From Candidatus Bathyarchaeota archaeon A05DMB-2 (GTDB lineage: Archaea; Thermoproteota; Bathyarchaeia; Bathyarchaeales; Bathycorpusculaceae), in contig JAAKEZ010000007.1 of the NCBI GenBank assembly GCA_018475625.1, forward strand, positions 62,001-126,000: a stretch of DNA of 64,000 nucleotides, read 5' to 3'. The notes under the pieces were generated by a model, which worked only from the letters and a program-made list of their open reading frames with translations, was not told where the DNA came from and searched no databases. The translations under genes were made by a program, and so were the position numbers. Below, one piece after another: positions 1 through 64,000 of the stretch (position 1 is its first letter; each line of letters opens with the position of its first letter).

Positions 1-22
1 GTGGTAGGTTATTTAGGAGGCA

Positions 23-66
23 GTAACGTTCTGCCGCGAACGGAACCGCATAAGCAGCAACGTTAC
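23..66. promoter_or_regulatory. Inverted repeat (hairpin) upstream of alba
   Basis: The arms GTAACGTTCTGC (23-34) and GCAGCAACGTTAC (54-66) are complementary over 12 pairs with a single bulged base, around a 19-base loop. It ends 34 bases before the alba ATG. It could be the terminator of a gene left of the window, or a 5' UTR structure or operator of alba. The sequence does not decide between these. Confidence 0.5.
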
Positions 67-100
67 ACAAAAGAAAACAATAAAAATAGGAGTGAAGAAA

Positions 101-394
101 ATGACTGAGAATGCAGATGTGATCTTCGTCGGAAACAAACCACCAATGAGCTACGTTCTAGCGATAATCACGAGTCTCTCCTCGGGAAACCTGAATGAGA
201 TTACGCTGAAAGCACGCGGCCAAGCGATAACCACAGCAGTTGACGTGGCTGAAATAGCCCGAAACCGTTTCGTGAAAGACCTGACAGTAAGCAAGATAAC
301 TATCGGAACAGCCGAGATGCCGCCGAGAGAAGGAGAGAACAAGAGCAGAATGGTTTCGACGATGGAAATAACGCTGTCCAAAAAACCAAGCTAA
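101..394 (+). CDS. alba: DNA/RNA-binding protein Alba
   Basis: Alba is a small, abundant archaeal chromatin protein that dimerises and binds double-stranded DNA and RNA. The 97-residue product has the family layout. It opens with the FVGNKPPMSYV stretch, where the family has its nucleic-acid-contacting Lys (commonly KK/GK). An ITLKARGQAITTAVDVAEI helix region follows, and the protein ends in a basic-acidic beta hairpin and the TMEITLSKK strand. An in-frame GTG at 92 exists, but the GGAG at 89-92 sits correctly for the ATG at 101, so I use that start. The gene stands alone. A stem-loop lies just upstream and an A-rich tract follows the stop. The family call is firm. Acetylation or modification of the Lys cannot be judged from sequence. 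Confidence 0.95.
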   Translation: MTENADVIFVGNKPPMSYVLAIITSLSSGNLNEITLKARGQAITTAVDVAEIARNRFVKDLTVSKITIGTAEMPPREGENKSRMVSTMEITLSKKPS

Positions 395-855
395 AAAAAG
401 CTACAGAGCAAAGCAAGCAACGACGACACAAACTTCAATCCTTCTTCCATTTTTTAAACCCCGACACAACATCACCGTTTTTCTCAAGACACCTGCCAAA
501 CATTACACATCTCTACGGAAATCTAAAACGCTTTAATTCAACTTTAGTTACTCCATGCTTCACTCTTAATTATTGAAAAATCTCCATTTTTCCATAATTC
601 TGCAACTCACAGCACATGCATCCTTTAATTAAGGGAGAGAGCGTGTGCCCCACGCAGATAGTGCAGGAAGCCTCTTTGGAGCCTAATAGAAATACTATGC
701 AGAAACGATAGAGGGGTCTATCCGTATTGGCGCTTCCCACAACCAATGGCATGCTGAACAGTGACGGTTTGCTTCTTATGAGATACTATCTTCGTTCGCT
801 TGTTTGTATGCGACGATGTTATATACTGTGCTGGCTTAATGTATCTGTAGGGTGA
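395..855. other. Intergenic stretch with dispersed repeat copy 1
   Basis: There is no convincing gene in this 461-base stretch. It holds an AT palindrome near 621-640 and a minus-strand copy of the dispersed repeat (671-760). A minus-strand reading frame at 570-752 merely follows the repeat. The end of the stretch, with GGTGAT at 851-856, serves the flavodoxin gene. Confidence 0.6.
671..760 (-). repeat. Dispersed intergenic repeat, copy 1
   Basis: Read on the minus strand, this segment matches 54891-54983 and 62011-62101. The best-conserved blocks are AATACGGA, then CCCTCTATCG, TTTCTGCATAG and CTATTAGGCTCC, in the same order and spacing. All three copies lie outside genes. Conservation includes positions that would be silent in any reading frame, which argues for a nucleotide element rather than a conserved protein. 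A nearby TTTAATTAAGGG palindrome may belong to the element. Confidence 0.75.
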
Positions 856-861
856 TTGGGT

Positions 862-1809
862 GTGGTGAAGGCTTTAGTTGTTTATTACAGCATGTATGGC
901 AACACTGAGAAAGTTGCGAAGGCTTTAGCCGCGGGATTAGAAAGTGGCGGTGTCGAAGCTGACGTGGTTAAGGTTGAAGCAGTCCGGCTTGATGAGTTAG
1001 CGGGAGTTGATTTGCTATGTGTTGGAAGCCCTGTGCACGCTTGGAACGCGTCAAAGCCTGTGAAGGAATTTTTGGAGCGATTGAAAAGCGCAGAGGGCTT
1101 GGCTGGCAAGAAGGCGTTTGCGTTTGACACCAAGATGCGGAGCAAGCTGGCTGGGAGCGCTGGAGACAAAATTGAAAGGAGACTTAAGGATATGGGCTTG
1201 ACCATCGCAAAACACAGCGAATCAGCCATTGTATTGGGCAGGGACGGACCACTCGAAGAAGGCGCAGAGGAAACGTTCAAGCAAATAGGCACGGAACTCG
1301 CCAAAAATGTTGTAGCTACAAGGCAGGTTCGAAGGATAAAGGGCATAGTTGTTTATGACACATCTTACGGAAACACCAAGAAAATCGGGGAAACCATCGC
1401 AGAGACACTGAAACAGTCTGGATTAGATGTTGACGTTTTCTATGTGAAAGACGTGAAGAAGTTAAGCGGAAAGGACTACGATTTTCTGGTTCTCGGTTCT
1501 CCGACCAAATTTGGCACGATGAGCTTTGCAGTCAGAGGTTTCTTAGGCGAGGTGAAGAGCGAGGAATGGATGAACAAGCCTTTCGCGGCTTTCGACACTG
1601 AAAATCCCGAGAATGTTGAGCGCGCACAAGCTGAGAATAAAGAATGGAGCGCAGCTGAAAAGATTGCTCACAAACTTAGAGAAAAGAAGATGAATCAACC
1701 GATGCCAGTTCTGAAAGCGCTCGTGATTGGACAAAAAGGACCGATTGTGGATGGCGAAATCGAGCGGACAAAAGACTATGCAAGGCAATTCGCAACTAAA
1801 TTGAAGTAA
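862..1809 (+). CDS. Tandem (double) flavodoxin-domain protein
   Basis: Flavodoxin domains bind FMN and act as soluble electron carriers. This product of about 315 residues contains two in a row. Domain 1 has the phosphate loop YYSMYGNTEK near the N-terminus and a VGSPVHAWNASK loop. Domain 2, starting near residue 160, has YDTSYGNTKK and LGSPTKFGTMSF. Both phosphate loops keep the S/T-x-x-G-N-T pattern, so both could bind flavin. The start is uncertain: TTG at 856 or GTG at 862. The GGTGAT at 851-856 fits GTG 862 better. The gene is monocistronic. A two-flavodoxin fusion might pass electrons internally. The partner enzyme is unknown, though hydrogenases and AOR occur further along the window. 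Confidence 0.85.
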   Translation: MVKALVVYYSMYGNTEKVAKALAAGLESGGVEADVVKVEAVRLDELAGVDLLCVGSPVHAWNASKPVKEFLERLKSAEGLAGKKAFAFDTKMRSKLAGSAGDKIERRLKDMGLTIAKHSESAIVLGRDGPLEEGAEETFKQIGTELAKNVVATRQVRRIKGIVVYDTSYGNTKKIGETIAETLKQSGLDVDVFYVKDVKKLSGKDYDFLVLGSPTKFGTMSFAVRGFLGEVKSEEWMNKPFAAFDTENPENVERAQAENKEWSAAEKIAHKLREKKMNQPMPVLKALVIGQKGPIVDGEIERTKDYARQFATKLK

Positions 1810-2106
1810 AGTAACGATAGGACATGCGTGAGGCAGCAAACAGAATTCTCCCGCAAGAACGACCGCAAAGAATTTGTGACAATCACTGTAGACTGAAAAA
1901 TTTGCCTTTCCGTTCTCTGCTGTAGACAGCAGCCGCGCACATTTGCAATTCTCAAAAGAGGACAAGTCTTTGTGTTTGTGCACAGGGAACTCATACAGCC
2001 TTAAAAACCGCGTAGTGTGCAGGATACTTTAGCATGCTTATTGAAAAAGAGCCCACTAGTTTTAAATATTCGTGTTCCATGGAGCATAGTGCTCAAGGTG
2101 CAGCAG

Positions 2107-2547
2107 ATGCCCAAACAGGAAAAAGGAAAATCCCATTCAATCCGCCCAGTCAGCAGGCGACCGCCAAGCTGGTGCAAGTACCAGCCTGAAGAAGTGGAAG
2201 CCTTCGTTATTAAACTCGCCAAAGAAGGGCACTCGCTCAGCAGCATCGGCACCATACTCAGGGACCAGTACGCCATTCCGCTGGTTAAGCCAATAACGGG
2301 CAAGAGCATAAGCGACATACTAGAAGATGCAGGACTAACGCCTTCGATGCCTGAGGACCTAGCTAACTTGATTAAGAAGGCGCAAACGCTTGCAGTGCAC
2401 ATAGACAAGCACAAGAAGGACCTGCACAACAAACGCTCCATGCAAGTAATCGAAGCACAAATACACAAACTCTCACGATACTATAAACGCAAAGGCATCT
2501 TGCCCAAGAATTGGAAGTACGAAGCAAAAGTAGCCTCCATAACATAG
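2107..2547 (+). CDS. rps15: 30S ribosomal protein uS15 (archaeal S15/S13e type)
   Basis: This is a small-subunit protein that binds 16S rRNA helices. The 146-residue product has the archaeal and eukaryotic N-terminal extension (SRRPPSW, then LAKEGHSLSSIGTILRDQYAIP). The bacterial-like core follows, with HIDKHKKDLHNKRSMQ and HKLSRYYKRKGILP. A longer reading frame begins at 2017, but AAGGTG at 2095-2100 lies seven bases before the ATG at 2107, and the protein matches the family from there. It lies just upstream of the recJ-like and pcc1 genes in the same direction, with about 100 bases between. Confidence 0.95.
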   Translation: MPKQEKGKSHSIRPVSRRPPSWCKYQPEEVEAFVIKLAKEGHSLSSIGTILRDQYAIPLVKPITGKSISDILEDAGLTPSMPEDLANLIKKAQTLAVHIDKHKKDLHNKRSMQVIEAQIHKLSRYYKRKGILPKNWKYEAKVASIT

Positions 2548-2644
2548 CTTTAAAACCCAGTTTTCAGGTGCTTTTTTCGCAGACAGTAGGCGGGCACCAG
2601 CTTTAAATTAAGGAAACCAGCTTTTAGGAAAGAGTGAGAAACAC

Positions 2645-4105
2645 ATGACAGTGCAGATGCCAACCGAAACCTTCTTAGCGTCAGCCGCAAAAGCCGCCAA
2701 AGTAATCTCTGAAACCGTGGAAAAAGACGGATTCATACACGTTTTCTCACACCTGGACGCAGACGGCATCGCCGCCGCAGGCGTAATCGGCAAAGCACTG
2801 TATCGGCTAGACGCGAGATTCCGCATCAGGATAACACAGTGGGTTGACGAGAAAATCATAGGCGACATAATCGCGGATAAGCCGCAGCTTGTGATTTTGA
2901 CGGATTTCGGCAGCGGGTACCTTGAACTGCTGGACGAAAAAGTCCCAGACTTCCGACTCCTCATACTGGACCATCACCAAATCTTGGGAAAAACGGATAA
3001 CGAGAATTTTATGCAGGTTAACCCGCATGTGCACGGCATAGACGGGGCAACTGAAGTTAGCGGTTCCGGAGTAGCCTACTTCGTGGCTAAAGCCGTCAAT
3101 CCAGCCAACGCCGATTTGTCGCCCATAGCGCTCGTCGGCGCACTCGGAGACATGCAGGACAAGTGCGAACAGAGAAAACTCTGCGGCTTAAACGAGCTCA
3201 TAATTAAAGACGCCGTCGTCGCAGGCTTGGTTAAGGTGGAGAAGGATTTGACGTTCTTCGGCAGAGAAACGCGCCCCATCCACAGGGCGTTGGCAGCCAC
3301 GACCACACCGTTCATTCCTGGGTTAAGCGGCGAAGAAGACGCCTGCGTCGCCTTCCTCAACAACCTCGGCATCGAACTGAAGGACGGCGAGCGTTGGCGT
3401 GCGCTCCGAGATCTTACCGAAGATGAAAAGAAACGCTTGTCCTCGGCGTTGGCGGAACACCTATTGTCGAAGGGACTGCATCTCGAAGTGGCGAACCTCA
3501 TAGGCGACATATACGTTCTAAACCGCGAGGAACCGTGGACGCCGCTGCGAGACGCCAGAGAATTCGCCGTGCTGCTGAACAGCACCGGACGACTGGACAG
3601 ACCAAGTTTGGGAATAGCGGTTTGCATGGGAGACAGAGGCACAGCGCTCGAAGAGGCAAACAAAGTTCTGGATGATTATAGGAAAAACATCAACACGTAT
3701 TTGGGCTGGGTGATGGAGAAGCCTGAACGCCTAAAGGAGTTAGAGAACATATATGTGATTTACGGTGAGAATTTCATTAACGAGAAAATTATCGGTACCA
3801 TTTCCTCAATCCTCATCAACAACGTCGAACATCCTGAAAAGCCACTCATAGCCTTTGCACAAGTGGAAAAAGAAGGCGCTGCCAAGTTCTCCGCCAGGAC
3901 CACCGAAACCGCCCTGCGCAAAGGCGTCAACCTCGGCGACGTCATGCAGACAGCTGAAAAATTCGGCGGCAAAGGCGGCGGACACAACGTGGCAGCAGGT
4001 GCCCAGGTGCCCCTTGACAAGGTTGAAGACTTCATCAAAGCCGTGGACGAGTTGGTGGGCAAACAACTGCGGGGTGAGCAAGTTGGAAGCCGCGATAACG
4101 CTTGA
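2645..4105 (+). CDS. RecJ-like DHH-family single-strand exonuclease / phosphoesterase
   Basis: The family comprises manganese-dependent 5'-3' exonucleases and phosphoesterases. Archaeal members include the GINS-associated nuclease at the replication fork. All DHH motifs are visible in 486 residues: SHLDADG (about 35-41), ILTDFGSG (about 84-91), LILDHHQ (about 106-112) and GALGD near 164. The C-terminal DHHA1 substrate domain has GGKGGGHN near residue 450. The catalytic set appears complete. The gene follows uS15 and its 3' end overlaps the start of pcc1 by about 32 bases, so the two are translationally linked. Which DHH subgroup it belongs to (RecJ1, RecJ2 or nanoRNase-like) cannot be decided by eye. 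Confidence 0.9.
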   Translation: MTVQMPTETFLASAAKAAKVISETVEKDGFIHVFSHLDADGIAAAGVIGKALYRLDARFRIRITQWVDEKIIGDIIADKPQLVILTDFGSGYLELLDEKVPDFRLLILDHHQILGKTDNENFMQVNPHVHGIDGATEVSGSGVAYFVAKAVNPANADLSPIALVGALGDMQDKCEQRKLCGLNELIIKDAVVAGLVKVEKDLTFFGRETRPIHRALAATTTPFIPGLSGEEDACVAFLNNLGIELKDGERWRALRDLTEDEKKRLSSALAEHLLSKGLHLEVANLIGDIYVLNREEPWTPLRDAREFAVLLNSTGRLDRPSLGIAVCMGDRGTALEEANKVLDDYRKNINTYLGWVMEKPERLKELENIYVIYGENFINEKIIGTISSILINNVEHPEKPLIAFAQVEKEGAAKFSARTTETALRKGVNLGDVMQTAEKFGGKGGGHNVAAGAQVPLDKVEDFIKAVDELVGKQLRGEQVGSRDNA

Positions 4106-4331
4106 GTACGACGACGTGAAGACAGCCGAGGCTGTGGCACGCGCGGTTTCCCCAGACAACTTCAAAACCCCCACTGGACTATCCATAAAAACGGTTTGCG
4201 TCGGGAAACAGGTCCTCACCAGCTTGGAGGCTGAGGTGAAACTCGCCACCTTCATCGCCACAATTGACGATTTGCTTTTCAGCGCCTCCACAGCGGAAAA
4301 GGCACTCCGCATCATTAAAGGCGCGCGTTGA
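4074..4331 (+). CDS. pcc1: KEOPS complex subunit Pcc1
   Basis: Pcc1 is the small dimerising subunit of KEOPS, which makes the t6A modification on tRNAs decoding ANN codons. The product of about 85 residues matches the Pcc1 fold. An N-terminal strand region has AITLEYDDVKTAEAVARAV, followed by FKTPTGLSIKT. The C-terminal helix reads FIATIDDLLFSASTAEKAL. The frame is open further upstream (from 3855), but that part is a shadow of recJ. GTG at 4074 or TTG at 4083 is the likely start, with GGGGTGA at 4071-4077 as ribosome site. It overlaps the recJ-like gene, a typical archaeal coupling. Confidence 0.88.
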   Translation: MSKLEAAITLEYDDVKTAEAVARAVSPDNFKTPTGLSIKTVCVGKQVLTSLEAEVKLATFIATIDDLLFSASTAEKALRIIKGAR

Positions 4332-4368
4332 AGTCTTATCTACAACCACATACATTGCTTAGGCAGAA

Positions 4369-5724
4369 GTGGAAAAGTTGTTGAAGACCGCTTGGACTGT
4401 CGCCATCGAAACCCTAAGCTGGATGGAAATGCAGAAACTCAGCGAGCACATGGCTCTGAACCGAACCGTCAAGCAGCTTGGCATAAAGGACGCTGACGCT
4501 GTCCGATACGCATATGGCTTAGTGGTCGAAACCACTAGGCGCAGGAATCTGATAGACAGGTTTGTCAACAGCGTGCTCAAGCCGAAGACAATAAGCGAAT
4601 TAACCATAGGCGTCCAAGCATTCCTAAGGCTTTACGTTTACCAGACCCGAGTGACGAAGAACTGGGCGAAAACGGATTTGAGGGAAGCGGAGCGGATCGC
4701 CAGCTTGGGACGCGCGATTTTAGGATGGAAGACGCTGCGGGAGGTCGAACCCGTTTTGGGTTTTCTGCTCACACGCCAAGTTAAGCCGCTGCTGAAGGCG
4801 ACAAGCGATGAAGCACGGACAGGGCTGCAGACCTTTCATCCCACGTGGTTTGTCAAGTACTGCTTCAGGCTCTTCGGTCGCGATGGAGCCATAGCCTTCC
4901 TCGAAGGAAGCGTGAATCCGCCGCCGACGTGCGTTCGGCTGAACACGCTTAAGGCGTCAGAAGAAGAGATTCTGGAGAAGCTCGCGTCGGAAAGCGTCAA
5001 ACTGGAGAAGGCTGAGCCGCTGAAACATGTCTACAAAGTGGTGGGCGCCAAGAAGCCGCTGGCGGGCACCATGAGCTTCATGGAAGGCTTACTCTACATC
5101 CAGGATAAGGCGAGTTGTTTTGCCACTGAAGCCGCCGCACCTAAGCCCGGCGCAACAGTTTTAGATGTATGTGGGGCTCCGGGCGCCAAAACCACGTACA
5201 TCGCACAGCTCATGCAGAACCGTGGCGCAGTTTACTCTGTGGATTATTCGGTTCGGCGGATGCAGGTTTGGAAGCAAGAGGTGACGCGAATGGGCGTGGA
5301 AATCGCTGAACCGGTTTTAGCGGATGCACGAGCTGCTTTGCCCGTCGCGTTAGAGGCGGATGTGGTGGTTTTGGACCCGCCGTGCACTGGTACAGGCTCG
5401 TTCGGCAGGTTTCCTTCAGCCAAGTGGCGGCTCACGCCCCGATCGATTGAGAGAATGTCTCAGATTCAGTGGCTAATGATTAACCACTGTGCGGAAACGG
5501 TGAAAGCGGGCGGAGCTTTGACCTATTCGACGTGCAGCGTGACCGTGGAGGAGAACGAACTGGTTATCGAGCGGTTCCTGAAGTGGCATCCAGAATTCGC
5601 GCTGGCGAAGATAAGCCCGGAGCTAGGCGTGCCTGGTCTAAGGGGACTGGACAGGTGCAGGAGGCTGTACCCGCACCTTCACGACAGCAACGGCTTCTTC
5701 GTAGCCAAACTACAAAAACAATAA
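4369..5724 (+). CDS. NSUN/RsmB-family RNA cytosine-C5 methyltransferase
   Basis: The enzyme transfers a methyl group from SAM to carbon 5 of cytosine in rRNA or tRNA. It has 451 residues. A helical NusB-like N-terminal region (about 1-140) comes first, then the Rossmann methyltransferase domain. The SAM loop is LDVCGAPGAKTT (about 265-276). Both catalytic cysteines are present: C339 in DPPCTGTG and C389 in TYSTCSV. The NusB-like plus Sun arrangement resembles bacterial RsmB, but archaeal members may target tRNA, so the substrate is open. The GTG start follows pcc1 by 37 bases, suggesting one transcript with recJ-like and pcc1. Confidence 0.9.
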   Translation: MEKLLKTAWTVAIETLSWMEMQKLSEHMALNRTVKQLGIKDADAVRYAYGLVVETTRRRNLIDRFVNSVLKPKTISELTIGVQAFLRLYVYQTRVTKNWAKTDLREAERIASLGRAILGWKTLREVEPVLGFLLTRQVKPLLKATSDEARTGLQTFHPTWFVKYCFRLFGRDGAIAFLEGSVNPPPTCVRLNTLKASEEEILEKLASESVKLEKAEPLKHVYKVVGAKKPLAGTMSFMEGLLYIQDKASCFATEAAAPKPGATVLDVCGAPGAKTTYIAQLMQNRGAVYSVDYSVRRMQVWKQEVTRMGVEIAEPVLADARAALPVALEADVVVLDPPCTGTGSFGRFPSAKWRLTPRSIERMSQIQWLMINHCAETVKAGGALTYSTCSVTVEENELVIERFLKWHPEFALAKISPELGVPGLRGLDRCRRLYPHLHDSNGFFVAKLQKQ

Positions 5725-5803
5725 GCCTTTACCGCCTTGCCAGCACGTCTGCGCTTCTTGGCAAACCCGAGAAAGCATGCTAAGAGTGCTTCGATTCATT
5801 CAC

Positions 5804-5890
5804 CCCTTAAATAAGGGAGGGGAAGGGATAGTCGATCAGAGTGAGTAGAACGCCTTCAGCGCTATGCATGACTCCTTTAAATAAGAGGGA
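5804..5890. repeat. Two AT-rich palindromic motifs in the gap before the Sm gene
   Basis: CCCTTAAATAAGGGAGG (5804-5820) and CCTTTAAATAAGAGGGA (5874-5890) are near copies of each other, 53 bases apart. The first can form a short CCCTTA/TAAGGG stem. Related motifs occur at 621-640 and, inverted, at 54807-54822 and 54867-54882, close to the dispersed repeat. The surrounding gap (5725-6015) has no gene. Confidence 0.5.
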
Positions 5891-6015
5891 CTATAGAACA
5901 AAAACCGCACATCAGCTCAGCCTGTGGCAACCATCAGCACCAGATTGCAGCGCTAACAAAATCAAAGATAAATAGTGGGACTGCACATTCCTATGAAATA
6001 GGATGGAGATTTAAA

Positions 6016-6438
6016 GTGTCTGTACCTCAGAGAAAATTCCTCACCGAAGTCGCGGCGCTGGTAGAAAAAACCGTCAGCGTCTCAACCACCACGGGAAGAA
6101 CGTTCACCGGCACACTCATCGGCATTAACACCGATAATCTGAGCTTGTGCATAGCTGAAGCAAAAGACGAGACAGGAAAAGTCACGCACAGGCTATTCCT
6201 AAACGGAAACGTCGTGGCTCAAATCTCAAGCGCTGAGAAACCCTTCGACCTGCAAGCATTAGCAAGCCGCCTAGAAAAAGTGTTCCCAACTATGGTTAAA
6301 CTGTACGAAGACAAAGGGTTCATATGGGTCATGGACAAGGTAAAGCTGACCGAACGCGGCGTTGTGGAAGGTTCAGGTCCAGCCGCAGAACGCGTGCAAA
6401 GAGTCTACGAACAATTCATGAGCGAAACAAAAGGCTAG
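6016..6438 (+). CDS. Sm-like archaeal protein (SmAP3-type, Lsm domain plus C-terminal domain)
   Basis: Sm-like proteins form ring oligomers that bind U-rich RNA. The 140-residue product starts with an Sm1-type fold: VEKTVSVSTTTGRTFTGTLIGINTDNLSLCIAEA. An Sm2-like strand, HRLFLNGNVVAQISS, follows. A further domain of about 60 residues comes next, ending in ERVQRVYEQFM. Total length and this extra domain resemble the SmAP3 subgroup rather than the short SmAP1. It starts with GTG at 6016. Its TAG stop and the stop of the convergent PAC2 gene share the palindrome CTAG at 6435-6438. Confidence 0.8.
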   Translation: MSVPQRKFLTEVAALVEKTVSVSTTTGRTFTGTLIGINTDNLSLCIAEAKDETGKVTHRLFLNGNVVAQISSAEKPFDLQALASRLEKVFPTMVKLYEDKGFIWVMDKVKLTERGVVEGSGPAAERVQRVYEQFMSETKG

Positions 6439-7184
6439 ATAAACCAGCGCATTTGCTCCTCTTTCTTCTTTTCTTCAGCAATGTTCCTGATTAACCCAAA
6501 GGACTCAAGAACCTTCTTTGTCTGCTCTGCTGCAGCGTCCAGTTTAGAAACGTCAACCTTCAAATCCAAGTACTTACCGAGCGCAGCCAACGCGTATCGC
6601 GTGGCGTTCACGTCAGGAAACATGCCCAGTGTATCCACCAGCAGCGCGAACCCCTTCAGGTTCCTAAGTCTCGCCATGCCTATGAGAAGCCCTGCGACGC
6701 CGAAAATGTGTCCAGCCATAATCTTCGTCCCCAAATTCAACGCTTCCTTCATCGAATCCGCATCCGTGGCAGCACTGTAGATGGCGGGAACAGGCTGAAC
6801 CTCATCCTTCTTGAAGCCGCCGATAGAAATGACTGTGCGACAACCAAGTTCCTGCACGATGTCCAGCACCTTACCGCAAAGCTCGTACTGCCCAAAAGTT
6901 GTTAACGCTTGGCTGTTGCCGTACCAGATTATCAAATCGCGTTTGCCCTCTCCTCGCTTGTAATAGTACAGCTCATTAACGGGCGAATTGACTCCTCCGC
7001 CCTCCATTGTCGACGCAAAATCCTGAAACGAGGCTGACACGATTTCGGCGAAACGCTTTGCCTTCAATTCGTTTATCAAGTGCAAAGCCGCGATGTTGGC
7101 GACGAAACCTATTCCTGGCAAGCCTTCAATAAGGATTGGGTCGTTGAGCTCTGTTTTCTCATGGATTTCTATGGTGCAGACCAT
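6435..7184 (-). CDS. PAC2-family proteasome assembly chaperone-like protein
   Basis: PAC2-family proteins include archaeal homologues of eukaryotic proteasome-assembly chaperones and ATP-grasp-associated proteins. The 249-residue product shows the family landmarks ILIEGLPGIGFVANIAALHLI near the start, VISIGGF in the middle, and a GLLIGMARLRNLKGFALL segment. A charged helical tail ends in RWFI, a hydrophobic C-terminus of the kind used to dock into the proteasome ring (inference). A longer reading frame begins at 7223, but GGAGG lies nine bases before the ATG at 7184. It converges on the Sm gene with overlapping stop codons. Confidence 0.82.
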   Translation of the reverse strand: MVCTIEIHEKTELNDPILIEGLPGIGFVANIAALHLINELKAKRFAEIVSASFQDFASTMEGGGVNSPVNELYYYKRGEGKRDLIIWYGNSQALTTFGQYELCGKVLDIVQELGCRTVISIGGFKKDEVQPVPAIYSAATDADSMKEALNLGTKIMAGHIFGVAGLLIGMARLRNLKGFALLVDTLGMFPDVNATRYALAALGKYLDLKVDVSKLDAAAEQTKKVLESFGLIRNIAEEKKKEEQMRWFI

Positions 7185-7244
7185 GGTTCGGCGCCTCCGC
7201 AAGACCTGTAATAGATGAATCAAGCGATATAAGGATGCCTAATT

Positions 7245-7916
7245 TTACGCGTGACATTTATTCTCAATCAGCGCCACGCGAAGAAAAACCATACGCTCAT
7301 CCGCAATTTTCTCAATTGATTTTATCTTGTAGATTTTTGAGTAAAGGGAGCTTCCAACGCATATAGTGTGGTACTCGCCGTTCTCTCCCAATGGATCTAC
7401 TCCTTTCGTTTTCGACAAGAATTCCGCAGCCGTATCTTTACTTAACGTGAACCCCAGCCACTCTTCGCCTAAATGTTTAGTATCAACGCCTATTATGGTA
7501 GCTTTGAAAGTCGAAAGTGGGCTTGCAAGAAACATCTCACGAAACAACACCAGCGTGTCTTTTCCGAAAAGCGGCTCAAGCAGTTTCACGCCTCCTGCTC
7601 TACTGCATATGTCGCTGAGCCAGGCAATGTGTTGCGGAACGTTGATGTCTCCAGCCACAAGAACGTCCACGTTGAGTTTCCTAAGCGCCTTAACAAGCTC
7701 GACTCCGTCTGTGTCGAGTTTTACTATGGTGAAGCTTTTGTGCATGGATTCCACCAGCGTTTTTAGAGCTTCAATGTTAAACGCGTGAGGAGATGGGAGG
7801 GCTGGAATTTCGTAAATCAGGTGTTCAACCTCGACTCCTTGTTGCTGCACCGTTTGCATGGCGTAAAGCGATTCTTTGCCGCCTGAGAATAGGCATGCGG
7901 CTACAGTTTTTTTCAA
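7245..7916 (-). CDS. Dph6-like PP-loop ATPase (diphthine-ammonia ligase family), copy 1
   Basis: The family amidates diphthine on EF-2, using ATP and ammonia, to complete diphthamide. Relatives of unknown role also exist. The 223-residue product has the PP-loop LFSGGKESLYAM at its start and the conserved GENGEYHT motif near residue 180. An AGDINVPQHIAWLSDIC segment lies between them. I take the TTG at 7916, preceded by AGGTGA, over the longer frame from 7994. It is divergent from tgtA. A second, shorter-related gene lies at 38845-39510. EF-2 in this window keeps the acceptor histidine, so at least one copy may be the ligase. Confidence 0.82.
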   Translation of the reverse strand: MKKTVAACLFSGGKESLYAMQTVQQQGVEVEHLIYEIPALPSPHAFNIEALKTLVESMHKSFTIVKLDTDGVELVKALRKLNVDVLVAGDINVPQHIAWLSDICSRAGGVKLLEPLFGKDTLVLFREMFLASPLSTFKATIIGVDTKHLGEEWLGFTLSKDTAAEFLSKTKGVDPLGENGEYHTICVGSSLYSKIYKIKSIEKIADERMVFLRVALIENKCHA

Positions 7917-8042
7917 GCAGTCACCTGTGAACCGTTTTCTTGTTATGAGCACGCCATTATAATACTTTATAGCGGGGCATAAACTTGGCGGCAAAGGCTA
8001 ACGTTTTTTATAAGCGTAACTGCTGATTGTTTAAGGTTCGCA

Positions 8043-9665
8043 ATGAGCTTCGAAGTCAAAGAAAAAGACCTGCTCGCACGCATCGGAAAACTCAAAACCA
8101 AAAGTGGCACAGTGGAGACTCCGCTGCTGTTCCCTGTAGTTAATCCCAGTATTCAGCTTATCCCGTCCAAACAGTTGAAGGACGAGTTCGGTTTCGAAGC
8201 CGTCATAACTAACGCGTACATACTCAAGAAGCGCTACCAAAACAAGCCCGTTGAGCAGGGTGTGCACCATTTTCTCGGGTTCGATGGCGCGGTTATGACA
8301 GACTCTGGCGCTTACCAAATCCTCGTTTATGGCAATGTGGGGGTCACCCAAGCCGAAATTGTCGAGTACCAAGAGCAGATAGGCAGCGACATCGCCACCA
8401 TACTCGACATCCCAACAGGCTGGAAAGTAACCCGAGAACACGCTGAAGCTACGGTGATGGAAACACTTGAACGAGCCAAAATTTTCTTAAAAACCAAAAC
8501 CCGCGATGACATCCTCTGGGTTGGGCCAGTCCAAGGCGGCAGACACCTGGACTTGGTGGCGAAATCTGCTGTCGCCATGGGAAAAATGCCCTTCCAAATT
8601 CACGCCTTGGGAAGCCCAACGGAAGTCATGGAGAACTACCGCTACGACGTGCTGGTGGACATGATTTTGGCGGCTAAACGAAACCTGCCTGCTGAGCGAC
8701 CTCTTCACCTTTTCGGCGCAGGACACCCAGCCATGTTCGCTTTAGCCGTGGCTTTGGGCTGCGACTCCTTCGACTCCGCCGCTTATGCGCTGTACGCCCG
8801 AGAAGGGCGCTACATGACTGAGAACGGTACATGGAGCTTGAGCGAACTAGACTACTTCCCATGCCAATGCCCGAAGTGCGCGGGCACCACGCCGAAAACG
8901 GTGGCGGCGCTACCGAAAAATGATAAGGAGGCGTTCCTCGCTGAGCATAATCTCTACGTCTGCATCGCCGAGCTTCGGCGGATAAAGCAGAGCGTCAGGG
9001 ACGGCAGGCTCTGGGAGCACTTGGAAATGAGGGCGCATGGACATCCTGCCTTGTTTACGGCGCTTAAAAAGCTGAAAAACCACGTAGACTTCATCGAGAA
9101 ATACGCGCCAGCAGCAAAGAAAAGCGGGCTTTTTTTCTTCAATTCAGCGGGGCTTGCTCGTCCCGAAGTGGTTCGTTACAGGAATCGACTGCGAGAACGC
9201 TATACCCCTCCCCAGGACGCAAGAGTACTGTTGCTGGTTCCACAGTCGAGGAAGAAGCCTTTCCACAAAGCACAGGAATTCAACAAGGTCAGGCAAGCCA
9301 TACAACGCTTAAGCGAGACACAGTCAAGCCTGATTCACATCTGCTTCTACGCTGCGCCTTTCGGCGTGGTCCCGCTGGAGCTTGACGAAGTCTACCCGCT
9401 TTCCCAGCATGAGACCGCGCTTCCGCTTGACCGCGAAACCATAGACTACGTGGCAAACCAATTGTCCGAATACGTCGAGCAAACGCATTACGGGGTTGTG
9501 GTGCTGGTTCATGACCCTCAGAACTGGCGTGACATCGTCAAGTTGTGCGGAGCCACATGCAGAAGGAAAGGCGTAAGCTTCGATTTTGTGGACGTTGAAG
9601 CGGAGGGAGGCAAAAACATTTTAACTCGGTTAGAGCTGATTCTGAGGAAACACTTGAGCGAATGA
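8043..9665 (+). CDS. tgtA: Archaeosine tRNA-guanine transglycosylase (ArcTGT)
   Basis: The enzyme swaps guanine-15 of archaeal tRNA for preQ0, the first step to archaeosine. Visible catalytic features are DSGAYQ (general acid Asp at about residue 87) and the nucleophile region CDSFDSAAYALYAREG. The zinc site is CQCPKC with a downstream His. Residues from about 370 form the C-terminal DUF5591-like part shared with ArcS (RVLLLVPQSRKKPF, HICFYAAPFGVVPLEL). At 540 residues it ends in LRKHLSE, and I see no terminal PUA domain, unlike the usual archaeal enzyme. PUA may be encoded elsewhere or be missing. It overlaps the PHP gene by ATGA. Confidence 0.93.
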   Translation: MSFEVKEKDLLARIGKLKTKSGTVETPLLFPVVNPSIQLIPSKQLKDEFGFEAVITNAYILKKRYQNKPVEQGVHHFLGFDGAVMTDSGAYQILVYGNVGVTQAEIVEYQEQIGSDIATILDIPTGWKVTREHAEATVMETLERAKIFLKTKTRDDILWVGPVQGGRHLDLVAKSAVAMGKMPFQIHALGSPTEVMENYRYDVLVDMILAAKRNLPAERPLHLFGAGHPAMFALAVALGCDSFDSAAYALYAREGRYMTENGTWSLSELDYFPCQCPKCAGTTPKTVAALPKNDKEAFLAEHNLYVCIAELRRIKQSVRDGRLWEHLEMRAHGHPALFTALKKLKNHVDFIEKYAPAAKKSGLFFFNSAGLARPEVVRYRNRLRERYTPPQDARVLLLVPQSRKKPFHKAQEFNKVRQAIQRLSETQSSLIHICFYAAPFGVVPLELDEVYPLSQHETALPLDRETIDYVANQLSEYVEQTHYGVVVLVHDPQNWRDIVKLCGATCRRKGVSFDFVDVEAEGGKNILTRLELILRKHLSE

Positions 9666-10276
9666 CCTTGATTAGAGCCGACTTGCACGTTCACACCACG
9701 TTCTCGGATGATTCGTCGATAACACCTAAGACACTAGTAGAGCGGCTTATGGCGCACAATTTCATCAAGGTGGCAGCCGTAACCGACCACGACACAGTCG
9801 CTGGCTGCGGCGTAACGCGGCAGCTCGCTTCCGCTTACCCCGACATCCTGATAATTCCAGGTGTTGAGATAAGCACTCAGCAGGGCGACATCGTGATTTT
9901 AGGCACCGAGGAACTGCCCCCTAAACCATGGACTGTGGAAGGCATTTTGGATTTCGCTCGGGAAAACGGCGCCGTTTCTGTGGTGGCGCATCCTTACCGC
10001 GAGTGGGGCATGGGTGATTTAGCCAAGAATTACAAGTTTGACGCCGTCGAAGTCTACAACGGCGCCTCGCCATCAGCCTCCAACAAAGCAGCTCAGGACT
10101 TGGCTAAACTGATGGGATTGCCGGGCGTGGCTGGCAGTGACGCGCACCAATCCTCAGAGCTATGTACCGTTTATACGGAAATCCAAGCTGGCTTAGACGT
10201 TGACGAGATTCTCACAGCGTTGAAGAAGGGCTTGGTTAAGGTGCCGCCGTTTGCTGGGAGGTCAATACATTTTTAA
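9662..10276 (+). CDS. PHP-domain metal-dependent phosphoesterase
   Basis: PHP domains hydrolyse phosphoester bonds using two or three metal ions. In 204 residues the metal ligands stand out: DLHVHTTFSDDS (about 7-18), VTDHDT, IPGVEIST, VVAHPYR and GSDAH. The set looks complete, so it is probably active on a nucleotide or other small phosphoester (substrate unknown). The ATG overlaps the tgtA stop, indicating co-translation. A link to tRNA modification is therefore possible but not shown. Related stand-alone archaeal PHP proteins have similar length. Confidence 0.88.
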   Translation: MTLIRADLHVHTTFSDDSSITPKTLVERLMAHNFIKVAAVTDHDTVAGCGVTRQLASAYPDILIIPGVEISTQQGDIVILGTEELPPKPWTVEGILDFARENGAVSVVAHPYREWGMGDLAKNYKFDAVEVYNGASPSASNKAAQDLAKLMGLPGVAGSDAHQSSELCTVYTEIQAGLDVDEILTALKKGLVKVPPFAGRSIHF

Positions 10277-10334
10277 AACAGAAAACCAGATTCTTGACTA
10301 TTCATTAACTGCTAAAGAAAAGGATTGGTTCTAA

Positions 10335-11591
10335 TTGAAGATAGGATTTTTAGGTGGAGCACGCGAGGTCGGCAGGATAGGAATAGCGGTAAAAACTGAG
10401 AAGACTCAGGTTTTGTTGGACTACGGCGTAATGCTGAATAATGAGCCGGGGTTTCCCATGCATGTTCCGCCAAAAGAAGTAGACGGGTTAATTTTGACGC
10501 ACAGCCACCTTGACCACTCCGGCGCCTTGCCAATCTACTACATTGAGGGCAAGAAACCGCTGTACACGAACAAGCTCAATTTGGAGTTGTCGCAGCTTCT
10601 CATCCAAGACTTCATCCACCTCTCAAGCTACTACTTGCCTTTCGAGTACTTGGAGCTGAAAACGATGCTGCGTAGCAACAAGCATCTGGACTTCGGCGTG
10701 GAAGAAAACTTGGGTGACATGAGATTTCAGCTTTTGAACGCTGGACACACGCCGGGAAGCGCGTCGGTGCTGATTGAGGCTGAAGGCAAACGAGTGCTTT
10801 ATACAAGCGACTTCAACATTATCGACAGCCAACTGCTGGCTGGCGCCTCCATGGATTACGGGGATTTGGATGTGGTTATAATGGAGAGCACTTACGCAAA
10901 TGAGGAACATACTGAACGTAGAGCGCTTGAAAAACGGTTTGTGGAGTCCGTCACAGAAGTGGTGGAGAAAGGCGGAACCGTGTTGGTGCCTGCTTTCGGG
11001 GTTGGCAGGTCGCAGGAGATGGCTTGCATCCTCGCAGCGTACCACTTTGAATACCCCGTTGTCTTGGACGGCATGGCTCGTGAGGCAAGCAGGATAATCA
11101 TGAATTATAAGGAGTTTCTCAGAGACCCGAAGCTGTTCATGAACGCCATGCACTCAGTTGATTGGGTAGAAAGTTGGCGGGACAGGCGAAAAGCTCTCAA
11201 ATCTCCAGGTGTCATTATATCAACCGCTGGCATGTTAAAGGGTGGTCCTGCTGCCTTTTACGTGTCTAAGCTAGGAAAGAAGGCCAACAATGCCATATTC
11301 CTCGTAAGCTACCAGATTCCGGGAACTCCTGGAAAAGAGCTTCTGGAAAAGGGCATCTGCACGATTGACGGCAAACTCCGCAAGATTAAAGCCCGCTACG
11401 AACATTTCGACTTCTCTTCGCACTGCGGTGCAAGCCAGCTTAAAGAAGCGTTGCGAAGATTGGGTGGAAAACCGAAGGTGTTTGTTGTTCACGGCGCAGA
11501 GAAAAACTGCGAGCTTTTTGCAGGCTGGGCGAAGAATGAGCTCGGCTTGGAGGCGATGGCACCGAAGACTGGCGATGCATTTGAGGTTTAG
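10335..11591 (+). CDS. Beta-CASP metallo-beta-lactamase ribonuclease (aCPSF/Ysh1 type)
   Basis: These enzymes cut or trim RNA using two zinc ions. The 418-residue product has motif 2 as HSHLDHSG (about 57-64), GHTPGS, a later YTSDFN motif and the beta-CASP signatures VPAFGVGRSQEM and STAGMLKGGP. HFDFSSHCG and VVHGAEKNC lie near the end. No KH domains precede it, unlike aCPSF1, so it resembles aCPSF2 or the RNase J-like archaeal group. It starts with TTG at 10335. It precedes archaemetzincin by 10 bases in the same direction. Confidence 0.88.
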   Translation: MKIGFLGGAREVGRIGIAVKTEKTQVLLDYGVMLNNEPGFPMHVPPKEVDGLILTHSHLDHSGALPIYYIEGKKPLYTNKLNLELSQLLIQDFIHLSSYYLPFEYLELKTMLRSNKHLDFGVEENLGDMRFQLLNAGHTPGSASVLIEAEGKRVLYTSDFNIIDSQLLAGASMDYGDLDVVIMESTYANEEHTERRALEKRFVESVTEVVEKGGTVLVPAFGVGRSQEMACILAAYHFEYPVVLDGMAREASRIIMNYKEFLRDPKLFMNAMHSVDWVESWRDRRKALKSPGVIISTAGMLKGGPAAFYVSKLGKKANNAIFLVSYQIPGTPGKELLEKGICTIDGKLRKIKARYEHFDFSSHCGASQLKEALRRLGGKPKVFVVHGAEKNCELFAGWAKNELGLEAMAPKTGDAFEV

Positions 11592-11600
11592 GGCGCTGTT

Positions 11601-12152
11601 ATGAAAGTAGGAATCGTACCCATCGGACAAGTAGACACAGCAATATTGCGCCGCATCAAGGATAACTTGGAGCAGATTTTCCCTGAGACAGCATGCAAGG
11701 TGATAGCTGAGAAAATGCCTCTTCTGGACAGAGCATTTGACAAGAAGCGCAGGCAGTATCGTTCAAACGTGATTTTAAGTGAAATTCAAGCGTTTGCTGC
11801 TGAAAAATCGTATTTAGACCGCGTTTTAGGCGTCGTGGACGTGGACATTTTTGTTCCTGAGTTGAATTTTGTTTTCGGCGAGGCCTCTTGCCCAGGGAAA
11901 GCTGCCTTGGTATCATTGTTTCGGCTTAGACCCGAGTTTTACAGTGCATCTGCTGATGAAGCGGTTTTTTTGGCGAGAGCAGTGAAGGAAGCAGTTCACG
12001 AGTTGGGGCACACTTTGGGGTTGCGGCATTGTCCTCGCGTTTTGTGTGTCATGCACTTTTCTAATTCGATTTTTGACACGGATAAAAAACAAAGCTTATT
12101 CTGTGACGACTGTTACTTCCAAGCTGCTTTAAGCCTCAGCAACATGGGGTAG
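11601..12152 (+). CDS. amzA: Archaemetzincin zinc metalloprotease
   Basis: Archaemetzincins are small soluble metallopeptidases. The 183-residue protein carries the full diagnostic pattern: HELGHTLGLRHC at residues 133-144 (three His ligands and the catalytic Glu), then C149, the Met-turn near M151, and CDDC at 168-171. The four cysteines form the second, structural zinc site of this family. Physiological substrate is unknown for archaeal members. It lies between the beta-CASP nuclease and presenilin genes with gaps of under 10 bases, so the three are probably one operon. Confidence 0.93.
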   Translation: MKVGIVPIGQVDTAILRRIKDNLEQIFPETACKVIAEKMPLLDRAFDKKRRQYRSNVILSEIQAFAAEKSYLDRVLGVVDVDIFVPELNFVFGEASCPGKAALVSLFRLRPEFYSASADEAVFLARAVKEAVHELGHTLGLRHCPRVLCVMHFSNSIFDTDKKQSLFCDDCYFQAALSLSNMG

Positions 12153-12157
12153 TTTGA

Positions 12158-12982
12158 TTGACTGAACGATTTACCGCTAAAACCGTGCACTTAATACCTG
12201 TGCTAGCGAGTTTAATGTTCGGACTGGCTTGCGCCTCCGCGTTGCTGCCTCAGTCGTTTGCGCCTATCCCGGTGACGCCGTTTCCCGAAAACTCGCCATC
12301 CGGACCTTTTGGAAACGCGATATACTTCGTTGTTCTAGTTGCTATAAGCGCCACAGTCTTCTACATTCTCCTCAAGCGCAAAAGCCAAAAAATAATTAAC
12401 GTACTCATCGGCTTAGCCTTGACCACTGCCGCTTTGCTATTATCACTGATTTACCTATCTGCCGTGCTTGCTTATTTTCCAAGTTTGGAGTTTCTGGTCA
12501 CACCGCTTTCCATTATTCTGACTATCCTTTTTGACCTCGCGGTTTTCCGTTGGGGCAGCAGGGCTCGCAACACCGCCGTGGTCTGCTTAGGCGGAGCGCT
12601 TGGAGTGTTCTTTGGATTTTTCATTCCATTCTGGAGCGCGCTGTTGATTCTCGTGTTCTTGGCGGTTTACGACGTGGTTGCGGTTTATTACGGGCCTGTT
12701 GGCAAAATCGCTCAGTCGGGTTTGGATCAGCTTAAGGGTTTGAGCTACTCGTTTAAGGATATTCAGATGGGCTTGGGGGATTTGGTGTTTTACTCTATGC
12801 TTTCAGGCATCATGCTTTTTAACTTCCAGCCGAATTTCTTGCCGTGCTTCGTTTCTATAATCGGCATTTTGGCTGGTTCTTTTCTCACCTTGTTGATATT
12901 GGAGAGGAAGAACATTTTCCCAGGCTTGCCGCTGCCCGTGTTTTTGGGGTTGGCAGGCGGGCTTCTGGCGTCCCTGATTTAA
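12158..12982 (+). CDS. Presenilin/signal-peptide-peptidase-like intramembrane aspartyl protease
   Basis: The family cleaves peptide bonds inside the membrane with two aspartates. The 274-residue protein has about nine hydrophobic segments. The two catalytic motifs are YD in VFLAVYDVVAVYYG (D172) and GLGD (D208). The family's third motif appears as LPLP near residues 257-260, where PALP is usual. A hydrophilic loop, KIAQSGLDQLKG, joins the two catalytic helices as in presenilins. It uses a TTG start at 12158, five bases after the archaemetzincin stop. The 3' end overlaps the convergent AfpA-like gene by four bases. Confidence 0.88.
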   Translation: MTERFTAKTVHLIPVLASLMFGLACASALLPQSFAPIPVTPFPENSPSGPFGNAIYFVVLVAISATVFYILLKRKSQKIINVLIGLALTTAALLLSLIYLSAVLAYFPSLEFLVTPLSIILTILFDLAVFRWGSRARNTAVVCLGGALGVFFGFFIPFWSALLILVFLAVYDVVAVYYGPVGKIAQSGLDQLKGLSYSFKDIQMGLGDLVFYSMLSGIMLFNFQPNFLPCFVSIIGILAGSFLTLLILERKNIFPGLPLPVFLGLAGGLLASLI

Positions 12983-13563
12983 GTTTGGGCTTTCCCGAAC
13001 CATTCCTCGAAGACTTCACGGATTTTCTGCGGGTTTTCCAGAACGTGCACGTCGTCCATGCGTTCCAGTCGTCTGACGTTTTCGGCATCTTCTTTCCTGA
13101 TTCGCAGCTTCATCTCCTTGCCGTTGGGGAGCTTGGTGTAGACTGTTTTTTCTTCGTAGTCCGTGGGCACGATGTACACTGGCACGAAAGCTTTCAAGCT
13201 CATGCTTGCGGCATTCGTGAGCATGCTGTCGCCTATACCGAGGGCGATTTTTGCCACCGTGTTTGATGTGCCGGGCGCGATGAGGAGAAACTCGTACTTA
13301 CGCATCTGCATCCACGCCGCTAGGAAAGGCGAGTTAGAATTCACCTCAACCTGAATCTTTGAGAAGTTCTGCTTTAGCTCGTTTTCGAGTCGGTAGAATT
13401 TGAGGACTGTTTCTGCGGCTTTGGAAAGGAAAACGTGGATTTCCACGGTGCCCTCGTACTCTTTCTTTATGTCTTTCATGACTTCTAGGAACTCGGCGAT
13501 TTTGTCACCTGCGCCCGAGATTCCCCACGCAACTTTCAGTTTCTTAGCTTCATTTTTAGCCAT
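12979..13563 (-). CDS. Archaeoflavoprotein AfpA-like / dihydromethanopterin reductase-type flavoprotein
   Basis: This flavoprotein family binds FMN in a UbiX/PPC-decarboxylase-like fold. Characterised members accept electrons from ferredoxin or reduce dihydromethanopterin. The product of 194 residues shows VAWGISGAGDKI at the N-terminus, LLIAPGTSNTVAKIALGIGDSMLTNA in the centre and FVPVYIVPTD, all typical of the fold. An alternative start nine bases upstream (13572) is possible. The gene overlaps the 3' end of the upstream iron-sulfur flavoprotein gene, so the two flavoproteins are probably electron-transfer partners. Confidence 0.8.
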   Translation of the reverse strand: MAKNEAKKLKVAWGISGAGDKIAEFLEVMKDIKKEYEGTVEIHVFLSKAAETVLKFYRLENELKQNFSKIQVEVNSNSPFLAAWMQMRKYEFLLIAPGTSNTVAKIALGIGDSMLTNAASMSLKAFVPVYIVPTDYEEKTVYTKLPNGKEMKLRIRKEDAENVRRLERMDDVHVLENPQKIREVFEEWFGKAQT

Positions 13564-14155
13564 GCGGGTCACTCCTGTACCTATTGAGATACTCGGCGAA
13601 GCGCGTCACCGTTTTCTTTAAGCTACGGAAACCCTCTTCGTCCTGCTTCACGCCTTCCAGAGTGTCCTTGGTCCAAAAGGTAGCGCCCAAGTTGGCGCCG
13701 AAGAACCCGCCGCTCGCTACTATCATGCCGTTCAAGACGTAGAAGGTATGAATCTGCTGCAAAGCTGCTTCTTGTCCGCCGACGCGGTCTCCGCCGAGAG
13801 CGATGCCCATACCTACTTTTCCCTTGAAGAAGTTCTTATCAGCCGCCACAACTGCGCGACACCTGTCCATCACCGTTTTAATCTGGGCGCTGGCTCCGCC
13901 GTTGTAGACGGGCGTGGCAAAGATTAACCCATCAGCGTCATTAAGCAGCGCGTAGAGTTCCTGCATGTCATCTTTGAAGACGCACTCCTTGTTTTCGAGG
14001 CAGTAATTGCAGTGGGTGCAGAAGCCGAGTCGCTTGCCGCGGACCGTCCAGAACCGCGTCCCAAAACCTTTCTCCTCAAGCATACGCAAGGCTTCTTTCA
14101 AAACGTGCTCAGTGGCTTGCTGCCTTGGACTGCCGCAAATTCCGACAATAAACAT
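13556..14155 (-). CDS. Iron-sulfur flavoprotein (Isf-type NADPH-dependent FMN reductase family)
   Basis: Isf proteins carry FMN and a compact-motif 4Fe-4S cluster and accept electrons from ferredoxin. They can reduce O2 or peroxide in anaerobes. The 199-residue product opens with the flavin loop GICGSPRQQATEHVL. It carries the compact cluster motif CTHCNYC followed by C six residues later. TPVYNGGASAQIKTVMDRC and an ALGGDRVGGQE loop complete the flavodoxin-like fold. The downstream AfpA-like gene overlaps it, forming a two-gene unit on the minus strand. Confidence 0.88.
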   Translation of the reverse strand: MFIVGICGSPRQQATEHVLKEALRMLEEKGFGTRFWTVRGKRLGFCTHCNYCLENKECVFKDDMQELYALLNDADGLIFATPVYNGGASAQIKTVMDRCRAVVAADKNFFKGKVGMGIALGGDRVGGQEAALQQIHTFYVLNGMIVASGGFFGANLGATFWTKDTLEGVKQDEEGFRSLKKTVTRFAEYLNRYRSDPHG

Positions 14156-14292
14156 AATGCATCAAAAACCAATACGCAGTTGTGCACATTAAACTTTCCT
14201 AGAATGATGTTTGGTTTGCCCTTTGGGCTCTTTCATTCTATGTAAAATTCGTCAAAGATCAGGAAGCCTATTTTTGAAGCAGTGTTGGAAAT

Positions 14293-14847
14293 TCACAGCA
14301 TTCTCAGCAGGTCAGCTTTGGTGATTATACCGACGATGTGGCCTTTCCTGAGCACCAAAACAGCAGAATAGGCTTGTAGAAGGCTCGAAATTGTTGGTAA
14401 TGGTGCGTCTTCACTGACTTGGGGGAAAGCTTCTTCCATGATTTCTCCTACAGGCAACTCAGATATCTGGGATAGATCTTTTCCGCTTAGGATGTGTCGC
14501 AGTATAGTTCTCTCGGAGACGCTGCCAACGGATTGTTTTCCGTTGAAAACGGGAAGCTGAGAATAGCCATAGCTCTTCATCAACTGTACCGCTTTGTAAA
14601 CTGGTTCGCTTTCTTGAACGCCTATAACTTCGCTGTTAATCACTTTTCCTGCCTTAATCTTTTCCTTAATTTCTAACCGTTCAAGCACCTCGAAAATTGT
14701 CTTCACTTTTGTGTAGCAGGAATCGGTTTTTCCCGATTCGAGTTTCGCGATTAAAGATTGGCTTACACCAGCCTGTTTTGCAAGTTCGGCTTGTTTTAGG
14801 CCTAGTTGGCGTCGTTTTTTTGCGATTTCTTCGAGTGATGGTAACAT
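14293..14847 (-). CDS. HTH (XRE) transcriptional regulator with two CBS domains
   Basis: The 184-residue protein begins with a Cro/CI-type helix-turn-helix (EIAKKRRQLGLKQAELAKQ and AGVSQSLIAKLESGK). A CBS pair follows (about 70-184), with VIGVQESEPVYKAVQLMKSY and a closing GHIVGIITKADLLRML. CBS pairs commonly bind adenosyl ligands such as AMP, SAM or MTA. The reading frame extends to 15057, but the ATG at 14847 matches the start of the domain. It is divergent from metY-metX-metW across 117 bases that contain a repeated motif. A role as SAM-responsive regulator of methionine synthesis is inference. Confidence 0.85.
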   Translation of the reverse strand: MLPSLEEIAKKRRQLGLKQAELAKQAGVSQSLIAKLESGKTDSCYTKVKTIFEVLERLEIKEKIKAGKVINSEVIGVQESEPVYKAVQLMKSYGYSQLPVFNGKQSVGSVSERTILRHILSGKDLSQISELPVGEIMEEAFPQVSEDAPLPTISSLLQAYSAVLVLRKGHIVGIITKADLLRML

Positions 14848-16266
<1,419 letters not shown>

Positions 16267-16314
16267 CCTAAAACTCCAAAAATTTTAACCCGCTCTTACA
16301 GGAGGCGAACCATA

Positions 16315-17454
16315 TTGCTTGAAAAACCTCTGGAAACAGCGGAAACCAAATACTTCACTTTTGCGCATCCGCCAGACGATCTAAAGCTTGAATACGGCGA
16401 GAAACTCGGACCTATAACACTTGCGTACGAGACATACGGGGAGCTCAACCAACAAAAATCCAACGCCATACTTGTTGCTCACGCGCTCTCAGGGGACGCT
16501 CACGCCGCTGGATTTCGCAAGGGAGATGTGACTCCAGGCTGGTGGGATAACCTCATCGGTCCAGGAAAGGGCATAGACACAAACAAATATTTCGTAATAT
16601 GCTCCAACGTAATCGGCGGCTGCCGGGGTTCCACTGGGCCCTCATCGTTAAACCCGAAGACAATGCAGCCTTACGGGCTTGATTTCCCAATAATAACTAT
16701 CGGCGACATGGTGAACGCACAACGGCACCTGATTGACCATTTAGGAATAGAAAGATTGTTGACGGTTATCGGCGGTTCGATGGGCGGAATGCAAGTCCTC
16801 CAGTGGATGGTATCCTACCCAGATAGGATACGCTCAGCTATACCAATCGCCACCACGATGAAGCATACGCCTCAGCAGATAGCCTTCAACGAAGTAGGGC
16901 GACAGGCAATTATGGCGGACCCAAACTGGAAAAAAGGACGATACTACGGCTCCGCTGCTCCAGCTAAAGGATTAGCTGTAGCAAGAATGATAGGGCACAT
17001 AACGTATATGAGCGACGTGTCTATGGCAAAGAAGTTCGGGCGGAAAATCAGAACCGAGAAGGAACCGCGCAAGTTCGGAGCGGAATTTGAAGTTGAGGGG
17101 TATTTGCACTATCGCGGTGACAACTTTGTTCAAAGATTCGACGCTAACTCGTACCTTTACATAACGAAAGCGATAGATTACTTCAACATCCTAAACGGCA
17201 CAAACCTATCTGACATCTTCAAAGACCTCAAAGCCAAAGTCTTGGTCATAGCGTTCAAGTCGGACTGGCTTTACCCTGCTTATCAGTCGCAGGAAATCGT
17301 GAAAGCCTGCAAGCTCGCAGGAGTTGACGCCACTTACTGCGAAATAAACTCAACGTATGGACATGACGCATTTCTGCTGGAGATTGAAGAAGAAGCAGAC
17401 CTCATTGAACATTTTCTGAGCACGGTTTCAAACGGCAATAGGAACGGAGGGTAA
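16315..17454 (+). CDS. metX: Homoserine O-acetyltransferase
   Basis: The enzyme acetylates homoserine with acetyl-CoA, producing the substrate for MetY. The 379-residue alpha/beta hydrolase shows the N-terminal pattern [15 protein letters not shown] and [14 protein letters not shown]. The nucleophile serine is S155 in GGSMGGMQ. Asp in FKSDWLYP and His in TYGHDAFL complete the triad. A TTG start at 16315 follows GGAGGCG by six bases. The next gene, metW, begins six bases after its stop. Acetyl versus succinyl specificity is not certain from sequence, but the GCRGSTGP motif and MetY next door favour acetyl. Confidence 0.93.
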
Positions 17455-17459
17455 CAGGT

Positions 17460-18053
17460 ATGAGCCAGCAGCCAACTAAAATTGAACACCAAGTCATTAT
17501 GAACTGGATTGAGCAGGCCGCGTCAGTGCTGGACCTTGGCTGCGGCGACGGCGAACTCTTAACGCGCCTTATCGAAGAAAAGCAAGTGCGTGCCCAAGGC
17601 ATAGAAATCAGCGAGCAATCAATCCACCGCTGCGTCGCCCAAGGCTTAAGCGTATTTCAAGAAGACATCGACACGGGATTGGCTGAGTACGCTGACAAGT
17701 CCTTCGATTACGTGATACTGAACCAGACATTTCAACAGGTGAAAAAACCTGATTTCGTCTTGGAAGAAGCGTTAAGAGTTGGCAAAAAAACAATCGTTGG
17801 ATTCCCCAACTTTGTGCATTATAAAGCACGGTTTCAACTGTTTTTCAGAGGCAAAGTTCCCGTAACACCTTCTCTGCCTTATGAGTGGTACGACACACCA
17901 AACCTTCATTTTCTGAGCATTGCAGACTTCAGAGAGTACTGCAAAAAAAGAGACATCACCATCGAACAATCGGCATTCGTCGCAAAAAACAAAAAAATAA
18001 GACTACTCCCTAACCTGCTCGCTGAAATAGGACTTTTTCTGCTAACAAAATAA
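17460..18053 (+). CDS. metW: Methionine biosynthesis protein MetW (SAM methyltransferase fold)
   Basis: MetW proteins are encoded next to MetX, and studied bacterial examples support MetX activity. The 197-residue product has the SAM loop VLDLGCGDGELL, the acidic post-loop GIEISEQSI, and FDYVILNQTFQQVKKPDFVLEEALRVG. The MetW-specific GFPNFVHYKARFQLFFRG and YEWYDTPNLHFLSIADF follow. It starts six bases after metX, so it is clearly co-transcribed. No genes of the pathway follow. A 190-base gap leads to the convergent EF-2 gene. Confidence 0.92.
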   Translation: MSQQPTKIEHQVIMNWIEQAASVLDLGCGDGELLTRLIEEKQVRAQGIEISEQSIHRCVAQGLSVFQEDIDTGLAEYADKSFDYVILNQTFQQVKKPDFVLEEALRVGKKTIVGFPNFVHYKARFQLFFRGKVPVTPSLPYEWYDTPNLHFLSIADFREYCKKRDITIEQSAFVAKNKKIRLLPNLLAEIGLFLLTK

Positions 18054-18242
18054 TGTGTTTGCAGAACTGAACACGTGCTCTTTTCATTTTTAACTAAATA
18101 GTTTTTTATCAGGGACAGCTACGCTGCAATAGTTTACGCTTTGATATGTTTTTCCACGCACTACAGAACAAGGTATCCACAACATACTCAACTGGAATAA
18201 AGGCAAAAGAAAAGAATTGGAAAAGAGAGAAAAAGTTGTTGC

Positions 18243-20459
18243 TTATTCCGACTCGTAGAATTCTTCTGGCTTCGGCGGCACTGGTGACAATCCTCTGCGT
18301 TCACGAATCTGCCTTATCGTATCAGCCTGCATCTGCTCTGGAACTGGTGCCCAACGACTGAACTGTGTAGCCCAGAAAGCTCTGCCCTGCGTGCTGCTTC
18401 GCAGTTCATCGGCGATTCCGAAACTCTCGGAAACCGGCATCTCCGCCTTCACGATTATCATGTCCTCTTCGTTCGGCATGTCCAAGATTTTGCCACGACG
18501 CTTATTCACAAGCGCGATAACTGGACTTACGTATTCCTGCGGCACTTTGCACTCGAAACTTAACAGCGGCTCAAGCAGTTTCGGGTCGCTCAACAGGAAA
18601 GCGCACCATATTGGACGCCAAGTCATGGGCAAAATCTGCGCTGGACCCCTGTGCACTGGGTCTTCGTGGACGGTAACATCTTCCAGATTCACTTTTAACC
18701 CGTAAGCTGGTTCTTTTGCCAACGGTGAAGAATGCATCGCTTCGCGGAAACCAGACTTAATGTGATCCATGATTTCTTCAACGTACTGTCTTCCCTTAAT
18801 CCTATTAACCAGCAGATTGTTCTCTTCGATTGCCACCACGTTTTTGGCGTCATCCGCTGACCAGCCCAAAGTCCTCAGTACTTTTGTTCTCTCGTCACGA
18901 GTTTGCATCTCGGCAATCTTTCCTTCTTTTATGGCTTGAATCACGTCTTCGCTCAGTTTCTCAATCGTAACCCAAAGCTTGTTGTGCTTGTTTGGGCTTT
19001 TACCCATTATCGCTGGACCCTTGTAGTCGTGGCTGATGGTTTCACGGTAAATCACGATAGGTTTGCTGAGCTTAACTTTCAAACCAGCTTCCTGCATTCG
19101 GTACGCAGTAATTTCGAGGTGTAACTCACCCATACCGCTCAACAGGAACTCGCCGCTTTCCTTATCCATCGTGAAATGCAAGTTAGGGTCTTCAGTCGTC
19201 AACTTGTGCATGACCTTGTCGAACAGCGGCAAATCCTTAACGTCCTCAGGCTCAACAGCCACTGTGACAACCGGGTCAGAAACATACTTCAACCCCTCAA
19301 ACGGCTGCGTCTCCACACCGTCTTCTGCGACCGTTTCACCCACATGAATCGAGGGCAAACCAGAAATTGCCGCGATGTTTCCCGCAGGAACACGGTCAAC
19401 GATAACTCTGTCAGTAGCCATGCTCATGTAAACCTGTTGTATGGCGCCCTTCTGATGGCTATTCACAAGCTGCACCACCTTGCCCTTAGTAACCGAACCA
19501 CTGAAAACCCTGCCTATGGCAACGGTTCCGCTGTGAGGATCAACCTCAATCGTCGAAATACACATCAACAACGGACCATTAGGATCCACCTTAGACATAC
19601 TCTTACCAACGACGCTTTCAGCGTCTCCAGGCCAAATCTGACTCTGCCTGTAGGGTTGCGCCTGCAAAGGATTAGGTAAGTGCTCGCAGAACATGTCCAA
19701 AATCGGTTCAGGTAATGGTGCCTTCTTGCTTAGCTCGTCCACTTTTCTGCCGATTTCCTCAGGTGCACCCGTGTACGCATCTATGATGTCCTTGAAGGAA
19801 AGTCCTTTGGCTTTCATGTGAGGCAGATTCAAACCCCATTTGTGAAGCGCTGAACCAAACGCCACACGTCCATCTTCAACCTTTACTTGCCAGTCCTTTT
19901 TGTGCTCCGCTGGAGCATATTTCTCGATAAGCGTGTTCACTCGCACGATGATTTTCGCGAATTTCCGCTGAACCTCTTCTGGAGTAAGCTTGATTTCCTT
20001 AATGAGTCTATCAACCTTGTTGATGAACAAAATCGGCTTCACACGCTCACGTAACGCTTGCATGAGAACCGTTTCCGTCTGCGTCATGGGTCCTTCAACG
20101 GCGTCCACAACAACAAGCGCACCGTCAACTGCTCTGAGGCTTCTGGTCACTGCTCCGCTGAAGTCGATGTGTCCTGGAGTGTCGATGAGGTTAATCAAGT
20201 AATCCTGATTTTTGTACGTGTGAACTAAACTTACGTTAGAAGCGAACACCGTCATCTGACGTTTCTGTTCAAGATCCCATGAGTCCAAGAAAAGTTTCTG
20301 TCCAGCTGTCTGAGTGCTGATAATTCCCGCAGCCGCCAAAAGGCTGTCTGACAGCGTGGTTTTTCCGTGATCAACATGGGCGATGATGCTGGTGTTCCTT
20401 ATGATTTCGGAGTTGTTCATCAGCTTGATGATTTCTTCAGTTTGTCTGTAACGCGCCAT
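18243..20459 (-). CDS. fusA: Elongation factor 2 (aEF-2)
   Basis: aEF-2 is the GTPase that moves tRNA and mRNA through the ribosome. The 738-residue product has all G motifs: AHVDHGKTT, DTPGHIDF and NKVD. Domain IV contains HEDPVHRGPAQ, whose second His is the residue turned into diphthamide in archaea. The C-terminus PEEFYESE is acidic. The diphthamide site is intact, and two Dph6-like genes lie elsewhere in the window. It is monocistronic and converges on metW. A 450-base gap lies upstream. Confidence 0.96.
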   Translation of the reverse strand: MARYRQTEEIIKLMNNSEIIRNTSIIAHVDHGKTTLSDSLLAAAGIISTQTAGQKLFLDSWDLEQKRQMTVFASNVSLVHTYKNQDYLINLIDTPGHIDFSGAVTRSLRAVDGALVVVDAVEGPMTQTETVLMQALRERVKPILFINKVDRLIKEIKLTPEEVQRKFAKIIVRVNTLIEKYAPAEHKKDWQVKVEDGRVAFGSALHKWGLNLPHMKAKGLSFKDIIDAYTGAPEEIGRKVDELSKKAPLPEPILDMFCEHLPNPLQAQPYRQSQIWPGDAESVVGKSMSKVDPNGPLLMCISTIEVDPHSGTVAIGRVFSGSVTKGKVVQLVNSHQKGAIQQVYMSMATDRVIVDRVPAGNIAAISGLPSIHVGETVAEDGVETQPFEGLKYVSDPVVTVAVEPEDVKDLPLFDKVMHKLTTEDPNLHFTMDKESGEFLLSGMGELHLEITAYRMQEAGLKVKLSKPIVIYRETISHDYKGPAIMGKSPNKHNKLWVTIEKLSEDVIQAIKEGKIAEMQTRDERTKVLRTLGWSADDAKNVVAIEENNLLVNRIKGRQYVEEIMDHIKSGFREAMHSSPLAKEPAYGLKVNLEDVTVHEDPVHRGPAQILPMTWRPIWCAFLLSDPKLLEPLLSFECKVPQEYVSPVIALVNKRRGKILDMPNEEDMIIVKAEMPVSESFGIADELRSSTQGRAFWATQFSRWAPVPEQMQADTIRQIRERRGLSPVPPKPEEFYESE

Positions 20460-20910
20460 AACTATGCATTCTCCAACCTAAACGATACGTGCTTAACTTG
20501 AAATGTTTTGACGAGCGGAAGCATTCTAATTCTCACTTAAATAGGTAAGCTACATGGAAATGAAAAATGTCGCCTATTAACTTTATGCCCATCATCTCCT
20601 GAATATTCTATGAGAACCTAACCTAACGTAAAAAACGAAGCAGAGAACGATTATCGCATGGAAAAACCGCCTCTATATCCGATTGGTTTAAAAGCCGCCG
20701 TTTCAACTTAAGCCAAAAACAAACAACATAAAAGGCAAACCAAACGTAATTAAAATGGTAAGCGCTGAGGATACGCATGTGCCTTCAACTAGTTATCAAC
20801 CGAGAGATAATTTGGCATTACAGATTTTACCAGTGCTGCTCATATTCTCATGTCAGTGCGGTCGTGATTCATAACCAAACTGTCTGCTAAGGTTTTAGCG
20901 GGGAGTTATT
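20460..20910. other. Intergenic gap between EF-2 and P-type ATPase
   Basis: This 451-base gap carries the promoters of both divergent genes. CACTTAAATAGG near 20538 could be a TATA element. A 39-codon plus-strand frame (20755-20874) ends in a CQCG-containing tail but has no ribosome site, so I do not call it. No RNA gene is recognised. Confidence 0.5.
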
Positions 20911-23649
20911 TTGGAAAAAGCTGCTTCCATGCGTCTCAACGAAGTCTTCGATGCCTTGCATACGTCATCTAACGGATTAAGCAGCGAAGAAGCTAAAGCT
21001 CGCCTGAAACAATACGGTTTCAACGTACTCGTCGAGAAGAAAACCGCATCCCTCTCTTACAGGTTTATAATCCACTTCAAAGACTTATTTGGCATACTCC
21101 TACTGTTCGCAGCTGCTTTGGCAGCCATTAGCCAGCAATGGGAACTAAGCCTCATCATCCTCGGCGTTGTACTGCTCAACATCTTTGTCAGCCTTTTCCA
21201 AGAGTCCAGGGCGGAAAAAGCCATGCAGACGCTGAAGCACTGGGTGCCAGAGTATGCTAAGGTCATTCGCGATGGAGAACTTCACAAGATACCTGTGAAG
21301 GAGATAGTTCCCGGTGACATCATCATTCTGGAGGAAGGTGATCGTGTTCCCGCAGACGCACGGCTGATTGAGGCTTTTGACTTGTGGACAAATAACGTTC
21401 CGTTGACTGGGGAATCGGAACCGCAGCCGAGAAGCGCTAAGCTTCCGAAACAGGTTGACAGGACATACCTAGATTCGCCAAACCTCGTCTTTATGAGTAC
21501 GAGTGTGGCTCGTGGCAGCGGCAAAGCCGTTGTGATTGCTACTGGTATGAGCACGCAGTTTGGGCAGATTGCTAATTTAACTCAGACGATTCGTGAGGAG
21601 GATAGTCCTCTTCAGAAGGAAATTACGTTGATGGCTAAGTATGATTTCGTCATTGCCGTGGTTGTTGGAGCCGTGTTTTTCGCTACAAGTTTACTGTGGC
21701 TAAGAGTGGAACTGTACACTAGCATACTCTTCATGATAGGTGTCATGGTTGCATGTGTTCCTGAAGGCTTGCAGGTTACGGTTTCCAGCGCTCTTGCGAT
21801 TAACGTTTTGAAGATGGTACGACAGAACGTTCTCGTGAAACGGTTGTCTTCGGTTCAGACGTTGGGCAGCGTCACCGTAATCTGCACCGACAAGACTGGC
21901 ACCATTACGAAGGGGGAGATGACGGTTAAGAAGTTGTGGGTCAAGAACCACATCGTCGAGGTGTCTGGAATAGGTTATGACCCAACCGGCGACTTCACTC
22001 TGAAAGGTGAACCATTGAAGAGGAAAGAGGTTGGCGTAGTTGAGAAACTGCTGGAGATTGCCGCACTTTGCAATAGCGCGAAGATTGAACCCCCATCGGA
22101 CAGGAACGCTGCGTGGAGCGTGATCGGTGATCCGACTGATGGAGCTTTGGTTGTTGCCGCACTTAAGTACGGTTTGAATGTTCAGGATGTTCTCGCTGAG
22201 AAGCCAATTGTTGACATTAAGCCTTTTGATTTTACCCGTAAAAGGATGACTACGGTTCACAAGCTTAACGGTGACGTTCTTGTTTGCACGAAGGGTGCCC
22301 CAAGAAGCATATTGACTGTCTGCAAAAGAATACTTGTGGATGACAGGGAGGAAGAGTTTACTCGCGCGAATTTGAGGGTTGCAGAAGCGCGGATTCGCGA
22401 GTTTGCCAATGAAGGCTTACGTGTTATCGCAATAGCCTACAAAAAACTACCCAAGAGCGAATACTCTAAGGACGCAGATGTGGAGCGGGATATGGTTTTT
22501 GTAGGGTTAGCCGCCATGCGTGATCCACCAAGACCTGAGGTGAAAGAAGCAGTTACGAAGGCGAAACAGGCTGGAATCAAGACAGTGATAATCACTGGAG
22601 ATTATGGTCCCACAGCGCGAGCGATAGCGGAGGAGGTGGGCATTGTGACGCATGACTGCTGCAACGTGATTCGAGGCGCGGATTTAGATTCTTTGAGCGA
22701 CGAGGCTATCGTGGCGGCGGTTAAAATGGGGAACGTGCTTTTTGCACGGGTGTCTCCGGAGCAGAAGCTACGCATAGTTAAAGTCATTCGCGATAGTGGC
22801 GAAATTGTGGCGGTTACGGGTGACGGCGCGAATGATGCACCTTCTTTGAAGGAGGCGGATATTGGCGTGGCTATGGGGGTTTCTGGGACAGACGTAGCGC
22901 GTGAAGCGGCTGACATGGTTCTCCTGGATGACAGTTTTGAATCTATTGTGAAAGCCGTGGAGTCTGGAAGGGCGATTTATGAAAATATCCGCAAGTTTAT
23001 CGTGTATGTTTTCTCGCATAACTGGGCTGAGTTGATTCCTTACGTGCTTTATGCACTGTTGGGAATTCCCTTGCCGTTACTGGTGGTGCAGGTTTTGGCC
23101 ATTGACCTAGCTATAGATGTTGTTCCTTCGTTGGCTTTGAGCCGTGAACCACCTGAGGTGGGAATAATGAATGAACCGCCAAGAAGCATCAAGGAGCGAT
23201 TGTTTACCGCCAAGGTTTTCTCGCGTTCGCTCTTCATCGGCGTAATAATTGCCATCGGAGCCATGTACGGATGCTTAAGCACTTGGATGGCTGGTGGTTG
23301 GCAACTCGGAATGTCTTTGCCAAGCGACAGTCCGGTTTATCTTAAGGGTGTTACGATGACTTTTGCGGGGATTGTGGTAGCTCAGGCGGGGAATGTGCTT
23401 GCTTGCAGGACGAGCAAGGCTTCGATTTTCAAGTCGAGACTTTCAGCCAACAAGTGGATAATCGTGGGCATCGTGGCACAGCTTTCCATTCTGTCTTTTC
23501 TGATTTATGTGCCGTATATTCGACCGTTCTTCGGCACAGCACCGCTGGGCTTTGGCGATTGGGTATTCTTGGCTTCGCTGGCTGTGGTGGTTGTTGTGGT
23601 TGAGGAAATCCGCAAGTTCTTCGTAAGAAGATTGTCTAAGAGTTCTTAG
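20911..23649 (+). CDS. P2-type cation-transporting ATPase (Ca2+/Na+-type)
   Basis: P-type ATPases pump cations with a phospho-aspartate intermediate. The 912-residue protein shows an N-terminal cation_ATPase_N region (SNGLSSEEAKARLKQYGFN). The actuator has LTGESEP, and the M4 motif is VPEGLQV. The phosphorylation site is CTDKTGTIT, followed by KGAPRSI, TGDGANDAPSLKEADIG and a C-terminal bundle of about six helices. The PEGL motif in M4 and the architecture fit the P2 group (calcium or sodium/potassium-like). Heavy-metal P1B features (CPC, N-terminal CxxC) are absent. The ion cannot be fixed from sequence. It starts with TTG after GGGGAG. Confidence 0.9.
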   Translation: MEKAASMRLNEVFDALHTSSNGLSSEEAKARLKQYGFNVLVEKKTASLSYRFIIHFKDLFGILLLFAAALAAISQQWELSLIILGVVLLNIFVSLFQESRAEKAMQTLKHWVPEYAKVIRDGELHKIPVKEIVPGDIIILEEGDRVPADARLIEAFDLWTNNVPLTGESEPQPRSAKLPKQVDRTYLDSPNLVFMSTSVARGSGKAVVIATGMSTQFGQIANLTQTIREEDSPLQKEITLMAKYDFVIAVVVGAVFFATSLLWLRVELYTSILFMIGVMVACVPEGLQVTVSSALAINVLKMVRQNVLVKRLSSVQTLGSVTVICTDKTGTITKGEMTVKKLWVKNHIVEVSGIGYDPTGDFTLKGEPLKRKEVGVVEKLLEIAALCNSAKIEPPSDRNAAWSVIGDPTDGALVVAALKYGLNVQDVLAEKPIVDIKPFDFTRKRMTTVHKLNGDVLVCTKGAPRSILTVCKRILVDDREEEFTRANLRVAEARIREFANEGLRVIAIAYKKLPKSEYSKDADVERDMVFVGLAAMRDPPRPEVKEAVTKAKQAGIKTVIITGDYGPTARAIAEEVGIVTHDCCNVIRGADLDSLSDEAIVAAVKMGNVLFARVSPEQKLRIVKVIRDSGEIVAVTGDGANDAPSLKEADIGVAMGVSGTDVAREAADMVLLDDSFESIVKAVESGRAIYENIRKFIVYVFSHNWAELIPYVLYALLGIPLPLLVVQVLAIDLAIDVVPSLALSREPPEVGIMNEPPRSIKERLFTAKVFSRSLFIGVIIAIGAMYGCLSTWMAGGWQLGMSLPSDSPVYLKGVTMTFAGIVVAQAGNVLACRTSKASIFKSRLSANKWIIVGIVAQLSILSFLIYVPYIRPFFGTAPLGFGDWVFLASLAVVVVVVEEIRKFFVRRLSKSS

Positions 23650-23830
23650 AGATGATGTGCTCGAAACAGCATCCCGCAACCCGAAAAACAAATCGAATTC
23701 AGAAATCAACGCAGAAGCCACGAGCAAGAAGTGATGTGTTTAGCAAGCACACACAAACCTGCACCAAAATAAAAAACAAACCGCAAAACACCTTAAATCT
23801 AACTAAATTAAATACACTATACACTAAACC

Positions 23831-25468
23831 ATGAAGGTACAAAACATGAGAAGTGACACAATAAAAAAAGGAATAGAGAGAGCCCCACACCGCGCACTCC
23901 TGAAAGCGTTAGGACTCACCGATGAAGACATAGCGAAACCCTTCATCGGTATAGCCAACAGCTACACCACCATAGTCCCAGGACACATCCACCTAAACGA
24001 AATTGCCGCCGCCGTAAAAGCCGGCATCGAAGCCGCAGGCGGAACACCTTTCGAATTCAACACCATAGCTGTCTGCGACGGGCTCGCCATGGGACACGAA
24101 GGCATGCGCTATTCGCTGCCCAGCCGCGAACTCATCGCCGACTCAGTCGAAATCATGGCGCAGGCACACCGCCTAGACGGCTTGGTCCTAGTCTCCAACT
24201 GTGACAAAGTTACGCCTGGAATGCTCATGGCAGCAGCACGACTAGATATACCCGCCATCTTAGTAACTGGTGGACCCATGGCTTCCGGAACCTTCCGTGG
24301 AAAAAAAATCGGCTACTCATCCATGCCAGAAGGATTAGGACAGGTTTACGCGGGAAAAATGAAGCCTGAAGAACTCATCCAGCTGGAAAACGCGGCTTGC
24401 CCCGGATGCGGCAGTTGCAACGGCATGTTCACCGCTAATACTATGGCATGCGTAACTGAAGCATTAGGGATGTCACTGCCATACTGTGCCACTGCACTGG
24501 CAAACAGCGCCCAGAAGATACGCATCGCCAAAGAAACTGGCGAAGCCATAGTCAAACTCGTCCGCAACGACACTAGACCTTCAGCTATAATGAAACGCGA
24601 AGCCTTCCAGAACGCCATAAATGTTGACATGGCACTCGGCGGATCCACCAACACTGTACTTCACCTGTCAGCCATCGCGAGAGAAGCCGATGTGGCATTG
24701 CCCTTGTCGGCTTTCGACGAAGCGGGAAGACGAGTACCACACCTTTGCAGCATGATTCCAAGCGGACCATACGCGCTTGAGGACTTGCACGTTGCCGGTG
24801 GAATCCCCGCGCTCATGAATGAGTTGAAACCGCTGCTTAACATGGATGCTTTGACGGTGACTGGGAAATCCATCGGCGAAAACGTCGCTGGCGCAGAGGT
24901 TCTGGACGCTGAGGTTATTTGTCCCTTGTCGAACCCTGTGCACAAAGAAGGCGGCATCGCGATTTTGACGGGCAACTTGGCGCCGAAAGGTGCTGTTGTA
25001 AAAACGGCGGCTGTTTCGCCGAAGATGCTTCGCCACAAGGGGCCAGCGCGGGTTTTTGATTCGGAGCAAGAAGCAGTTGCCGCGATTCGAGCGCATAAGG
25101 TTCAGCCTGGCGACGTTGTGGTTATCCGTTATGAGGGTCCGAAAGGTGGTCCTGGTATGCCGGAGATGCTTATTCCGACAGCCACAATTGCAGGTATGGG
25201 CTTAAGCGAGAGTGTGGCGTTGATTACGGACGGCAGGTTTTCTGGTGCTACACGTGGACCCTGCATTGGGCATGTTGCGCCCGAAGCGGCTGAGGCTGGT
25301 CCAATCGCTGTGGTCAAGCAAGGCGACGTTATCGTTGTGGATATTCCGAATCGCGCTTTGAACGTGGAATTAAGCGATGAAGAGATTAGGAAGCGTTTGG
25401 CGGCGTGGAAGCCGAAACCGCCGAGAATAACGAAGGGGATTCTGGCGCGGTATTCGCCGACACCATGA
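23831..25468 (+). CDS. ilvD: Dihydroxy-acid dehydratase
   Basis: The enzyme dehydrates dihydroxy acids in valine, leucine and isoleucine synthesis. The 545-residue protein has the Fe-S cysteines in [10 protein letters not shown] and [36 protein letters not shown] and the C-terminal [22 protein letters not shown] are also clear. It may start at 23831 or at the ATG in frame 15 bases later (MRSDTIKKG). No other branched-chain genes are adjacent. An AT-rich promoter region precedes it. Confidence 0.95.
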
Positions 25469-25652
25469 AATAAGCTGGTTGTCCATAGAAAAAGGGAAGG
25501 AAAAGCTGCGAAACAGTTTTTCTTTTCTTTCTTCGTTTCGAAGAGGTTACGGTCTAAATTTTGGGATATGGGTGAAACGTTTCGTGGTTGTTGGGTTTTT
25601 GTTTTTTAGGGCAATATGCTTAAATCGGAGAATAATAACAGTGTTATTGTTG

Positions 25653-26255
25653 ATGCACATGAAAAAAATCAACATATTTCTAACCATCCTAATCGCATCT
25701 TTAGCGTCTTTAATAGCGCTAACGGTGATAGGCTTCACCATGTTCACTTCCACGCCGCAATCCACGTACCAATCAAACTGGATGGGCGACATGTGGAACA
25801 GCATGGGTGGAATGATGGGACATAGCACAGGCAACGTTCCCGTAGCTACGGTTCAAAACCCAGTTCCATCCTATTTTGGCGTGGTTTTCGTGGTATTGGC
25901 TGGCGTCACCATCTTCGGAGTTGGAGGCTTGGCGTATTTCGTAGCTTTTCCTGAAATTCGGACAAGTGCTGTAAAAACGGGAAATGCGGTTACGCAGCCA
26001 TCACAGAACACAGTTGCTCCAGTTAACGCTTACGAGTCTGTGCTGAAAACGCTGAACACGGAAGAACGCAAAGTCATCGAAGTGTTGAAGGCACACAACG
26101 GGAAATACCTGCAGAAATACATACGGAAAGAAGCAGGGCTCAGCAGACTCAAAACCCACAGAATCGTGGCAAGGTTGGCAGAGAGAGGCATAGTGACGCT
26201 GGAAAAAACAGGCAACACCAATCAAGTTTTCCTTGAAAACTGGCTAAAACAATAG
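25653..26255 (+). CDS. Membrane-anchored winged-helix protein with Met/His-rich extracytoplasmic segment
   Basis: This protein of about 200 residues (ATG at 25653 or 25659) has a hydrophobic N-terminal helix (INIFLTILIASLASLIALTV). A loop of about 45 residues follows, with a methionine/histidine-rich patch (SNWMGDMWNSMGGMMGHS). The second membrane helix is SYFGVVFVVLAGVTIFGVGG. A winged helix-turn-helix of about 80 residues comes last (EERKVIEVLKAHNGKYLQ, LSRLKTHRIVARLAERGIV). The layout, sensor loop outside and DNA-binding domain inside, suggests a one-component regulator. The Met/His patch resembles copper or silver sites, which is inference. Similar archaeal membrane winged-helix proteins are common and uncharacterised. 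Confidence 0.75.
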   Translation: MHMKKINIFLTILIASLASLIALTVIGFTMFTSTPQSTYQSNWMGDMWNSMGGMMGHSTGNVPVATVQNPVPSYFGVVFVVLAGVTIFGVGGLAYFVAFPEIRTSAVKTGNAVTQPSQNTVAPVNAYESVLKTLNTEERKVIEVLKAHNGKYLQKYIRKEAGLSRLKTHRIVARLAERGIVTLEKTGNTNQVFLENWLKQ

Positions 26256-26298
26256 CCTGAACTGACGTATGAAATTTTTTCTATAGAAGGAGTTAATC

Positions 26299-26400
26299 AT
26301 AGGCGTAGCTATAATCGTGGCAGCAATCGTCGCTGGCTTGCTCTTTACTCTACCTCATAAAAAGAAAATAAGCATTGGAATTTTCATTTTCGCTTTCTAA
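26299..26400 (+). CDS. Possible 33-residue single-span membrane peptide (non-standard start)
   Basis: After GAAGGAG (26286-26292) the frame from ATA at 26299 reads a hydrophobic helix (IGVAIIVAAIVAGLLFTLP), a basic KKK turn and a second hydrophobic tail, stopping at 26400. No ATG, GTG or TTG is positioned correctly, so it needs an unusual ATA start or is a remnant. It lies between the winged-helix gene and the hydrogenase. Confidence 0.25.
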   Translation: MGVAIIVAAIVAGLLFTLPHKKKISIGIFIFAF

Positions 26401-26408
26401 ACAGTTCT

Positions 26409-27836
26409 TTATCGAATTTTTCGGTCTACGAGTCTGCCTTCTGCATCGATAAGCTTTACTTCTAGAGGCATTTGTCCGACGGCGTGAGTTGCGCAGCTCA
26501 AGCATGGGTCGAATGCGCGGATGACTGCTTCAACCCTATTCAGCATGCCCTCTTGCAAGCGTTTCCCATTCACGTACTTCTTAGCCACCTGCGTCACAGC
26601 TTTGTTGTAGGCTATGTTGTTGTGTTCCGTGGCGATAATCATGTTAGCCCACAGAATCATGCCCTGCGGGTCAACCGCGTAATGATGAATCAGCGTGCCC
26701 CGCGGAGCCTCAGCCACACCGACCCCTTCATCGTTGTTAACGAAGGCTTTGGCGCTGACGCGTTCAGAAAGCACCTCGGGGTCTTCAAGGATTTCCTTCA
26801 CGCCCTCGAGGCAGAAGAGAATCTCAATCAGCCGCGCGTAGTGATAGTGGAACGTGCTTTGGACGACGCCGTTCTTGCCGAGCTTCTTGAACTCCTTAAG
26901 CTCCTCGTCCGCGAGCGGCGTGCCGCAGTGCGAAGCGATGTTCAACCTAGCTAAGGGACCAACTCGATAGGTGCCGTCTGGATAGCCCAGCGGTTTGTAG
27001 TATGGAAACTTCATGTACGACCACGGCTCCACAGCCTCGCCTATGTAATCGTAATAGGTTACGGGGTCAAGCTGGTCCGCCACAATCTTGCCTTCTGCGT
27101 CGAGTATTCGTATCTTGCCGTCATAGTGCTCTAGCCCGCCTTTCGCCGTCACCAAGCCCAAGTAGTAGGTTGGGAAGTTGCCAAAGTTCTCCACCTCATC
27201 CTCCAGCCCATCCAAGCATTTTTTGAAAAACGCAATCGTCTTAACCGTGATGTCTAACGCTTCGGGCAAGTTAGAATGGAGATAGTCAGCGTTTTGCTTC
27301 GTCAGTGGCCATTTGCCGCCGCCGGGCATGACCCACTCGCTGGAGTGTATCCGTTTGCCAGCCACTTTTTCTATGAGTTCTTGCCCGTACTTCCGCAGCT
27401 TAATGCCCTGCCGCGCCAATTCAGGCTGCTTCTCTATCAAGCCGAAAATGTTCCTCTCCGCGGGGTCCGAGTCCATTCCCAACAGCAAATCAGGGAAAGA
27501 CAGGTGGAACAGGTTCAGCGCGTGTGACTGAATCATTTGCCCCATGTGCATCAGACGTCGCAGCAAAACCGCTGTCGTCGGCGGGGTCACTCCGACTATT
27601 TGGTCGCAGGCTTTCGCTGAAGCCATCAGGTGGCTTACGGGGCAGATGCCGCAGGATCGGGAGGTTATGTTGGGCATCTCGTAGAATGGGCGTCTTTCAC
27701 AAAACTTCTCGAAGCCTCTGAAGTCTACGACTTGGAACCTTGCTTCTTTGACTGTTTGGTCGTCTTTCAGGAATATGGTTACTTTGGCGTGTCCCTCAAT
27801 CCGCGTTACTGGGTTTATAACAATTTCTTTGCGCAT
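26409..27836 (-). CDS. hoxH: NAD-linked [NiFe] hydrogenase large subunit (HoxH-like)
   Basis: This is the catalytic subunit that splits or makes H2 at a Ni-Fe(CN)2CO centre. The 475-residue protein has the N-terminal ligand motif RSCGICPVSH near residue 60 and the C-terminal motif DPCLSCATH. The first Glu ligand region, RIEGH, lies at the start. After the last metal ligand comes a 24-residue tail (AVGQMPLEVKLIDAEG and onward), which a maturation protease would remove. Length and motifs fit group 3 (HoxH/MvhA). The upstream hoxE-F-U-Y genes make group 3d the best call. It is the last gene of the five-gene operon, 10 bases after hoxY. Confidence 0.93.
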   Translation of the reverse strand: MRKEIVINPVTRIEGHAKVTIFLKDDQTVKEARFQVVDFRGFEKFCERRPFYEMPNITSRSCGICPVSHLMASAKACDQIVGVTPPTTAVLLRRLMHMGQMIQSHALNLFHLSFPDLLLGMDSDPAERNIFGLIEKQPELARQGIKLRKYGQELIEKVAGKRIHSSEWVMPGGGKWPLTKQNADYLHSNLPEALDITVKTIAFFKKCLDGLEDEVENFGNFPTYYLGLVTAKGGLEHYDGKIRILDAEGKIVADQLDPVTYYDYIGEAVEPWSYMKFPYYKPLGYPDGTYRVGPLARLNIASHCGTPLADEELKEFKKLGKNGVVQSTFHYHYARLIEILFCLEGVKEILEDPEVLSERVSAKAFVNNDEGVGVAEAPRGTLIHHYAVDPQGMILWANMIIATEHNNIAYNKAVTQVAKKYVNGKRLQEGMLNRVEAVIRAFDPCLSCATHAVGQMPLEVKLIDAEGRLVDRKIR

Positions 27837-27846
27837 TCTTCATCCC

Positions 27847-28389
27847 TCAACCATATTTGGACCTGCCTTCCATGTTAGGCGTCCTTCCAGCCAACAACTC
27901 CGTCAGAACGTAGTTTATGAGCCCTGCAGAAGGCGGGCACCCAGGAATAAAATAGTCCACCTTAACCACTTCATGCAACGGATGCACCTTCTTCAGCAGT
28001 TTCGGCACATCCGTTGGAATCTGCTGGTTAACGTTGGCGTTTTCTATGTAGGCTCGTTGAAGAATAGCTTGGTCGCTGTTTTCCCACGCATTTCTTAAAG
28101 CAGTGACGTTACCCGTGACAGCGCAGTCGCCCAGCGAAATCAGAATTTTTGTTCGCTCCCTCGCTCGCTTCAGCAAGCTCAACTGCTCCTCGTTCGCAAC
28201 TGCGCCCTCAATGAGGGTCACGTCAACGTTCTCGGGAAAAACCTTCACGTCAGCGATTGGACTGTAGACCAGCTTGACCTTCTTCGCCAAATCAATGAGC
28301 AGTTCGTCTTGGTCGAGGAAGGACATGTGGCAGCCTGAGCAGCCGCTGAGCCATATCGTCGCCACCCGTGTTTTTTCTACCGTTTCCAT
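27847..28389 (-). CDS. hoxY: [NiFe] hydrogenase small subunit (HoxY-like)
   Basis: This subunit relays electrons from the NiFe site through a proximal 4Fe-4S cluster. The 180-residue protein has CSGCHMSF at the start, a GDCAVTG motif and IPGCPPSAG, which together supply the proximal-cluster cysteines. Extra C-terminal cluster motifs are absent, as expected for HoxY. It overlaps hoxU at its start (28377-28389) and precedes hoxH by 10 bases. Confidence 0.92.
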   Translation of the reverse strand: METVEKTRVATIWLSGCSGCHMSFLDQDELLIDLAKKVKLVYSPIADVKVFPENVDVTLIEGAVANEEQLSLLKRARERTKILISLGDCAVTGNVTALRNAWENSDQAILQRAYIENANVNQQIPTDVPKLLKKVHPLHEVVKVDYFIPGCPPSAGLINYVLTELLAGRTPNMEGRSKYG

Positions 28390-29093
28390 TTTCGCTGCCT
28401 CCGTTCCGTGATAAACTCAGCAATGTCCTTATGCTTGGTGTGAGAAACGGGTTCGCCTTCGATGTAAATGGCTCCGACAGGGCAGACCTTAGCGCATTTT
28501 CGGCATGACGTGCAGGAGCAGGAGCTACCCCAGTGCTCGTCAAGGTCCATGATTACCTGGGAGTCTTTACCGCGCAACTTCAAGTCCAGCGTGTGGACTC
28601 CTTCTATTTCGTCGCAGACTCTTATGCACCGCGTGCAGAGTATGCACCTGTTTCTGTCGATAACCAAGAAGTCGTGGCTGGAGTCGATTTCTAGGTTTGT
28701 CCATTTCCTCTCGAACAGGACGTGGTCAACGCCCAACTGGTTCGCCAAGCTCTGCAGTTCGCAGTGGTCGTTAGCCACGCAGACGGAGCAGATGTGCGTT
28801 CTCTCCGCGAGGAGCATCTGCACAGCCATCCTGCGATACTCCGTCAGCCTCTCTGATTTGGTTGTGACTTCCATGCCGCTACTGACGGGTGTTATACAGG
28901 CTGGGAACAGTTTAGGCGAACCACTTATTTCAACCAAGCACAGACGGCATCCACCGTAAGGGCTTAAGCCTTCCAAGTTGCACAACGTGGGAATGATTAT
29001 GCCGTTGTCTTTGGCGGCTTTCAGTATCATCGTTCCTTCTGGCACGGTGACTTCCAACCCGTCTATTTTCAATGTGACTGTAGTGGTGGTCAT
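28377..29093 (-). CDS. hoxU: Diaphorase Fe-S subunit (HoxU-like, NuoG N-terminal type)
   Basis: HoxU carries clusters linking the NADH-oxidising HoxF to the hydrogenase module. The 238-residue product starts with a 2Fe-2S plant-ferredoxin domain (CNLEGLSPYGGCRLC). A His-Cys cluster motif, THICSVCVANDHC, follows. Two 4Fe-4S motifs come last: CILCTRCIRVC and CTSCRKCAKVCP. I use the ATG at 29093, which overlaps the hoxF TGA as ATGA, rather than an in-frame site further upstream. It overlaps hoxY downstream. Confidence 0.92.
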   Translation of the reverse strand: MTTTTVTLKIDGLEVTVPEGTMILKAAKDNGIIIPTLCNLEGLSPYGGCRLCLVEISGSPKLFPACITPVSSGMEVTTKSERLTEYRRMAVQMLLAERTHICSVCVANDHCELQSLANQLGVDHVLFERKWTNLEIDSSHDFLVIDRNRCILCTRCIRVCDEIEGVHTLDLKLRGKDSQVIMDLDEHWGSSCSCTSCRKCAKVCPVGAIYIEGEPVSHTKHKDIAEFITERRQRKWKR

Positions 29094-30742
29094 TGCTCTA
29101 CACCCTTTTCCTCCTTCTTGAAACATTTACCCGCCCTGCAGGTTTTGTCTCGGATATGCTCCACATACTCATCCCTGAAATACCTCAACGTCGTCAGAAC
29201 AGGGTTGGGCGCGGTCTGCCCCAGACCGCAAAGGCTGGCATCTCTGATGTAAACGCTTGCTTTCTCCAGCGTAGTGATGTCTTCCATTCTCGCGTTGCCC
29301 TCAGTGATACCGGCAAAAACCTCTTTGATCCGGGCGAGCCCTGCCCTGCACGGCGTGCATCTGCCGCAGGACTCGTCAACGCAGAATTCCGTGAAAAACT
29401 TGGCTGTGTCCACCATGCATGAGTGGTCGTCGAGAACTACGATTCCGCCTGACCCCATTATGGCTCCCACGCGTGTAAGCGAGTCATAGTCGATTGGCAA
29501 ATCCAGCAGCGCGTCTGGAAGGCATCCGCCTGATGGACCCCCAACCAACACGGCTTTGAATTTTCTTCCCTCCGGGACTCCGCCGCCTATATCGAAAACG
29601 ACCTCTCTTAGGGTGATGCCCATTGGCACTTCGATAAGTCCAGGATTATTGGTTTTGCCAGTCAGCGAGAAGCATTTGGTTCCCGTGCATCTGGGCGTGC
29701 CGATTTTGCTGAACCACGCACCGCCGTTCTGTATAATGATTGGGATGTTGGCAAGCGTTTCCACGTTTTGTATCAGCGTGGGCTTTCCCCACAAACCAGA
29801 GTTGGCAGGGTATGGCGGACGCGGACGAGGCATGGCACGGCATCCCTCAACAGAAGCAAGTATGGCTGTTTCTTCTCCAGCCACGAAGGCGCCCGCTCCA
29901 AAGCGGAGTTCAACATCGAACTTAAAACCTGTTTCAAGAACATTATCGCCAAGCAACGACAATGATTTAGCCTGAGCAATCGCCCTCTGCAAAGTCTGAA
30001 TAGCCAATGGATACTCCGACCTTATGTACAAGTAGCCTTTCTCTGCGCCTATGGCGTAAGCGGCGATTAACATGCCTTCCAGTATAGCATGCGGGTCTGC
30101 TTCAGCCAAGGTGCGGTTGGCGAACACTCCCGGGTCGCCTTCATCCAAATTGGCAACGATGTATTTTGGTTTGCCATGCGCCCGAGCTACAAGTCCCCAT
30201 TTCTGTCCCGTTGGAAAACCCGCGCCACCTCTACCCCTGAGCTTACTGGTTGCGACCTCGTAGATGACGCCTTGAGGAGTCATGGTTGCCAAACATTTCA
30301 CGATTGCGGAGTAGCCGCCCATTGCGATGTAATCCTGAATTCTTGTCGGGTCGATTTTGCCCGCGTTTCTGAGAACAAGACGATGCTGTTTTTTGAAGAA
30401 CGCCGGATTCCCGTAAAGCATGCCTTTAACAGGTAAGCCTAGAACTATGTGATCTCGCACTACCTCCCGGACCTTCTCGGGAGTGACATTCTGGTACAGG
30501 TAGTCTCCTGGTTCTATAACCACCGCGGGACCCACGGAGCAGGTGCCGACGCATCCTGTCTTGGCGACTTTGCATTCTTTCTCAACGCCAAATTCCTTCA
30601 CCGCCTCTTCGAATGCCTTGAGGACTTTGAAAGCGCCAAGCGGAACACAACCGCTTGAGCAGCAAACGTTAATGCGGTACTTGTAAGCTCTTTCAAAATC
30701 TACTTCTTGTTCAGCTATTTTCTGAATATCAGCAAGATTCAA
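29090..30742 (-). CDS. hoxF: Diaphorase flavoprotein subunit (HoxF-like, NuoF type)
   Basis: HoxF binds FMN and NAD(H) and passes electrons to the Fe-S chain. The 550-residue protein has an N-terminal thioredoxin-like 2Fe-2S domain (NVCCSSGCVPLGA, CVGTCSVGP). The NuoF domain follows with the FMN/NADH glycine loops (RGRGGAGFPTGQKW, ANLDEGDPGVFANR). An SLBB region comes next, then the C-terminal 4Fe-4S motif ESCGRCTPCRAG with a partner Cys in SLCGLGQ. Every expected site is intact. It lies two bases after hoxE and overlaps hoxU. Confidence 0.94.
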   Translation of the reverse strand: MNLADIQKIAEQEVDFERAYKYRINVCCSSGCVPLGAFKVLKAFEEAVKEFGVEKECKVAKTGCVGTCSVGPAVVIEPGDYLYQNVTPEKVREVVRDHIVLGLPVKGMLYGNPAFFKKQHRLVLRNAGKIDPTRIQDYIAMGGYSAIVKCLATMTPQGVIYEVATSKLRGRGGAGFPTGQKWGLVARAHGKPKYIVANLDEGDPGVFANRTLAEADPHAILEGMLIAAYAIGAEKGYLYIRSEYPLAIQTLQRAIAQAKSLSLLGDNVLETGFKFDVELRFGAGAFVAGEETAILASVEGCRAMPRPRPPYPANSGLWGKPTLIQNVETLANIPIIIQNGGAWFSKIGTPRCTGTKCFSLTGKTNNPGLIEVPMGITLREVVFDIGGGVPEGRKFKAVLVGGPSGGCLPDALLDLPIDYDSLTRVGAIMGSGGIVVLDDHSCMVDTAKFFTEFCVDESCGRCTPCRAGLARIKEVFAGITEGNARMEDITTLEKASVYIRDASLCGLGQTAPNPVLTTLRYFRDEYVEHIRDKTCRAGKCFKKEEKGVEQ

Positions 30743-30744
30743 GG

Positions 30745-31221
30745 CTAGGTACCTCCAAGCACCTGTTTAATTTTCTGTAAAACGATTTCCTTCGTGGCTT
30801 TTGCTATAACTTCGTCATCAACTATGATGGTTGGCGCCATAGCGCAAGCGCCGATGCAGCGAGTAACAAGCAGGGAAAGTTTCCCGTCAGGGGTTGCTTC
30901 GCCACGTTTTATGTTATATTCACGTTCAACTGCCTGCATGATTTCATCAGCTCCCTTCACGTAGCAAGCTGTGCCCATGCACCCAGTAACAACGTGTTGG
31001 CCTGGGCGTTTGAGTTTGAAGAAGCTGTAAAACGTCGCTACTCCGAACACGTGACTCGGCGGAAGATTGAGGGAGCCGGAAATATCCATCAACAATTCTT
31101 TATCGAGGTATCCATAGAGTTCTTGGGCTTTGTGAAGGATTTCAAGAAGAGCGCTCTCTTGGTAGCCGTGGTCCCTCATTACTTTTTCCAATATTACGCG
31201 GCGGCTGTCATCCTTTGACAA
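30745..31221 (-). CDS. hoxE: Diaphorase 2Fe-2S subunit (HoxE-like, NuoE type)
   Basis: The subunit carries a thioredoxin-fold 2Fe-2S cluster. In 158 residues the four cysteines appear as VTGCMGTACYVKG and VTRCIGACAMAP. A helical N-terminal part has LLEILHKAQELYGYLDKELL and HVFGVATFYSFF. HoxE is present in many bacterial bidirectional hydrogenases. It is the first gene of hoxE-F-U-Y-H here, with a shared 310-base divergent promoter region upstream. Confidence 0.92.
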   Translation of the reverse strand: MSKDDSRRVILEKVMRDHGYQESALLEILHKAQELYGYLDKELLMDISGSLNLPPSHVFGVATFYSFFKLKRPGQHVVTGCMGTACYVKGADEIMQAVEREYNIKRGEATPDGKLSLLVTRCIGACAMAPTIIVDDEVIAKATKEIVLQKIKQVLGGT

Positions 31222-31531
31222 AATTCCAATCCTCCAATTTGGTAATTTCTAATGCTGTCAAGTTCTCACCCGCAGTGTTCATGCTTACTGAAAAGTTGCT
31301 GTATATAAAGATTAAAAACATGAATTTAAACTATTCACGTTAGAAAAAGGCAGTTGTGTACCTGAATTAGACAATCATTCTTAAGTGCTTAGGGTCCGCC
31401 GAAAAGAAAACTGAATACGCTCGTCTTATCGCCAAGAACTGGCTAATCTATGAGAAAACCATAAATTATGCAAAGCTGCAATTCTACCAGCAAACTTGCC
31501 TTGCGCGGAGGCATTTGGTGAGGATAAAAAG
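31222..31531. promoter_or_regulatory. Divergent promoter region between hox and hyd operons
   Basis: This gap of 310 bases separates two hydrogenase operons read in opposite directions. GTATATAAAG (31301-31310) is a good TATA element; on the minus strand it reads CTTTATATAC and sits about 80 bases from hoxE. CCATAAATTATG (31459-31470) could serve the plus-strand operon. No tRNA or ORF of note lies here. Confidence 0.5.
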
Positions 31532-33448
31532 ATGCGTGTAATCTCAAAAGAAGACTTTGCAGAGTTTGTTAACGCCCTTATTAAAGATAAATCTTTGAAT
31601 GTTATTGGAGTAAAAGCAAAAGGCGACAAGTTTGCTTTCGGCCCCTTGGAATCAGCCAGCGAACTGCGTTTGGATTATGATGTGACGCTTCTGCCTCCGA
31701 AGAAGTACTTCTTTCCTCAGCGTGAAACACTTGTTACTTACGATGTGACAACGGGTTTTGCTGTTCCCAAGGCTGAAGAAGTTAAGCCTTTAGTCATCAT
31801 AGGCGTTCATCCTTACGATATTGTGGCTCTGCTCCACATGGACGAAATCTTCAAAGAAACCAAATCTGACCCATACTACTTCGAAAAGAGAAACGCTTCA
31901 ATCATAATTGGCATTAACATTCAAAACATGTCAAAGTACTGTTTTGCGCCACAAATGGGCTGTGCAGTAATTGACTACGGCTACGACTTGATGTTAACAG
32001 ACCTTGGAAACAGATACGCAATCAATATTGGGCACGCAAAAGGCGAAGAACTTCTGAATAAATACGCAAAGAACGTCACAACTGCGCTCGCAAGAGACAT
32101 CCAGTTGGTCGGTCAGAAGAAACGAGAAATCCTTAACATGTCCAAACAAAAATTTGATTTCTCACCAGAACTAATTCCCGAACTGCTCAGTAAGACCTAT
32201 GAGAAAAGCGGATTTTGGGAAAAACACTCCGAAAAATGCCTAGCTTGCGGCTCATGCGTCCTTGTATGTCCCACATGCTACTGCTTTGACGTCAAAGACA
32301 GCACAGACCTGTCGTTGGAACGCGGCGAGAGGATACGAACATGGGACGGCTGTCTGTTAGAAGATTTTGCCAAAATTGCGTCGGGTGAGAACTTCCGCCC
32401 CACCAGACCGACACGGTATAGGCACCGCTACTTTAAGAAGGGCAAGTATCTTTATGACCGCTTTGGCTTCATCTCATGTGTGGGCTGCGGCAGGTGCTCC
32501 TCAAACTGCCTTCCCGATATCGCGAACCCCGTCAAACTCTTCAATGACATGTACCATGAGACCAAAAGCTTGGGCGTGGAAATTACTCCAGCAGCTGAAC
32601 CCTCTGTGGAGATCCAAACCGAAGGCAACATAGATTACGTGCCGAAGCTGGCGACAATCGTTAAGAAGGTGTCCATGACTGCCAACGAAACACTTTTCGA
32701 GATAAAGCTGGACGACGGTTCCGAGCTGGGTCATAAACCTGGGCAGTTCGTGGAGGTTTCAGTCTTCGGCATAGGCGAAGCACCCATTTCCGTTTCCTCC
32801 TCGCCCACAAAGAAGGGCACGTTTGAACTCTGCGTTCGCAAGCTGGGAAACGTGACCACCAAGCTGCATACGCTTAAAGAAGGCGACAAAGTGGGCATCA
32901 GAGGCCCGTTTGGAAACGGCTTTGACTACGAATTCTTGAAGGGCAAAGACCTGCTGTTTGTGGCAGGCGGTCTCGGAATCGCGCCGCTGCGGTCTCTGTT
33001 CAATTACGTTCTGGACAACAGAGAGAAGTATGGTCGCGTTATTCTGCTGTATGGCTGCAAGGAACCGCGGGAACTGCTTTTCAGCGAGGAAATGCTCGCG
33101 CTGGCTAAGAGAGACGATGTTGAATTCAAACCCACCGTTAACTGGTGCCCCGAGAACGAAGTGTGGACCGGCAACATCGGCGTCATAACAACTTTGATTC
33201 CGCAAGTCAGCTTTGACCCTGAAAGCACTTATGCTGTGGTCTGTGGTCCGCCCATCATGTACAAGTTTGTCATCCACGACTTGAAAGACAGAAACCTCCC
33301 AGACGACCACATAATCCTTTCTCTCGAGCGGAGAATGAAGTGTGGAGTTGGAAAATGCGGGCACTGCCAAATCAACCAGATCTACGTGTGCAAAGATGGC
33401 CCAGTTTTCAATTATTCAAAGATTAAAGGTGTACCGGAGGCGTTATAA
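31532..33448 (+). CDS. Fused sulfhydrogenase beta-gamma subunit (HydB-HydG, Fe-S plus FAD/NAD(P) reductase)
   Basis: In Pyrococcus-type group 3b hydrogenases HydB (4Fe-4S) and HydG (FAD/NAD(P)) are separate. Here one 638-residue protein carries both. Residues 1-350 are HydB-like, with VHPYDIVALLHMDEIF and two clusters, CLACGSCVLVCPTC and CVGCGRCSSNCLPD. From about 385 the ferredoxin-reductase part starts, with GQFVEVSV, AGGLGIAPLRSLF and VCGPPIMYKF. The C-terminal 2Fe-2S motif is CGVGKCGHC with a later C in YVCKDGPVF. The ATG at 31532 is preceded by GGTGAGG. The electron path runs NAD(P)H-FAD-FeS to the hydrogenase subunits that follow. The next ATG begins at the stop codon. Confidence 0.9.
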   Translation: MRVISKEDFAEFVNALIKDKSLNVIGVKAKGDKFAFGPLESASELRLDYDVTLLPPKKYFFPQRETLVTYDVTTGFAVPKAEEVKPLVIIGVHPYDIVALLHMDEIFKETKSDPYYFEKRNASIIIGINIQNMSKYCFAPQMGCAVIDYGYDLMLTDLGNRYAINIGHAKGEELLNKYAKNVTTALARDIQLVGQKKREILNMSKQKFDFSPELIPELLSKTYEKSGFWEKHSEKCLACGSCVLVCPTCYCFDVKDSTDLSLERGERIRTWDGCLLEDFAKIASGENFRPTRPTRYRHRYFKKGKYLYDRFGFISCVGCGRCSSNCLPDIANPVKLFNDMYHETKSLGVEITPAAEPSVEIQTEGNIDYVPKLATIVKKVSMTANETLFEIKLDDGSELGHKPGQFVEVSVFGIGEAPISVSSSPTKKGTFELCVRKLGNVTTKLHTLKEGDKVGIRGPFGNGFDYEFLKGKDLLFVAGGLGIAPLRSLFNYVLDNREKYGRVILLYGCKEPRELLFSEEMLALAKRDDVEFKPTVNWCPENEVWTGNIGVITTLIPQVSFDPESTYAVVCGPPIMYKFVIHDLKDRNLPDDHIILSLERRMKCGVGKCGHCQINQIYVCKDGPVFNYSKIKGVPEAL

Positions 33449-34188
33449 TGGCGAAGCCAAAAGTTGCTTTCTTTGATTTTGCAGGCTGCGAAGGAGACCA
33501 GTTGCAGGTTGCAAACTTGGAAGAAGAACTTCTTGACCTTCTGGGGCAGGTTGAGGTTGTAAGTTTCAGGGAAGTCATGAAAGAACACAGCGACAACTAC
33601 GACATAGCGTTCATCGAGGGCTCTTGCACTCGCCTGCAGGATGAGGAGCGGCTGAAGCAGATCAGGAAGACCGCCAAGCTAGTGGTCGCCATTGGCTCAT
33701 GCGCCACAATCGGCGGCATCAACTCGTTGAGAAACGATAAGGACTTGGATGATGTTAGGAAAACGGTATATGGCGAGGACGCAAGACTGTTTGATTCTTA
33801 CGCTGCTCGACCAATTGACGCCGTGATACCTGTGGACGCCTACGTACATGGCTGCCCAATTACCAAGGACGAGTTTCTAAGCGTTGTCAAATCGCTTCTG
33901 CTGGGAAAGAAGCCTGACATACCCACCTACCCCGTTTGTGTCGAATGCAAGAAGAACGAGAACGTCTGCGCGTTCGAAAGGGGACAGTACTGCGTGGGGC
34001 CTGTCACCAGAGCAGGCTGCAACTCCTGCTGCGTCAATGAGGGAACCATATGCTGGGGCTGCCGCGGCTTGGTGGACAACCCGAACGAGAACTCGGAGAA
34101 AGAAGTACTGATCAAGTATGGACTCACGGTGGACGACGCGATTAACAAGTTTAAGCTATACTTCGGTTGGCAGGAGAGGAAAAGATGA
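33448..34188 (+). CDS. hydD: Group 3b [NiFe] hydrogenase small subunit (HydD/delta)
   Basis: This is the small subunit that passes electrons between the NiFe site and HydBG. In 246 residues the proximal cluster cysteines are in FAGCEGDQ, EGSC, GSCATIGG and HGCPITKDEF. The C-terminal half has further cysteine clusters (CVECKKNENVC, CVGPVTRAGC and CCVNEGTICWGC) for two more 4Fe-4S centres. The start ATG overlaps the preceding stop by one base, and the end overlaps hydA. Confidence 0.9.
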   Translation: MAKPKVAFFDFAGCEGDQLQVANLEEELLDLLGQVEVVSFREVMKEHSDNYDIAFIEGSCTRLQDEERLKQIRKTAKLVVAIGSCATIGGINSLRNDKDLDDVRKTVYGEDARLFDSYAARPIDAVIPVDAYVHGCPITKDEFLSVVKSLLLGKKPDIPTYPVCVECKKNENVCAFERGQYCVGPVTRAGCNSCCVNEGTICWGCRGLVDNPNENSEKEVLIKYGLTVDDAINKFKLYFGWQERKR

Positions 34189-35495
34189 AAGAAAGAAACC
34201 TTGACATTAACGTGCACCACGTGACAAGAGTTGAGGGTCACGGAAATATCTACGTCAACGTGCGAAAAGGAACTATTGAAAAATGCGAGTGGAACATATC
34301 GGAAGCGCCACGGTTTTTTGAAGCCATGGTTGTTGGCCGCAATTGGCGTGAACTGCATCATATCACTTCGCGCATCTGCGGTATCTGCTCCATAGGACAC
34401 ACTCTGGCGTCGTTGCGCGCCACCGAAGCGGCGATGGGCATCACGATAAGCGAGCAGGACCTGAAGCTTAGGAAGCTTGCGTTGCACGCGGAGAACATGC
34501 AGAGCCACGTTTTGCACTTGGGCTTTCTGGTGTTGCCAGACCTTTTGGGCGTGGGTTCAGTTATCCCTGTTGCGTCCTCGAACCCTGAGGAGGTCAAAAC
34601 GGTTCTGAGAGTGCACAGGCTAGCGAATGAGATGTCTAACCTACTCTGCGGCAGGACAACGCACCCGCAAAGACTGATACCTGGTGGCTTCTCAAAAATC
34701 CCCTCAATGAAGGAGCTAGCAGAACTCAGAGAGCGGCTACAAGCGTCGGTGCCTGACCTCCTGAAAGTGGCGGAGCTGTTCAAGAGTTTGGCGTCGAAGC
34801 TGCCTGATTTCACAAGGGAAACCGAGTTCATAGGGTTAACCAAACCAGACGAGTACGCATTCTACGACGGCAACCTTGGCTCAACTGACACTGGAACAGC
34901 GCCGGTCACCGAGTACCTTTCCTTCACCAACGAGTACATTGTGCCCTGGTCCACGGCGAAGCGGGCGAAGCACACGCGAGACTCATACATGGTCGGCGCG
35001 CTTGCAAGGCTCAACCTTAATTATGACAAGCTTTCGCCCTTAGCGAAGAAGACCGCGGAACTGTTCGGTTTGAAGCCCGTATGCCATAACCCGTTCATGA
35101 ACAACATCGCGCAGCTTGTAGAAGTTGTCCACAACGTGGAGGATTCAATTCGGCTGATTGACGAGCTTGAAGCAACAGGACTACAGCAGCAGCCTGACTA
35201 CAACAACCCGCCGATTAAGGTTAAAGCTGGGCGCGGCATCGGCGCAGTCGAGGTGCCAAGAGGCATACTGTTCCACGACTACACGTACAACGAGAAGGGG
35301 ATTTGCACCAAAGCCAACTGCGTAATTCCGACGAACCAGAACCACGGCAACATCGAACTGGACATGAAAGCGCTGGTGCCTAAGATCTTGGACAAGAAGG
35401 AAAAAGAGATTGAGTTGAGCTTGGAAATGCTGGTCAGGGCTTATGACCCGTGCATTTCGTGCTCGACACACTACGTTAAAGTGAACTTCGTTTAG
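34185..35495 (+). CDS. hydA: Group 3b [NiFe] hydrogenase large subunit (HydA/alpha)
   Basis: This is the catalytic subunit of the cytosolic NAD(P)-linked hydrogenase or sulfhydrogenase. The 436-residue product shows VTRVEGHGNIY at the start, RICGICSIGHT near residue 65, and DPCISCSTH at the C-terminus. Only seven residues (YVKVNFV) follow the last His, against 24-25 in the other two large subunits of this window. The maturation tail is thus very short. It may be processed by a different protease or need little processing. It overlaps hydD (ATGA-type) and ends the operon. Confidence 0.9.
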   Translation: MKERNLDINVHHVTRVEGHGNIYVNVRKGTIEKCEWNISEAPRFFEAMVVGRNWRELHHITSRICGICSIGHTLASLRATEAAMGITISEQDLKLRKLALHAENMQSHVLHLGFLVLPDLLGVGSVIPVASSNPEEVKTVLRVHRLANEMSNLLCGRTTHPQRLIPGGFSKIPSMKELAELRERLQASVPDLLKVAELFKSLASKLPDFTRETEFIGLTKPDEYAFYDGNLGSTDTGTAPVTEYLSFTNEYIVPWSTAKRAKHTRDSYMVGALARLNLNYDKLSPLAKKTAELFGLKPVCHNPFMNNIAQLVEVVHNVEDSIRLIDELEATGLQQQPDYNNPPIKVKAGRGIGAVEVPRGILFHDYTYNEKGICTKANCVIPTNQNHGNIELDMKALVPKILDKKEKEIELSLEMLVRAYDPCISCSTHYVKVNFV

Positions 35496-35501
35496 AATAG
35501 G

Positions 35502-38312
35502 CTATTGCGAGGCTATCTCCGCCTCTGGCTTAGCCGTTTCCTCGCTTTTTTCTTGAGCGGGCGTTTCTTCCTTTTTTATTTCTGGAGTCTCTGGCAATTT
35601 GGGGCATTCTGCTTGAATGATTTCTTCTCTGAGGTCTAGGACGCCTTTGACTGCGCCGTCTTCCAAGTACTCAAGTTGGAACCCCATCTTCTTGGTCAAG
35701 CTTAAGGCTCTGGCGTTGTCAGGCAGCATTATGGCGTAAACTTTTTCGACATGCATTTCCTTGGCGATTTCAAGAACGTAATCTACCATTTTGGTACCTA
35801 GTCCCAAGCCTTGCCACTTGTCGCCGATGATGAAGGCTAGTTCGCCGCTTTTTCCATCAGGCTCGATGCTGATTCTGGCTACGCCTAGGATTTTTCTGCG
35901 TCCTTCCTCGGTTAGCTCTGCCACGATGGCGATTTCGCGGTCGTAGTCGATGTTGCAGTAGCGCACTCGGACTTCGTGGGGCGTGTCTTTCAGCATCTGG
36001 AAGAACCTGTAGCGGATGGATTCTTCGGAGAAGCTCTGGAACATTTCCAGCCACATGGGCTCGTCTTCGGGTTTTATGGGTCTCAGCAGCACCTCTTGCC
36101 TGTTCTCAAGTGTCCACAAAGTCTCGTACTTCTTTGGGTAAGGACTAATCACCAAGTGCTCGTGCGGTTCGAACCTCTTGAAAACGTGGTCCTTGTCAAC
36201 GACCACTCGCGCGTCGAGGATGCAGGCTTCCTTATCGTTTATGAGGAGCGGGTTGATGTCAATTTCCTTTATCTGCGGAAAGTCGATGAGCAGCTGCGAG
36301 AACAGTAGCATAGTCTCTTCCAAAAGCTTGAGGTTGGCTGGCGGCTCGTTCCTGTAGCCCTTCAGAAGCTGGTAGACTTTGGTTTCCTCCATCATTCTGC
36401 GAATGAGCGTGGTGTTCAATGGCGGCAGCCCGATGGAGTAGTCTTTGAAGAGTTCGACGCCGACGCCTCCCATGCCAAAGAGGATTACTGGACCGAAGAG
36501 TGGATCAGTTTTTCCGCCTAATATGACTTCGTAGCCTTTACTGCTGATCATGGGCTGGACGGTGACGCCGATGATTTCCGCGGTCGGGTTGTACTGCTTC
36601 ACTCGCTGCATGATTATGTCGAACGCTCGCCTGACTTCGGAGTCGGTGTGTATGTTGAGTATGACGCCTCCCGCATCGGTCTTATGGGCTATTTGAGGTG
36701 ACAGAATCTTAAGAACCACTGGGTAGCCTATCTGATGCGCGAACGCCACGGCTTCCTCGGCGTTTATGGCAACCTTGGTGGTTACGACTGGAAACTTGTA
36801 GTATTCCAGGATTTTTTTCGCTTCGTCCTCGGTTAGCAGTTCGCGGTTTTCCGCCGCGGCATTTCTGAGAATAACCATTATGGGTCGTTTCGGAGGCGTA
36901 GCGTCCAGCGGAAGCTCTTCAGGAGTCTCGTAAATCAGGTCAAGGTTTCGCTTGTACTGAACCATGTACATGTACGTTTTGATGGCGTGTTCTGGCGTGG
37001 AGTAGGTTGGAATGTTGTTGGCGTTTAGGATGCGGTTTGCTTCTTCCACCGCACCGAATCCCATGAAACTCGTGATTATGGTCTTGTTCTGGTAAGTCTT
37101 GCTCCTCACCAACTCCACGATGGTTTTAGCTATTTCCACCGCTTCTGACACAGCTTGCTGAGTGAAAATGGCGAGTATGCCATCGATATTTTCATCATTG
37201 AGGCAGGCTTCCATCGCAACTTTGTAGCGGTCAGCTCTAGCATCCCCCAGCACATCGATTGGGTTGCCTCGACTCCAGAAAGGCGGCAACACAGCGTTTA
37301 ATGCGTCCATAGTTTTGGGGCTTAGTTTGGCAAGTTTGCCTCCCTTCGCCATTAAGGCGTCGGTCGCCATGACACCTGGACCGCCCGCGTTCGTGATTAT
37401 CGCCAAATTGGGTCCTTTCGGCAACGGTTGGGTTCCTAAAACCTCCGCAGCATTGAACAAGTCCTCAATCTCATCCACGCGCACTATGCCCGCCCGTTTG
37501 AACGCGGCGTCGTAAATATCGTCTTCGCCTGAAAGCGAACCAGTGTGAGACGCGACTGCTTTTGCGCTTTCGCTGAACTTGCCTGCTTTTACCACTATTA
37601 TGGGCTTAGTTCGAGCGAAGTGCCGAGCGGCGCTCATGAACTTCCGCGCTTCAGTGATGCCTTCCACGTACATGAGTATGCTTTTGGTTTGTGGATCGGT
37701 GCCGAAGTAGTCAATGAGGTCACCGAAGTCCACGTCAATCATGGAGCCCACGGAGACGAAGTTGCTGAAGCCAATGTTCTCATGAATCGCCCAGTCAAGG
37801 ATGGCTGAACCCAGCGCGCCGCTTTGCGAGAGAAACGCGATGTTGCCTGCTTTCGGCATCTTATCCACGAAAGTGGCGTTCAAGTTTATCCGAGGGCGGA
37901 TTACTCCAATGCAGTTTGGTCCGATGACGCGTAAGCTGTACTTTTTCTTAACTTCCAGAATCTTGGCTTCCAAGGCTTTGCCTTCAGGTCCAGTTTCCTT
38001 GAAGCCCGCTGAGACTATAATTACGCCTTTAACGCCTGCTTTTCCGCATTCCTCCACCACATCAGGAACGGTTTTCGCCGGCGTGGCAATCATCGCCAAG
38101 TCAACAGGTTCAGGGATTTGCCCCACGGTCTGGTAGGTTTTTACGCCGAGAATCTCGGGTTTCCGTATGTTAACGAAGTAAACTTTGCCCGCGTAACCAT
38201 ACTGAGTGAAGTTTTTCACTATGGCGTAGCCGACTGAGCCTTCAACATCGCTGGCGCCTATAATGGCTACGCTTCGAGGGTTGAAAATCTTGTCGAGGTT
38301 TAAGGTAACCAT
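35502..38312 (-). CDS. ADP-forming acyl-CoA synthetase (alpha+beta) fused to GNAT acetyltransferase
   Basis: ADP-forming acyl-CoA synthetases interconvert acyl-CoA and acid with ATP. Fusions to a GNAT domain include bacterial protein lysine acetyltransferases (Pat/PatZ). The 936-residue protein has a CoA-binding Rossmann part (AIIGASDVEGSVGYAI). The succinyl-CoA-ligase-like part contains SHTGSLSGEDDIYD, whose His sits at the phosphorylated site. An ATP-grasp region runs from about residue 480 to 700 (GYPVVLKILSPQIAHKT). The GNAT domain closes it (GDKWQGLGLGTKMVDYVLE). A tail rich in Glu and Ala ends the chain. The start is the ATG at 38312; an upstream in-frame Met exists. Whether it makes acetate/ATP, acetylates proteins, or both is open. 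Confidence 0.88.
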   Translation of the reverse strand: MVTLNLDKIFNPRSVAIIGASDVEGSVGYAIVKNFTQYGYAGKVYFVNIRKPEILGVKTYQTVGQIPEPVDLAMIATPAKTVPDVVEECGKAGVKGVIIVSAGFKETGPEGKALEAKILEVKKKYSLRVIGPNCIGVIRPRINLNATFVDKMPKAGNIAFLSQSGALGSAILDWAIHENIGFSNFVSVGSMIDVDFGDLIDYFGTDPQTKSILMYVEGITEARKFMSAARHFARTKPIIVVKAGKFSESAKAVASHTGSLSGEDDIYDAAFKRAGIVRVDEIEDLFNAAEVLGTQPLPKGPNLAIITNAGGPGVMATDALMAKGGKLAKLSPKTMDALNAVLPPFWSRGNPIDVLGDARADRYKVAMEACLNDENIDGILAIFTQQAVSEAVEIAKTIVELVRSKTYQNKTIITSFMGFGAVEEANRILNANNIPTYSTPEHAIKTYMYMVQYKRNLDLIYETPEELPLDATPPKRPIMVILRNAAAENRELLTEDEAKKILEYYKFPVVTTKVAINAEEAVAFAHQIGYPVVLKILSPQIAHKTDAGGVILNIHTDSEVRRAFDIIMQRVKQYNPTAEIIGVTVQPMISSKGYEVILGGKTDPLFGPVILFGMGGVGVELFKDYSIGLPPLNTTLIRRMMEETKVYQLLKGYRNEPPANLKLLEETMLLFSQLLIDFPQIKEIDINPLLINDKEACILDARVVVDKDHVFKRFEPHEHLVISPYPKKYETLWTLENRQEVLLRPIKPEDEPMWLEMFQSFSEESIRYRFFQMLKDTPHEVRVRYCNIDYDREIAIVAELTEEGRRKILGVARISIEPDGKSGELAFIIGDKWQGLGLGTKMVDYVLEIAKEMHVEKVYAIMLPDNARALSLTKKMGFQLEYLEDGAVKGVLDLREEIIQAECPKLPETPEIKKEETPAQEKSEETAKPEAEIASQ

Positions 38313-38549
38313 TGGCTGATACCTTCCCTGGTTTAGGGCGTGCAAAGGGGCAATTAAAAGCTTATGCATCAGCAGTCTACCTCTTTTCGTACCAATATTA
38401 TGAAACGCTAACAGGCAGACGCTGAAGCTGACATGGGGCTGGTGTCCCAACGACTCTTCAAGAGGGGATGACAGGTTACGAATGGAAGTAGTTGAGCGAA
38501 TTCTATAGGCTTAGATACTGGACAGCGCGTTAAGAGATGGAAGCTGAAC

Positions 38550-38822
38550 TTACGTGGTAACCATGAGTTCATTCTGTTTCTTAAACGCGCCGCAAGCACG
38601 TCCTGGTCTGTGGTCTCTAGCGCAGACCTGAACTCCCTCGATTTCGTCGTAGTTGGCGCAGTTCAAGCAGAACCTTTCATGCACGTTGTCCGGGTTCACG
38701 CTTGAATTTTTAGGTGTGAATTCTTGGCAACACGCCGATGGCCCATGGTGCATGGCGCACAAAGCGACACCTTCAACGTCTCTTCGGTCTTCAAGGTTTG
38801 CGCAGTCTCTGCAACTTTCTAT
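38550..38822 (-). CDS. Small Cys/His-rich protein with internally duplicated motif
   Basis: No known family is recognised. The strong feature is an internal duplication of about 33 residues. Each half has C-x2-C-A-N, then an acidic turn, V/IEGV, then CA followed by H-x-P and a final Cys (CRDCANLEDRRDVEGVALCA and CLNCANYDEIEGVQVCA). Eight-plus Cys and several His suggest two zinc sites. The first half lies before the first standard start (TTG at 38762). The frame runs from a stop at about 38840 to ATA at 38820-38822, 12 bases after GGAGGTGA. An ATA or other non-standard start is therefore the simplest reading. The gene follows the Dph6-like copy 2 by 22 bases. Confidence 0.7.
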   Translation of the reverse strand: MESCRDCANLEDRRDVEGVALCAMHHGPSACCQEFTPKNSSVNPDNVHERFCLNCANYDEIEGVQVCARDHRPGRACGAFKKQNELMVTT

Positions 38823-38844
38823 ATGCGTTTGTCTTCACCTCCGT

Positions 38845-39510
38845 TTATTTTGAGGTAAGCGAAGGCTCGATGGGCTCCATGATGTAGCCGTTTTCGGTTT
38901 TTAACTTCTTGAAACAGGGAACTTGGATGGCTTTCGTGAAAAACGGCGCATCCACCGTCATAGTATGGTACTCCCCGAATTCGCCGCATAAGTCCAAACC
39001 GTTTTTCTCATGAAGCTCTTCCATCATCTTCAAACGCTGCTCGTCGATGGTTTTGCCCAGCCAGTCTTCAGTTAACCAAGGTTTCTTGACGCAGGTGAAT
39101 ATGGTTTTGAAACCGCTGGCTATCAGTTCCTCTATGATGCTTTTGCGGTTTTTTTCCCAGAGTGGCTTGATTACTTCGACACCTGTGCCCTCGCATACGT
39201 CGTCTATCCAGTTGCCGTGGAGGCTGTCGACGTAGCTGATGTCTCCTGTGACTACTGCTTCGATGCCGTACTCTTCTTTGAGCTCGACGATTGCTTCGCG
39301 GTACGATTCTTTGTAGGGAGGGTCGAGGCGTTCCCAAAGGAAGGGTATTTTGACAGCTTCAGATTGCAGCTTGATGATGGGGAGCGGATGTGAGAGGGAG
39401 GGGTTTTCCCAGATGAAAGTAACTATGTATGCTACATCGTGGTCTTTCATAGTTTTTAGATAAGCAAGAGAGGAATCTTTGCCGCCTGTCCACAAGGATG
39501 CAACTCTCAT
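38845..39510 (-). CDS. Dph6-like PP-loop ATPase, copy 2
   Basis: The 221-residue product has the PP-loop SLWTGGKDSSLAYL at its start and ends the conserved core with CGEFGEYHTMTVDAPFF. ISYVDSLHGNWIDDVC matches the AGDINVP-type segment of copy 1 in position. It is clearly paralogous to 7245-7916 but only distantly similar. It could be the true diphthine-ammonia ligase or a different amidating enzyme. A TATA-like stretch lies upstream in AT-rich DNA. The Cys-rich gene follows it on the same strand. Confidence 0.8.
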   Translation of the reverse strand: MRVASLWTGGKDSSLAYLKTMKDHDVAYIVTFIWENPSLSHPLPIIKLQSEAVKIPFLWERLDPPYKESYREAIVELKEEYGIEAVVTGDISYVDSLHGNWIDDVCEGTGVEVIKPLWEKNRKSIIEELIASGFKTIFTCVKKPWLTEDWLGKTIDEQRLKMMEELHEKNGLDLCGEFGEYHTMTVDAPFFTKAIQVPCFKKLKTENGYIMEPIEPSLTSK

Positions 39511-40200
39511 GAGGCATCACCGCTGATTGATTCATGTCTAGAGTGAATCTTCATTTTTTCATCATTTACCTGATATTCTGGTTATATGTCCTATTATTTC
39601 TAAATAAATCTGGCCGTATAAAAGTATTTCTCACAAATTTATAGACAAATGTTTTTAAATAATGTGAGGCGTGGCCGAGTAAACAATTTTGTTTCCAAAA
39701 GGAAAAATCGATAAAGCAATCAGCTGGTTTCAACCCTCTTAAGCCAAAATTTAATCTTAGACTGTAAAGTGATTATGAGTCTTGTAAAAGTGTTCAGTCT
39801 TCTGCGCCGTGGGATGCTCATGTTAAGAAAGTTTTTTGCACACTTTTTAGTGTTAACAGCAATTGGCGATAAAAGATGCAACCTCATTGTGATACGTTGC
39901 TTTCTACTCCACGGATATTCTTGTTTTGTACTCTCAAGTGTTGGAGATGCTGAACGATGTCGAGGTTTCCACATTTTCCTGCTGGCTCCTTTACTGACTT
40001 GTTTGGGTTTACCACGTACATGGCGGATGTACGTAGTAACAGGAAACTTGCCACGTACACACTCGTCCATTCATGTACGTAGTTATCTCAGGTTCGGCAC
40101 TCGACAGCCGAGAAATGTGTTAGCCTCTTTTGCTTGTTCTTGCTCCAAATTTATATTCGAGTAACGAGCAAAATAGCTCATAAGGTTCTGGAGAAAAGTC
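39511..40200. other. 690-base intergenic region with no clear gene
   Basis: The region is AT-rich. Frames on both strands (39720-40070 minus, 39769-40164 plus) lack recognisable domains and overlap each other, so they are probably spurious. The minus frame includes TTYIRHVRGKPKQV, which I cannot place. Two tandem dyads lie at 40013-40086. TATA-like TTTATATTC (about 40150) serves thyA. A fragment GGCGTGGCCGAGT at 39665 resembles a tRNA start but has no fold. Confidence 0.5.
40013..40086. repeat. Two tandem dyads with ACGTACA/TGTACGT arms
   Basis: Unit 1 (about 40013-40041) and unit 2 (about 40051-40086) each begin with CCACGTACA and end with ATGTACGTAGT. The arms of each unit are inverted repeats; spacers are 5 and 13 bases. 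They lie 115 to 190 bases upstream of the thymidylate synthase ATG. They could be operators or hairpins in a longer leader. Confidence 0.6.
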
Positions 40201-40944
40201 ATGAAACATGTCAAAATCACGGCTTTCGATTGCCCAGACGCGTGGTTTCAAACGTTAAGCCGCATCTGGAATGAGGGTGACGTTTTCCAAGTGGGCTATG
40301 GCTCGGAGGTAACGGAGACAAAGAAGCTTAATTTGACCTTGGAAATAACACATCCCGAGACCAGACCATTAGTCAGCGATAAGGCTCCTTGTGACATACG
40401 GTACGTACAGGGTTACGCTTTGGAATACTTGTGGTGCGGTGAGAAACAGCAGGATGAAACGTACACGTACGGCAGCAGGCTCAACAATCCTGTCAACCAG
40501 ATAGAGGAAGCGGTGAAAAGGTATGTGGAGGAACAGCGGGATAGGCAGGTTACTATGGTCATCCGTTTACCCGAGGACATAAAGAAAAGCATCGACGCTA
40601 AGAGGCATGAGCCTCCCTGTTTAAGCCTGATTGACACCGAGATTCTTGAGGGAAAAATGCACCTAACCTGCTATTTCAGATCGTGGGACGCGTATGCGGG
40701 TTTGCCTGCCAATATCGCGGGGTTGCAGCTTTTCAACGAGGCCTTCGTGAAAGAGATTAACAGCCGCGGCAACTTCTCGCTTGAGACTGGCAAGCTTATT
40801 TTCCATTCAAAGAACTGCCACATATACCAGAGGCAAAACAAATTGGTTGAGGAGCTTCTGAAGCCAAAGAGCAGCGGGGGCGGTGTGCCGCGGATGGCGA
40901 CGACGATTAAAGGTGCTCTCCAGCGGAATGAGCGCAACGGATAA
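40201..40944 (+). CDS. thyA: Archaeal-type thymidylate synthase family protein
   Basis: The enzyme makes dTMP (or hydroxymethylates dCMP in related forms) with a folate-type C1 donor. In 247 residues the synthase signature is present: TYGSRLNNP and QIEEAVKRYV near residue 100. The catalytic cysteine is in HEPPCLSLID, and the nucleotide-binding RSWDAYAGLPANIAGLQ follows. The C-terminus NCHIYQRQN corresponds to the conserved HIY motif. The N-terminal part is the extended archaeal form. GGAG precedes the ATG at 40201. The small gene at 40944 overlaps its stop by one base. Confidence 0.85.
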   Translation: MKHVKITAFDCPDAWFQTLSRIWNEGDVFQVGYGSEVTETKKLNLTLEITHPETRPLVSDKAPCDIRYVQGYALEYLWCGEKQQDETYTYGSRLNNPVNQIEEAVKRYVEEQRDRQVTMVIRLPEDIKKSIDAKRHEPPCLSLIDTEILEGKMHLTCYFRSWDAYAGLPANIAGLQLFNEAFVKEINSRGNFSLETGKLIFHSKNCHIYQRQNKLVEELLKPKSSGGGVPRMATTIKGALQRNERNG

Positions 40945-41330
40945 TGAGCGTGCCTTTCTCAATTGGCAGTAGCGCGGCTAAAAAACAGGCGGTTGCAAAA
41001 TTGAGTGAGCTTATTAGAGTCAGGAAGTGGACGGAGTTCAAGCGACTAGTCATGGAGCTGAAGCCTGACTCAATAGTCTACAGCATCGACCAGAACGCCA
41101 TGTCCCAGGCAAAGGAGCTCACGGCGTTAAGGCTAATTCTTCTGGCGCGAGGCGGCTACCACGTTTACATTGATTTTCCAAAGGGAAAAGAAAACGTTCT
41201 GAGGGAAACTGGCATCCCCATACACGAAGACAAGAATGGCAACCGCTATTTAGAAGACGACGACGTGATTCAGTTCATCAAGCGAGAACTAGGCGAGAAC
41301 CTACAGGTGTTCTCATTCTGGACAACTTAA
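40944..41330 (+). CDS. Uncharacterised small protein coupled to thymidylate synthase
   Basis: I do not recognise a family. The 128-residue product has a basic-helical N-terminal part (AVAKLSELIRVRKWTEFKRL). The centre includes DSIVYSIDQNAMSQAKELTALRLILLARGGYHVYIDFP. The tail is acidic (YLEDDDVIQFIKREL). It looks like a compact alpha/beta domain without Cys or membrane segments. Its ATG overlaps the thyA stop (TAATG), so the two are co-translated and a folate or nucleotide role is conceivable (inference). Confidence 0.75.
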   Translation: MSVPFSIGSSAAKKQAVAKLSELIRVRKWTEFKRLVMELKPDSIVYSIDQNAMSQAKELTALRLILLARGGYHVYIDFPKGKENVLRETGIPIHEDKNGNRYLEDDDVIQFIKRELGENLQVFSFWTT

Positions 41331-41344
41331 GCAAGTAGTTTTTT

Positions 41345-41572
41345 CTTGGGAAGTGTTCTTTGCTGTGCCCTACCTCGGCGTCTGTCATGGTCTGCAGCTT
41401 AAGCGAGCCTATAACGTAGTCCTCGTTCCGATGTGTTTTCAGAATGTACTTTATCTTAGCACTCAGCGAGCCGCTTGTAGACTTGGCAGTCGCGTCGCGT
41501 GTTCACAATAACCGCTTCGCCCTCTTCCGAGAGAAAGTAGTTGTTGTGCGCTATGCCTTCGGACTCAACCAT
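41345..41572 (-). pseudogene. Frameshifted fragment of an MBL-fold (ETHE1/persulfide dioxygenase-like) hydrolase
   Basis: On the minus strand ATG 41572 starts MVESEGIAHNNYFL and GEAVIVNTRRDCQVYKRLAE, then a stop at 41456. Shifting frame continues the same fold as KIKYILKTHRNEDYVIGSLKL and TDAEVGHSKEHF. Both parts match the N-terminal portion of metallo-beta-lactamase proteins related to persulfide dioxygenases, so one frameshift splits the gene. The zinc-binding main motif region and the rest are lost. It is a decayed remnant downstream of the thyA pair. Confidence 0.6.
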
Positions 41573-41650
41573 TTCAACTTTATATATTCAACATCTCAAA
41601 AAAGTTAAATGATTATAGAAGTTGAGGGTGGAGAAATGATTACGGGAACG

Positions 41651-42871
41651 CTATCCTTGCCAATCTAAGAGGCGTCTCTCGCCTTCCAGCTTCTTAATGC
41701 TGGTGACGTCCTGCACAACTTCCATCGTTCCCAAGTACTTTCCGCTTGCGTCTCTCACGGCGAAGAACCTTATGTGGACGAAGCGATTGTCTAGGGTAAT
41801 CCAGAACTCGGCGACGTTCCGCTTGCCTGTTTTGAAGGAATCCACGATTTTGCTCACTATGTGCAAGCTCTTTTCAGGGTGGCACTTCTGCACTTTTCTG
41901 CCGATTACGGCTTTGGTGCGTACGAAGATTCTCTGTTCAGGCTTGTTGAAGTACCGCACTGTATCATCAGCATCTACGAAGGTTATTTCCACTGGAAGTG
42001 TGTTCAGTAATCCGTCAAGCTGCTCCTTCGTGAGGTTTCCCGTCTCGAATTGGAGGACGCCTTCCGCTGCTGCTTGGACTGGCGCGGTCTCCGGTGGTGG
42101 CATGATTTTGATTAGTTCGGGTGGCGTGAAGTAGCAGTAGCCGATTTCGTCGAATTCTCTGCGGATTTCCTTCCATTCCTCCGCTGTGACGACGCTCATG
42201 GCTGCGGGAAAGAGCACGTTGTTTTCCTTGTAGAAGTGGTTTGGCAGCAAGTTATCCAGTGTTTTGGCGGTGTCCCAGAGCTGCTCCTTGAAAGCTGGGA
42301 AGCCCATGTTGTCCAAGTCGTTGACGAGGACATGGAGTTTCTTTTCCAGTTCGCGTATATCGTTGTGTTCCATCCACATGACTGCGGGCGGCTCGGTGAT
42401 TCCATGCTTCTCGATTATGGGGAAGAGCACGTTTTCCTCGCGCAGATAATGCTTCTCGGAGTCTGTGAAGTCCTCCGCCAAGTGTTCAACTTGGTGAATT
42501 TCCTCGGAGACGTAGCGGATGTCGCTTACTTTCAGCAACTTGCTCGCAAGGGTGACAAGTTGCTCCACCATCTTCACCATGATTTTATGCTCCTCCGTAA
42601 GTATGCTGATGGGCTGGCTGGGCTGAAGGTTCAGCGTCTGCTTTTCCAGCTGCTCCTTGAAGATAGCCATATGCACATCGCATAGCTTGCGCATTTCTTC
42701 TCTTTTCATGCCTTCCTTGCCGAGTTCTTCTTCAATCTTGGCAATTTCCAACGAGTCGGTTTCTTCAAAAACGTGCCTGAATTTTTCTTTAACTTGCTCA
42801 GGCGGCACTCCCGCGTGGAGTTGCCGGATGGCTTCTTTTATCTGGGCTTTCCTGTCCTCGCTCATGTTCAA
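41651..42871 (-). CDS. DUF438, hemerythrin HHE and PAS domain protein
   Basis: The 406-residue protein has an N-terminal DUF438 helix region (KEAIRQLHAGVPPEQVKEKF). A hemerythrin-like HHE four-helix bundle follows, with iron ligands in ILTEEHKIM, HYLREENVLFP, MEHNDIREL and HFYKENNVLFP. The C-terminal PAS domain (from about residue 285) has VDADDTVRYFNKPEQRIF and KYLGTMEVVQDVTSIKKLEG. This order is known from DUF438 proteins thought to sense O2, NO or redox. No output enzyme is fused. TATA-like AATTTAAAT lies just upstream (about 42881-42889). Confidence 0.88.
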   Translation of the reverse strand: MNMSEDRKAQIKEAIRQLHAGVPPEQVKEKFRHVFEETDSLEIAKIEEELGKEGMKREEMRKLCDVHMAIFKEQLEKQTLNLQPSQPISILTEEHKIMVKMVEQLVTLASKLLKVSDIRYVSEEIHQVEHLAEDFTDSEKHYLREENVLFPIIEKHGITEPPAVMWMEHNDIRELEKKLHVLVNDLDNMGFPAFKEQLWDTAKTLDNLLPNHFYKENNVLFPAAMSVVTAEEWKEIRREFDEIGYCYFTPPELIKIMPPPETAPVQAAAEGVLQFETGNLTKEQLDGLLNTLPVEITFVDADDTVRYFNKPEQRIFVRTKAVIGRKVQKCHPEKSLHIVSKIVDSFKTGKRNVAEFWITLDNRFVHIRFFAVRDASGKYLGTMEVVQDVTSIKKLEGERRLLDWQG

Positions 42872-43009
42872 CTTGCCTCAATTTAAATATTGACGTTTAA
42901 AACTGCTTAGGTAATTTTGATTTCAGCGGGCTCTAATATTCCTTACGCACATGCACAAGCACAGTTTATTAATGATTTAAGTGATAGCATTTCACGGAGC
43001 GAACAGTCC

Positions 43010-43531
43010 ATGACGCATCTTGCAACCTCAAAAATCCTAGAAGACATTATTATCGAGTTCCGAAAACAAGGACTCTCAGTTCCGCCAAAAGTGCTGACCG
43101 ACCTGAAATCAGCCCGCATCCTCATGACAGTCGAGGCCACTCAGCAGAAAGGCGCCGGCGACGCATCCATGAAAATCGACGAATACCTCAGCAGCGTAGA
43201 AGCCTACCTCATCACCGAGGCACAGAAAAAGTTTCCCCCAGAAAAGGTTGATGAGTGGCTGAGGCGGCTGGAGGCGGCAAGCTACGACACCTGCGGCGTC
43301 TGCGTGCCGAGGGAGAAAGAAGAATCAAAATTTATCACAGGCGTGCCACGCGACCAAAAGTGGATTCGCGTTGAACCGTTAGACAGCTTGCCAGCTGAGA
43401 AACTGAAGCAGCTTGCAGCGGAGACGAACCTTTCAGTGCGGGAAGAAAAGGATGGACACTTGACTGTTCACGGAAACGAGGAAGACATCAAACGATTCGT
43501 TAAGAAAATGGCTGAGCAAGCTGCCAAATAA
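43010..43531 (+). CDS. DUF2096-like archaeal conserved protein
   Basis: The 173-residue product resembles the archaeal DUF2096 family (function unknown). It opens ATSKILEDIIIEFRKQGLSVPPKVLTDL, a helical pair, and has SYDTCGVCVP in the middle. A C-terminal domain starts near DQKWIRVEPLDSLPAEKLKQLA. A longer frame from 42917 exists, but GGAG at 42996-42999 and the fold favour the ATG at 43010. It precedes the asparaginase gene by about 30 bases on the same strand. Confidence 0.7.
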   Translation: MTHLATSKILEDIIIEFRKQGLSVPPKVLTDLKSARILMTVEATQQKGAGDASMKIDEYLSSVEAYLITEAQKKFPPEKVDEWLRRLEAASYDTCGVCVPREKEESKFITGVPRDQKWIRVEPLDSLPAEKLKQLAAETNLSVREEKDGHLTVHGNEEDIKRFVKKMAEQAAK

Positions 43532-43564
43532 CAAGTTTGTGTGTCTATCCAGAAGGCGACGTGA

Positions 43565-44527
43565 TTGGGGAAAACTTGCAAACCTGTGATCGCTGTTCAC
43601 GGCGGAGCCGGAACATGGGCGCCCGAGCACAGCCAACCTGCGCTAAACAGCGTGAAAACGGCAGCCCAAACAGGTTTTGAAGTGTTGAGGGCTGGCGGAA
43701 CGGCTGTTGATGCAGTTGTCGAGGCGGTCGCGTCCATGGAGGACAGCGGCAACTTTAACGCTGGCGCAGGTTCAAACTTGAACATCGAGAAACGCGTGGA
43801 AATGGAGGCTTCCGTCATGGACGGCAGCACGCTAAGGGCGGGCGCCACTGCACTTCTAACCGACATCAGAAACCCGGTGCGCTTGGCTAGAGTGGTTATG
43901 GATAAAACTGACCATATTTTGGTGGTGGGCAGGGGCGCCGAGCAGCTTGCCCGCGCGTTCAATCTGGAACGGCGAAGCGTCGCCGACTCGGTCAGGTTTA
44001 AGCGTTACGAAGCGCAGCTGAACGCTCTCCTACAGGGAAAGAGTGAACTGCCTAAGCTGGCGGAAATGGTCAAAGCGCACCCCGACGTGTTCCATCTTGA
44101 AACTGTGGGCGCAGTCGCAGTTGACTCAGACAGCAACGTGGCAGCAGCCACCTCCACAGGCGGGTTTCCGTTGAAGCTTGCGGGGCGAATAGGCGATTCG
44201 CCGTTGATCGGGTGCGGCGCTTACGCGGACAACCGTTCTGGCGCTTGCTCCGCAACAGGCGTGGGTGAAGTTGCCATCAGGCTAGTAGTGGCGAAAGCCG
44301 TGTGCGACCGCATCGCGGATGGCCATGCACCGCAGGAAGCAGCTGAAGATGTCATAACGCTTGTCAAGCAGCGCGTTTCAGGAGTTTACAACGACATGGG
44401 CTTCATCGCTCTGGATGCGCGGGGCAGGATAGGTGCTGCTCATAGTTCTCCGAACTTGTGCTGGGCTTTTATGTCTGAAGAGCATCAGGCGCCTGTGGCT
44501 TCGTTGAATGCCAAGTTTCTGAAGTGA
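43565..44527 (+). CDS. Type-2 (plant-type) L-asparaginase / isoaspartyl aminopeptidase
   Basis: This is an N-terminal nucleophile hydrolase that cuts itself into two chains. The 320-residue precursor has AVHGGAGTW at the start. The cleavage and nucleophile site is HLETVGAVAVD with T180. ATSTGGFPLKLAGRIGDSPLIG and YADNRSGACSATGVGE follow. The enzyme frees ammonia from asparagine or repairs isoaspartyl bonds. A TTG start at 43565 is used (GTG at 43561 is out of frame). Confidence 0.9.
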   Translation: MGKTCKPVIAVHGGAGTWAPEHSQPALNSVKTAAQTGFEVLRAGGTAVDAVVEAVASMEDSGNFNAGAGSNLNIEKRVEMEASVMDGSTLRAGATALLTDIRNPVRLARVVMDKTDHILVVGRGAEQLARAFNLERRSVADSVRFKRYEAQLNALLQGKSELPKLAEMVKAHPDVFHLETVGAVAVDSDSNVAAATSTGGFPLKLAGRIGDSPLIGCGAYADNRSGACSATGVGEVAIRLVVAKAVCDRIADGHAPQEAAEDVITLVKQRVSGVYNDMGFIALDARGRIGAAHSSPNLCWAFMSEEHQAPVASLNAKFLK

Positions 44528-44599
44528 GTTGAGAAGAGAATAGCGCAAAGCCGTGGTATCTCGTGGCTTCCCCCGTGAAATTTTCGACACTTGACGAAT

Positions 44600-44660
44600 A
44601 AGAATCTTTAAACCATGCGGGAGCAAGGTACACTAACACTCAAATGTGCGCGGGAGGTGA
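44600..44660 (+). promoter_or_regulatory. Promoter and ribosome site of the acidic micropeptide
   Basis: CTTTAAACC (44606-44614) is a TATA-like element. GGGAGGTGA (44652-44660) is a near-perfect Shine-Dalgarno site seven bases before the ATG at 44667. The spacing gives a leader of about 30 bases if transcription begins about 25 bases after TATA. Confidence 0.55.
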
Positions 44661-44666
44661 AAAAGA

Positions 44667-44732
44667 ATGGTGTTTGAAGAAGAGGAATGGGAAGAGGGTG
44701 AAGACGAAGAATGGGAGGAAGAAGAATGGTAA
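44667..44732 (+). CDS. 21-residue acidic tryptophan-spaced micropeptide
   Basis: The ORF ATG-TAA encodes MVFEEEEWEEGEDEEWEEEE followed by a final W. It has 13 Glu, one Asp and three Trp at positions 8, 16 and 21. The repeat-like pattern is acidic run, Trp, acidic run, Trp. A strong SD (GGGAGGTGA, 44652-44660), a TATA-like box and a T-rich tract after the stop frame it as a self-standing transcription unit. I know no family. Very acidic short proteins may bind basic proteins or metal ions (inference). It lies between the asparaginase and ABCE1 genes on the plus strand. Confidence 0.6.
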   Translation: MVFEEEEWEEGEDEEWEEEEW

Positions 44733-44745
44733 TCAATCTATAGAA

Positions 44746-44765
44746 AGTATTTTTATTTTTTTCTC
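44746..44765 (+). terminator. T-rich terminator after the micropeptide
   Basis: The plus strand carries TATTTTTATTTTTTTCTCTC (44747-44766) just after the micropeptide stop. Archaeal termination commonly needs only such oligo-T runs. No hairpin is needed or seen. Confidence 0.5.
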
Positions 44766-44841
44766 TCATACATTTTGGTTATGGGTTTTTAAGGTCCAAG
44801 TTTATAACTAAGCTGATTTCATTATTGAGTTTGAATTTGCC

Positions 44842-46641
44842 ATGACCCGAATCGCTGTACTCGACGCTGACAAGTGCAAAGTCAAGAAATGCGACAGACC
44901 ATGCGTCAGCTTCTGCCCCATGGTTCGAAGCCGTGTGGAAGCTATACGCATCGAAGGCAACAAAGCCGTGATATCGGAGATGCTGTGTAGCGGCTGCGGC
45001 ATCTGCGTCAAGAAATGCCCCTTCAAAGCCATCAGCATCGTAAACTTGCCCGACGAGCTGGAGAAGGACTGCAGCCACCGATTCAGTGCCAACAGCTTCA
45101 AGCTTTTCCGGCTGCCAACGCCGTCGCCAGGCACCGTGCTTGGCTTGTTGGGACAGAACGGAATCGGCAAAACCACCACGCTAAAAATTCTTTCAGGCGA
45201 GTTCAAACCCAACTTGGGCAAATATGATAATCCGCCAGAATGGGATGAGATAATCCAGTACTACAGGGGCTCAACACTGCAAGACTATTTCCAGAGAATG
45301 AGGCAGAACAGCCTCAAAGTCGCGCATAAGCCGCAGTACGTTGATAAAATCCCCCAAGCCGTCTCAGGCAAAGTCGGGGACCTCCTCGAAAAAGTGAATG
45401 AAAGAAAACTGCTGGACAAGCTTGCAGTGGAGCTTGAACTCGAGAAGGTCTGGGACCGCGACTTGAACGTGCTCAGCGGAGGCGAACTCCAACGTGTGGC
45501 GGTCGCGGCGGCTCTCAGCCGAGAGGCAGACGTGTACCTTTTCGATGAGCCGTCCAGCTACTTGGACGTGAAGCAGCGGCTGACAGTGGCTAAGGCGATT
45601 AGGAGCTTGAAGGACTACGGTAAAATCATTATCGTGGCGGAACACGACCTCGCCATAATCGACTACCTGTCAGACCAGATTTGCGTGTTCTACGGGGAAC
45701 CAACAGTCTACGGCGTCGTCAGCCACGTACACGGCGTCCGCACGGGCATAAACATTTACCTGCAAGGCCTTATCCCCGACGAGAACATCCTGTTCCGCAG
45801 AGAAGCCATCGTTTTCCACGAGAAACCCCCAACCACAACCGCCAGCGGCGGCGAGACGCTACTGAAGTGGGGCAAAATCGAGAAAACGTTTGAAGGCTTC
45901 AAGCTCACGGCTCAGCCGGGCGAAATCAGGCGTGGCGAAATCATCGGCATCCTCGGACCCAACGGCATAGGCAAAACAACCTTCGTGAAAATTCTAGCTG
46001 GACTGGAACAGCCGGATGACCAGCAGAAACTGAGCGAGTTGACGGTGAGCTACAAGCCGCAGTACATTGCCGCCGAGTATGAGGGTACCGTTCAGGAACT
46101 GCTCATGAGCGTGGCTAAAGAGAACTACACGTCAAGCTGGTACAAAACCGAAATCATCACCCCGCTAAAGGTTCAGCCTCTACTAGACAGAAACGTTGCA
46201 GAACTCAGCGGCGGAGAACTCCAAAAAGTCGCCATCGTCGCATGCCTAAGCCGCAAAGCTGACCTGTTCTTGCTGGACGAGCCAAGCGCCTACTTGGACG
46301 TTGAGGAACGCTTGAACATGGCGAAAACCATCAGACGTGTGGTGGAAGCTCATAGCATACCAGCCTTCGTCGTGGAGCATGACGTCGTGACGCAGGACTT
46401 CATAGCCGACAGCCTCATGGTTTTTACAGGGGAACCAGGCGTCAAGGGCGAAGCGAACCCGCCTGTGAGCCTGCGAAATGGCATGAACATGTTTCTGAGG
46501 GAAATGAACGTGACATTCCGCAGAGACTCCGTGACCAGGCGCCCCCGCGTCAACAAGGAAGGCTCAAAAATGGACACGTTCCAGAAAGACATAGGCGAAT
46601 ACTACTACACAAAAACGAAACCAGAAACAACAAAAAAGTAA
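44842..46641 (+). CDS. abce1: ABCE1 ribosome-recycling ATPase (RLI)
   Basis: ABCE1 splits 70S or 80S ribosomes after termination. The 599-residue protein starts with an Fe-S domain (CKVKKCDRPCVSFCPM, CSGCGICVKKCPFKAI) for two 4Fe-4S clusters. Two ABC domains follow. The Walker A loops are GQNGIGKTT and GPNGIGKTT. The signatures are LSGGELQRV and LSGGELQKV, and Walker B regions VYLFDEPSSYLD and FLLDEPSAYLD lie after them. All parts needed are present. It is monocistronic. Confidence 0.96.
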   Translation: MTRIAVLDADKCKVKKCDRPCVSFCPMVRSRVEAIRIEGNKAVISEMLCSGCGICVKKCPFKAISIVNLPDELEKDCSHRFSANSFKLFRLPTPSPGTVLGLLGQNGIGKTTTLKILSGEFKPNLGKYDNPPEWDEIIQYYRGSTLQDYFQRMRQNSLKVAHKPQYVDKIPQAVSGKVGDLLEKVNERKLLDKLAVELELEKVWDRDLNVLSGGELQRVAVAAALSREADVYLFDEPSSYLDVKQRLTVAKAIRSLKDYGKIIIVAEHDLAIIDYLSDQICVFYGEPTVYGVVSHVHGVRTGINIYLQGLIPDENILFRREAIVFHEKPPTTTASGGETLLKWGKIEKTFEGFKLTAQPGEIRRGEIIGILGPNGIGKTTFVKILAGLEQPDDQQKLSELTVSYKPQYIAAEYEGTVQELLMSVAKENYTSSWYKTEIITPLKVQPLLDRNVAELSGGELQKVAIVACLSRKADLFLLDEPSAYLDVEERLNMAKTIRRVVEAHSIPAFVVEHDVVTQDFIADSLMVFTGEPGVKGEANPPVSLRNGMNMFLREMNVTFRRDSVTRRPRVNKEGSKMDTFQKDIGEYYYTKTKPETTKK

Positions 46642-46792
46642 GTTGCTTGACAAACGACATATTTGGAGCTAACAGCGATTCTTTGCAGAACGAGATTCCT
46701 GCAAAATTATCATGTTCAATTTCGGCTTAGAATTTTTAAAAGTTTAAAGAGAAATAATACCACAGAAGAAAGTAGTATCATATTAGGCGAAA

Positions 46793-46903
46793 ATGAAGAG
46801 AACTCGTATAGCTGTATGCACGTTGGTACTTCTGCTTTCGCTGTTTGTTGCGTTATCTGGGACTGTGACGTTGTTTCCTGCCGTTGCACAAGGCTGGCTA
46901 TAG
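46793..46903 (+). CDS. 36-residue secreted-signal ORF (micropeptide or truncated gene)
   Basis: The ORF begins MKRTRIAVCTLVLLLSLFVA, a basic start and long hydrophobic run typical of a signal peptide. It ends FPAVAQGWL, with a plausible AxA-type cleavage. It has only a few residues after the signal. TTTTTAAAAGTTTAAAG upstream offers a TATA element and TAGGCG a weak ribosome site. It may be a broken secreted protein or a real short peptide. Confidence 0.4.
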   Translation: MKRTRIAVCTLVLLLSLFVALSGTVTLFPAVAQGWL

Positions 46904-47095
46904 ACTGTTCCTACTGCTAAAACTCTTGTCTTTTTCTAACAGCAAGCACAAACGGCAATAAACCGTAGCCAAAAGGCCCAATTTACAACACCCTTCCTCG
47001 TCAATCCGCCAACCAAAACCGCACCGTAAACATGGAGAAATCTTCAAAGTCTTTACTGAAACTTTATGTAGTTGATATTGGAATTGTGAGTATCT

Positions 47096-47109
47096 ATGCA
47101 TGTATGCAT
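47096..47109. promoter_or_regulatory. Palindromic motif before the hdr-hydrogenase operon
   Basis: ATGCATGTATGCAT is two ATGCAT hexamers, each palindromic, two bases apart. It lies 37 bases before the GTG start of hdrC, suited to an operator. No protein can be named as its reader. Confidence 0.35.
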
Positions 47110-47145
47110 CATGCTAACGCAGAATCTGCCAAAGAGTGAAGCGCC

Positions 47146-47694
47146 GTGACCGAGACCGCAACAACCAAAGAGCCCAACAGAGAGCCCATAAAAGCCTCGG
47201 AAATCGACCCCAAATTCAAGTATGAACTCTCACGGATGCACGGCAGCGAAAAAATTCTAAGATGCTTCCAATGCGGAACATGCACCAGCGACTGCCCAGT
47301 CGCAAGATACAGCGAAACATACAGACCACGCACCATAATACGCATGGCACAGCTCGGACTCCGAGACCGCGTGCTCAACAGCGACACCCTGTGGCTTTGC
47401 GCCGCGTGCTTCACATGCACCGACCGCTGCCCACAAGACATTGAAGTCGCCAGCGTCATCCGCGTCCTGCGAAACTTGGCGGCTGAAAAAGGCTGTGTGC
47501 CCATAGTTTTCAAGGAGCAAATCGCCAGCGTGCTCGAGTCAGGCTACGCCTACAAGATACCCGATTTACGAATCAAAAAACGCGAAACTCAGGGACTGCC
47601 GCCGCTGCCCAAAGGCAACCCAGCGAGCATTAGTAAAAGCCTCAAAGGCGTCAAGTTCCTAGAAAACATTGAGAAGAAGAGTGAGCAGCAGTGA
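47146..47694 (+). CDS. hdrC: Heterodisulfide reductase subunit C-like iron-sulfur protein
   Basis: HdrC carries two 4Fe-4S clusters and passes electrons to HdrB. The 182-residue product has CFQCGTCTSDCP (about 42-53) and LCAACFTCTDRCPQDIEV (about 84-101), each in a CxxCxxCxxxCP form. It starts with GTG. Its stop overlaps hdrB by four bases. It is the first gene of hdrC-hdrB-hydrogenase small-large-protease. Confidence 0.88.
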   Translation: MTETATTKEPNREPIKASEIDPKFKYELSRMHGSEKILRCFQCGTCTSDCPVARYSETYRPRTIIRMAQLGLRDRVLNSDTLWLCAACFTCTDRCPQDIEVASVIRVLRNLAAEKGCVPIVFKEQIASVLESGYAYKIPDLRIKKRETQGLPPLPKGNPASISKSLKGVKFLENIEKKSEQQ

Positions 47695-48581
47695 GCAGCA
47701 ACAAGTACCTGATTTTCCTCGGATGCGCCATCCCATACCGCGTCTCATCTTATGAGATTTCCGCGCGCAAAGTCCTCGCCAAACTCGGCGTGGAACTGGT
47801 TGAAATGCCCGAATTCAACTGCTGCGGTCTGCCGTTAGACCCGGTAAGCCACGAAATGATGCTTATTCTCGCGGCAAGGAATTTGGCGTTAGCTGAACAA
47901 CAAGGCTTGAACATTATCACGCTGTGCCCCGGCTGCGCCGGCACTCTGAAGAAGGTTAACAAGATTTTAAAGGAAGACAAGGCATTAAGAGAGCAAATTA
48001 ACGGTCACTTGAAAGAGGCTGGATTGGAGTTCAAGGGCACGGTGACAACGAAACACTTAATGCAGGTGCTAATCGAAGACGTGGGTTTAGAAAAAATCAA
48101 AAGCGCAGTTCTTAAGCCGTTGACTATGCTGAAGGTGGCAGAACACAACGGATGCCACATCCTCCGACCCAAAGAGTACATCGGCTTCGATGACCCAGAA
48201 GACCCGCAGACACTTAAGACGCTCATCGAAGCCACAGGCGCCACTTGCCTAGATTACATGGATGAAACCGAGTGCTGCGGAGCGCCAAGCGTTGGCGTCA
48301 GCGACAAAGTGGCTTTGCAACTCGCCCGAGACAAGCTGAACCACGTTAAAATGGTGGACGCGCAAGCTTTAATAACAATCTGCCCGTTCTGCCACATAAT
48401 GTACGATACTAATGAGTTGCGCATCGAGAAAATGTTCAACGAGGCTTATGGCATTCCAATTCTGCATTATCCCCAGCTTCTGGGTTTAGCCATGGGTATG
48501 TCGCCTGAAGAACTCGCCTTCAATGAACTCAGAGTTAACGCCTCAAAATTGTTAACACAAGTCACCGAAGGTGCGAAATAA
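47691..48581 (+). CDS. hdrB: Heterodisulfide reductase subunit B-like protein (CCG domains)
   Basis: HdrB holds two unusual non-cubane clusters in CCG domains and reduces disulfides. The 296-residue product has FNCCGLPLDP and TLCPGCAGT in the first half. The second CCG region has NGCHILRPKE, ETECCGAPS and ICPFCHIMY. Cysteine patterns are intact in both. As no HdrA is encoded in this window, the electron path to HdrC and HdrB must come from the hydrogenase small subunit or an outside HdrA. It starts four bases inside hdrC. Confidence 0.88.
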   Translation: MSSNKYLIFLGCAIPYRVSSYEISARKVLAKLGVELVEMPEFNCCGLPLDPVSHEMMLILAARNLALAEQQGLNIITLCPGCAGTLKKVNKILKEDKALREQINGHLKEAGLEFKGTVTTKHLMQVLIEDVGLEKIKSAVLKPLTMLKVAEHNGCHILRPKEYIGFDDPEDPQTLKTLIEATGATCLDYMDETECCGAPSVGVSDKVALQLARDKLNHVKMVDAQALITICPFCHIMYDTNELRIEKMFNEAYGIPILHYPQLLGLAMGMSPEELAFNELRVNASKLLTQVTEGAK

Positions 48582-48583
48582 AA

Positions 48584-49558
48584 ATGAGTGAAAAACTGAA
48601 ATTAGCCTTTTACTGGGCTGCAAGCTGCGGCGGCTGCGAAATCGCCGTGTTAGACATAAACGAGAAAATCCTTGATGTAGTAAAAATAGCGGACATCGTG
48701 TTCTGGCCCGTAGCTTTGGACATAAAGTACAAAGATGTGGAAGCTATGCCTGACAAGTACATCGACATCTGCTTCTTCAACGGATCCATCCGCAACAGCG
48801 AGCAAGAGGAGATGGCGAAGTTGCTGCGGCAAAAAGCCAAAACGCTTGTAGCTTTCGGTTCATGCGCCCACGAAGGATGCGTACCAGGCTTAGCGAACTT
48901 GCATGACAGCAAAGAAATCCTTGACTATGTATATTTGAAAGAGAAATCAGTTGTGAACCCAGCGGGAATCATTCCTAAACCTGAAACCGAAGTGAAAGAA
49001 GGCACTTTGGAGATTCCAGAATTCTACGACACAGTTAAAACTTTAGCGCAAACCGTGGACGTAGACTACTACTTACCCGGCTGCCCGCCGCCGGTCAAGC
49101 TCATAGCGGAAGCCGTGGACGCAATCGCAGCAGGCAAACTGCCACCAAAAGGCTCGGTGCTTGCACCGCTAAAAGCCGTCTGCGACGAGTGCCCGCGGAA
49201 ACGCGAGAACAAGAAAATCGCCAAGATTTACCGAGTACACGAGAAGGCACCTGAACCTGAAAAATGCCTGCTGGAACAGGGCATACTCTGCATGGGTCTC
49301 GCCACCCGCAGCGGTTGTGGTGCCCAGTGCCTGCAGGTTGACATGCCTTGCACCGGCTGCCAGGGGCCAGGACCAAATATGCCTGAAATTGGCGCTGGAA
49401 TGATAACTGCTTTAGCCGCCATACTTGGGTATGATGAGAAGAACTTGTCTGCGGAAGATGTTGAAAAGCTGATGAGCCAGATAAAAGACCCGGTTGGCAC
49501 GTTTTACATGTACTCGTTACCAGCATCGATTCTACGGAGAAAGGTGATGAAGAAATGA
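48584..49558 (+). CDS. mvhG: [NiFe] hydrogenase small subunit (MvhG-like)
   Basis: This small subunit bears up to three 4Fe-4S clusters. The 324-residue product has proximal-cluster cysteines in ASCGGCEIAV, FGSCAHEGC and LPGCPPPVK. The C-terminal region carries CDECPRKREN, CLLEQGILCMG, SGCGAQC and CTGCQGPG. It is longer than HoxY by about 140 residues. It starts three bases after hdrB and overlaps the large subunit gene by four bases. Confidence 0.88.
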   Translation: MSEKLKLAFYWAASCGGCEIAVLDINEKILDVVKIADIVFWPVALDIKYKDVEAMPDKYIDICFFNGSIRNSEQEEMAKLLRQKAKTLVAFGSCAHEGCVPGLANLHDSKEILDYVYLKEKSVVNPAGIIPKPETEVKEGTLEIPEFYDTVKTLAQTVDVDYYLPGCPPPVKLIAEAVDAIAAGKLPPKGSVLAPLKAVCDECPRKRENKKIAKIYRVHEKAPEPEKCLLEQGILCMGLATRSGCGAQCLQVDMPCTGCQGPGPNMPEIGAGMITALAAILGYDEKNLSAEDVEKLMSQIKDPVGTFYMYSLPASILRRKVMKK

Positions 49559-51006
49559 AAGAAATAAGCATAAACCCGATAACGCGGCTTGAAGGTCACG
49601 GAAACATCTCCATATTCCTCAACGACGCAGGCGAAGTAGAAAATGCCTACCTGAAAATCCCGGAGCTCAGAGGCTTCGAGAAATTCTGTGAGGGAAGACG
49701 AGCTGAACTCATGCCACTGCTCACCACGAGAATCTGCGGAGTCTGCCCCGTCGCACACCACTTCGCGTCAGTCAAAGCCTTAGACGCAGCCTTCAACGTT
49801 GAACCGCCATCAGCCGCCAAGAAACTCCGCGAACTCATGTACGAAGGGTACATAATCTACGACCACACTCTCCACTTCTATTACTTGGGCGGACCTGACT
49901 TCATCGTCGGACCCGACGCACCACCCGAAAAACGCAACATCATAGGCGTCATCGAAAAAGCAGGGTTGGACATAGCCAAAGAAGTCATCAAACATAGAGC
50001 TTACGGACAGAAGATAACAGCAATTCTCGGCGGCAAAGCCACACATCCCGTGTGCGGATTGCCAGGCGGCATATCCAAGGCGCTCAGTGAGGAGAACCGT
50101 CAAGAAATCGAAAAAATGGCAACTTCCAGCGTGGAATTCGCTAAACTCAGCCTGAAACTGTTCCACGACATAGTGTTGGGCAACAGCGCGTACGTTGACA
50201 TGATAAAGAGCGACGCTTACACCATGAAAACCTATTACATGGGCTTGGTGGACGACGACAACAAAGTTAACTTCTACGACGGAAAAATCAGAGTAGTCGA
50301 CCCCAACGGCAGCGAATTCCTAAAGTTCGAACCCAAAGACTACCTAACGCACATCGGCGAGCACGTGGAACCATGGACCTACTCAAAGTTTCCGTTCCTG
50401 AAGAAAATCGGCTGGAAAGGCCAATTCTACGGCACAGACAACGGTGTCTACCGTGTGGGCCCGCTTGGACGGCTGAACGCCTCGGACGGCATGGCAACAC
50501 CGCAGGCGCAAGCTGAATACGAAGTCATGTACAAAACCTTAGGCAAACCAGTGCATGGTACACTGGCGTTCCACTGGGCACGCTTGATCGAGCTGCTCTA
50601 CGCCGCGGAACGCGCGGTTGAGCTGGTGAAAGACCCTGAAATCACGAGCACGAACATACGCAACAAGCCAGGCGAACCCGGCGAGGGAGTGGGCGTGGTT
50701 GAAGCCGCACGGGGCACGCTGTACCATCACTACGTGCTTGACAAGGACGCGCTCGTCAAGAATTTGAACCTGATTGTGGCTACCACCAACAACTACCCAG
50801 CCATCTGCATGTCCATCCGCGACGCAGCTAAAGGCTTGATACACAACGGCAAGGTTGACCAGGGCGTGCTTAACAAGGTGGAGATGGCGTTCAGGGCTTA
50901 CGACCCATGCTTCGCATGCGCAACACACGCCGCAATCGGACAGATGCCGTTAACCATTAAGGTTTACGACAGCCAGAAAAACCTGCTGCAAACCCTTCAA
51001 CGGTAA
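49555..51006 (+). CDS. mvhA: [NiFe] hydrogenase large subunit (MvhA/HoxH-like)
   Basis: This is the catalytic subunit of the Hdr-linked hydrogenase. The 483-residue protein has RLEGHGNISI at the start, TRICGVCPVAHH near residue 60 and DPCFACATHAAIGQMP near the C-terminus. A tail of 25 residues after the ligand His is expected to be cleaved. Sequence and layout are near the HoxH of this window (VEPWTYSKFP, YRVGPLGRLN, VVEAARGTLYHHY). It overlaps mvhG. The protease gene 40 bases downstream fits its maturation. Confidence 0.9.
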   Translation: MKEISINPITRLEGHGNISIFLNDAGEVENAYLKIPELRGFEKFCEGRRAELMPLLTTRICGVCPVAHHFASVKALDAAFNVEPPSAAKKLRELMYEGYIIYDHTLHFYYLGGPDFIVGPDAPPEKRNIIGVIEKAGLDIAKEVIKHRAYGQKITAILGGKATHPVCGLPGGISKALSEENRQEIEKMATSSVEFAKLSLKLFHDIVLGNSAYVDMIKSDAYTMKTYYMGLVDDDNKVNFYDGKIRVVDPNGSEFLKFEPKDYLTHIGEHVEPWTYSKFPFLKKIGWKGQFYGTDNGVYRVGPLGRLNASDGMATPQAQAEYEVMYKTLGKPVHGTLAFHWARLIELLYAAERAVELVKDPEITSTNIRNKPGEPGEGVGVVEAARGTLYHHYVLDKDALVKNLNLIVATTNNYPAICMSIRDAAKGLIHNGKVDQGVLNKVEMAFRAYDPCFACATHAAIGQMPLTIKVYDSQKNLLQTLQR

Positions 51007-51046
51007 ACCTTTTCTTCTATTCTTATTTTTAGATGGGCGTTTCAAC

Positions 51047-51550
51047 TTGGCTAAAGACAAGCACGGCGTTCGTGGTGAGTTGGAAGAGTGGGTTGCTGGT
51101 GCAGGAAAAGTTGTGGTAGCGGGCATCGGGAACCCTATACGCAGAGACGACTTTGTCGGCGTGAAAATAATTCAAGACTTGTCGGGCAAGGTTTCAGACA
51201 GGGTTCAGTTGATTGAATGTGAAACCGTCCCAGAAAGCTTCCTCGAGCCCATGATGGAGTATAACCCAACGCATGTGCTGCTGATAGACGCGGCAGTCAT
51301 GGGATTGAAGCCCGGCACCATCCGCCTAATCGACCCCGCATGCGTCGCTGATGTTCCAGCCGTCACCACGCACATGCTCCCATTGCGGATTTTCTGCGAA
51401 TACCTTACCAAGATGACAGGCGCCAAAATCGCTTTGCTGCTTGTTGAGCCTGAGAACACGGAGTTCGGGGAAGGCTTAACTGCCACGGTGCAGACTGCCG
51501 CGGAAAAAATTGAGGCAATGCTCTTAGACTTGTTGGCTAAACTTGATTAA
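51047..51550 (+). CDS. Hydrogenase maturation endopeptidase (HyaD/HycI family)
   Basis: The protease removes the C-terminal tail of a NiFe large subunit after nickel is inserted. The 167-residue product has GIGNPIRRDDFVGVKI (nickel-sensing Asp), then LIECETVPESF, DAAVMG and THMLPL. The first Asp and later His/Asp positions correspond to nickel ligands. It follows mvhA by 40 bases in the same operon. It may also process the HoxH tail, which has the same length and related sequence (inference). Confidence 0.9.
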   Translation: MAKDKHGVRGELEEWVAGAGKVVVAGIGNPIRRDDFVGVKIIQDLSGKVSDRVQLIECETVPESFLEPMMEYNPTHVLLIDAAVMGLKPGTIRLIDPACVADVPAVTTHMLPLRIFCEYLTKMTGAKIALLLVEPENTEFGEGLTATVQTAAEKIEAMLLDLLAKLD

Positions 51551-51570
51551 TTCCTCTTTCGCAGAGGCGA

Positions 51571-52152
51571 TTATCCGGATACGGCGAAATCACCCAGCTG
51601 TCTTTGCGGCGTCTCCTTCGTGAACAACGGGTACGTGATTGTGGTCCCTTCAACGCGCGCCCACTCGCTCAGCTTATGCGTAATACTGTTCTCGGCGGTT
51701 AAGATGTGTTCCACCTGGATATGCCTTGCCACGAGGGCGTCGGCGATGAGTGAACGATGGCACCGCCAGGGCAGGGCTTCAGCGCACATGGCGGCGACGC
51801 GGTTTTCTCTGGCTAGCGCGACGAGGTGCAGCAGGTTTTCTGTGAATTCTTTCGTTTGCATGTAGTCGGCGTAGCCCCTGAAGCTCTTGTTTCGCCATGC
51901 GGTGTTGACTGAATCGGGTTTTGGCCTGCGTAACCCTCCTATTTCGGGCATGTGGATGTACTTTATGCCTGCATTTTTGAGGTTGTTTGGAAGGTTTTCC
52001 TTGTTAAATTGCGGATTGTGCCGGGAACGTGGGACGCTGCGCACGTCAACTACAAGAGTCACGCGATACGCTTTTAGCAGGTTAATGAATTCGTCCAGCG
52101 TTCTTGTGGAATGCCCGATTGTCAGAATGGTCAATCCAGGCTGTTCAGTCAA
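51571..52152 (-). CDS. DUF488 family protein
   Basis: The family has no fixed function. The 193-residue product shows the diagnostic TIGHSTRTLDEFINLLKAY, VVDVRSVPRSRHNPQFN, and a Cys-His pair in AALPWRCHRSLIADAL-like context (CAEALPWRCHRS). IEGGLR-like elements include EIGGLRRPK and FRGYADYM. It converges on the hydrogenase operon. Catalysis by its conserved Cys and His is only inferred. Confidence 0.82.
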   Translation of the reverse strand: MTEQPGLTILTIGHSTRTLDEFINLLKAYRVTLVVDVRSVPRSRHNPQFNKENLPNNLKNAGIKYIHMPEIGGLRRPKPDSVNTAWRNKSFRGYADYMQTKEFTENLLHLVALARENRVAAMCAEALPWRCHRSLIADALVARHIQVEHILTAENSITHKLSEWARVEGTTITYPLFTKETPQRQLGDFAVSG

Positions 52153-52211
52153 GTTACCGCAACTCCCTTAGTCCAGTAGATGTAGATGAAACTATAAGAA
52201 TTCGATGAGTT

Positions 52212-52364
52212 GTGCGCTTCTTGCAGGTTATTCTCAAGAGCTATTCCGATTTGGTTTGCGGTACTGTTCCTTCTGGCGACGAAAAACAGTGCTTGTGGTG
52301 CCTAAACAAAGCCGAAGCCACAGGGCAAACATTGCATATTGAGTCATCAACTTTTGCCGTCTGA
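52212..52364 (+). CDS. Candidate 50-residue small protein with CxxC
   Basis: A GTG-started frame reads VRFLQVILKSYSDLVCGTVP, then SGDEKQCLWCLNKAEATGQT and a short tail. It has a CxxC within its middle and a further Cys. A TATA-like ACTATAAG lies at 52191-52198, close enough for a leaderless transcript. It has no ribosome site and no known family. Confidence 0.3.
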   Translation: MRFLQVILKSYSDLVCGTVPSGDEKQCLWCLNKAEATGQTLHIESSTFAV

Positions 52365-52425
52365 ACCCATTAAGTTAATATATTTTTAACTGAGTAATAT
52401 TCAAAAGCATGGAGGAAAAAAGGGT

Positions 52426-54285
52426 TTGATAGGTTACGCTGGAAGAATTCTTCATGTCAATTTGGACACGGGGAAAACCCGTGTTGAGCGCCTAAGCGAG
52501 GATTACGCTAAGAAGTACATCGGTGGAATCGGATTGGGCATGCGCTTGTGGCTTGACAACACGCGAGCAGGCGTTGACCCGTTAAGCCCTGAGAACACGC
52601 TTATCTTAGTGACTGGCCCAATATCTGGAACCATGTTTCCAACAGCTGGAAACGGACATGCTTTTGTGGCGAAGTCTCCTGAAACTTTCGGAGTTGGCGA
52701 AGCCGTCGCGCACGGCACTTTCGGGGCAGAGATGAAAAGGGCAGGTTATGACGCGGTTATTCTTCATGGCAAATCGGAAAAACCTGTTTACTTATGGATA
52801 GACGACGATTCCGTGCAACTGCTAAATGCAGCGCATCTTATGGGTAAATCGCCTTCTGAAACTGAAGAGGCGATAAAAGAAGAGCTTGGAGACTACTATA
52901 TCCGCGTTGCCTCTATAGGTTTGGCTGGAGAAAAACTTTCTCGGATAGCCTGCATAATAAACGAGAAAACTCGCGCTGCGGGAAGAACCGGGTTAGGCGC
53001 TGTCATGGGCTCAAAAAACCTCAAAGCAATCGCTGTCCGCGGAACACGCGACATAGTTCCAGCGAAGCCGGACGAGTTCATGGATATGGTAAAAGAGTTC
53101 CATGAGCGCATGAAAGGTCCAGCAACGCAGAAGTATAGGACGCTTGGCACACCAGAGAACGTGCTGGTTCACAACGCGTTGTATTGTATGCCTACGCGCA
53201 ACTATAACAACGCTCATTTCGAAGAGGCGGATAAAGTTAGCGGGGAAGTTTTGAACGAGAAGTTCGTGGCAAAAATCATAGGCTGCAGTTCTTGCGCCAT
53301 GCGTTGCGAACATGAAGTCGTAGTTCCTGAAGGACCTTACAAGGGAACGATGACGAGGATGGAATATGAGACGCTGTGGGCGCTGGGACCTTACTGCGGA
53401 ATTGGCAGACTTGACACAATAATTAAGGGAATGGAACTGTGCAACTATTACGGGATGGATGCCATCAGCGCTGGTGTCGTCGCTGGCTTCGCCATGGACT
53501 GCTACGAAAATGGGCTTTTGTCAAGACAGGATTTTGACGGTTTGGAAGCTCAGTTCGGCAGTTCAGAAACGCTTCTCTTGGTTCTTGAGAAGATGGGCAA
53601 GCGTGAAGGAATCGGCGACATTCTCACGGACGGCGTGCGGATTGCAGGTCAAAAAATAGGTAAGGGCGCTGAGAAACTGGCACAGCACATCAAAGGCTTG
53701 GAAGTCACTGGATATGATTTGCGTTGTCTCAAAACTGCGGCTTTGGGTTTCGCAGTTTCCTTCCGCGGTGCAGACCACAACAGGCATGGTGCTTACGCTT
53801 TCGACGTTAAGGGTAAGGTTGACCGGTTGAAGGCTGAGAAGGGCAGAGGCAAGATGGTCCGGGATTTGGAGGACACCTACGCCTTGATTGACTCGTTTAT
53901 TGTGTGCAAGTTTTCAAGAGGAACTTACTACAAGGAACTTGAGGACATGGCAAAACTCTACAGTCTGGTAACTGGCATCGAGATGACGGCTGAAGAGCTG
54001 AAACGGTCTGGTGAACGGATCAACACAATTGCTAGGCTTATCAACATCAGAGAAGGCTTCAGCAGGAAAGACGACACTTTGCCTTGGAAGGTCATGAACA
54101 TGCCGATTCCGGATGAGGGACCTGTGAAAGGTGCCTTTGTAAGCCAAGAGGAACTGGACTTGCTGTTGGACGACTATTACGAATCTCGAGGATGGAACGT
54201 TGAAGGTGTCCCAACCGCGGAGAAGCTTAACGAACTCGGCATGGAGGACCTAATTGGCATAGTTGAAGCGAAAAAGGAGGCGTAA
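52426..54285 (+). CDS. aor: Aldehyde:ferredoxin oxidoreductase (tungsten, AOR family)
   Basis: AORs oxidise aldehydes to acids and reduce ferredoxin at a bispterin-tungsten site. The 619-residue product has the AOR N-terminal domain: GYAGRILHVNLDTGKTRVE, YIGGIGLGMRLW and GPISGTMFPTAGNGHAF. The cluster motif is CSSCAMRC (about 286-293) with a later Cys in FIVCKFSRG. The family's pterin-contacting stretch KTRAAGRTGLGAVMGSKNLKA is present. It starts with TTG; GGAGG (52411-52415) lies 10 bases before. A ferredoxin-like gene follows 6 bases later. Confidence 0.93.
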   Translation: MIGYAGRILHVNLDTGKTRVERLSEDYAKKYIGGIGLGMRLWLDNTRAGVDPLSPENTLILVTGPISGTMFPTAGNGHAFVAKSPETFGVGEAVAHGTFGAEMKRAGYDAVILHGKSEKPVYLWIDDDSVQLLNAAHLMGKSPSETEEAIKEELGDYYIRVASIGLAGEKLSRIACIINEKTRAAGRTGLGAVMGSKNLKAIAVRGTRDIVPAKPDEFMDMVKEFHERMKGPATQKYRTLGTPENVLVHNALYCMPTRNYNNAHFEEADKVSGEVLNEKFVAKIIGCSSCAMRCEHEVVVPEGPYKGTMTRMEYETLWALGPYCGIGRLDTIIKGMELCNYYGMDAISAGVVAGFAMDCYENGLLSRQDFDGLEAQFGSSETLLLVLEKMGKREGIGDILTDGVRIAGQKIGKGAEKLAQHIKGLEVTGYDLRCLKTAALGFAVSFRGADHNRHGAYAFDVKGKVDRLKAEKGRGKMVRDLEDTYALIDSFIVCKFSRGTYYKELEDMAKLYSLVTGIEMTAEELKRSGERINTIARLINIREGFSRKDDTLPWKVMNMPIPDEGPVKGAFVSQEELDLLLDDYYESRGWNVEGVPTAEKLNELGMEDLIGIVEAKKEA

Positions 54286-54291
54286 ACAGGG

Positions 54292-54789
54292 ATGGTGAAG
54301 ATTCACGAGAGAAAGTTCGTTTCTGCCGATCCAGACAAGTGTGTAGGTTGCCAAATCTGCGAGTACGCTTGCTCTTGGACGAAGGAGAAAGCGTTTAACC
54401 CCATAAAGTCGCGGATACGAGTGGTACGTGTGAACCAACTAGCCAACATGGCGGTTACGTGCAGGCTCTGCGAAGAGCCAGCTTGCGTGGCTGCGTGTCC
54501 GCGTGACGCTCTGACACAGTCGGAAGAGACAGGAGCCATAATGATTGACGCAGATAAGTGCAACGGCTGCGGATGGTGTATTGAAGCCTGTGATTACGGC
54601 GCTATAATGCTGCATCCAGAAAACAAAACCGTCTACGTGTGCGACCTATGCAAGGATCAGGGTGAACCGCAATGCGTAAAATGGTGCCCCGAGGAAGCCT
54701 TGACGCTTGTCACGAGTGACGTGTTGGCGCAGAAAGCACGAATCGGCGCTGTAAAGAAGCTGTTCCAGGAAGCAAAAGCCCAGAAATAA
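54292..54789 (+). CDS. Four-cluster 4Fe-4S ferredoxin-type subunit (AOR partner)
   Basis: The 165-residue protein has four groups of cysteines. CVGCQICEYACSWTKEKAF and CRLCEEPACVAACPRDAL come first. CNGCGWCIEACDYGAI and CDLCKDQGEPQCVKWCP follow. They can bind four 4Fe-4S clusters, as in electron-transfer subunits near AOR or DMSO-reductase-like enzymes. It starts 6 bases after aor, so it likely takes electrons from AOR to other carriers. Confidence 0.88.
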   Translation: MVKIHERKFVSADPDKCVGCQICEYACSWTKEKAFNPIKSRIRVVRVNQLANMAVTCRLCEEPACVAACPRDALTQSEETGAIMIDADKCNGCGWCIEACDYGAIMLHPENKTVYVCDLCKDQGEPQCVKWCPEEALTLVTSDVLAQKARIGAVKKLFQEAKAQK

Positions 54790-54794
54790 GCCAC

Positions 54795-54812
54795 AGGGAA
54801 CTTTTGTTCCCT
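54795..54812 (+). terminator. Hairpin terminator after aor operon
   Basis: AGGGAAC (54795-54801), a TTTT loop, and GTTCCCT (54806-54812) form a perfect 7-base stem right after the ferredoxin stop at 54789. TTATTTAAAG follows at once. Confidence 0.6.
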
Positions 54813-54890
54813 TATTTAAAGACTATTTTGTGGTTCTGCGTGTGCTGTCTCGCGGTAGATGACTACCCCCCTCTTATTTAAGACACCAGT

Positions 54891-54983
54891 TTCCAACATG
54901 GTTTTAGCTGTGGAAATTGCGAATACGGACCTACCCTCTATAGGTTTCTGCATCGCCCCGCTATTAGGCTCCAAATATGCTGG
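54891..54983 (+). repeat. Dispersed intergenic repeat, copy 2
   Basis: Copy 2 reads TTCCAACATG at its left, then AATACGGAC, CCCTCTATAGGTTTCTGCAT and GCTATTAGGCTCCAAATATG. It matches copy 1 (reverse) and copy 3 over about 90 bases. It lacks an ORF of note. Confidence 0.75.
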
Positions 54984-55209
54984 TTGCTTTTGGTATAGAA
55001 ATGCTTTTCAGCAAGACTGACGATTTGTAGAATCGAAAGTTTAACTGACAAGCCGTTGCTTAAAAATGGTGCTTTCTGAAGTGTGATAGCAGAGCTACGC
55101 CCGATTTTTTCGTATTCGAAGTAGTACTATATGTGTCACGCTCTTATGTTTTAAGGCAGAATCAGCAGCGCCGTAAAATTATTTAAGTGCTCAATTGGTC
55201 AAGTTAATT

Positions 55210-55887
55210 ATGTTACGCATAGGTCACAGGGGCGCCAGAGCCTACGAGCCTGAAAACACCATCCGCAGCTTCAAAAAAGCCATAGAAATCGGTGTGGACG
55301 CGGTTGAGCTTGATGTGAGAAAAACCAAGGACGGGCAGCTCGTCGTCATCCATGACGCCGACGTGAAAAGAACCACGGACGGCAAGGGCTTGGTAAGTGA
55401 GTTAACGCTCGAGGAGATAAAGGCGCTTTCCACCGAGAAGGGCGAGAAGATACCCACGCTAAAGGAAGCCCTCGACTTCATAGACAAGAAAGTGAAAGTC
55501 CTCATAGAGTTGAAGGAGGCGGGCTTTGAAGAGGAAGTGCTCTCGCTTGTGCACGAAAACGGGCTGCAGAAAAACGTGGTAATAGTTTCTTTTCTGGAAG
55601 ATGCTCTGCGGAAGGTGCGGGAACTGGACAAGGACGTGGAGACGGGACTGATTTACGCGAAACACAAGAACCCACTGAAAGCCACGCTAGAACTGAAAGC
55701 ACAGTACCTCGTCGCCTTCTACAGGTTCATGCACACCGCCAACGTCCAGAAAGCGCATGAAAACGGCTTAAGAGTCATAGTGTGGACGGTGAACACGCCC
55801 GAAGAAGTGGCTGAGATGGTGAAAAAAGGTGTGGACGGCATAGCTAGCGATAAACCCGACATCCTAGTGCAGCAGAATGTACCGTAA
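55210..55887 (+). CDS. glpQ: Glycerophosphodiester phosphodiesterase
   Basis: The enzyme splits glycerophosphodiesters to glycerol-phosphate and an alcohol. The 225-residue protein shows IGHRGARAYEPENT with the catalytic His near its start. VDAVELDVRKTKDGQLVVIHD follows (Glu, Asp, His), then LIELKE and VWTVNTPEEV. All catalytic and metal residues are present. ATG at 55210 is used, as TATA lies about 27 bases upstream and leaderless mRNA is likely. An upstream TTG frame exists. Confidence 0.92.
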   Translation: MLRIGHRGARAYEPENTIRSFKKAIEIGVDAVELDVRKTKDGQLVVIHDADVKRTTDGKGLVSELTLEEIKALSTEKGEKIPTLKEALDFIDKKVKVLIELKEAGFEEEVLSLVHENGLQKNVVIVSFLEDALRKVRELDKDVETGLIYAKHKNPLKATLELKAQYLVAFYRFMHTANVQKAHENGLRVIVWTVNTPEEVAEMVKKGVDGIASDKPDILVQQNVP

Positions 55888-55929
55888 CCTCTATATTTCG
55901 CAATGGAACCTTCTCAAAAGAAGTTGTGC

Positions 55930-56004
55930 GGGCCCGTAGCTCAGTAAGGTTAGAGCGGCGGACTCTTAATCCGTAGGTCGCGGGTTCAATTCCCGTCGGG
56001 CCCG
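55930..56004 (+). tRNA. tRNA-Lys (CTT)
   Basis: The cloverleaf is complete. Acceptor GGGCCCG pairs CGGGCCC. The D arm is GCTC...GAGC, and the anticodon stem GCGGA/TCCGT has loop CTCTTAA (anticodon CTT). The T arm is GCGGG TTCAATT CCCGT, and the discriminator base is G. CC follows without A, so CCA is not fully encoded. There is no intron. It lies 42 bases after the phosphodiesterase gene. Confidence 0.97.
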
Positions 56005-56125
56005 CCTTCCCCAGTCACGAATTTATCCTGTTTGTCACAATCTTTATTCTCATTTTCAACAATCTATGTTCCAATTGACTTGCGCCCAAGGCACTTCGTG
56101 ATGCAAACTGAGATTATGGTTGATG

Positions 56126-57364
56126 CTAAAAAATATTCAAAAGTTTTAGAACAACAGCGATTGTGCTGATTGAGGAAATTAGGAACAGCATGCCCTTTCT
56201 TTTTGCGGTGAAGAAGCCTTGCTTATTCTCTTCTTCTTGAATTTCATATTCTTTGACTTCCTTTGTTTTGGTGTCAATCTGCACTCTGGCAGTTCCCTGT
56301 TGAAGCTTAATCTCCACAACGTCATTTTCACCCTCAGCGTACAGCCTAGTTGGAAAGTGACCTTGCTTGTAACCCAAGCGTGTCACAAAATCTGTTGCTA
56401 AATGTGTCACGTTTTCTGCTTTGAACTGGAAAATCTCTTCGAGTGGACGCGGATTAGGTGGATTAGGAGCGATGTTGTTCGCTTTTTCTTTAACTAATAG
56501 ATTCTCGGTTGAAGCTTTACTGGCTAAATTCGAAATGTAAGTCTCGTCGTGGACCTGCGGCTGCTCTGCATCAGTTCGAAAAAACTGTGCCTGTGCCGTT
56601 GCAAGAGCAGAAGTGTCTAAAGAATTCTCAAAGTCTTTGAATGGTTGCACATCAAACTTAATAACAGTCACCTCGCCGGTGATGCCGTTGATTAGTGCCG
56701 TAACACGTTTTCCGTCTTTTATGTTCTTATAAGTGAGCTCGTAAACAGGATTGTAAATTATCATGCGCTCGTTTATTTCAAAATTTTCCCTGACAATTTC
56801 TGCAACGTCGGAGGGTCTTTTGGCGATTCTTAAACGGAGAAAATTTATTTCTTCTTCTAACGAAATTTGTGGTTTTCTTAAATCGAAGTCCACTGGCTTA
56901 TTTTCTGGCTCGCTTTCAAATGGGGCGAAAAACAATTTGTCAGGTGAGACTTCCTGCAGTATTCTATCAAGAATTATGTACGTTTCGTTTTCGTAATGGG
57001 AATGCTCTTCGCCCACGAGTTTAATCACCTTGGCATCGTCCTCCAAGGACAGAGGCTCAGGTTTCAGCTTTTTACCATCAATAAAAATTTCTTGCGTTTT
57101 TTCCCCGACTTTTAGAGCGTAATTATGCTTCTTGCAGTAGTCGATAGAGTATTTTCCGCCTATCAAAATATAGGGTTCATAGTATTTGCTGAAAGCAACG
57201 AGCAGAATGTCTCTTGGCTTGGGTTTTAGGACGCTGGATCTGGAGAATAGGCTGGTTTTTATTTTTTCTCCTTGTGATTTTACCCTGTTCGCATCTAGTC
57301 TAGTTTTAAGAATAATAGTGCTTGTATCAACTATCTTTTGTGGCAAGATTTCATTTTCTGCCAT
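56126..57364 (-). CDS. Uncharacterised protein with C-terminal membrane anchor
   Basis: No family is recognised. The 412-residue product is soluble for most of its length and ends with one hydrophobic helix (GMLFLISSISTIAVVLKLLN) as a tail anchor. Two strand-rich regions resemble each other in style: IIYNPVYELTYKNIKDGKRV (about 220) and NDVVEIKLQQGTARVQIDTK (about 360). These recall PepSY-like beta sheets, but the likeness is weak. A proline-rich linker has PNPPNPRPLEE. The start ATG is at 57364. Confidence 0.75.
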   Translation of the reverse strand: MAENEILPQKIVDTSTIILKTRLDANRVKSQGEKIKTSLFSRSSVLKPKPRDILLVAFSKYYEPYILIGGKYSIDYCKKHNYALKVGEKTQEIFIDGKKLKPEPLSLEDDAKVIKLVGEEHSHYENETYIILDRILQEVSPDKLFFAPFESEPENKPVDFDLRKPQISLEEEINFLRLRIAKRPSDVAEIVRENFEINERMIIYNPVYELTYKNIKDGKRVTALINGITGEVTVIKFDVQPFKDFENSLDTSALATAQAQFFRTDAEQPQVHDETYISNLASKASTENLLVKEKANNIAPNPPNPRPLEEIFQFKAENVTHLATDFVTRLGYKQGHFPTRLYAEGENDVVEIKLQQGTARVQIDTKTKEVKEYEIQEEENKQGFFTAKRKGMLFLISSISTIAVVLKLLNIF

Positions 57365-57586
57365 TATTTCACTTGCCGTTAATTTTGTTTTTCTCGACTT
57401 AACTCTTGTGAATCAGCGCTCCACATTTAGCTCCAAAATTTATGTTGCTCTAGCCACTCTGCATTTTGCCTTCAGGTTCCTTCCTGTTAAGCAGAGGCTT
57501 TTCTAACGACGTTAGGAAACGAAAGATATTGGAAATGATTGCGGTTTTTCGAACCGTTGAACCCTATTTACGTTTAGTTTTCTGCT

Positions 57587-57892
57587 TCAAGTTTCTAAAG
57601 GGGCTTTCTCCAAGTTTTTTCCGGTTTTTATGCTGTTTCCATGTGGGAATGTGGGCACTGTGTACACGTCGGTGACTCCGTTAAGGTTCTTTACTTTTTT
57701 CTGGACGAACTCAAGCACCTCGGAACTGTTTTCAGCGTTGATCCACATACCGACATCCCATGATCCAAATATGTTTATGCTGTAGCATAGATCTACACCG
57801 GCAACTGGTTTTTCGTCTAGTTTCCTTATGTCGCTCAATGTGTCAACTATTTTTCCTGGGTTTAACTTCATCAGTACTAAATATTCTGGCAT
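57587..57892 (-). CDS. Stand-alone RAM (Lrp/AsnC ligand-binding) domain protein
   Basis: The 101-residue product is a single RAM-type alpha/beta domain: EYLVLMKLNPGKIVDTLSDI, AGVDLCYSINIFGSWDVGMWI and VLEFVQKKVKNLNGVTDVYT. No helix-turn-helix precedes it, so it is a DNA-free partner for Lrp proteins or a small-molecule sensor. GGAGGGA stands nine bases before the ATG at 57892. A longer frame to 57934 is not used. Confidence 0.85.
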   Translation of the reverse strand: MPEYLVLMKLNPGKIVDTLSDIRKLDEKPVAGVDLCYSINIFGSWDVGMWINAENSSEVLEFVQKKVKNLNGVTDVYTVPTFPHGNSIKTGKNLEKAPLET

Positions 57893-58029
57893 ACTGCTTT
57901 TTCCCTCCAATTTTTCTTTTATTGTGTTATGCAACGTCCAACTTAAATATTACGATTTACGAATACTGATTTAAAACGGACTTCAGAAACAGAAGCAAAC
58001 AAACCCAACAAGAAAAACAGCTAAAACAC

Positions 58030-58371
58030 CTATTTATCCTTACCAGACAGCCGAAGGAAACCAGGACAAGAATAATCGAATGTCCAAGTCTGAGAAAGCC
58101 AAATTGCCTTAAAACAGTCCTTATGATAGTAACCCCTCACGTTACCAAAAGAATCTTTGAGCGTGACTTCCTGACCAGCCTCTATTCGCTTACCACACGT
58201 ACCACAAACCAAGTCTTTCTGTTTCTCTGATTGCAGCTTCTTCAAAGTTTCACATTGCAACCTTAACTCAGAAACCTTGTTTTTCAGAGATTGAAGCATG
58301 ACCAAAGCAGCCTCAATTCTTTCCTTTCTTTCAATCGCACTGATGCGGCAATGAACATCATTTACACGCAT
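58030..58371 (-). CDS. Small coiled-coil zinc-ribbon-like protein
   Basis: The 113-residue product has a helical coiled coil (RKERIEAALVMLQSLKNKVS, then QCETLKKLQSEKQKDL). A treble-clef-like motif follows: CGTCGKRIEAGQEV and YYHKDCFKA, giving CxxC and HxxC ligands. It ends in a short basic tail. I do not recognise a family. The gene is alone on the minus strand before the chemoreceptor. Confidence 0.65.
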   Translation of the reverse strand: MRVNDVHCRISAIERKERIEAALVMLQSLKNKVSELRLQCETLKKLQSEKQKDLVCGTCGKRIEAGQEVTLKDSFGNVRGYYHKDCFKAIWLSQTWTFDYSCPGFLRLSGKDK

Positions 58372-58552
58372 TTTTCAGACCCATCTATCTGCTCAATGGA
58401 TGGACTACAAGAAATCTTCTAACTTAACTACATAATACTTTATTTCGCAAGCAGTAATATTTCAAAAACAAACGTGACAGTTGATTCACTCAACTTGATT
58501 CACGAAAATTTGTAACCTTTAAAGAGAAGGAGGATAGCGAAGGACAAAGGAG

Positions 58553-60061
58553 CTACTCTGCATGTTCACTTTCTACGGCTTTCTTTTCAAAGAAATTATT
58601 CAGCATCTGCGTGCGTTTTTCAATCAGTTTTTGAAGGTCATTTTGCAGTTTTTCCGCAATTCCAGCCATCTCTGTGGCTTCAGAAACGACTGATTCAGCT
58701 ATTTTTCCCACGTTATCTGTTTCTTCTATTATCCCTTTAGTTGCCATCTCAACGTTTGCTGCGTCAGCAACAACGCCAGAAGCAAGTACCGCAACACCTT
58801 CTGCGTCGGTGACAACCGTTCGCGTTGTTTTTGCCACGTTCTCTGCGGTTTCTGAAACAGCCCGTGCGATTTCCGCCATTTCTCCAGAAGCAGATGTCTG
58901 TTCCTCGACTGCTGAAGACGTTTCTTCAGAGGCTGATGAACTTTCTTCGGCGATACTTGCGACTTCTTCGATGGATCGTACCACAGAATTCAATGCGTCG
59001 AGTCCTTGCTCAACACTGTTGGTGAGTCTGCTGACTTTGCTGCTCATTTCGTCCAGTATTTTTGCTATTTCCTCTACTTCCTTGATTGCGCCAAGAACTA
59101 TGTTAGAGCCTTCTGACGCTCCTAATTGGGATTGTTGAGTAATTATGCTGGTTTGGGCACCTGCATCTTTTATGCTTTTTACAAGATTAATAGCCGACCC
59201 CGCAGCGACCTTTGATTGCCCAGCCAAGCCTTTGACAGCATCGGCAACCACAGCGAAGCCTCTGCCTGCTTCTCCAGCTCTAGCTGCTTCAATGGCTGCG
59301 TTTAAAGCAAGCATGTTTGTTTGACTGGCTATGTCAGAAACGGAATTAGCCATTTGTCCCACTTGGTCTATCGCGGTGACCATGGACGACACGGCTTCTG
59401 AAACTTTCCCGATGTTGGTTTTTATGCTTTCAATGGCTAAAAGTCCCCTCTGGGCTCTTTCATTGCTGTCTTTTGATTTTCTCAGCACTGCGTTGGTAAC
59501 CGTTGACGCTTCTCGCGCGATATTGCCTGCTGCATCCATGACATTTTTAAGAGCCTCCGTGCTTCTGGCAGCTTGTTGCGCAAGTTCGGCAAGTTTTTGC
59601 GCCCCGGACGAGACTTGCTGTGAAGCGGCGCTGACTTGTTGCATGCCTATAGCCATCTGGCTTGACACGTTTGATGCATGCTTGCCCATCTCAGCAACCT
59701 TCGTGACTGATTTAGTAGCTTCGTCCGCGCTGGTTGCCAATTTTGCGGCTACCTTGCCCACGTCCTTCGCTGTAGCAGAGACTTTGTTAACTATCTGAGT
59801 GGCGCCTGTGGTTAGCTCAGCAACTCTGACAGCTGATTTTTCTACAGTGAGAGCATAGTCGGCTGCTTTGGCTGCGCTCTGTATAAGGTAGTCCATGCTC
59901 TTGTACATGGCATCGCAACTTTCAATGTTTTCTTTGTGAAGCGTGATTATTTCTGCTTTCAGTTCTGCGTTTTCGTTGAGGAGGCGTTCGTTTTCTTTCT
60001 TGAGAAGTTTCAGCTGTTTTTCTAGTTCAGAGGTGTGTTTCTCTCGAGAGTCCTCAGCCAT
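58553..60061 (-). CDS. Soluble methyl-accepting chemotaxis protein
   Basis: This is a chemoreceptor signalling protein of 502 residues. It has no membrane segment. An N-terminal coiled coil ([20 protein letters not shown]) is followed by a long helical region. The MCP hairpin tip is [20 protein letters not shown] with [20 protein letters not shown] after it. [20 protein letters not shown] is the typical adaptation region. AGGAG stands about ten bases before the ATG at 60061; an in-frame upstream TTG is possible. It follows cheB on the same strand by about 190 bases. The signal it senses is unknown. Confidence 0.9.
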
Positions 60062-60251
60062 TTTTTGTTTACTCCTGTTTCGAATTTCTTTCAATTTTGT
60101 GTTTCACTTATATGTGAATTATGAAGTATGCATAATTAGGATAGATGATTATTGCTAACAAGTATTCTCAATCAAAATTTGACCAGATTTCGAAACTAAA
60201 CGCAACCAACTGGCTTAAAATCCAAGAAGTGCCCGCCCACCAAAGGTGAAG

Positions 60252-61274
60252 TTACTCTTCGCAAGCGTTCATTATCTTTTTCGGGATACATTCGAGAGGG
60301 GCGACACAATCAACGCAGCCTGTTTTAATAGCGGCATAAGGCATCCCAAACACAACGCAGGTTTTTCTGTCTTGAGCAATTGTCACTCCACCCTTCTTTT
60401 TTATGGCTTCAATTCCCTTGGCGCCATCTACGCCCATTCCAGTCAAAACTACGCCGATATTCTTAGATTCATAAGCTTCGGCGGCTGAAGCCATTAGCAC
60501 ATCTGCAGAGGGACGCACATAATTCACAGGTGCGTTCGCAGTGAGGCTGATTTTACCACTTTTTGTCACCTGCATGTGAAGACCACCTGGTGCAATTAGC
60601 GCGAGTCCTTCTTGAATGACATCGCCTTCTTCAGCCTCTTTCACTTTAAACTTGCATTCTTGGTTTAGTCCTTCAGCGAAGAGTCTAGTCATTCCTTTTT
60701 GCATGTGTTGTACGATCAAGATTGGCGGTGTGTTTTCTGGAATGTGTTTGAGGATGTAGGTTACGGCGGCTGGTCCTCCTGTTGAGGCGGCTATCGATAT
60801 GACCCTGTCGCTACCTTTTACTTTTGGCTGTTCAGTGATTTCCATCATGCGGGGTTTGACTTGTTGTACGTTTGCAGATGCGGCTGTTTTGATTTTTGTT
60901 ATAAGTTCAGTTTTGACGGAATCCATGTTTAATGAGATTGGTCCTGAAGGTTTTGGGACATAGTCGACTGCTCCCAACTCCAGGGCTTTTAGTGTCAGTT
61001 GGGCTTGTCTCTGGGTCAGGGCGCTTATCATAACGACTGGGAGGGGGGTTGTTTTCATGATTTTTTTGACTGCTGTTAATCCGTCCATTCGGGGCATTTC
61101 GATGTCGAGTGTTACGACGTCTGGGTGGAGATTTGCTATTTTTCGGAGGGCTTCTTCGCCGTCTCGCGCGGTTCCTATCACAGAGATTTGTGGGTCTGAC
61201 TGTAGCAGATCTGCGAGGATTTTCTGCATGAGTAGTGAGTCGTCGACAACGAGAATTTTGATTTGTCCCTTCAA
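60252..61274 (-). CDS. cheB: Chemotaxis response regulator methylesterase
   Basis: CheB removes methyl groups from chemoreceptors when phosphorylated. The 340-residue protein has a receiver domain with DD at 11-12 and the phospho-acceptor D57 in VTLDIEMPRMDG. After a linker the esterase has SIAASTGGPAAV (Ser), IVQHMQKGMTRLFAEGL (His) and LTGMGVDGAKGIE (Asp). The start is TTG at 61274. It follows cheW by 63 bases. Confidence 0.95.
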   Translation of the reverse strand: MKGQIKILVVDDSLLMQKILADLLQSDPQISVIGTARDGEEALRKIANLHPDVVTLDIEMPRMDGLTAVKKIMKTTPLPVVMISALTQRQAQLTLKALELGAVDYVPKPSGPISLNMDSVKTELITKIKTAASANVQQVKPRMMEITEQPKVKGSDRVISIAASTGGPAAVTYILKHIPENTPPILIVQHMQKGMTRLFAEGLNQECKFKVKEAEEGDVIQEGLALIAPGGLHMQVTKSGKISLTANAPVNYVRPSADVLMASAAEAYESKNIGVVLTGMGVDGAKGIEAIKKKGGVTIAQDRKTCVVFGMPYAAIKTGCVDCVAPLECIPKKIMNACEE

Positions 61275-61337
61275 TCTCCAGCACGTCTGTATTTAACCCG
61301 AGTTTTTAAAGAATTTAAGCTTAGCTTTTTTTGGAGG

Positions 61338-61871
61338 TTAGGTTGATGCTGTTTTTTGCGTGTTTTGTGTTTGGATTTGGAAGCCTTTGATGTTTTCTTT
61401 CACGTTGCCGGTATCATTTGATAAAACTTTAAGCATGTCCAGCAGGATTATGAGGTCGTTCCCGTGTTTTGCTACGCCAATTATGCCGTCTGATTGTTCT
61501 GTGATTAGGCTGTGCGTGTTTGTTTCTATATCTCTTTTCTGTAGTGTGAGGACTTCTATAACTTGATCGACGATAACACCAGCAGGGTGTTTGTCCTGAG
61601 TTATTATCATGATACTGTTGTCTTGTGTTCCTTGTTTGTCGTTGAGTCCCATGCGTTTTCGCAAGTCTATCACGGGGATAACTTCGCCGCGGAGGTTGGC
61701 CACTCCTTTGACGTAATGTGGGGCATATGGGACGGGTGTGGCACCTTCATAGTTTTTGACTTCCCGAACTTGGGTTACATCTACACCATAGAACACGTTG
61801 TTTATTGCGAATGTTAGCAACTTGATTTCTTCGTGCGCGGCTTGGTTGTCTGTGTCTGGCGTTATGGTCAC
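61338..61871 (-). CDS. cheW: Chemotaxis coupling protein CheW
   Basis: CheW links chemoreceptors to CheA. The 177-residue product has LLTFAINNVFYGVDVTQVRE, PYAPHYVKGVANLRGEVIPV, DLRKRMG and VIVDQVIEVLTL, typical of CheW. It starts with GTG (AGGTG). It is the first gene of a minus-strand group cheW-cheB-mcp. No cheA, cheY, cheR or archaellum gene is seen here. Confidence 0.92.
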   Translation of the reverse strand: MTITPDTDNQAAHEEIKLLTFAINNVFYGVDVTQVREVKNYEGATPVPYAPHYVKGVANLRGEVIPVIDLRKRMGLNDKQGTQDNSIMIITQDKHPAGVIVDQVIEVLTLQKRDIETNTHSLITEQSDGIIGVAKHGNDLIILLDMLKVLSNDTGNVKENIKGFQIQTQNTQKTAST

Positions 61872-62010
61872 CTGTGGACTTTTCAGGGTGGTAAGTATTC
61901 GGGAGAACGTTTATTTGATTATTATGAAGTTTCTGTACATATCTGGAATTCGGGTGCACTTTAGTGCTTAACACCGCTTCATTCAGAAGGTGACCACACC
62001 CCTCTGCTGT

Positions 62011-62101
62011 TTTCGACATGTTTTGAGAGTTTTTCTGCGTCAATAATGACCTCCCTCTATCGCTTCTGCATAGCTTTGCTATTAGGCCCCCAATTATGCT
62101 G
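62011..62101 (+). repeat. Dispersed intergenic repeat, copy 3
   Basis: Copy 3 reads TTTCGACATGTTTTGAGAGT, then CTGCGTCAATAATGACC, CCCTCTATCGCTTCTGCATA and GCTATTAGGC. It matches copies 1 and 2 with one base deleted relative to them near CTCCCTC, so any shared reading frame is broken. It lies between cheW and the amylase remnant. Confidence 0.75.
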
Positions 62102-62385
62102 CGACTGCAACGAAAACAGGAAAAAGATCGAGTTGGCGGAGGTTTGCTTTCCAACTCGGAAAAAGGCAAGGGTGGTGAGGGAAGGTAAGGGGAATATGGC
62201 CATTTTTCCGGGGAAAGCAAGTTCGCAAACCCTGAACAGCTATCGCTTGAAGTGGATAAAAGACAAACGGAGAAACTACCAGACGAGACCGCACAGAGGT
62301 CAGTTAAAGTGAAACAGTTACTGGGGAGCGGCGGGGAACCCTGCCTCCGTATAGGAGAAAAGAGAGGGGAGAAGGGGAAGCGGAT

Positions 62386-62418
62386 GAGAATCCGATTTTT
62401 TTCGGAAGCAGGATTCTC
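62386..62418. repeat. Inverted repeat with T-rich loop
   Basis: GAGAATCC and GGATTCTC form a perfect 8-base stem. Inner CGA/TCG pairs are possible on either side of a run of seven T. It may be a terminator or a remnant of an RNA gene. Confidence 0.45.
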
Positions 62419-62633
62419 CGGCTCTCTGGATTTCACTTATGGCTGAATAATAGATAAAAGGTGTATGAATTCAGAATTCACATTTGTGTATTTGGCTAAA
62501 ATTAAAATTGGATTTTCACTACTTTCTGTCACCAATTAAAGCAAAATACTGCAAATTCTTCAAGTTTAATCCGTTTGCTCGCACAATGCGAATTAAAAAT
62601 GTAGTTTAGATAAGTTTTTTATGCCATAAAACA

Positions 62634-63110
62634 ATGGTATCATGTGAGAACTTGTCCAATCGCAATTTTTTGACAACCAGTTCAAACACTGAGACCGAGA
62701 CTCGCGGCAAACCTGAAAAATTAGAAGATACAGACTTCAAGCCTCGAACGAATGTTTTTCCGTCACCTGAAGACTGGAGAGACCAAGTGATATATTTCCT
62801 CCTTGTGGACCGGTTCAACAATCCCAACGTTAAGGGCGCCCCTTTCACCGTGGAACCTCAAAATGAGCAGAGAGACTTGGAGGAAAGGAAGAAGTGGCAA
62901 GGCGGCAACCTGAAGGGAATCATAGAAAAACTAAGCTACATCCGGAATCTTGGCGCAACCACCATATAGGTAAGCCCCATCTTGAAGAATAGAACAGAGT
63001 CGGATTCTTATCACGGATACGCCATCCAGAACTTTCTTGACGTTGACCCACGATTCGGCACACTTGAGGAACTGAGAAAACTGGTTAAAGCGGCGCACGC
63101 GAAACACAAG
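62634..63110 (+). pseudogene. Alpha-amylase (GH13) N-terminal fragment with nonsense codon and deletion
   Basis: The reading frame gives DWRDQVIYFLLVDRFNNPN, KWQGGNLKGIIEKLSYIRNL and GATTI. A TAG (62967-62969) follows, then in the same frame VSPILKNRTE, DSYHGYAIQNFLDVDPRFGT and LEELRKLVKAAH. GH13 enzymes have Trp at the TAG (TIWVSP), so TGG became TAG. After KAAHAKH the homology ends, where an imperfect direct repeat (63104-63118, 63124-63137) may mark a deletion. The (beta/alpha)8 catalytic residues are lost. It is clearly decayed. Confidence 0.8.
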
Positions 63111-63255
63111 TCAGACCCGCGACCACAAGTTAGACCCCAACGGCAAATGTTGCTTTGCTACTCTTTTGAATTAAACTTAATTTGATTGGTTGGATTAACT
63201 TTAACTCATACTCTACAGACATAGGTAAAAATAAATAGCGCTGGTCAAGAAATTT

Positions 63256-63272
63256 TGACTAAGGCTTAGTCA
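63256..63272. promoter_or_regulatory. Perfect inverted repeat upstream of the secreted-protein gene
   Basis: TGACTAAG, G, CTTAGTCA forms a perfect 8-base dyad. TCAAGAAA stands on both sides (63245 and 63270). It lies 60 to 80 bases before the next start codon, a likely operator place. Confidence 0.45.
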
Positions 63273-63333
63273 AGAAACCTTGGCAAAAACCCTTTTAGGC
63301 AAAGGAAAAAAATAGTTGAATTATGGGATCTTC

Positions 63334-64000
63334 ATGGCCTTAACAAGGAAAGGCATAATTCCGTCACTTCCTGCGTTGACTCTTTTGGTTTTACTCGTAG
63401 CAAGTGCTAATCTGGTTGGCTCTTGTGTGGCAAACCCTTATTCCTATAGGGGACAAGTGCCTCCAGACCAAGAGACATACCCACCCGCAATCACCATAGC
63501 CTCGCCAATCAACAACACAGCTTACAATATAAGCAGAGTGCTGTTAACGTTTAACGTGACTGCGCCACAGTCAAAAACCGCTTCATCTACAGGCGTCGAT
63601 AACGTCGCATATAAAGCCGATTGGCAAAATGAGGCAATCGATATTCTTCAAGGCGGCCAAGGGCAGCCTTCGTTTAATCTACTGCTCTCCAACATCCCTG
63701 AAGGGCAGCATAGCATAGCAATCAAAGCGGATGGGACCGGCATCTACGTGAACGAGGAAGAGTTGTCCTACAAGTCATTTTTCATAAGCTCCACATCGAC
63801 AATAAGCTTTACAATAGACTGCACGGCACCAACCGTTTCAGTTCTGTCGCTTGCAGGCAAGACGTGCAACCTTTCGGATGTTCCGTTATATTTCACAGTG
63901 AACGAGCCAGTTTCTCAAATCGCATACAGCCTGAACGGAAAAGAAAACGTCACCGTTTCTGGGAATACGACCTTAACTGGATTGGCTAACGGAGACCATA
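63334..64000 (+). CDS. Secreted protein with Ig-like domains (partial, runs off window)
   Basis: ATG at 63334 begins MALTRKGIIPSLPALTLLVL, a signal peptide with a hydrophobic core ending near VASANLVGSC. The mature part has proline-rich QVPPDQETYPPAITIASPIN, then beta-rich sequence with several Asn-x-Ser/Thr sites. Two Ig-like units are seen, the second from PTVSVLSLAGKTCNLSDVPL on, with YSLNGKENVTVSGNTTLTGL. Such modules are common in archaeal cell-surface proteins. It is open at the window end. It has no known function. Confidence 0.75.
   Translation, partial: MALTRKGIIPSLPALTLLVLLVASANLVGSCVANPYSYRGQVPPDQETYPPAITIASPINNTAYNISRVLLTFNVTAPQSKTASSTGVDNVAYKADWQNEAIDILQGGQGQPSFNLLLSNIPEGQHSIAIKADGTGIYVNEEELSYKSFFISSTSTISFTIDCTAPTVSVLSLAGKTCNLSDVPLYFTVNEPVSQIAYSLNGKENVTVSGNTTLTGLANGDH

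Follow-up and report, generated by a model that had tools for sequence, protein, structure and literature searches.

An acidic, tryptophan-containing micropeptide gene conserved in Bathyarchaeia and frequently located upstream of abce1

Introduction

Can a reading frame of 21 codons that encodes almost nothing but Glu, Asp and Trp be a gene in its own right, and if so, what might its product do? Bathyarchaeia count among the most abundant of the uncultured archaea. The question is raised by an ORF in one of their genomes, that of Candidatus Bathyarchaeota archaeon A05DMB-2, within a stretch of 64,000 nucleotides that was analysed as a whole and is referred to here as the window. The initial annotation of this DNA described the ORF as a self-standing micropeptide gene.

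Results and Discussion

The micropeptide ORF and its surroundings

The ORF (44667-44732, plus strand) runs from an ATG to a TAA and encodes the 21 residues MVFEEEEWEEGEDEEWEEEEW, which include neither Lys nor Arg and carry a net charge of about -14. The initial annotation saw in it only Glu/Asp runs broken by Trp; the Trp residues are indeed at positions 8, 16 and 21, and the description is incomplete in that the peptide starts with M-V-F and also contains Gly11. The ribosome site, ranked at first among the strongest of the window, tops all of the 67 long ORFs compared: the Shine-Dalgarno sequence GGAGGTGA matches the anti-SD sequence over 8 bases, against a best value of 7 among those ORFs, and a match of 8 bases is found in 0.08% of random 17-mers. 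It was also rightly foreseen that the ORF is too short for usual gene calling, as default gene finders would miss a gene of 21 aa. The features of the locus are listed below.

44583..44598, plus strand: palindromic element TTCGACACTTGACGAA (core CGNCANNTGNCG), candidate site for a gene-specific transcription factor
44606..44612, plus strand: TATA box CTTTAAA, promoter of the micropeptide gene
44653..44660, plus strand: Shine-Dalgarno site GGAGGTGA, 6 nt 5' of the ATG, the best among the window ORFs compared
44667..44732, plus strand: micropeptide ORF MVFEEEEWEEGEDEEWEEEEW, conserved, with codon-level purifying selection
44750..44764, plus strand: T-rich tract, a probable terminator of archaeal type for the micropeptide gene, judged from T content and T-runs across copies
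44801..44807, plus strand: TATA-like TTTATAA at a conserved motif position, probable own promoter of abce1, outside the micropeptide gene
44842..46641, plus strand: abce1 (RLI), ribosome recycling ATPase and conserved neighbour (NF009945, E=3e-266, over the cut-off)

Upstream, an asparaginase-like gene (43565-44527) stops before the micropeptide promoter. Downstream of abce1, translations indicate a cluster of heterodisulfide-reductase-like and hydrogenase-like genes (window 47146-51550). In keeping with the initial annotation, which knew of no matching family, the micropeptide had no match in Pfam and NCBIfam (E up to 1) or among PDB sequences (E up to 10), searches in which a short, low-complexity query has little power, and the micro-ORF region had none in Rfam.

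Distribution in Bathyarchaeia

Lack of the ORF in close relatives had been named beforehand as grounds for giving up the gene. The micro-ORF was detected in about 77 of the 91 genomes of the same family (a hand tally over several searches, most of them conditioned on parts of the micro-ORF motif, in genomes that are mostly metagenome bins), and also in other families and orders. A pattern built on the first eight codons had matches in 30 of the 91 family genomes, many of them real micro-ORFs, and a looser pattern (GAGGT, 44-74 nt, GARGARTGGTRR) matched in the majority of family genomes and also outside the family, in further families and orders of the class. Longer and variant forms were added by reading the region 5' of abce1 in genomes that the pattern had missed. 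The fetched loci yielded 88 oriented micro-ORFs, and the removal of 3 Lys-rich ones and the addition of the window copy gave a main set of 86 acidic copies. Among the 14 family genomes without a micro-ORF, 8 assemblies gave no match to abce1 (G003, G005, G019, G022, G025, G033, G035 and G080), one had only a partial abce1 (G042), and in G041, G073, G079, G085 and G088 abce1 was present with no micro-ORF seen beside it. Beyond its own family, the micro-ORF occurred in families f2, f4, f6, f7 and f9 of the order and in single genomes of f12, f21 and f22. It thus looks like a near-core gene of one Bathyarchaeia family.

A scan of 84,980 genomes, with a strict pattern that divergent relatives elsewhere would escape, gave real micro-ORFs in Bathyarchaeia only. 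Their source records were Candidatus Bathyarchaeota, Candidatus Bathycorpusculum and the miscellaneous Crenarchaeota group-1, together with one record named Nitrososphaerota archaeon, which probably corresponds to the G032 contig of the same family. Matches outside Bathyarchaeia (Flavobacteria, SAR86, Woesearchaeota, Thermoplasmatota and others) were rejected, as those inspected, which for the Flavobacteria type were only some, were not acidic micro-ORFs and mostly lay out of frame inside other genes. Two viral contig matches were rejected on the same grounds.

The peptides of the collected copies are 15-33 aa long overall (16-28 in the main set, mostly 19-25), with E by far the commonest residue, followed by W and D. 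The mean D/E share is 0.70 and the net negative charge ranges from 9 to 20, with a mean of 15. Among the first 10 residues after Met, a mean of 7 are D or E, with 6 in the window peptide. Two to four Trp were present in 85 of the 86 acidic copies, at a variable spacing of mainly 5 or 8 residues. All 86 copies of the main set end in ...EEW-stop, as the searches required, and copies found by other routes end in ...EDEEM, ...EDEEE, ...DEE or ...EEEE; the -EEW end is common and widespread, not invariant. Within the window's own genome, a search for other EEW-stop genes gave only two short or doubtful frames. ATG, GTG or TTG serves as the start codon, and one copy (G038, L118) apparently starts with CTG or lacks a normal start codon at the homologous position. 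The GAGGT ribosome site is also present in the relatives' micro-ORFs, GAGGT being part of several of the search patterns by which they were collected.

Purifying selection on the micropeptide

Codon positions were compared in within-genus pairs of equal length, and the start codon and the last four codons, mostly fixed by the search patterns, were left out. An earlier count on peptides picked by their sequence was circular and was replaced by the within-genus and non-overlapping-pair counts. In the within-genus pairs, which overlap and consist mostly of copies gathered by patterns fixing GAGGT and the last codons, the differences per site at codon positions 1, 2 and 3 were 0.044, 0.041 and 0.238, and 52% of the changed codons were synonymous, compared with 12% expected for random single changes. 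When 23 non-overlapping pairs were used, there were 17, 13 and 75 differences at the three positions, so that 75 of 105 fell on the third (P=2e-15, with an expectation of one third); a slight misalignment in one or two of the pairs biases the count against a third-position excess. In the 30 nt 5' of the ribosome site, 56% of positions differ, a rough figure from an ungapped comparison. Because the differences are concentrated at third codon positions, selection acts on the peptide: on the evidence of these codon comparisons, the micropeptide is under purifying selection at the amino-acid level.

Two alternatives to a coding gene are affected by this result. One is that the ORF arose by chance or is a relic. 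The ORF is very short and of low complexity, and one locus of genome G053 (L131, near 6000-6080, minus strand) carries a second micro-ORF copy that has lost its start, is broken by internal stops and adjoins an N stretch; this second copy is a decayed duplicate. Against such an origin stand the conservation of the ORF, the selection test and the lack of comparable ORFs in the background. In 1.245 Mb of fetched DNA there were 107 Shine-Dalgarno-led ORFs of 12-35 aa in which charged residues made up 60% or more and D/E 50% or more, and all of them belonged to this family or its variants; the loci had been picked for a micro-ORF or abce1, and the count therefore controls the local background and not gene frequency. 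A chance ORF is refuted in practice by the selection test, and we regard the chance or relic origin as scarcely credible.

The other alternative is that the locus works as a regulatory RNA or a purine-rich RNA element, the ORF being a by-product or of secondary importance. It would fit a short, purine-rich transcription unit with its own promoter and end, and basic (AAR-rich) micro-ORFs occupy the same place in two loci of another family (L294, L298). The excess of differences at third positions speaks against it, as do the Trp codons, which stay in register, and the length changes, which preserve the frame. Folding gave no stable structure (z=0.28), no consensus base pairs were seen in a 10-sequence alignment that was small and had one poorly framed row, and Rfam, as noted, gave no match. 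An RNA element is therefore improbable.

Promoter, palindrome and transcript end

The TATA-like box and the T-rich terminator of the initial annotation both recur in the relatives. CTTTAAA lies at 44606-44612 in the window, and a TATA-like hexamer was present in 75 of the 86 copies, mostly 53-61 nt 5' of the start codon; transcription would be expected to begin near 44632-44638. The T-rich tract of the window lies at 44750-44764. Across copies, T content peaks 20-40 nt 3' of the micro-ORF stop, a T-run was found in 81 of 86 copies compared with 57% of shuffles, and T-rich tracts also follow the copies that are not beside abce1. Scans for sigma-70 promoters and hairpin terminators were uninformative, the host being an archaeon.

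Within TTCGACACTTGACGAA, the palindrome CGACACTTGACG lies exactly 10 nt 5' of TTTAAA. Its core CGNCANNTGNCG was exact in 47 of the 66 same-family acidic copies and had at most one mismatch in 58 of them, and the gap between palindrome and TATA box was 10 nt in nearly all same-family copies with the core. In all, 958 kb of fetched DNA contained the core 53 times. The extended palindrome with the TATA motif was found once in the window's own genome, at the micropeptide gene, and the arrangement of palindrome, 10 nt and TATA was found in the family almost exclusively at the micro-ORF gene; the exceptions were one G078 match without a visible micro-ORF and one relic-like case in G073. A regulon defined by the palindrome was accordingly rejected. 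Paralogous or displaced copies that were not found beside abce1 keep the palindrome promoter (L103-L106, L116, L137). The palindrome was absent from the micro-ORF copies of other families and from a few members of the own family.

From its position and restriction, the palindrome looks like the binding site of a dedicated regulator, and because it adjoins the TATA box, the arrangement suggests an activator. In G073, whose abce1 is also without a micro-ORF in front, a palindrome-TATA promoter (L186 near 1501, minus strand) precedes another ORF, acetyltransferase-like, with no micro-ORF; this may possibly be promoter capture after loss of the micro-ORF.

Relationship with abce1

In 67 of 103 acidic micro-ORF loci, an ABCE1 start followed on the same strand within 260 nt, mostly at 110-150 nt, and this adjacency was seen in several families and orders. 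In 12 others the ABCE1 start was 410-2323 nt away, with other DNA between, often ORFs, and for the remaining 24 no ABCE1 start was found within 3.2 kb downstream, some of these being contig ends or starts that the motif missed (such as L126, L129 and L308). At 68 of 79 loci, abce1 had a TATA-like motif no more than 75 nt from its start, usually 37-43 nt before it. The simplest reading is that there are two transcription units and that their adjacency is old, the place next to abce1 being, as we infer, the ancestral arrangement.

Other micro-ORFs occur at or near such loci. In two genomes of family f5, Lys-rich micro-ORFs lie before abce1 (L294:1273-1311 of G136, MPKKKKAEEKKK; L298 of G134, MPKKKEEAKKEKTEEKEKKKKK). 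A very basic micro-ORF follows or lies near the acidic one on the same strand in seven loci (L092, L093, L090, L161, L094, L154 and L162), in which the acidic micro-ORF is mostly not beside abce1; examples are MPKKKKGKKKGKGKEK, directly after ...EEEEEEEW in L093, MSEKKKKKPKKKEEKKEKKEEEW in L154 and MSKKKRAPKKKKEEKKEEW in L162. The acidic and the basic micropeptide may possibly form a pair of complementary charge. A basic partner as a general rule was rejected, as a K-rich pattern had no match in the window's own genome and only a few across the order, and the acid/basic pair is therefore a local feature. In L154, L161 and L162, a small zinc-ribbon-like ORF (starting MA.CP.CGKE......EWDLGKIH) lies 3' of the micro-ORFs, with only weak Pfam zinc-ribbon matches, confined to its first 30 residues.

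Adjacency to abce1 across several orders could mean a role in cis, and the main rival to a free peptide is a nascent-chain sensor for ABCE1. The acidic run would destabilise or pause the ribosome, or the ribosome would linger at EEW-stop under poor recycling; held at the stop, just behind an RNA polymerase at the T-tract 20-40 nt downstream, it would then alter read-through into abce1, giving feedback on the ribosome-splitting factor. The frequent placement within 260 nt upstream of abce1 agrees with this, as does the early acidic composition, which destabilises ribosomes in bacteria and yeast (PMC9718836), and the peak of T content soon after the micro-ORF stop. The bacterial MgtL leader offers a likeness: it is a very short ORF before a gene, with early acidic residues, a property shared by the micro-ORF, and both early acidic residues and this leader are targets of the ABC-F ATPase EttA (PMC11282234), so that an ABC-type ribosome ATPase is the modulator there and the neighbour (ABCE1) here. 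MgtL, however, controls mgtA in cis, whereas the micropeptide gene has its own T-rich end and stays intact away from abce1. A leader of the MgtL kind would always lie directly before the gene it controls, and the 24 loci without an ABCE1 start and the 12 more at 410-2323 nt do not show this. Moreover, peptide and T-rich end are preserved in the displaced copies, as is the palindrome in most of those within the family. A separate TATA-like motif precedes abce1 at most loci, and abce1 lacks a micro-ORF in front of it in G041, G073 and G079. The displaced copies count against a role that is purely in cis but leave a nascent-chain effect in itself untouched. We consider the ABCE1 sensor unlikely. 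A broader form, in which translation of the acidic micro-ORF would report ribosome stability or recycling capacity and would ancestrally have tuned abce1, the gene having moved later in some lineages, would make it a conserved archaeal counterpart of the bacterial MgtL/EttA logic; by this analogy it may be entertained, and we hold it to be a little more doubtful still.

An autonomous, probably trans-acting micropeptide

As far as genome comparison can tell, the ORF is conserved, its amino acids are under selection, and its promoter element, ribosome site and T-rich end are its own also away from abce1. Since displaced copies keep their own promoter and T-rich end, this is an autonomous gene and not only an abce1 leader, which bears out the self-standing gene first proposed. 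We therefore favour, as moderately probable, an autonomous protein-coding micropeptide gene of Bathyarchaeia whose product is a trans-acting, acidic, Trp-anchored binding peptide. A dedicated regulator would bind the palindrome, which lies immediately 5' of BRE/TATA, in the manner of an archaeal activator site, and the peptide would thus be made under regulation. The product would be a disordered chain and would serve in trans as a short linear binding motif, its Trp side chains anchoring it in hydrophobic pockets and its acidic residues covering a basic surface of the partner. As N-terminal D/E-rich nascent chains abort translation (PMC9718836), synthesis of the full-length peptide may be inefficient.

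For a disordered binding motif of this kind, aromatic residues, preferably Trp, and acidic residues are sufficient (PMC9381478). The DisUBM of Dss1/Sem1, a disordered acidic peptide, combines two or more aromatics, for which Trp is preferred, with several negative charges (PMC9381478), and the micropeptides likewise have at least two aromatics and several negative charges. Its best aromatic spacing, however, is 2-3 residues, compared with mostly 5 or 8 in the micropeptides, and Dss1 is a longer eukaryotic proteasome subunit to which no homology of the micropeptide was shown.

No partner emerged from co-occurrence, fusion or homology. A translation or ribosome-recycling factor would be the first candidate because of the ancestral place before abce1, and also because charged aromatic tails of stalk proteins bind aEF1A, aEF2, aIF5B and aABCE1. 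The C-terminal tail of the archaeal stalk protein aP1 makes these contacts (PMC6791870) and resembles the micropeptide as a charged chain with an aromatic or hydrophobic end. The aP1 of the own genome, in contrast, ends in ...KAKEEAALEGLGALFG, with no Trp, no -EEW and no homology, and a mimic of the aP1 tail by sequence was rejected, the micropeptide having no hydrophobic C-terminus like ...GALFG.

A histone would be the second candidate partner, as nearly all these genomes carry one. A related proposal is that the peptide is a chaperone for histones or other basic proteins, or a nucleic-acid mimic, through acidic-aromatic capping. Its charge (net negative 9-20, mean 15) and regularly spaced aromatics would suit such a role, and histone-fold genes were found in 88 of 91 genomes and in 53 of 53 high-quality ones. 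No genomic link to histone genes was seen, however, and composition alone is weak evidence, so that this role seems unlikely, if worth keeping in mind.

The binding peptide that we favour can be set, by description, beside the small proteins detected by Ribo-seq in Methanosarcina mazei and Haloferax volcanii, which are reportedly likewise encoded by unannotated archaeal small ORFs that are genes of their own (PMC11456600, PMC12482152); the micropeptide differs in being known from sequence alone and from Bathyarchaeia only.

Significance

The micropeptide gene illustrates clearly that some 20 codons, encoding almost pure E, D and W, can be held by selection class-wide, with a promoter element that is nearly their own. 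What looks like a near-core gene of one family is invisible to default gene calling. Should the peptide, or the act of translating it, prove to be linked to ABCE1, the gene would raise the question of how ribosome destabilisation and recycling are sensed in archaea.
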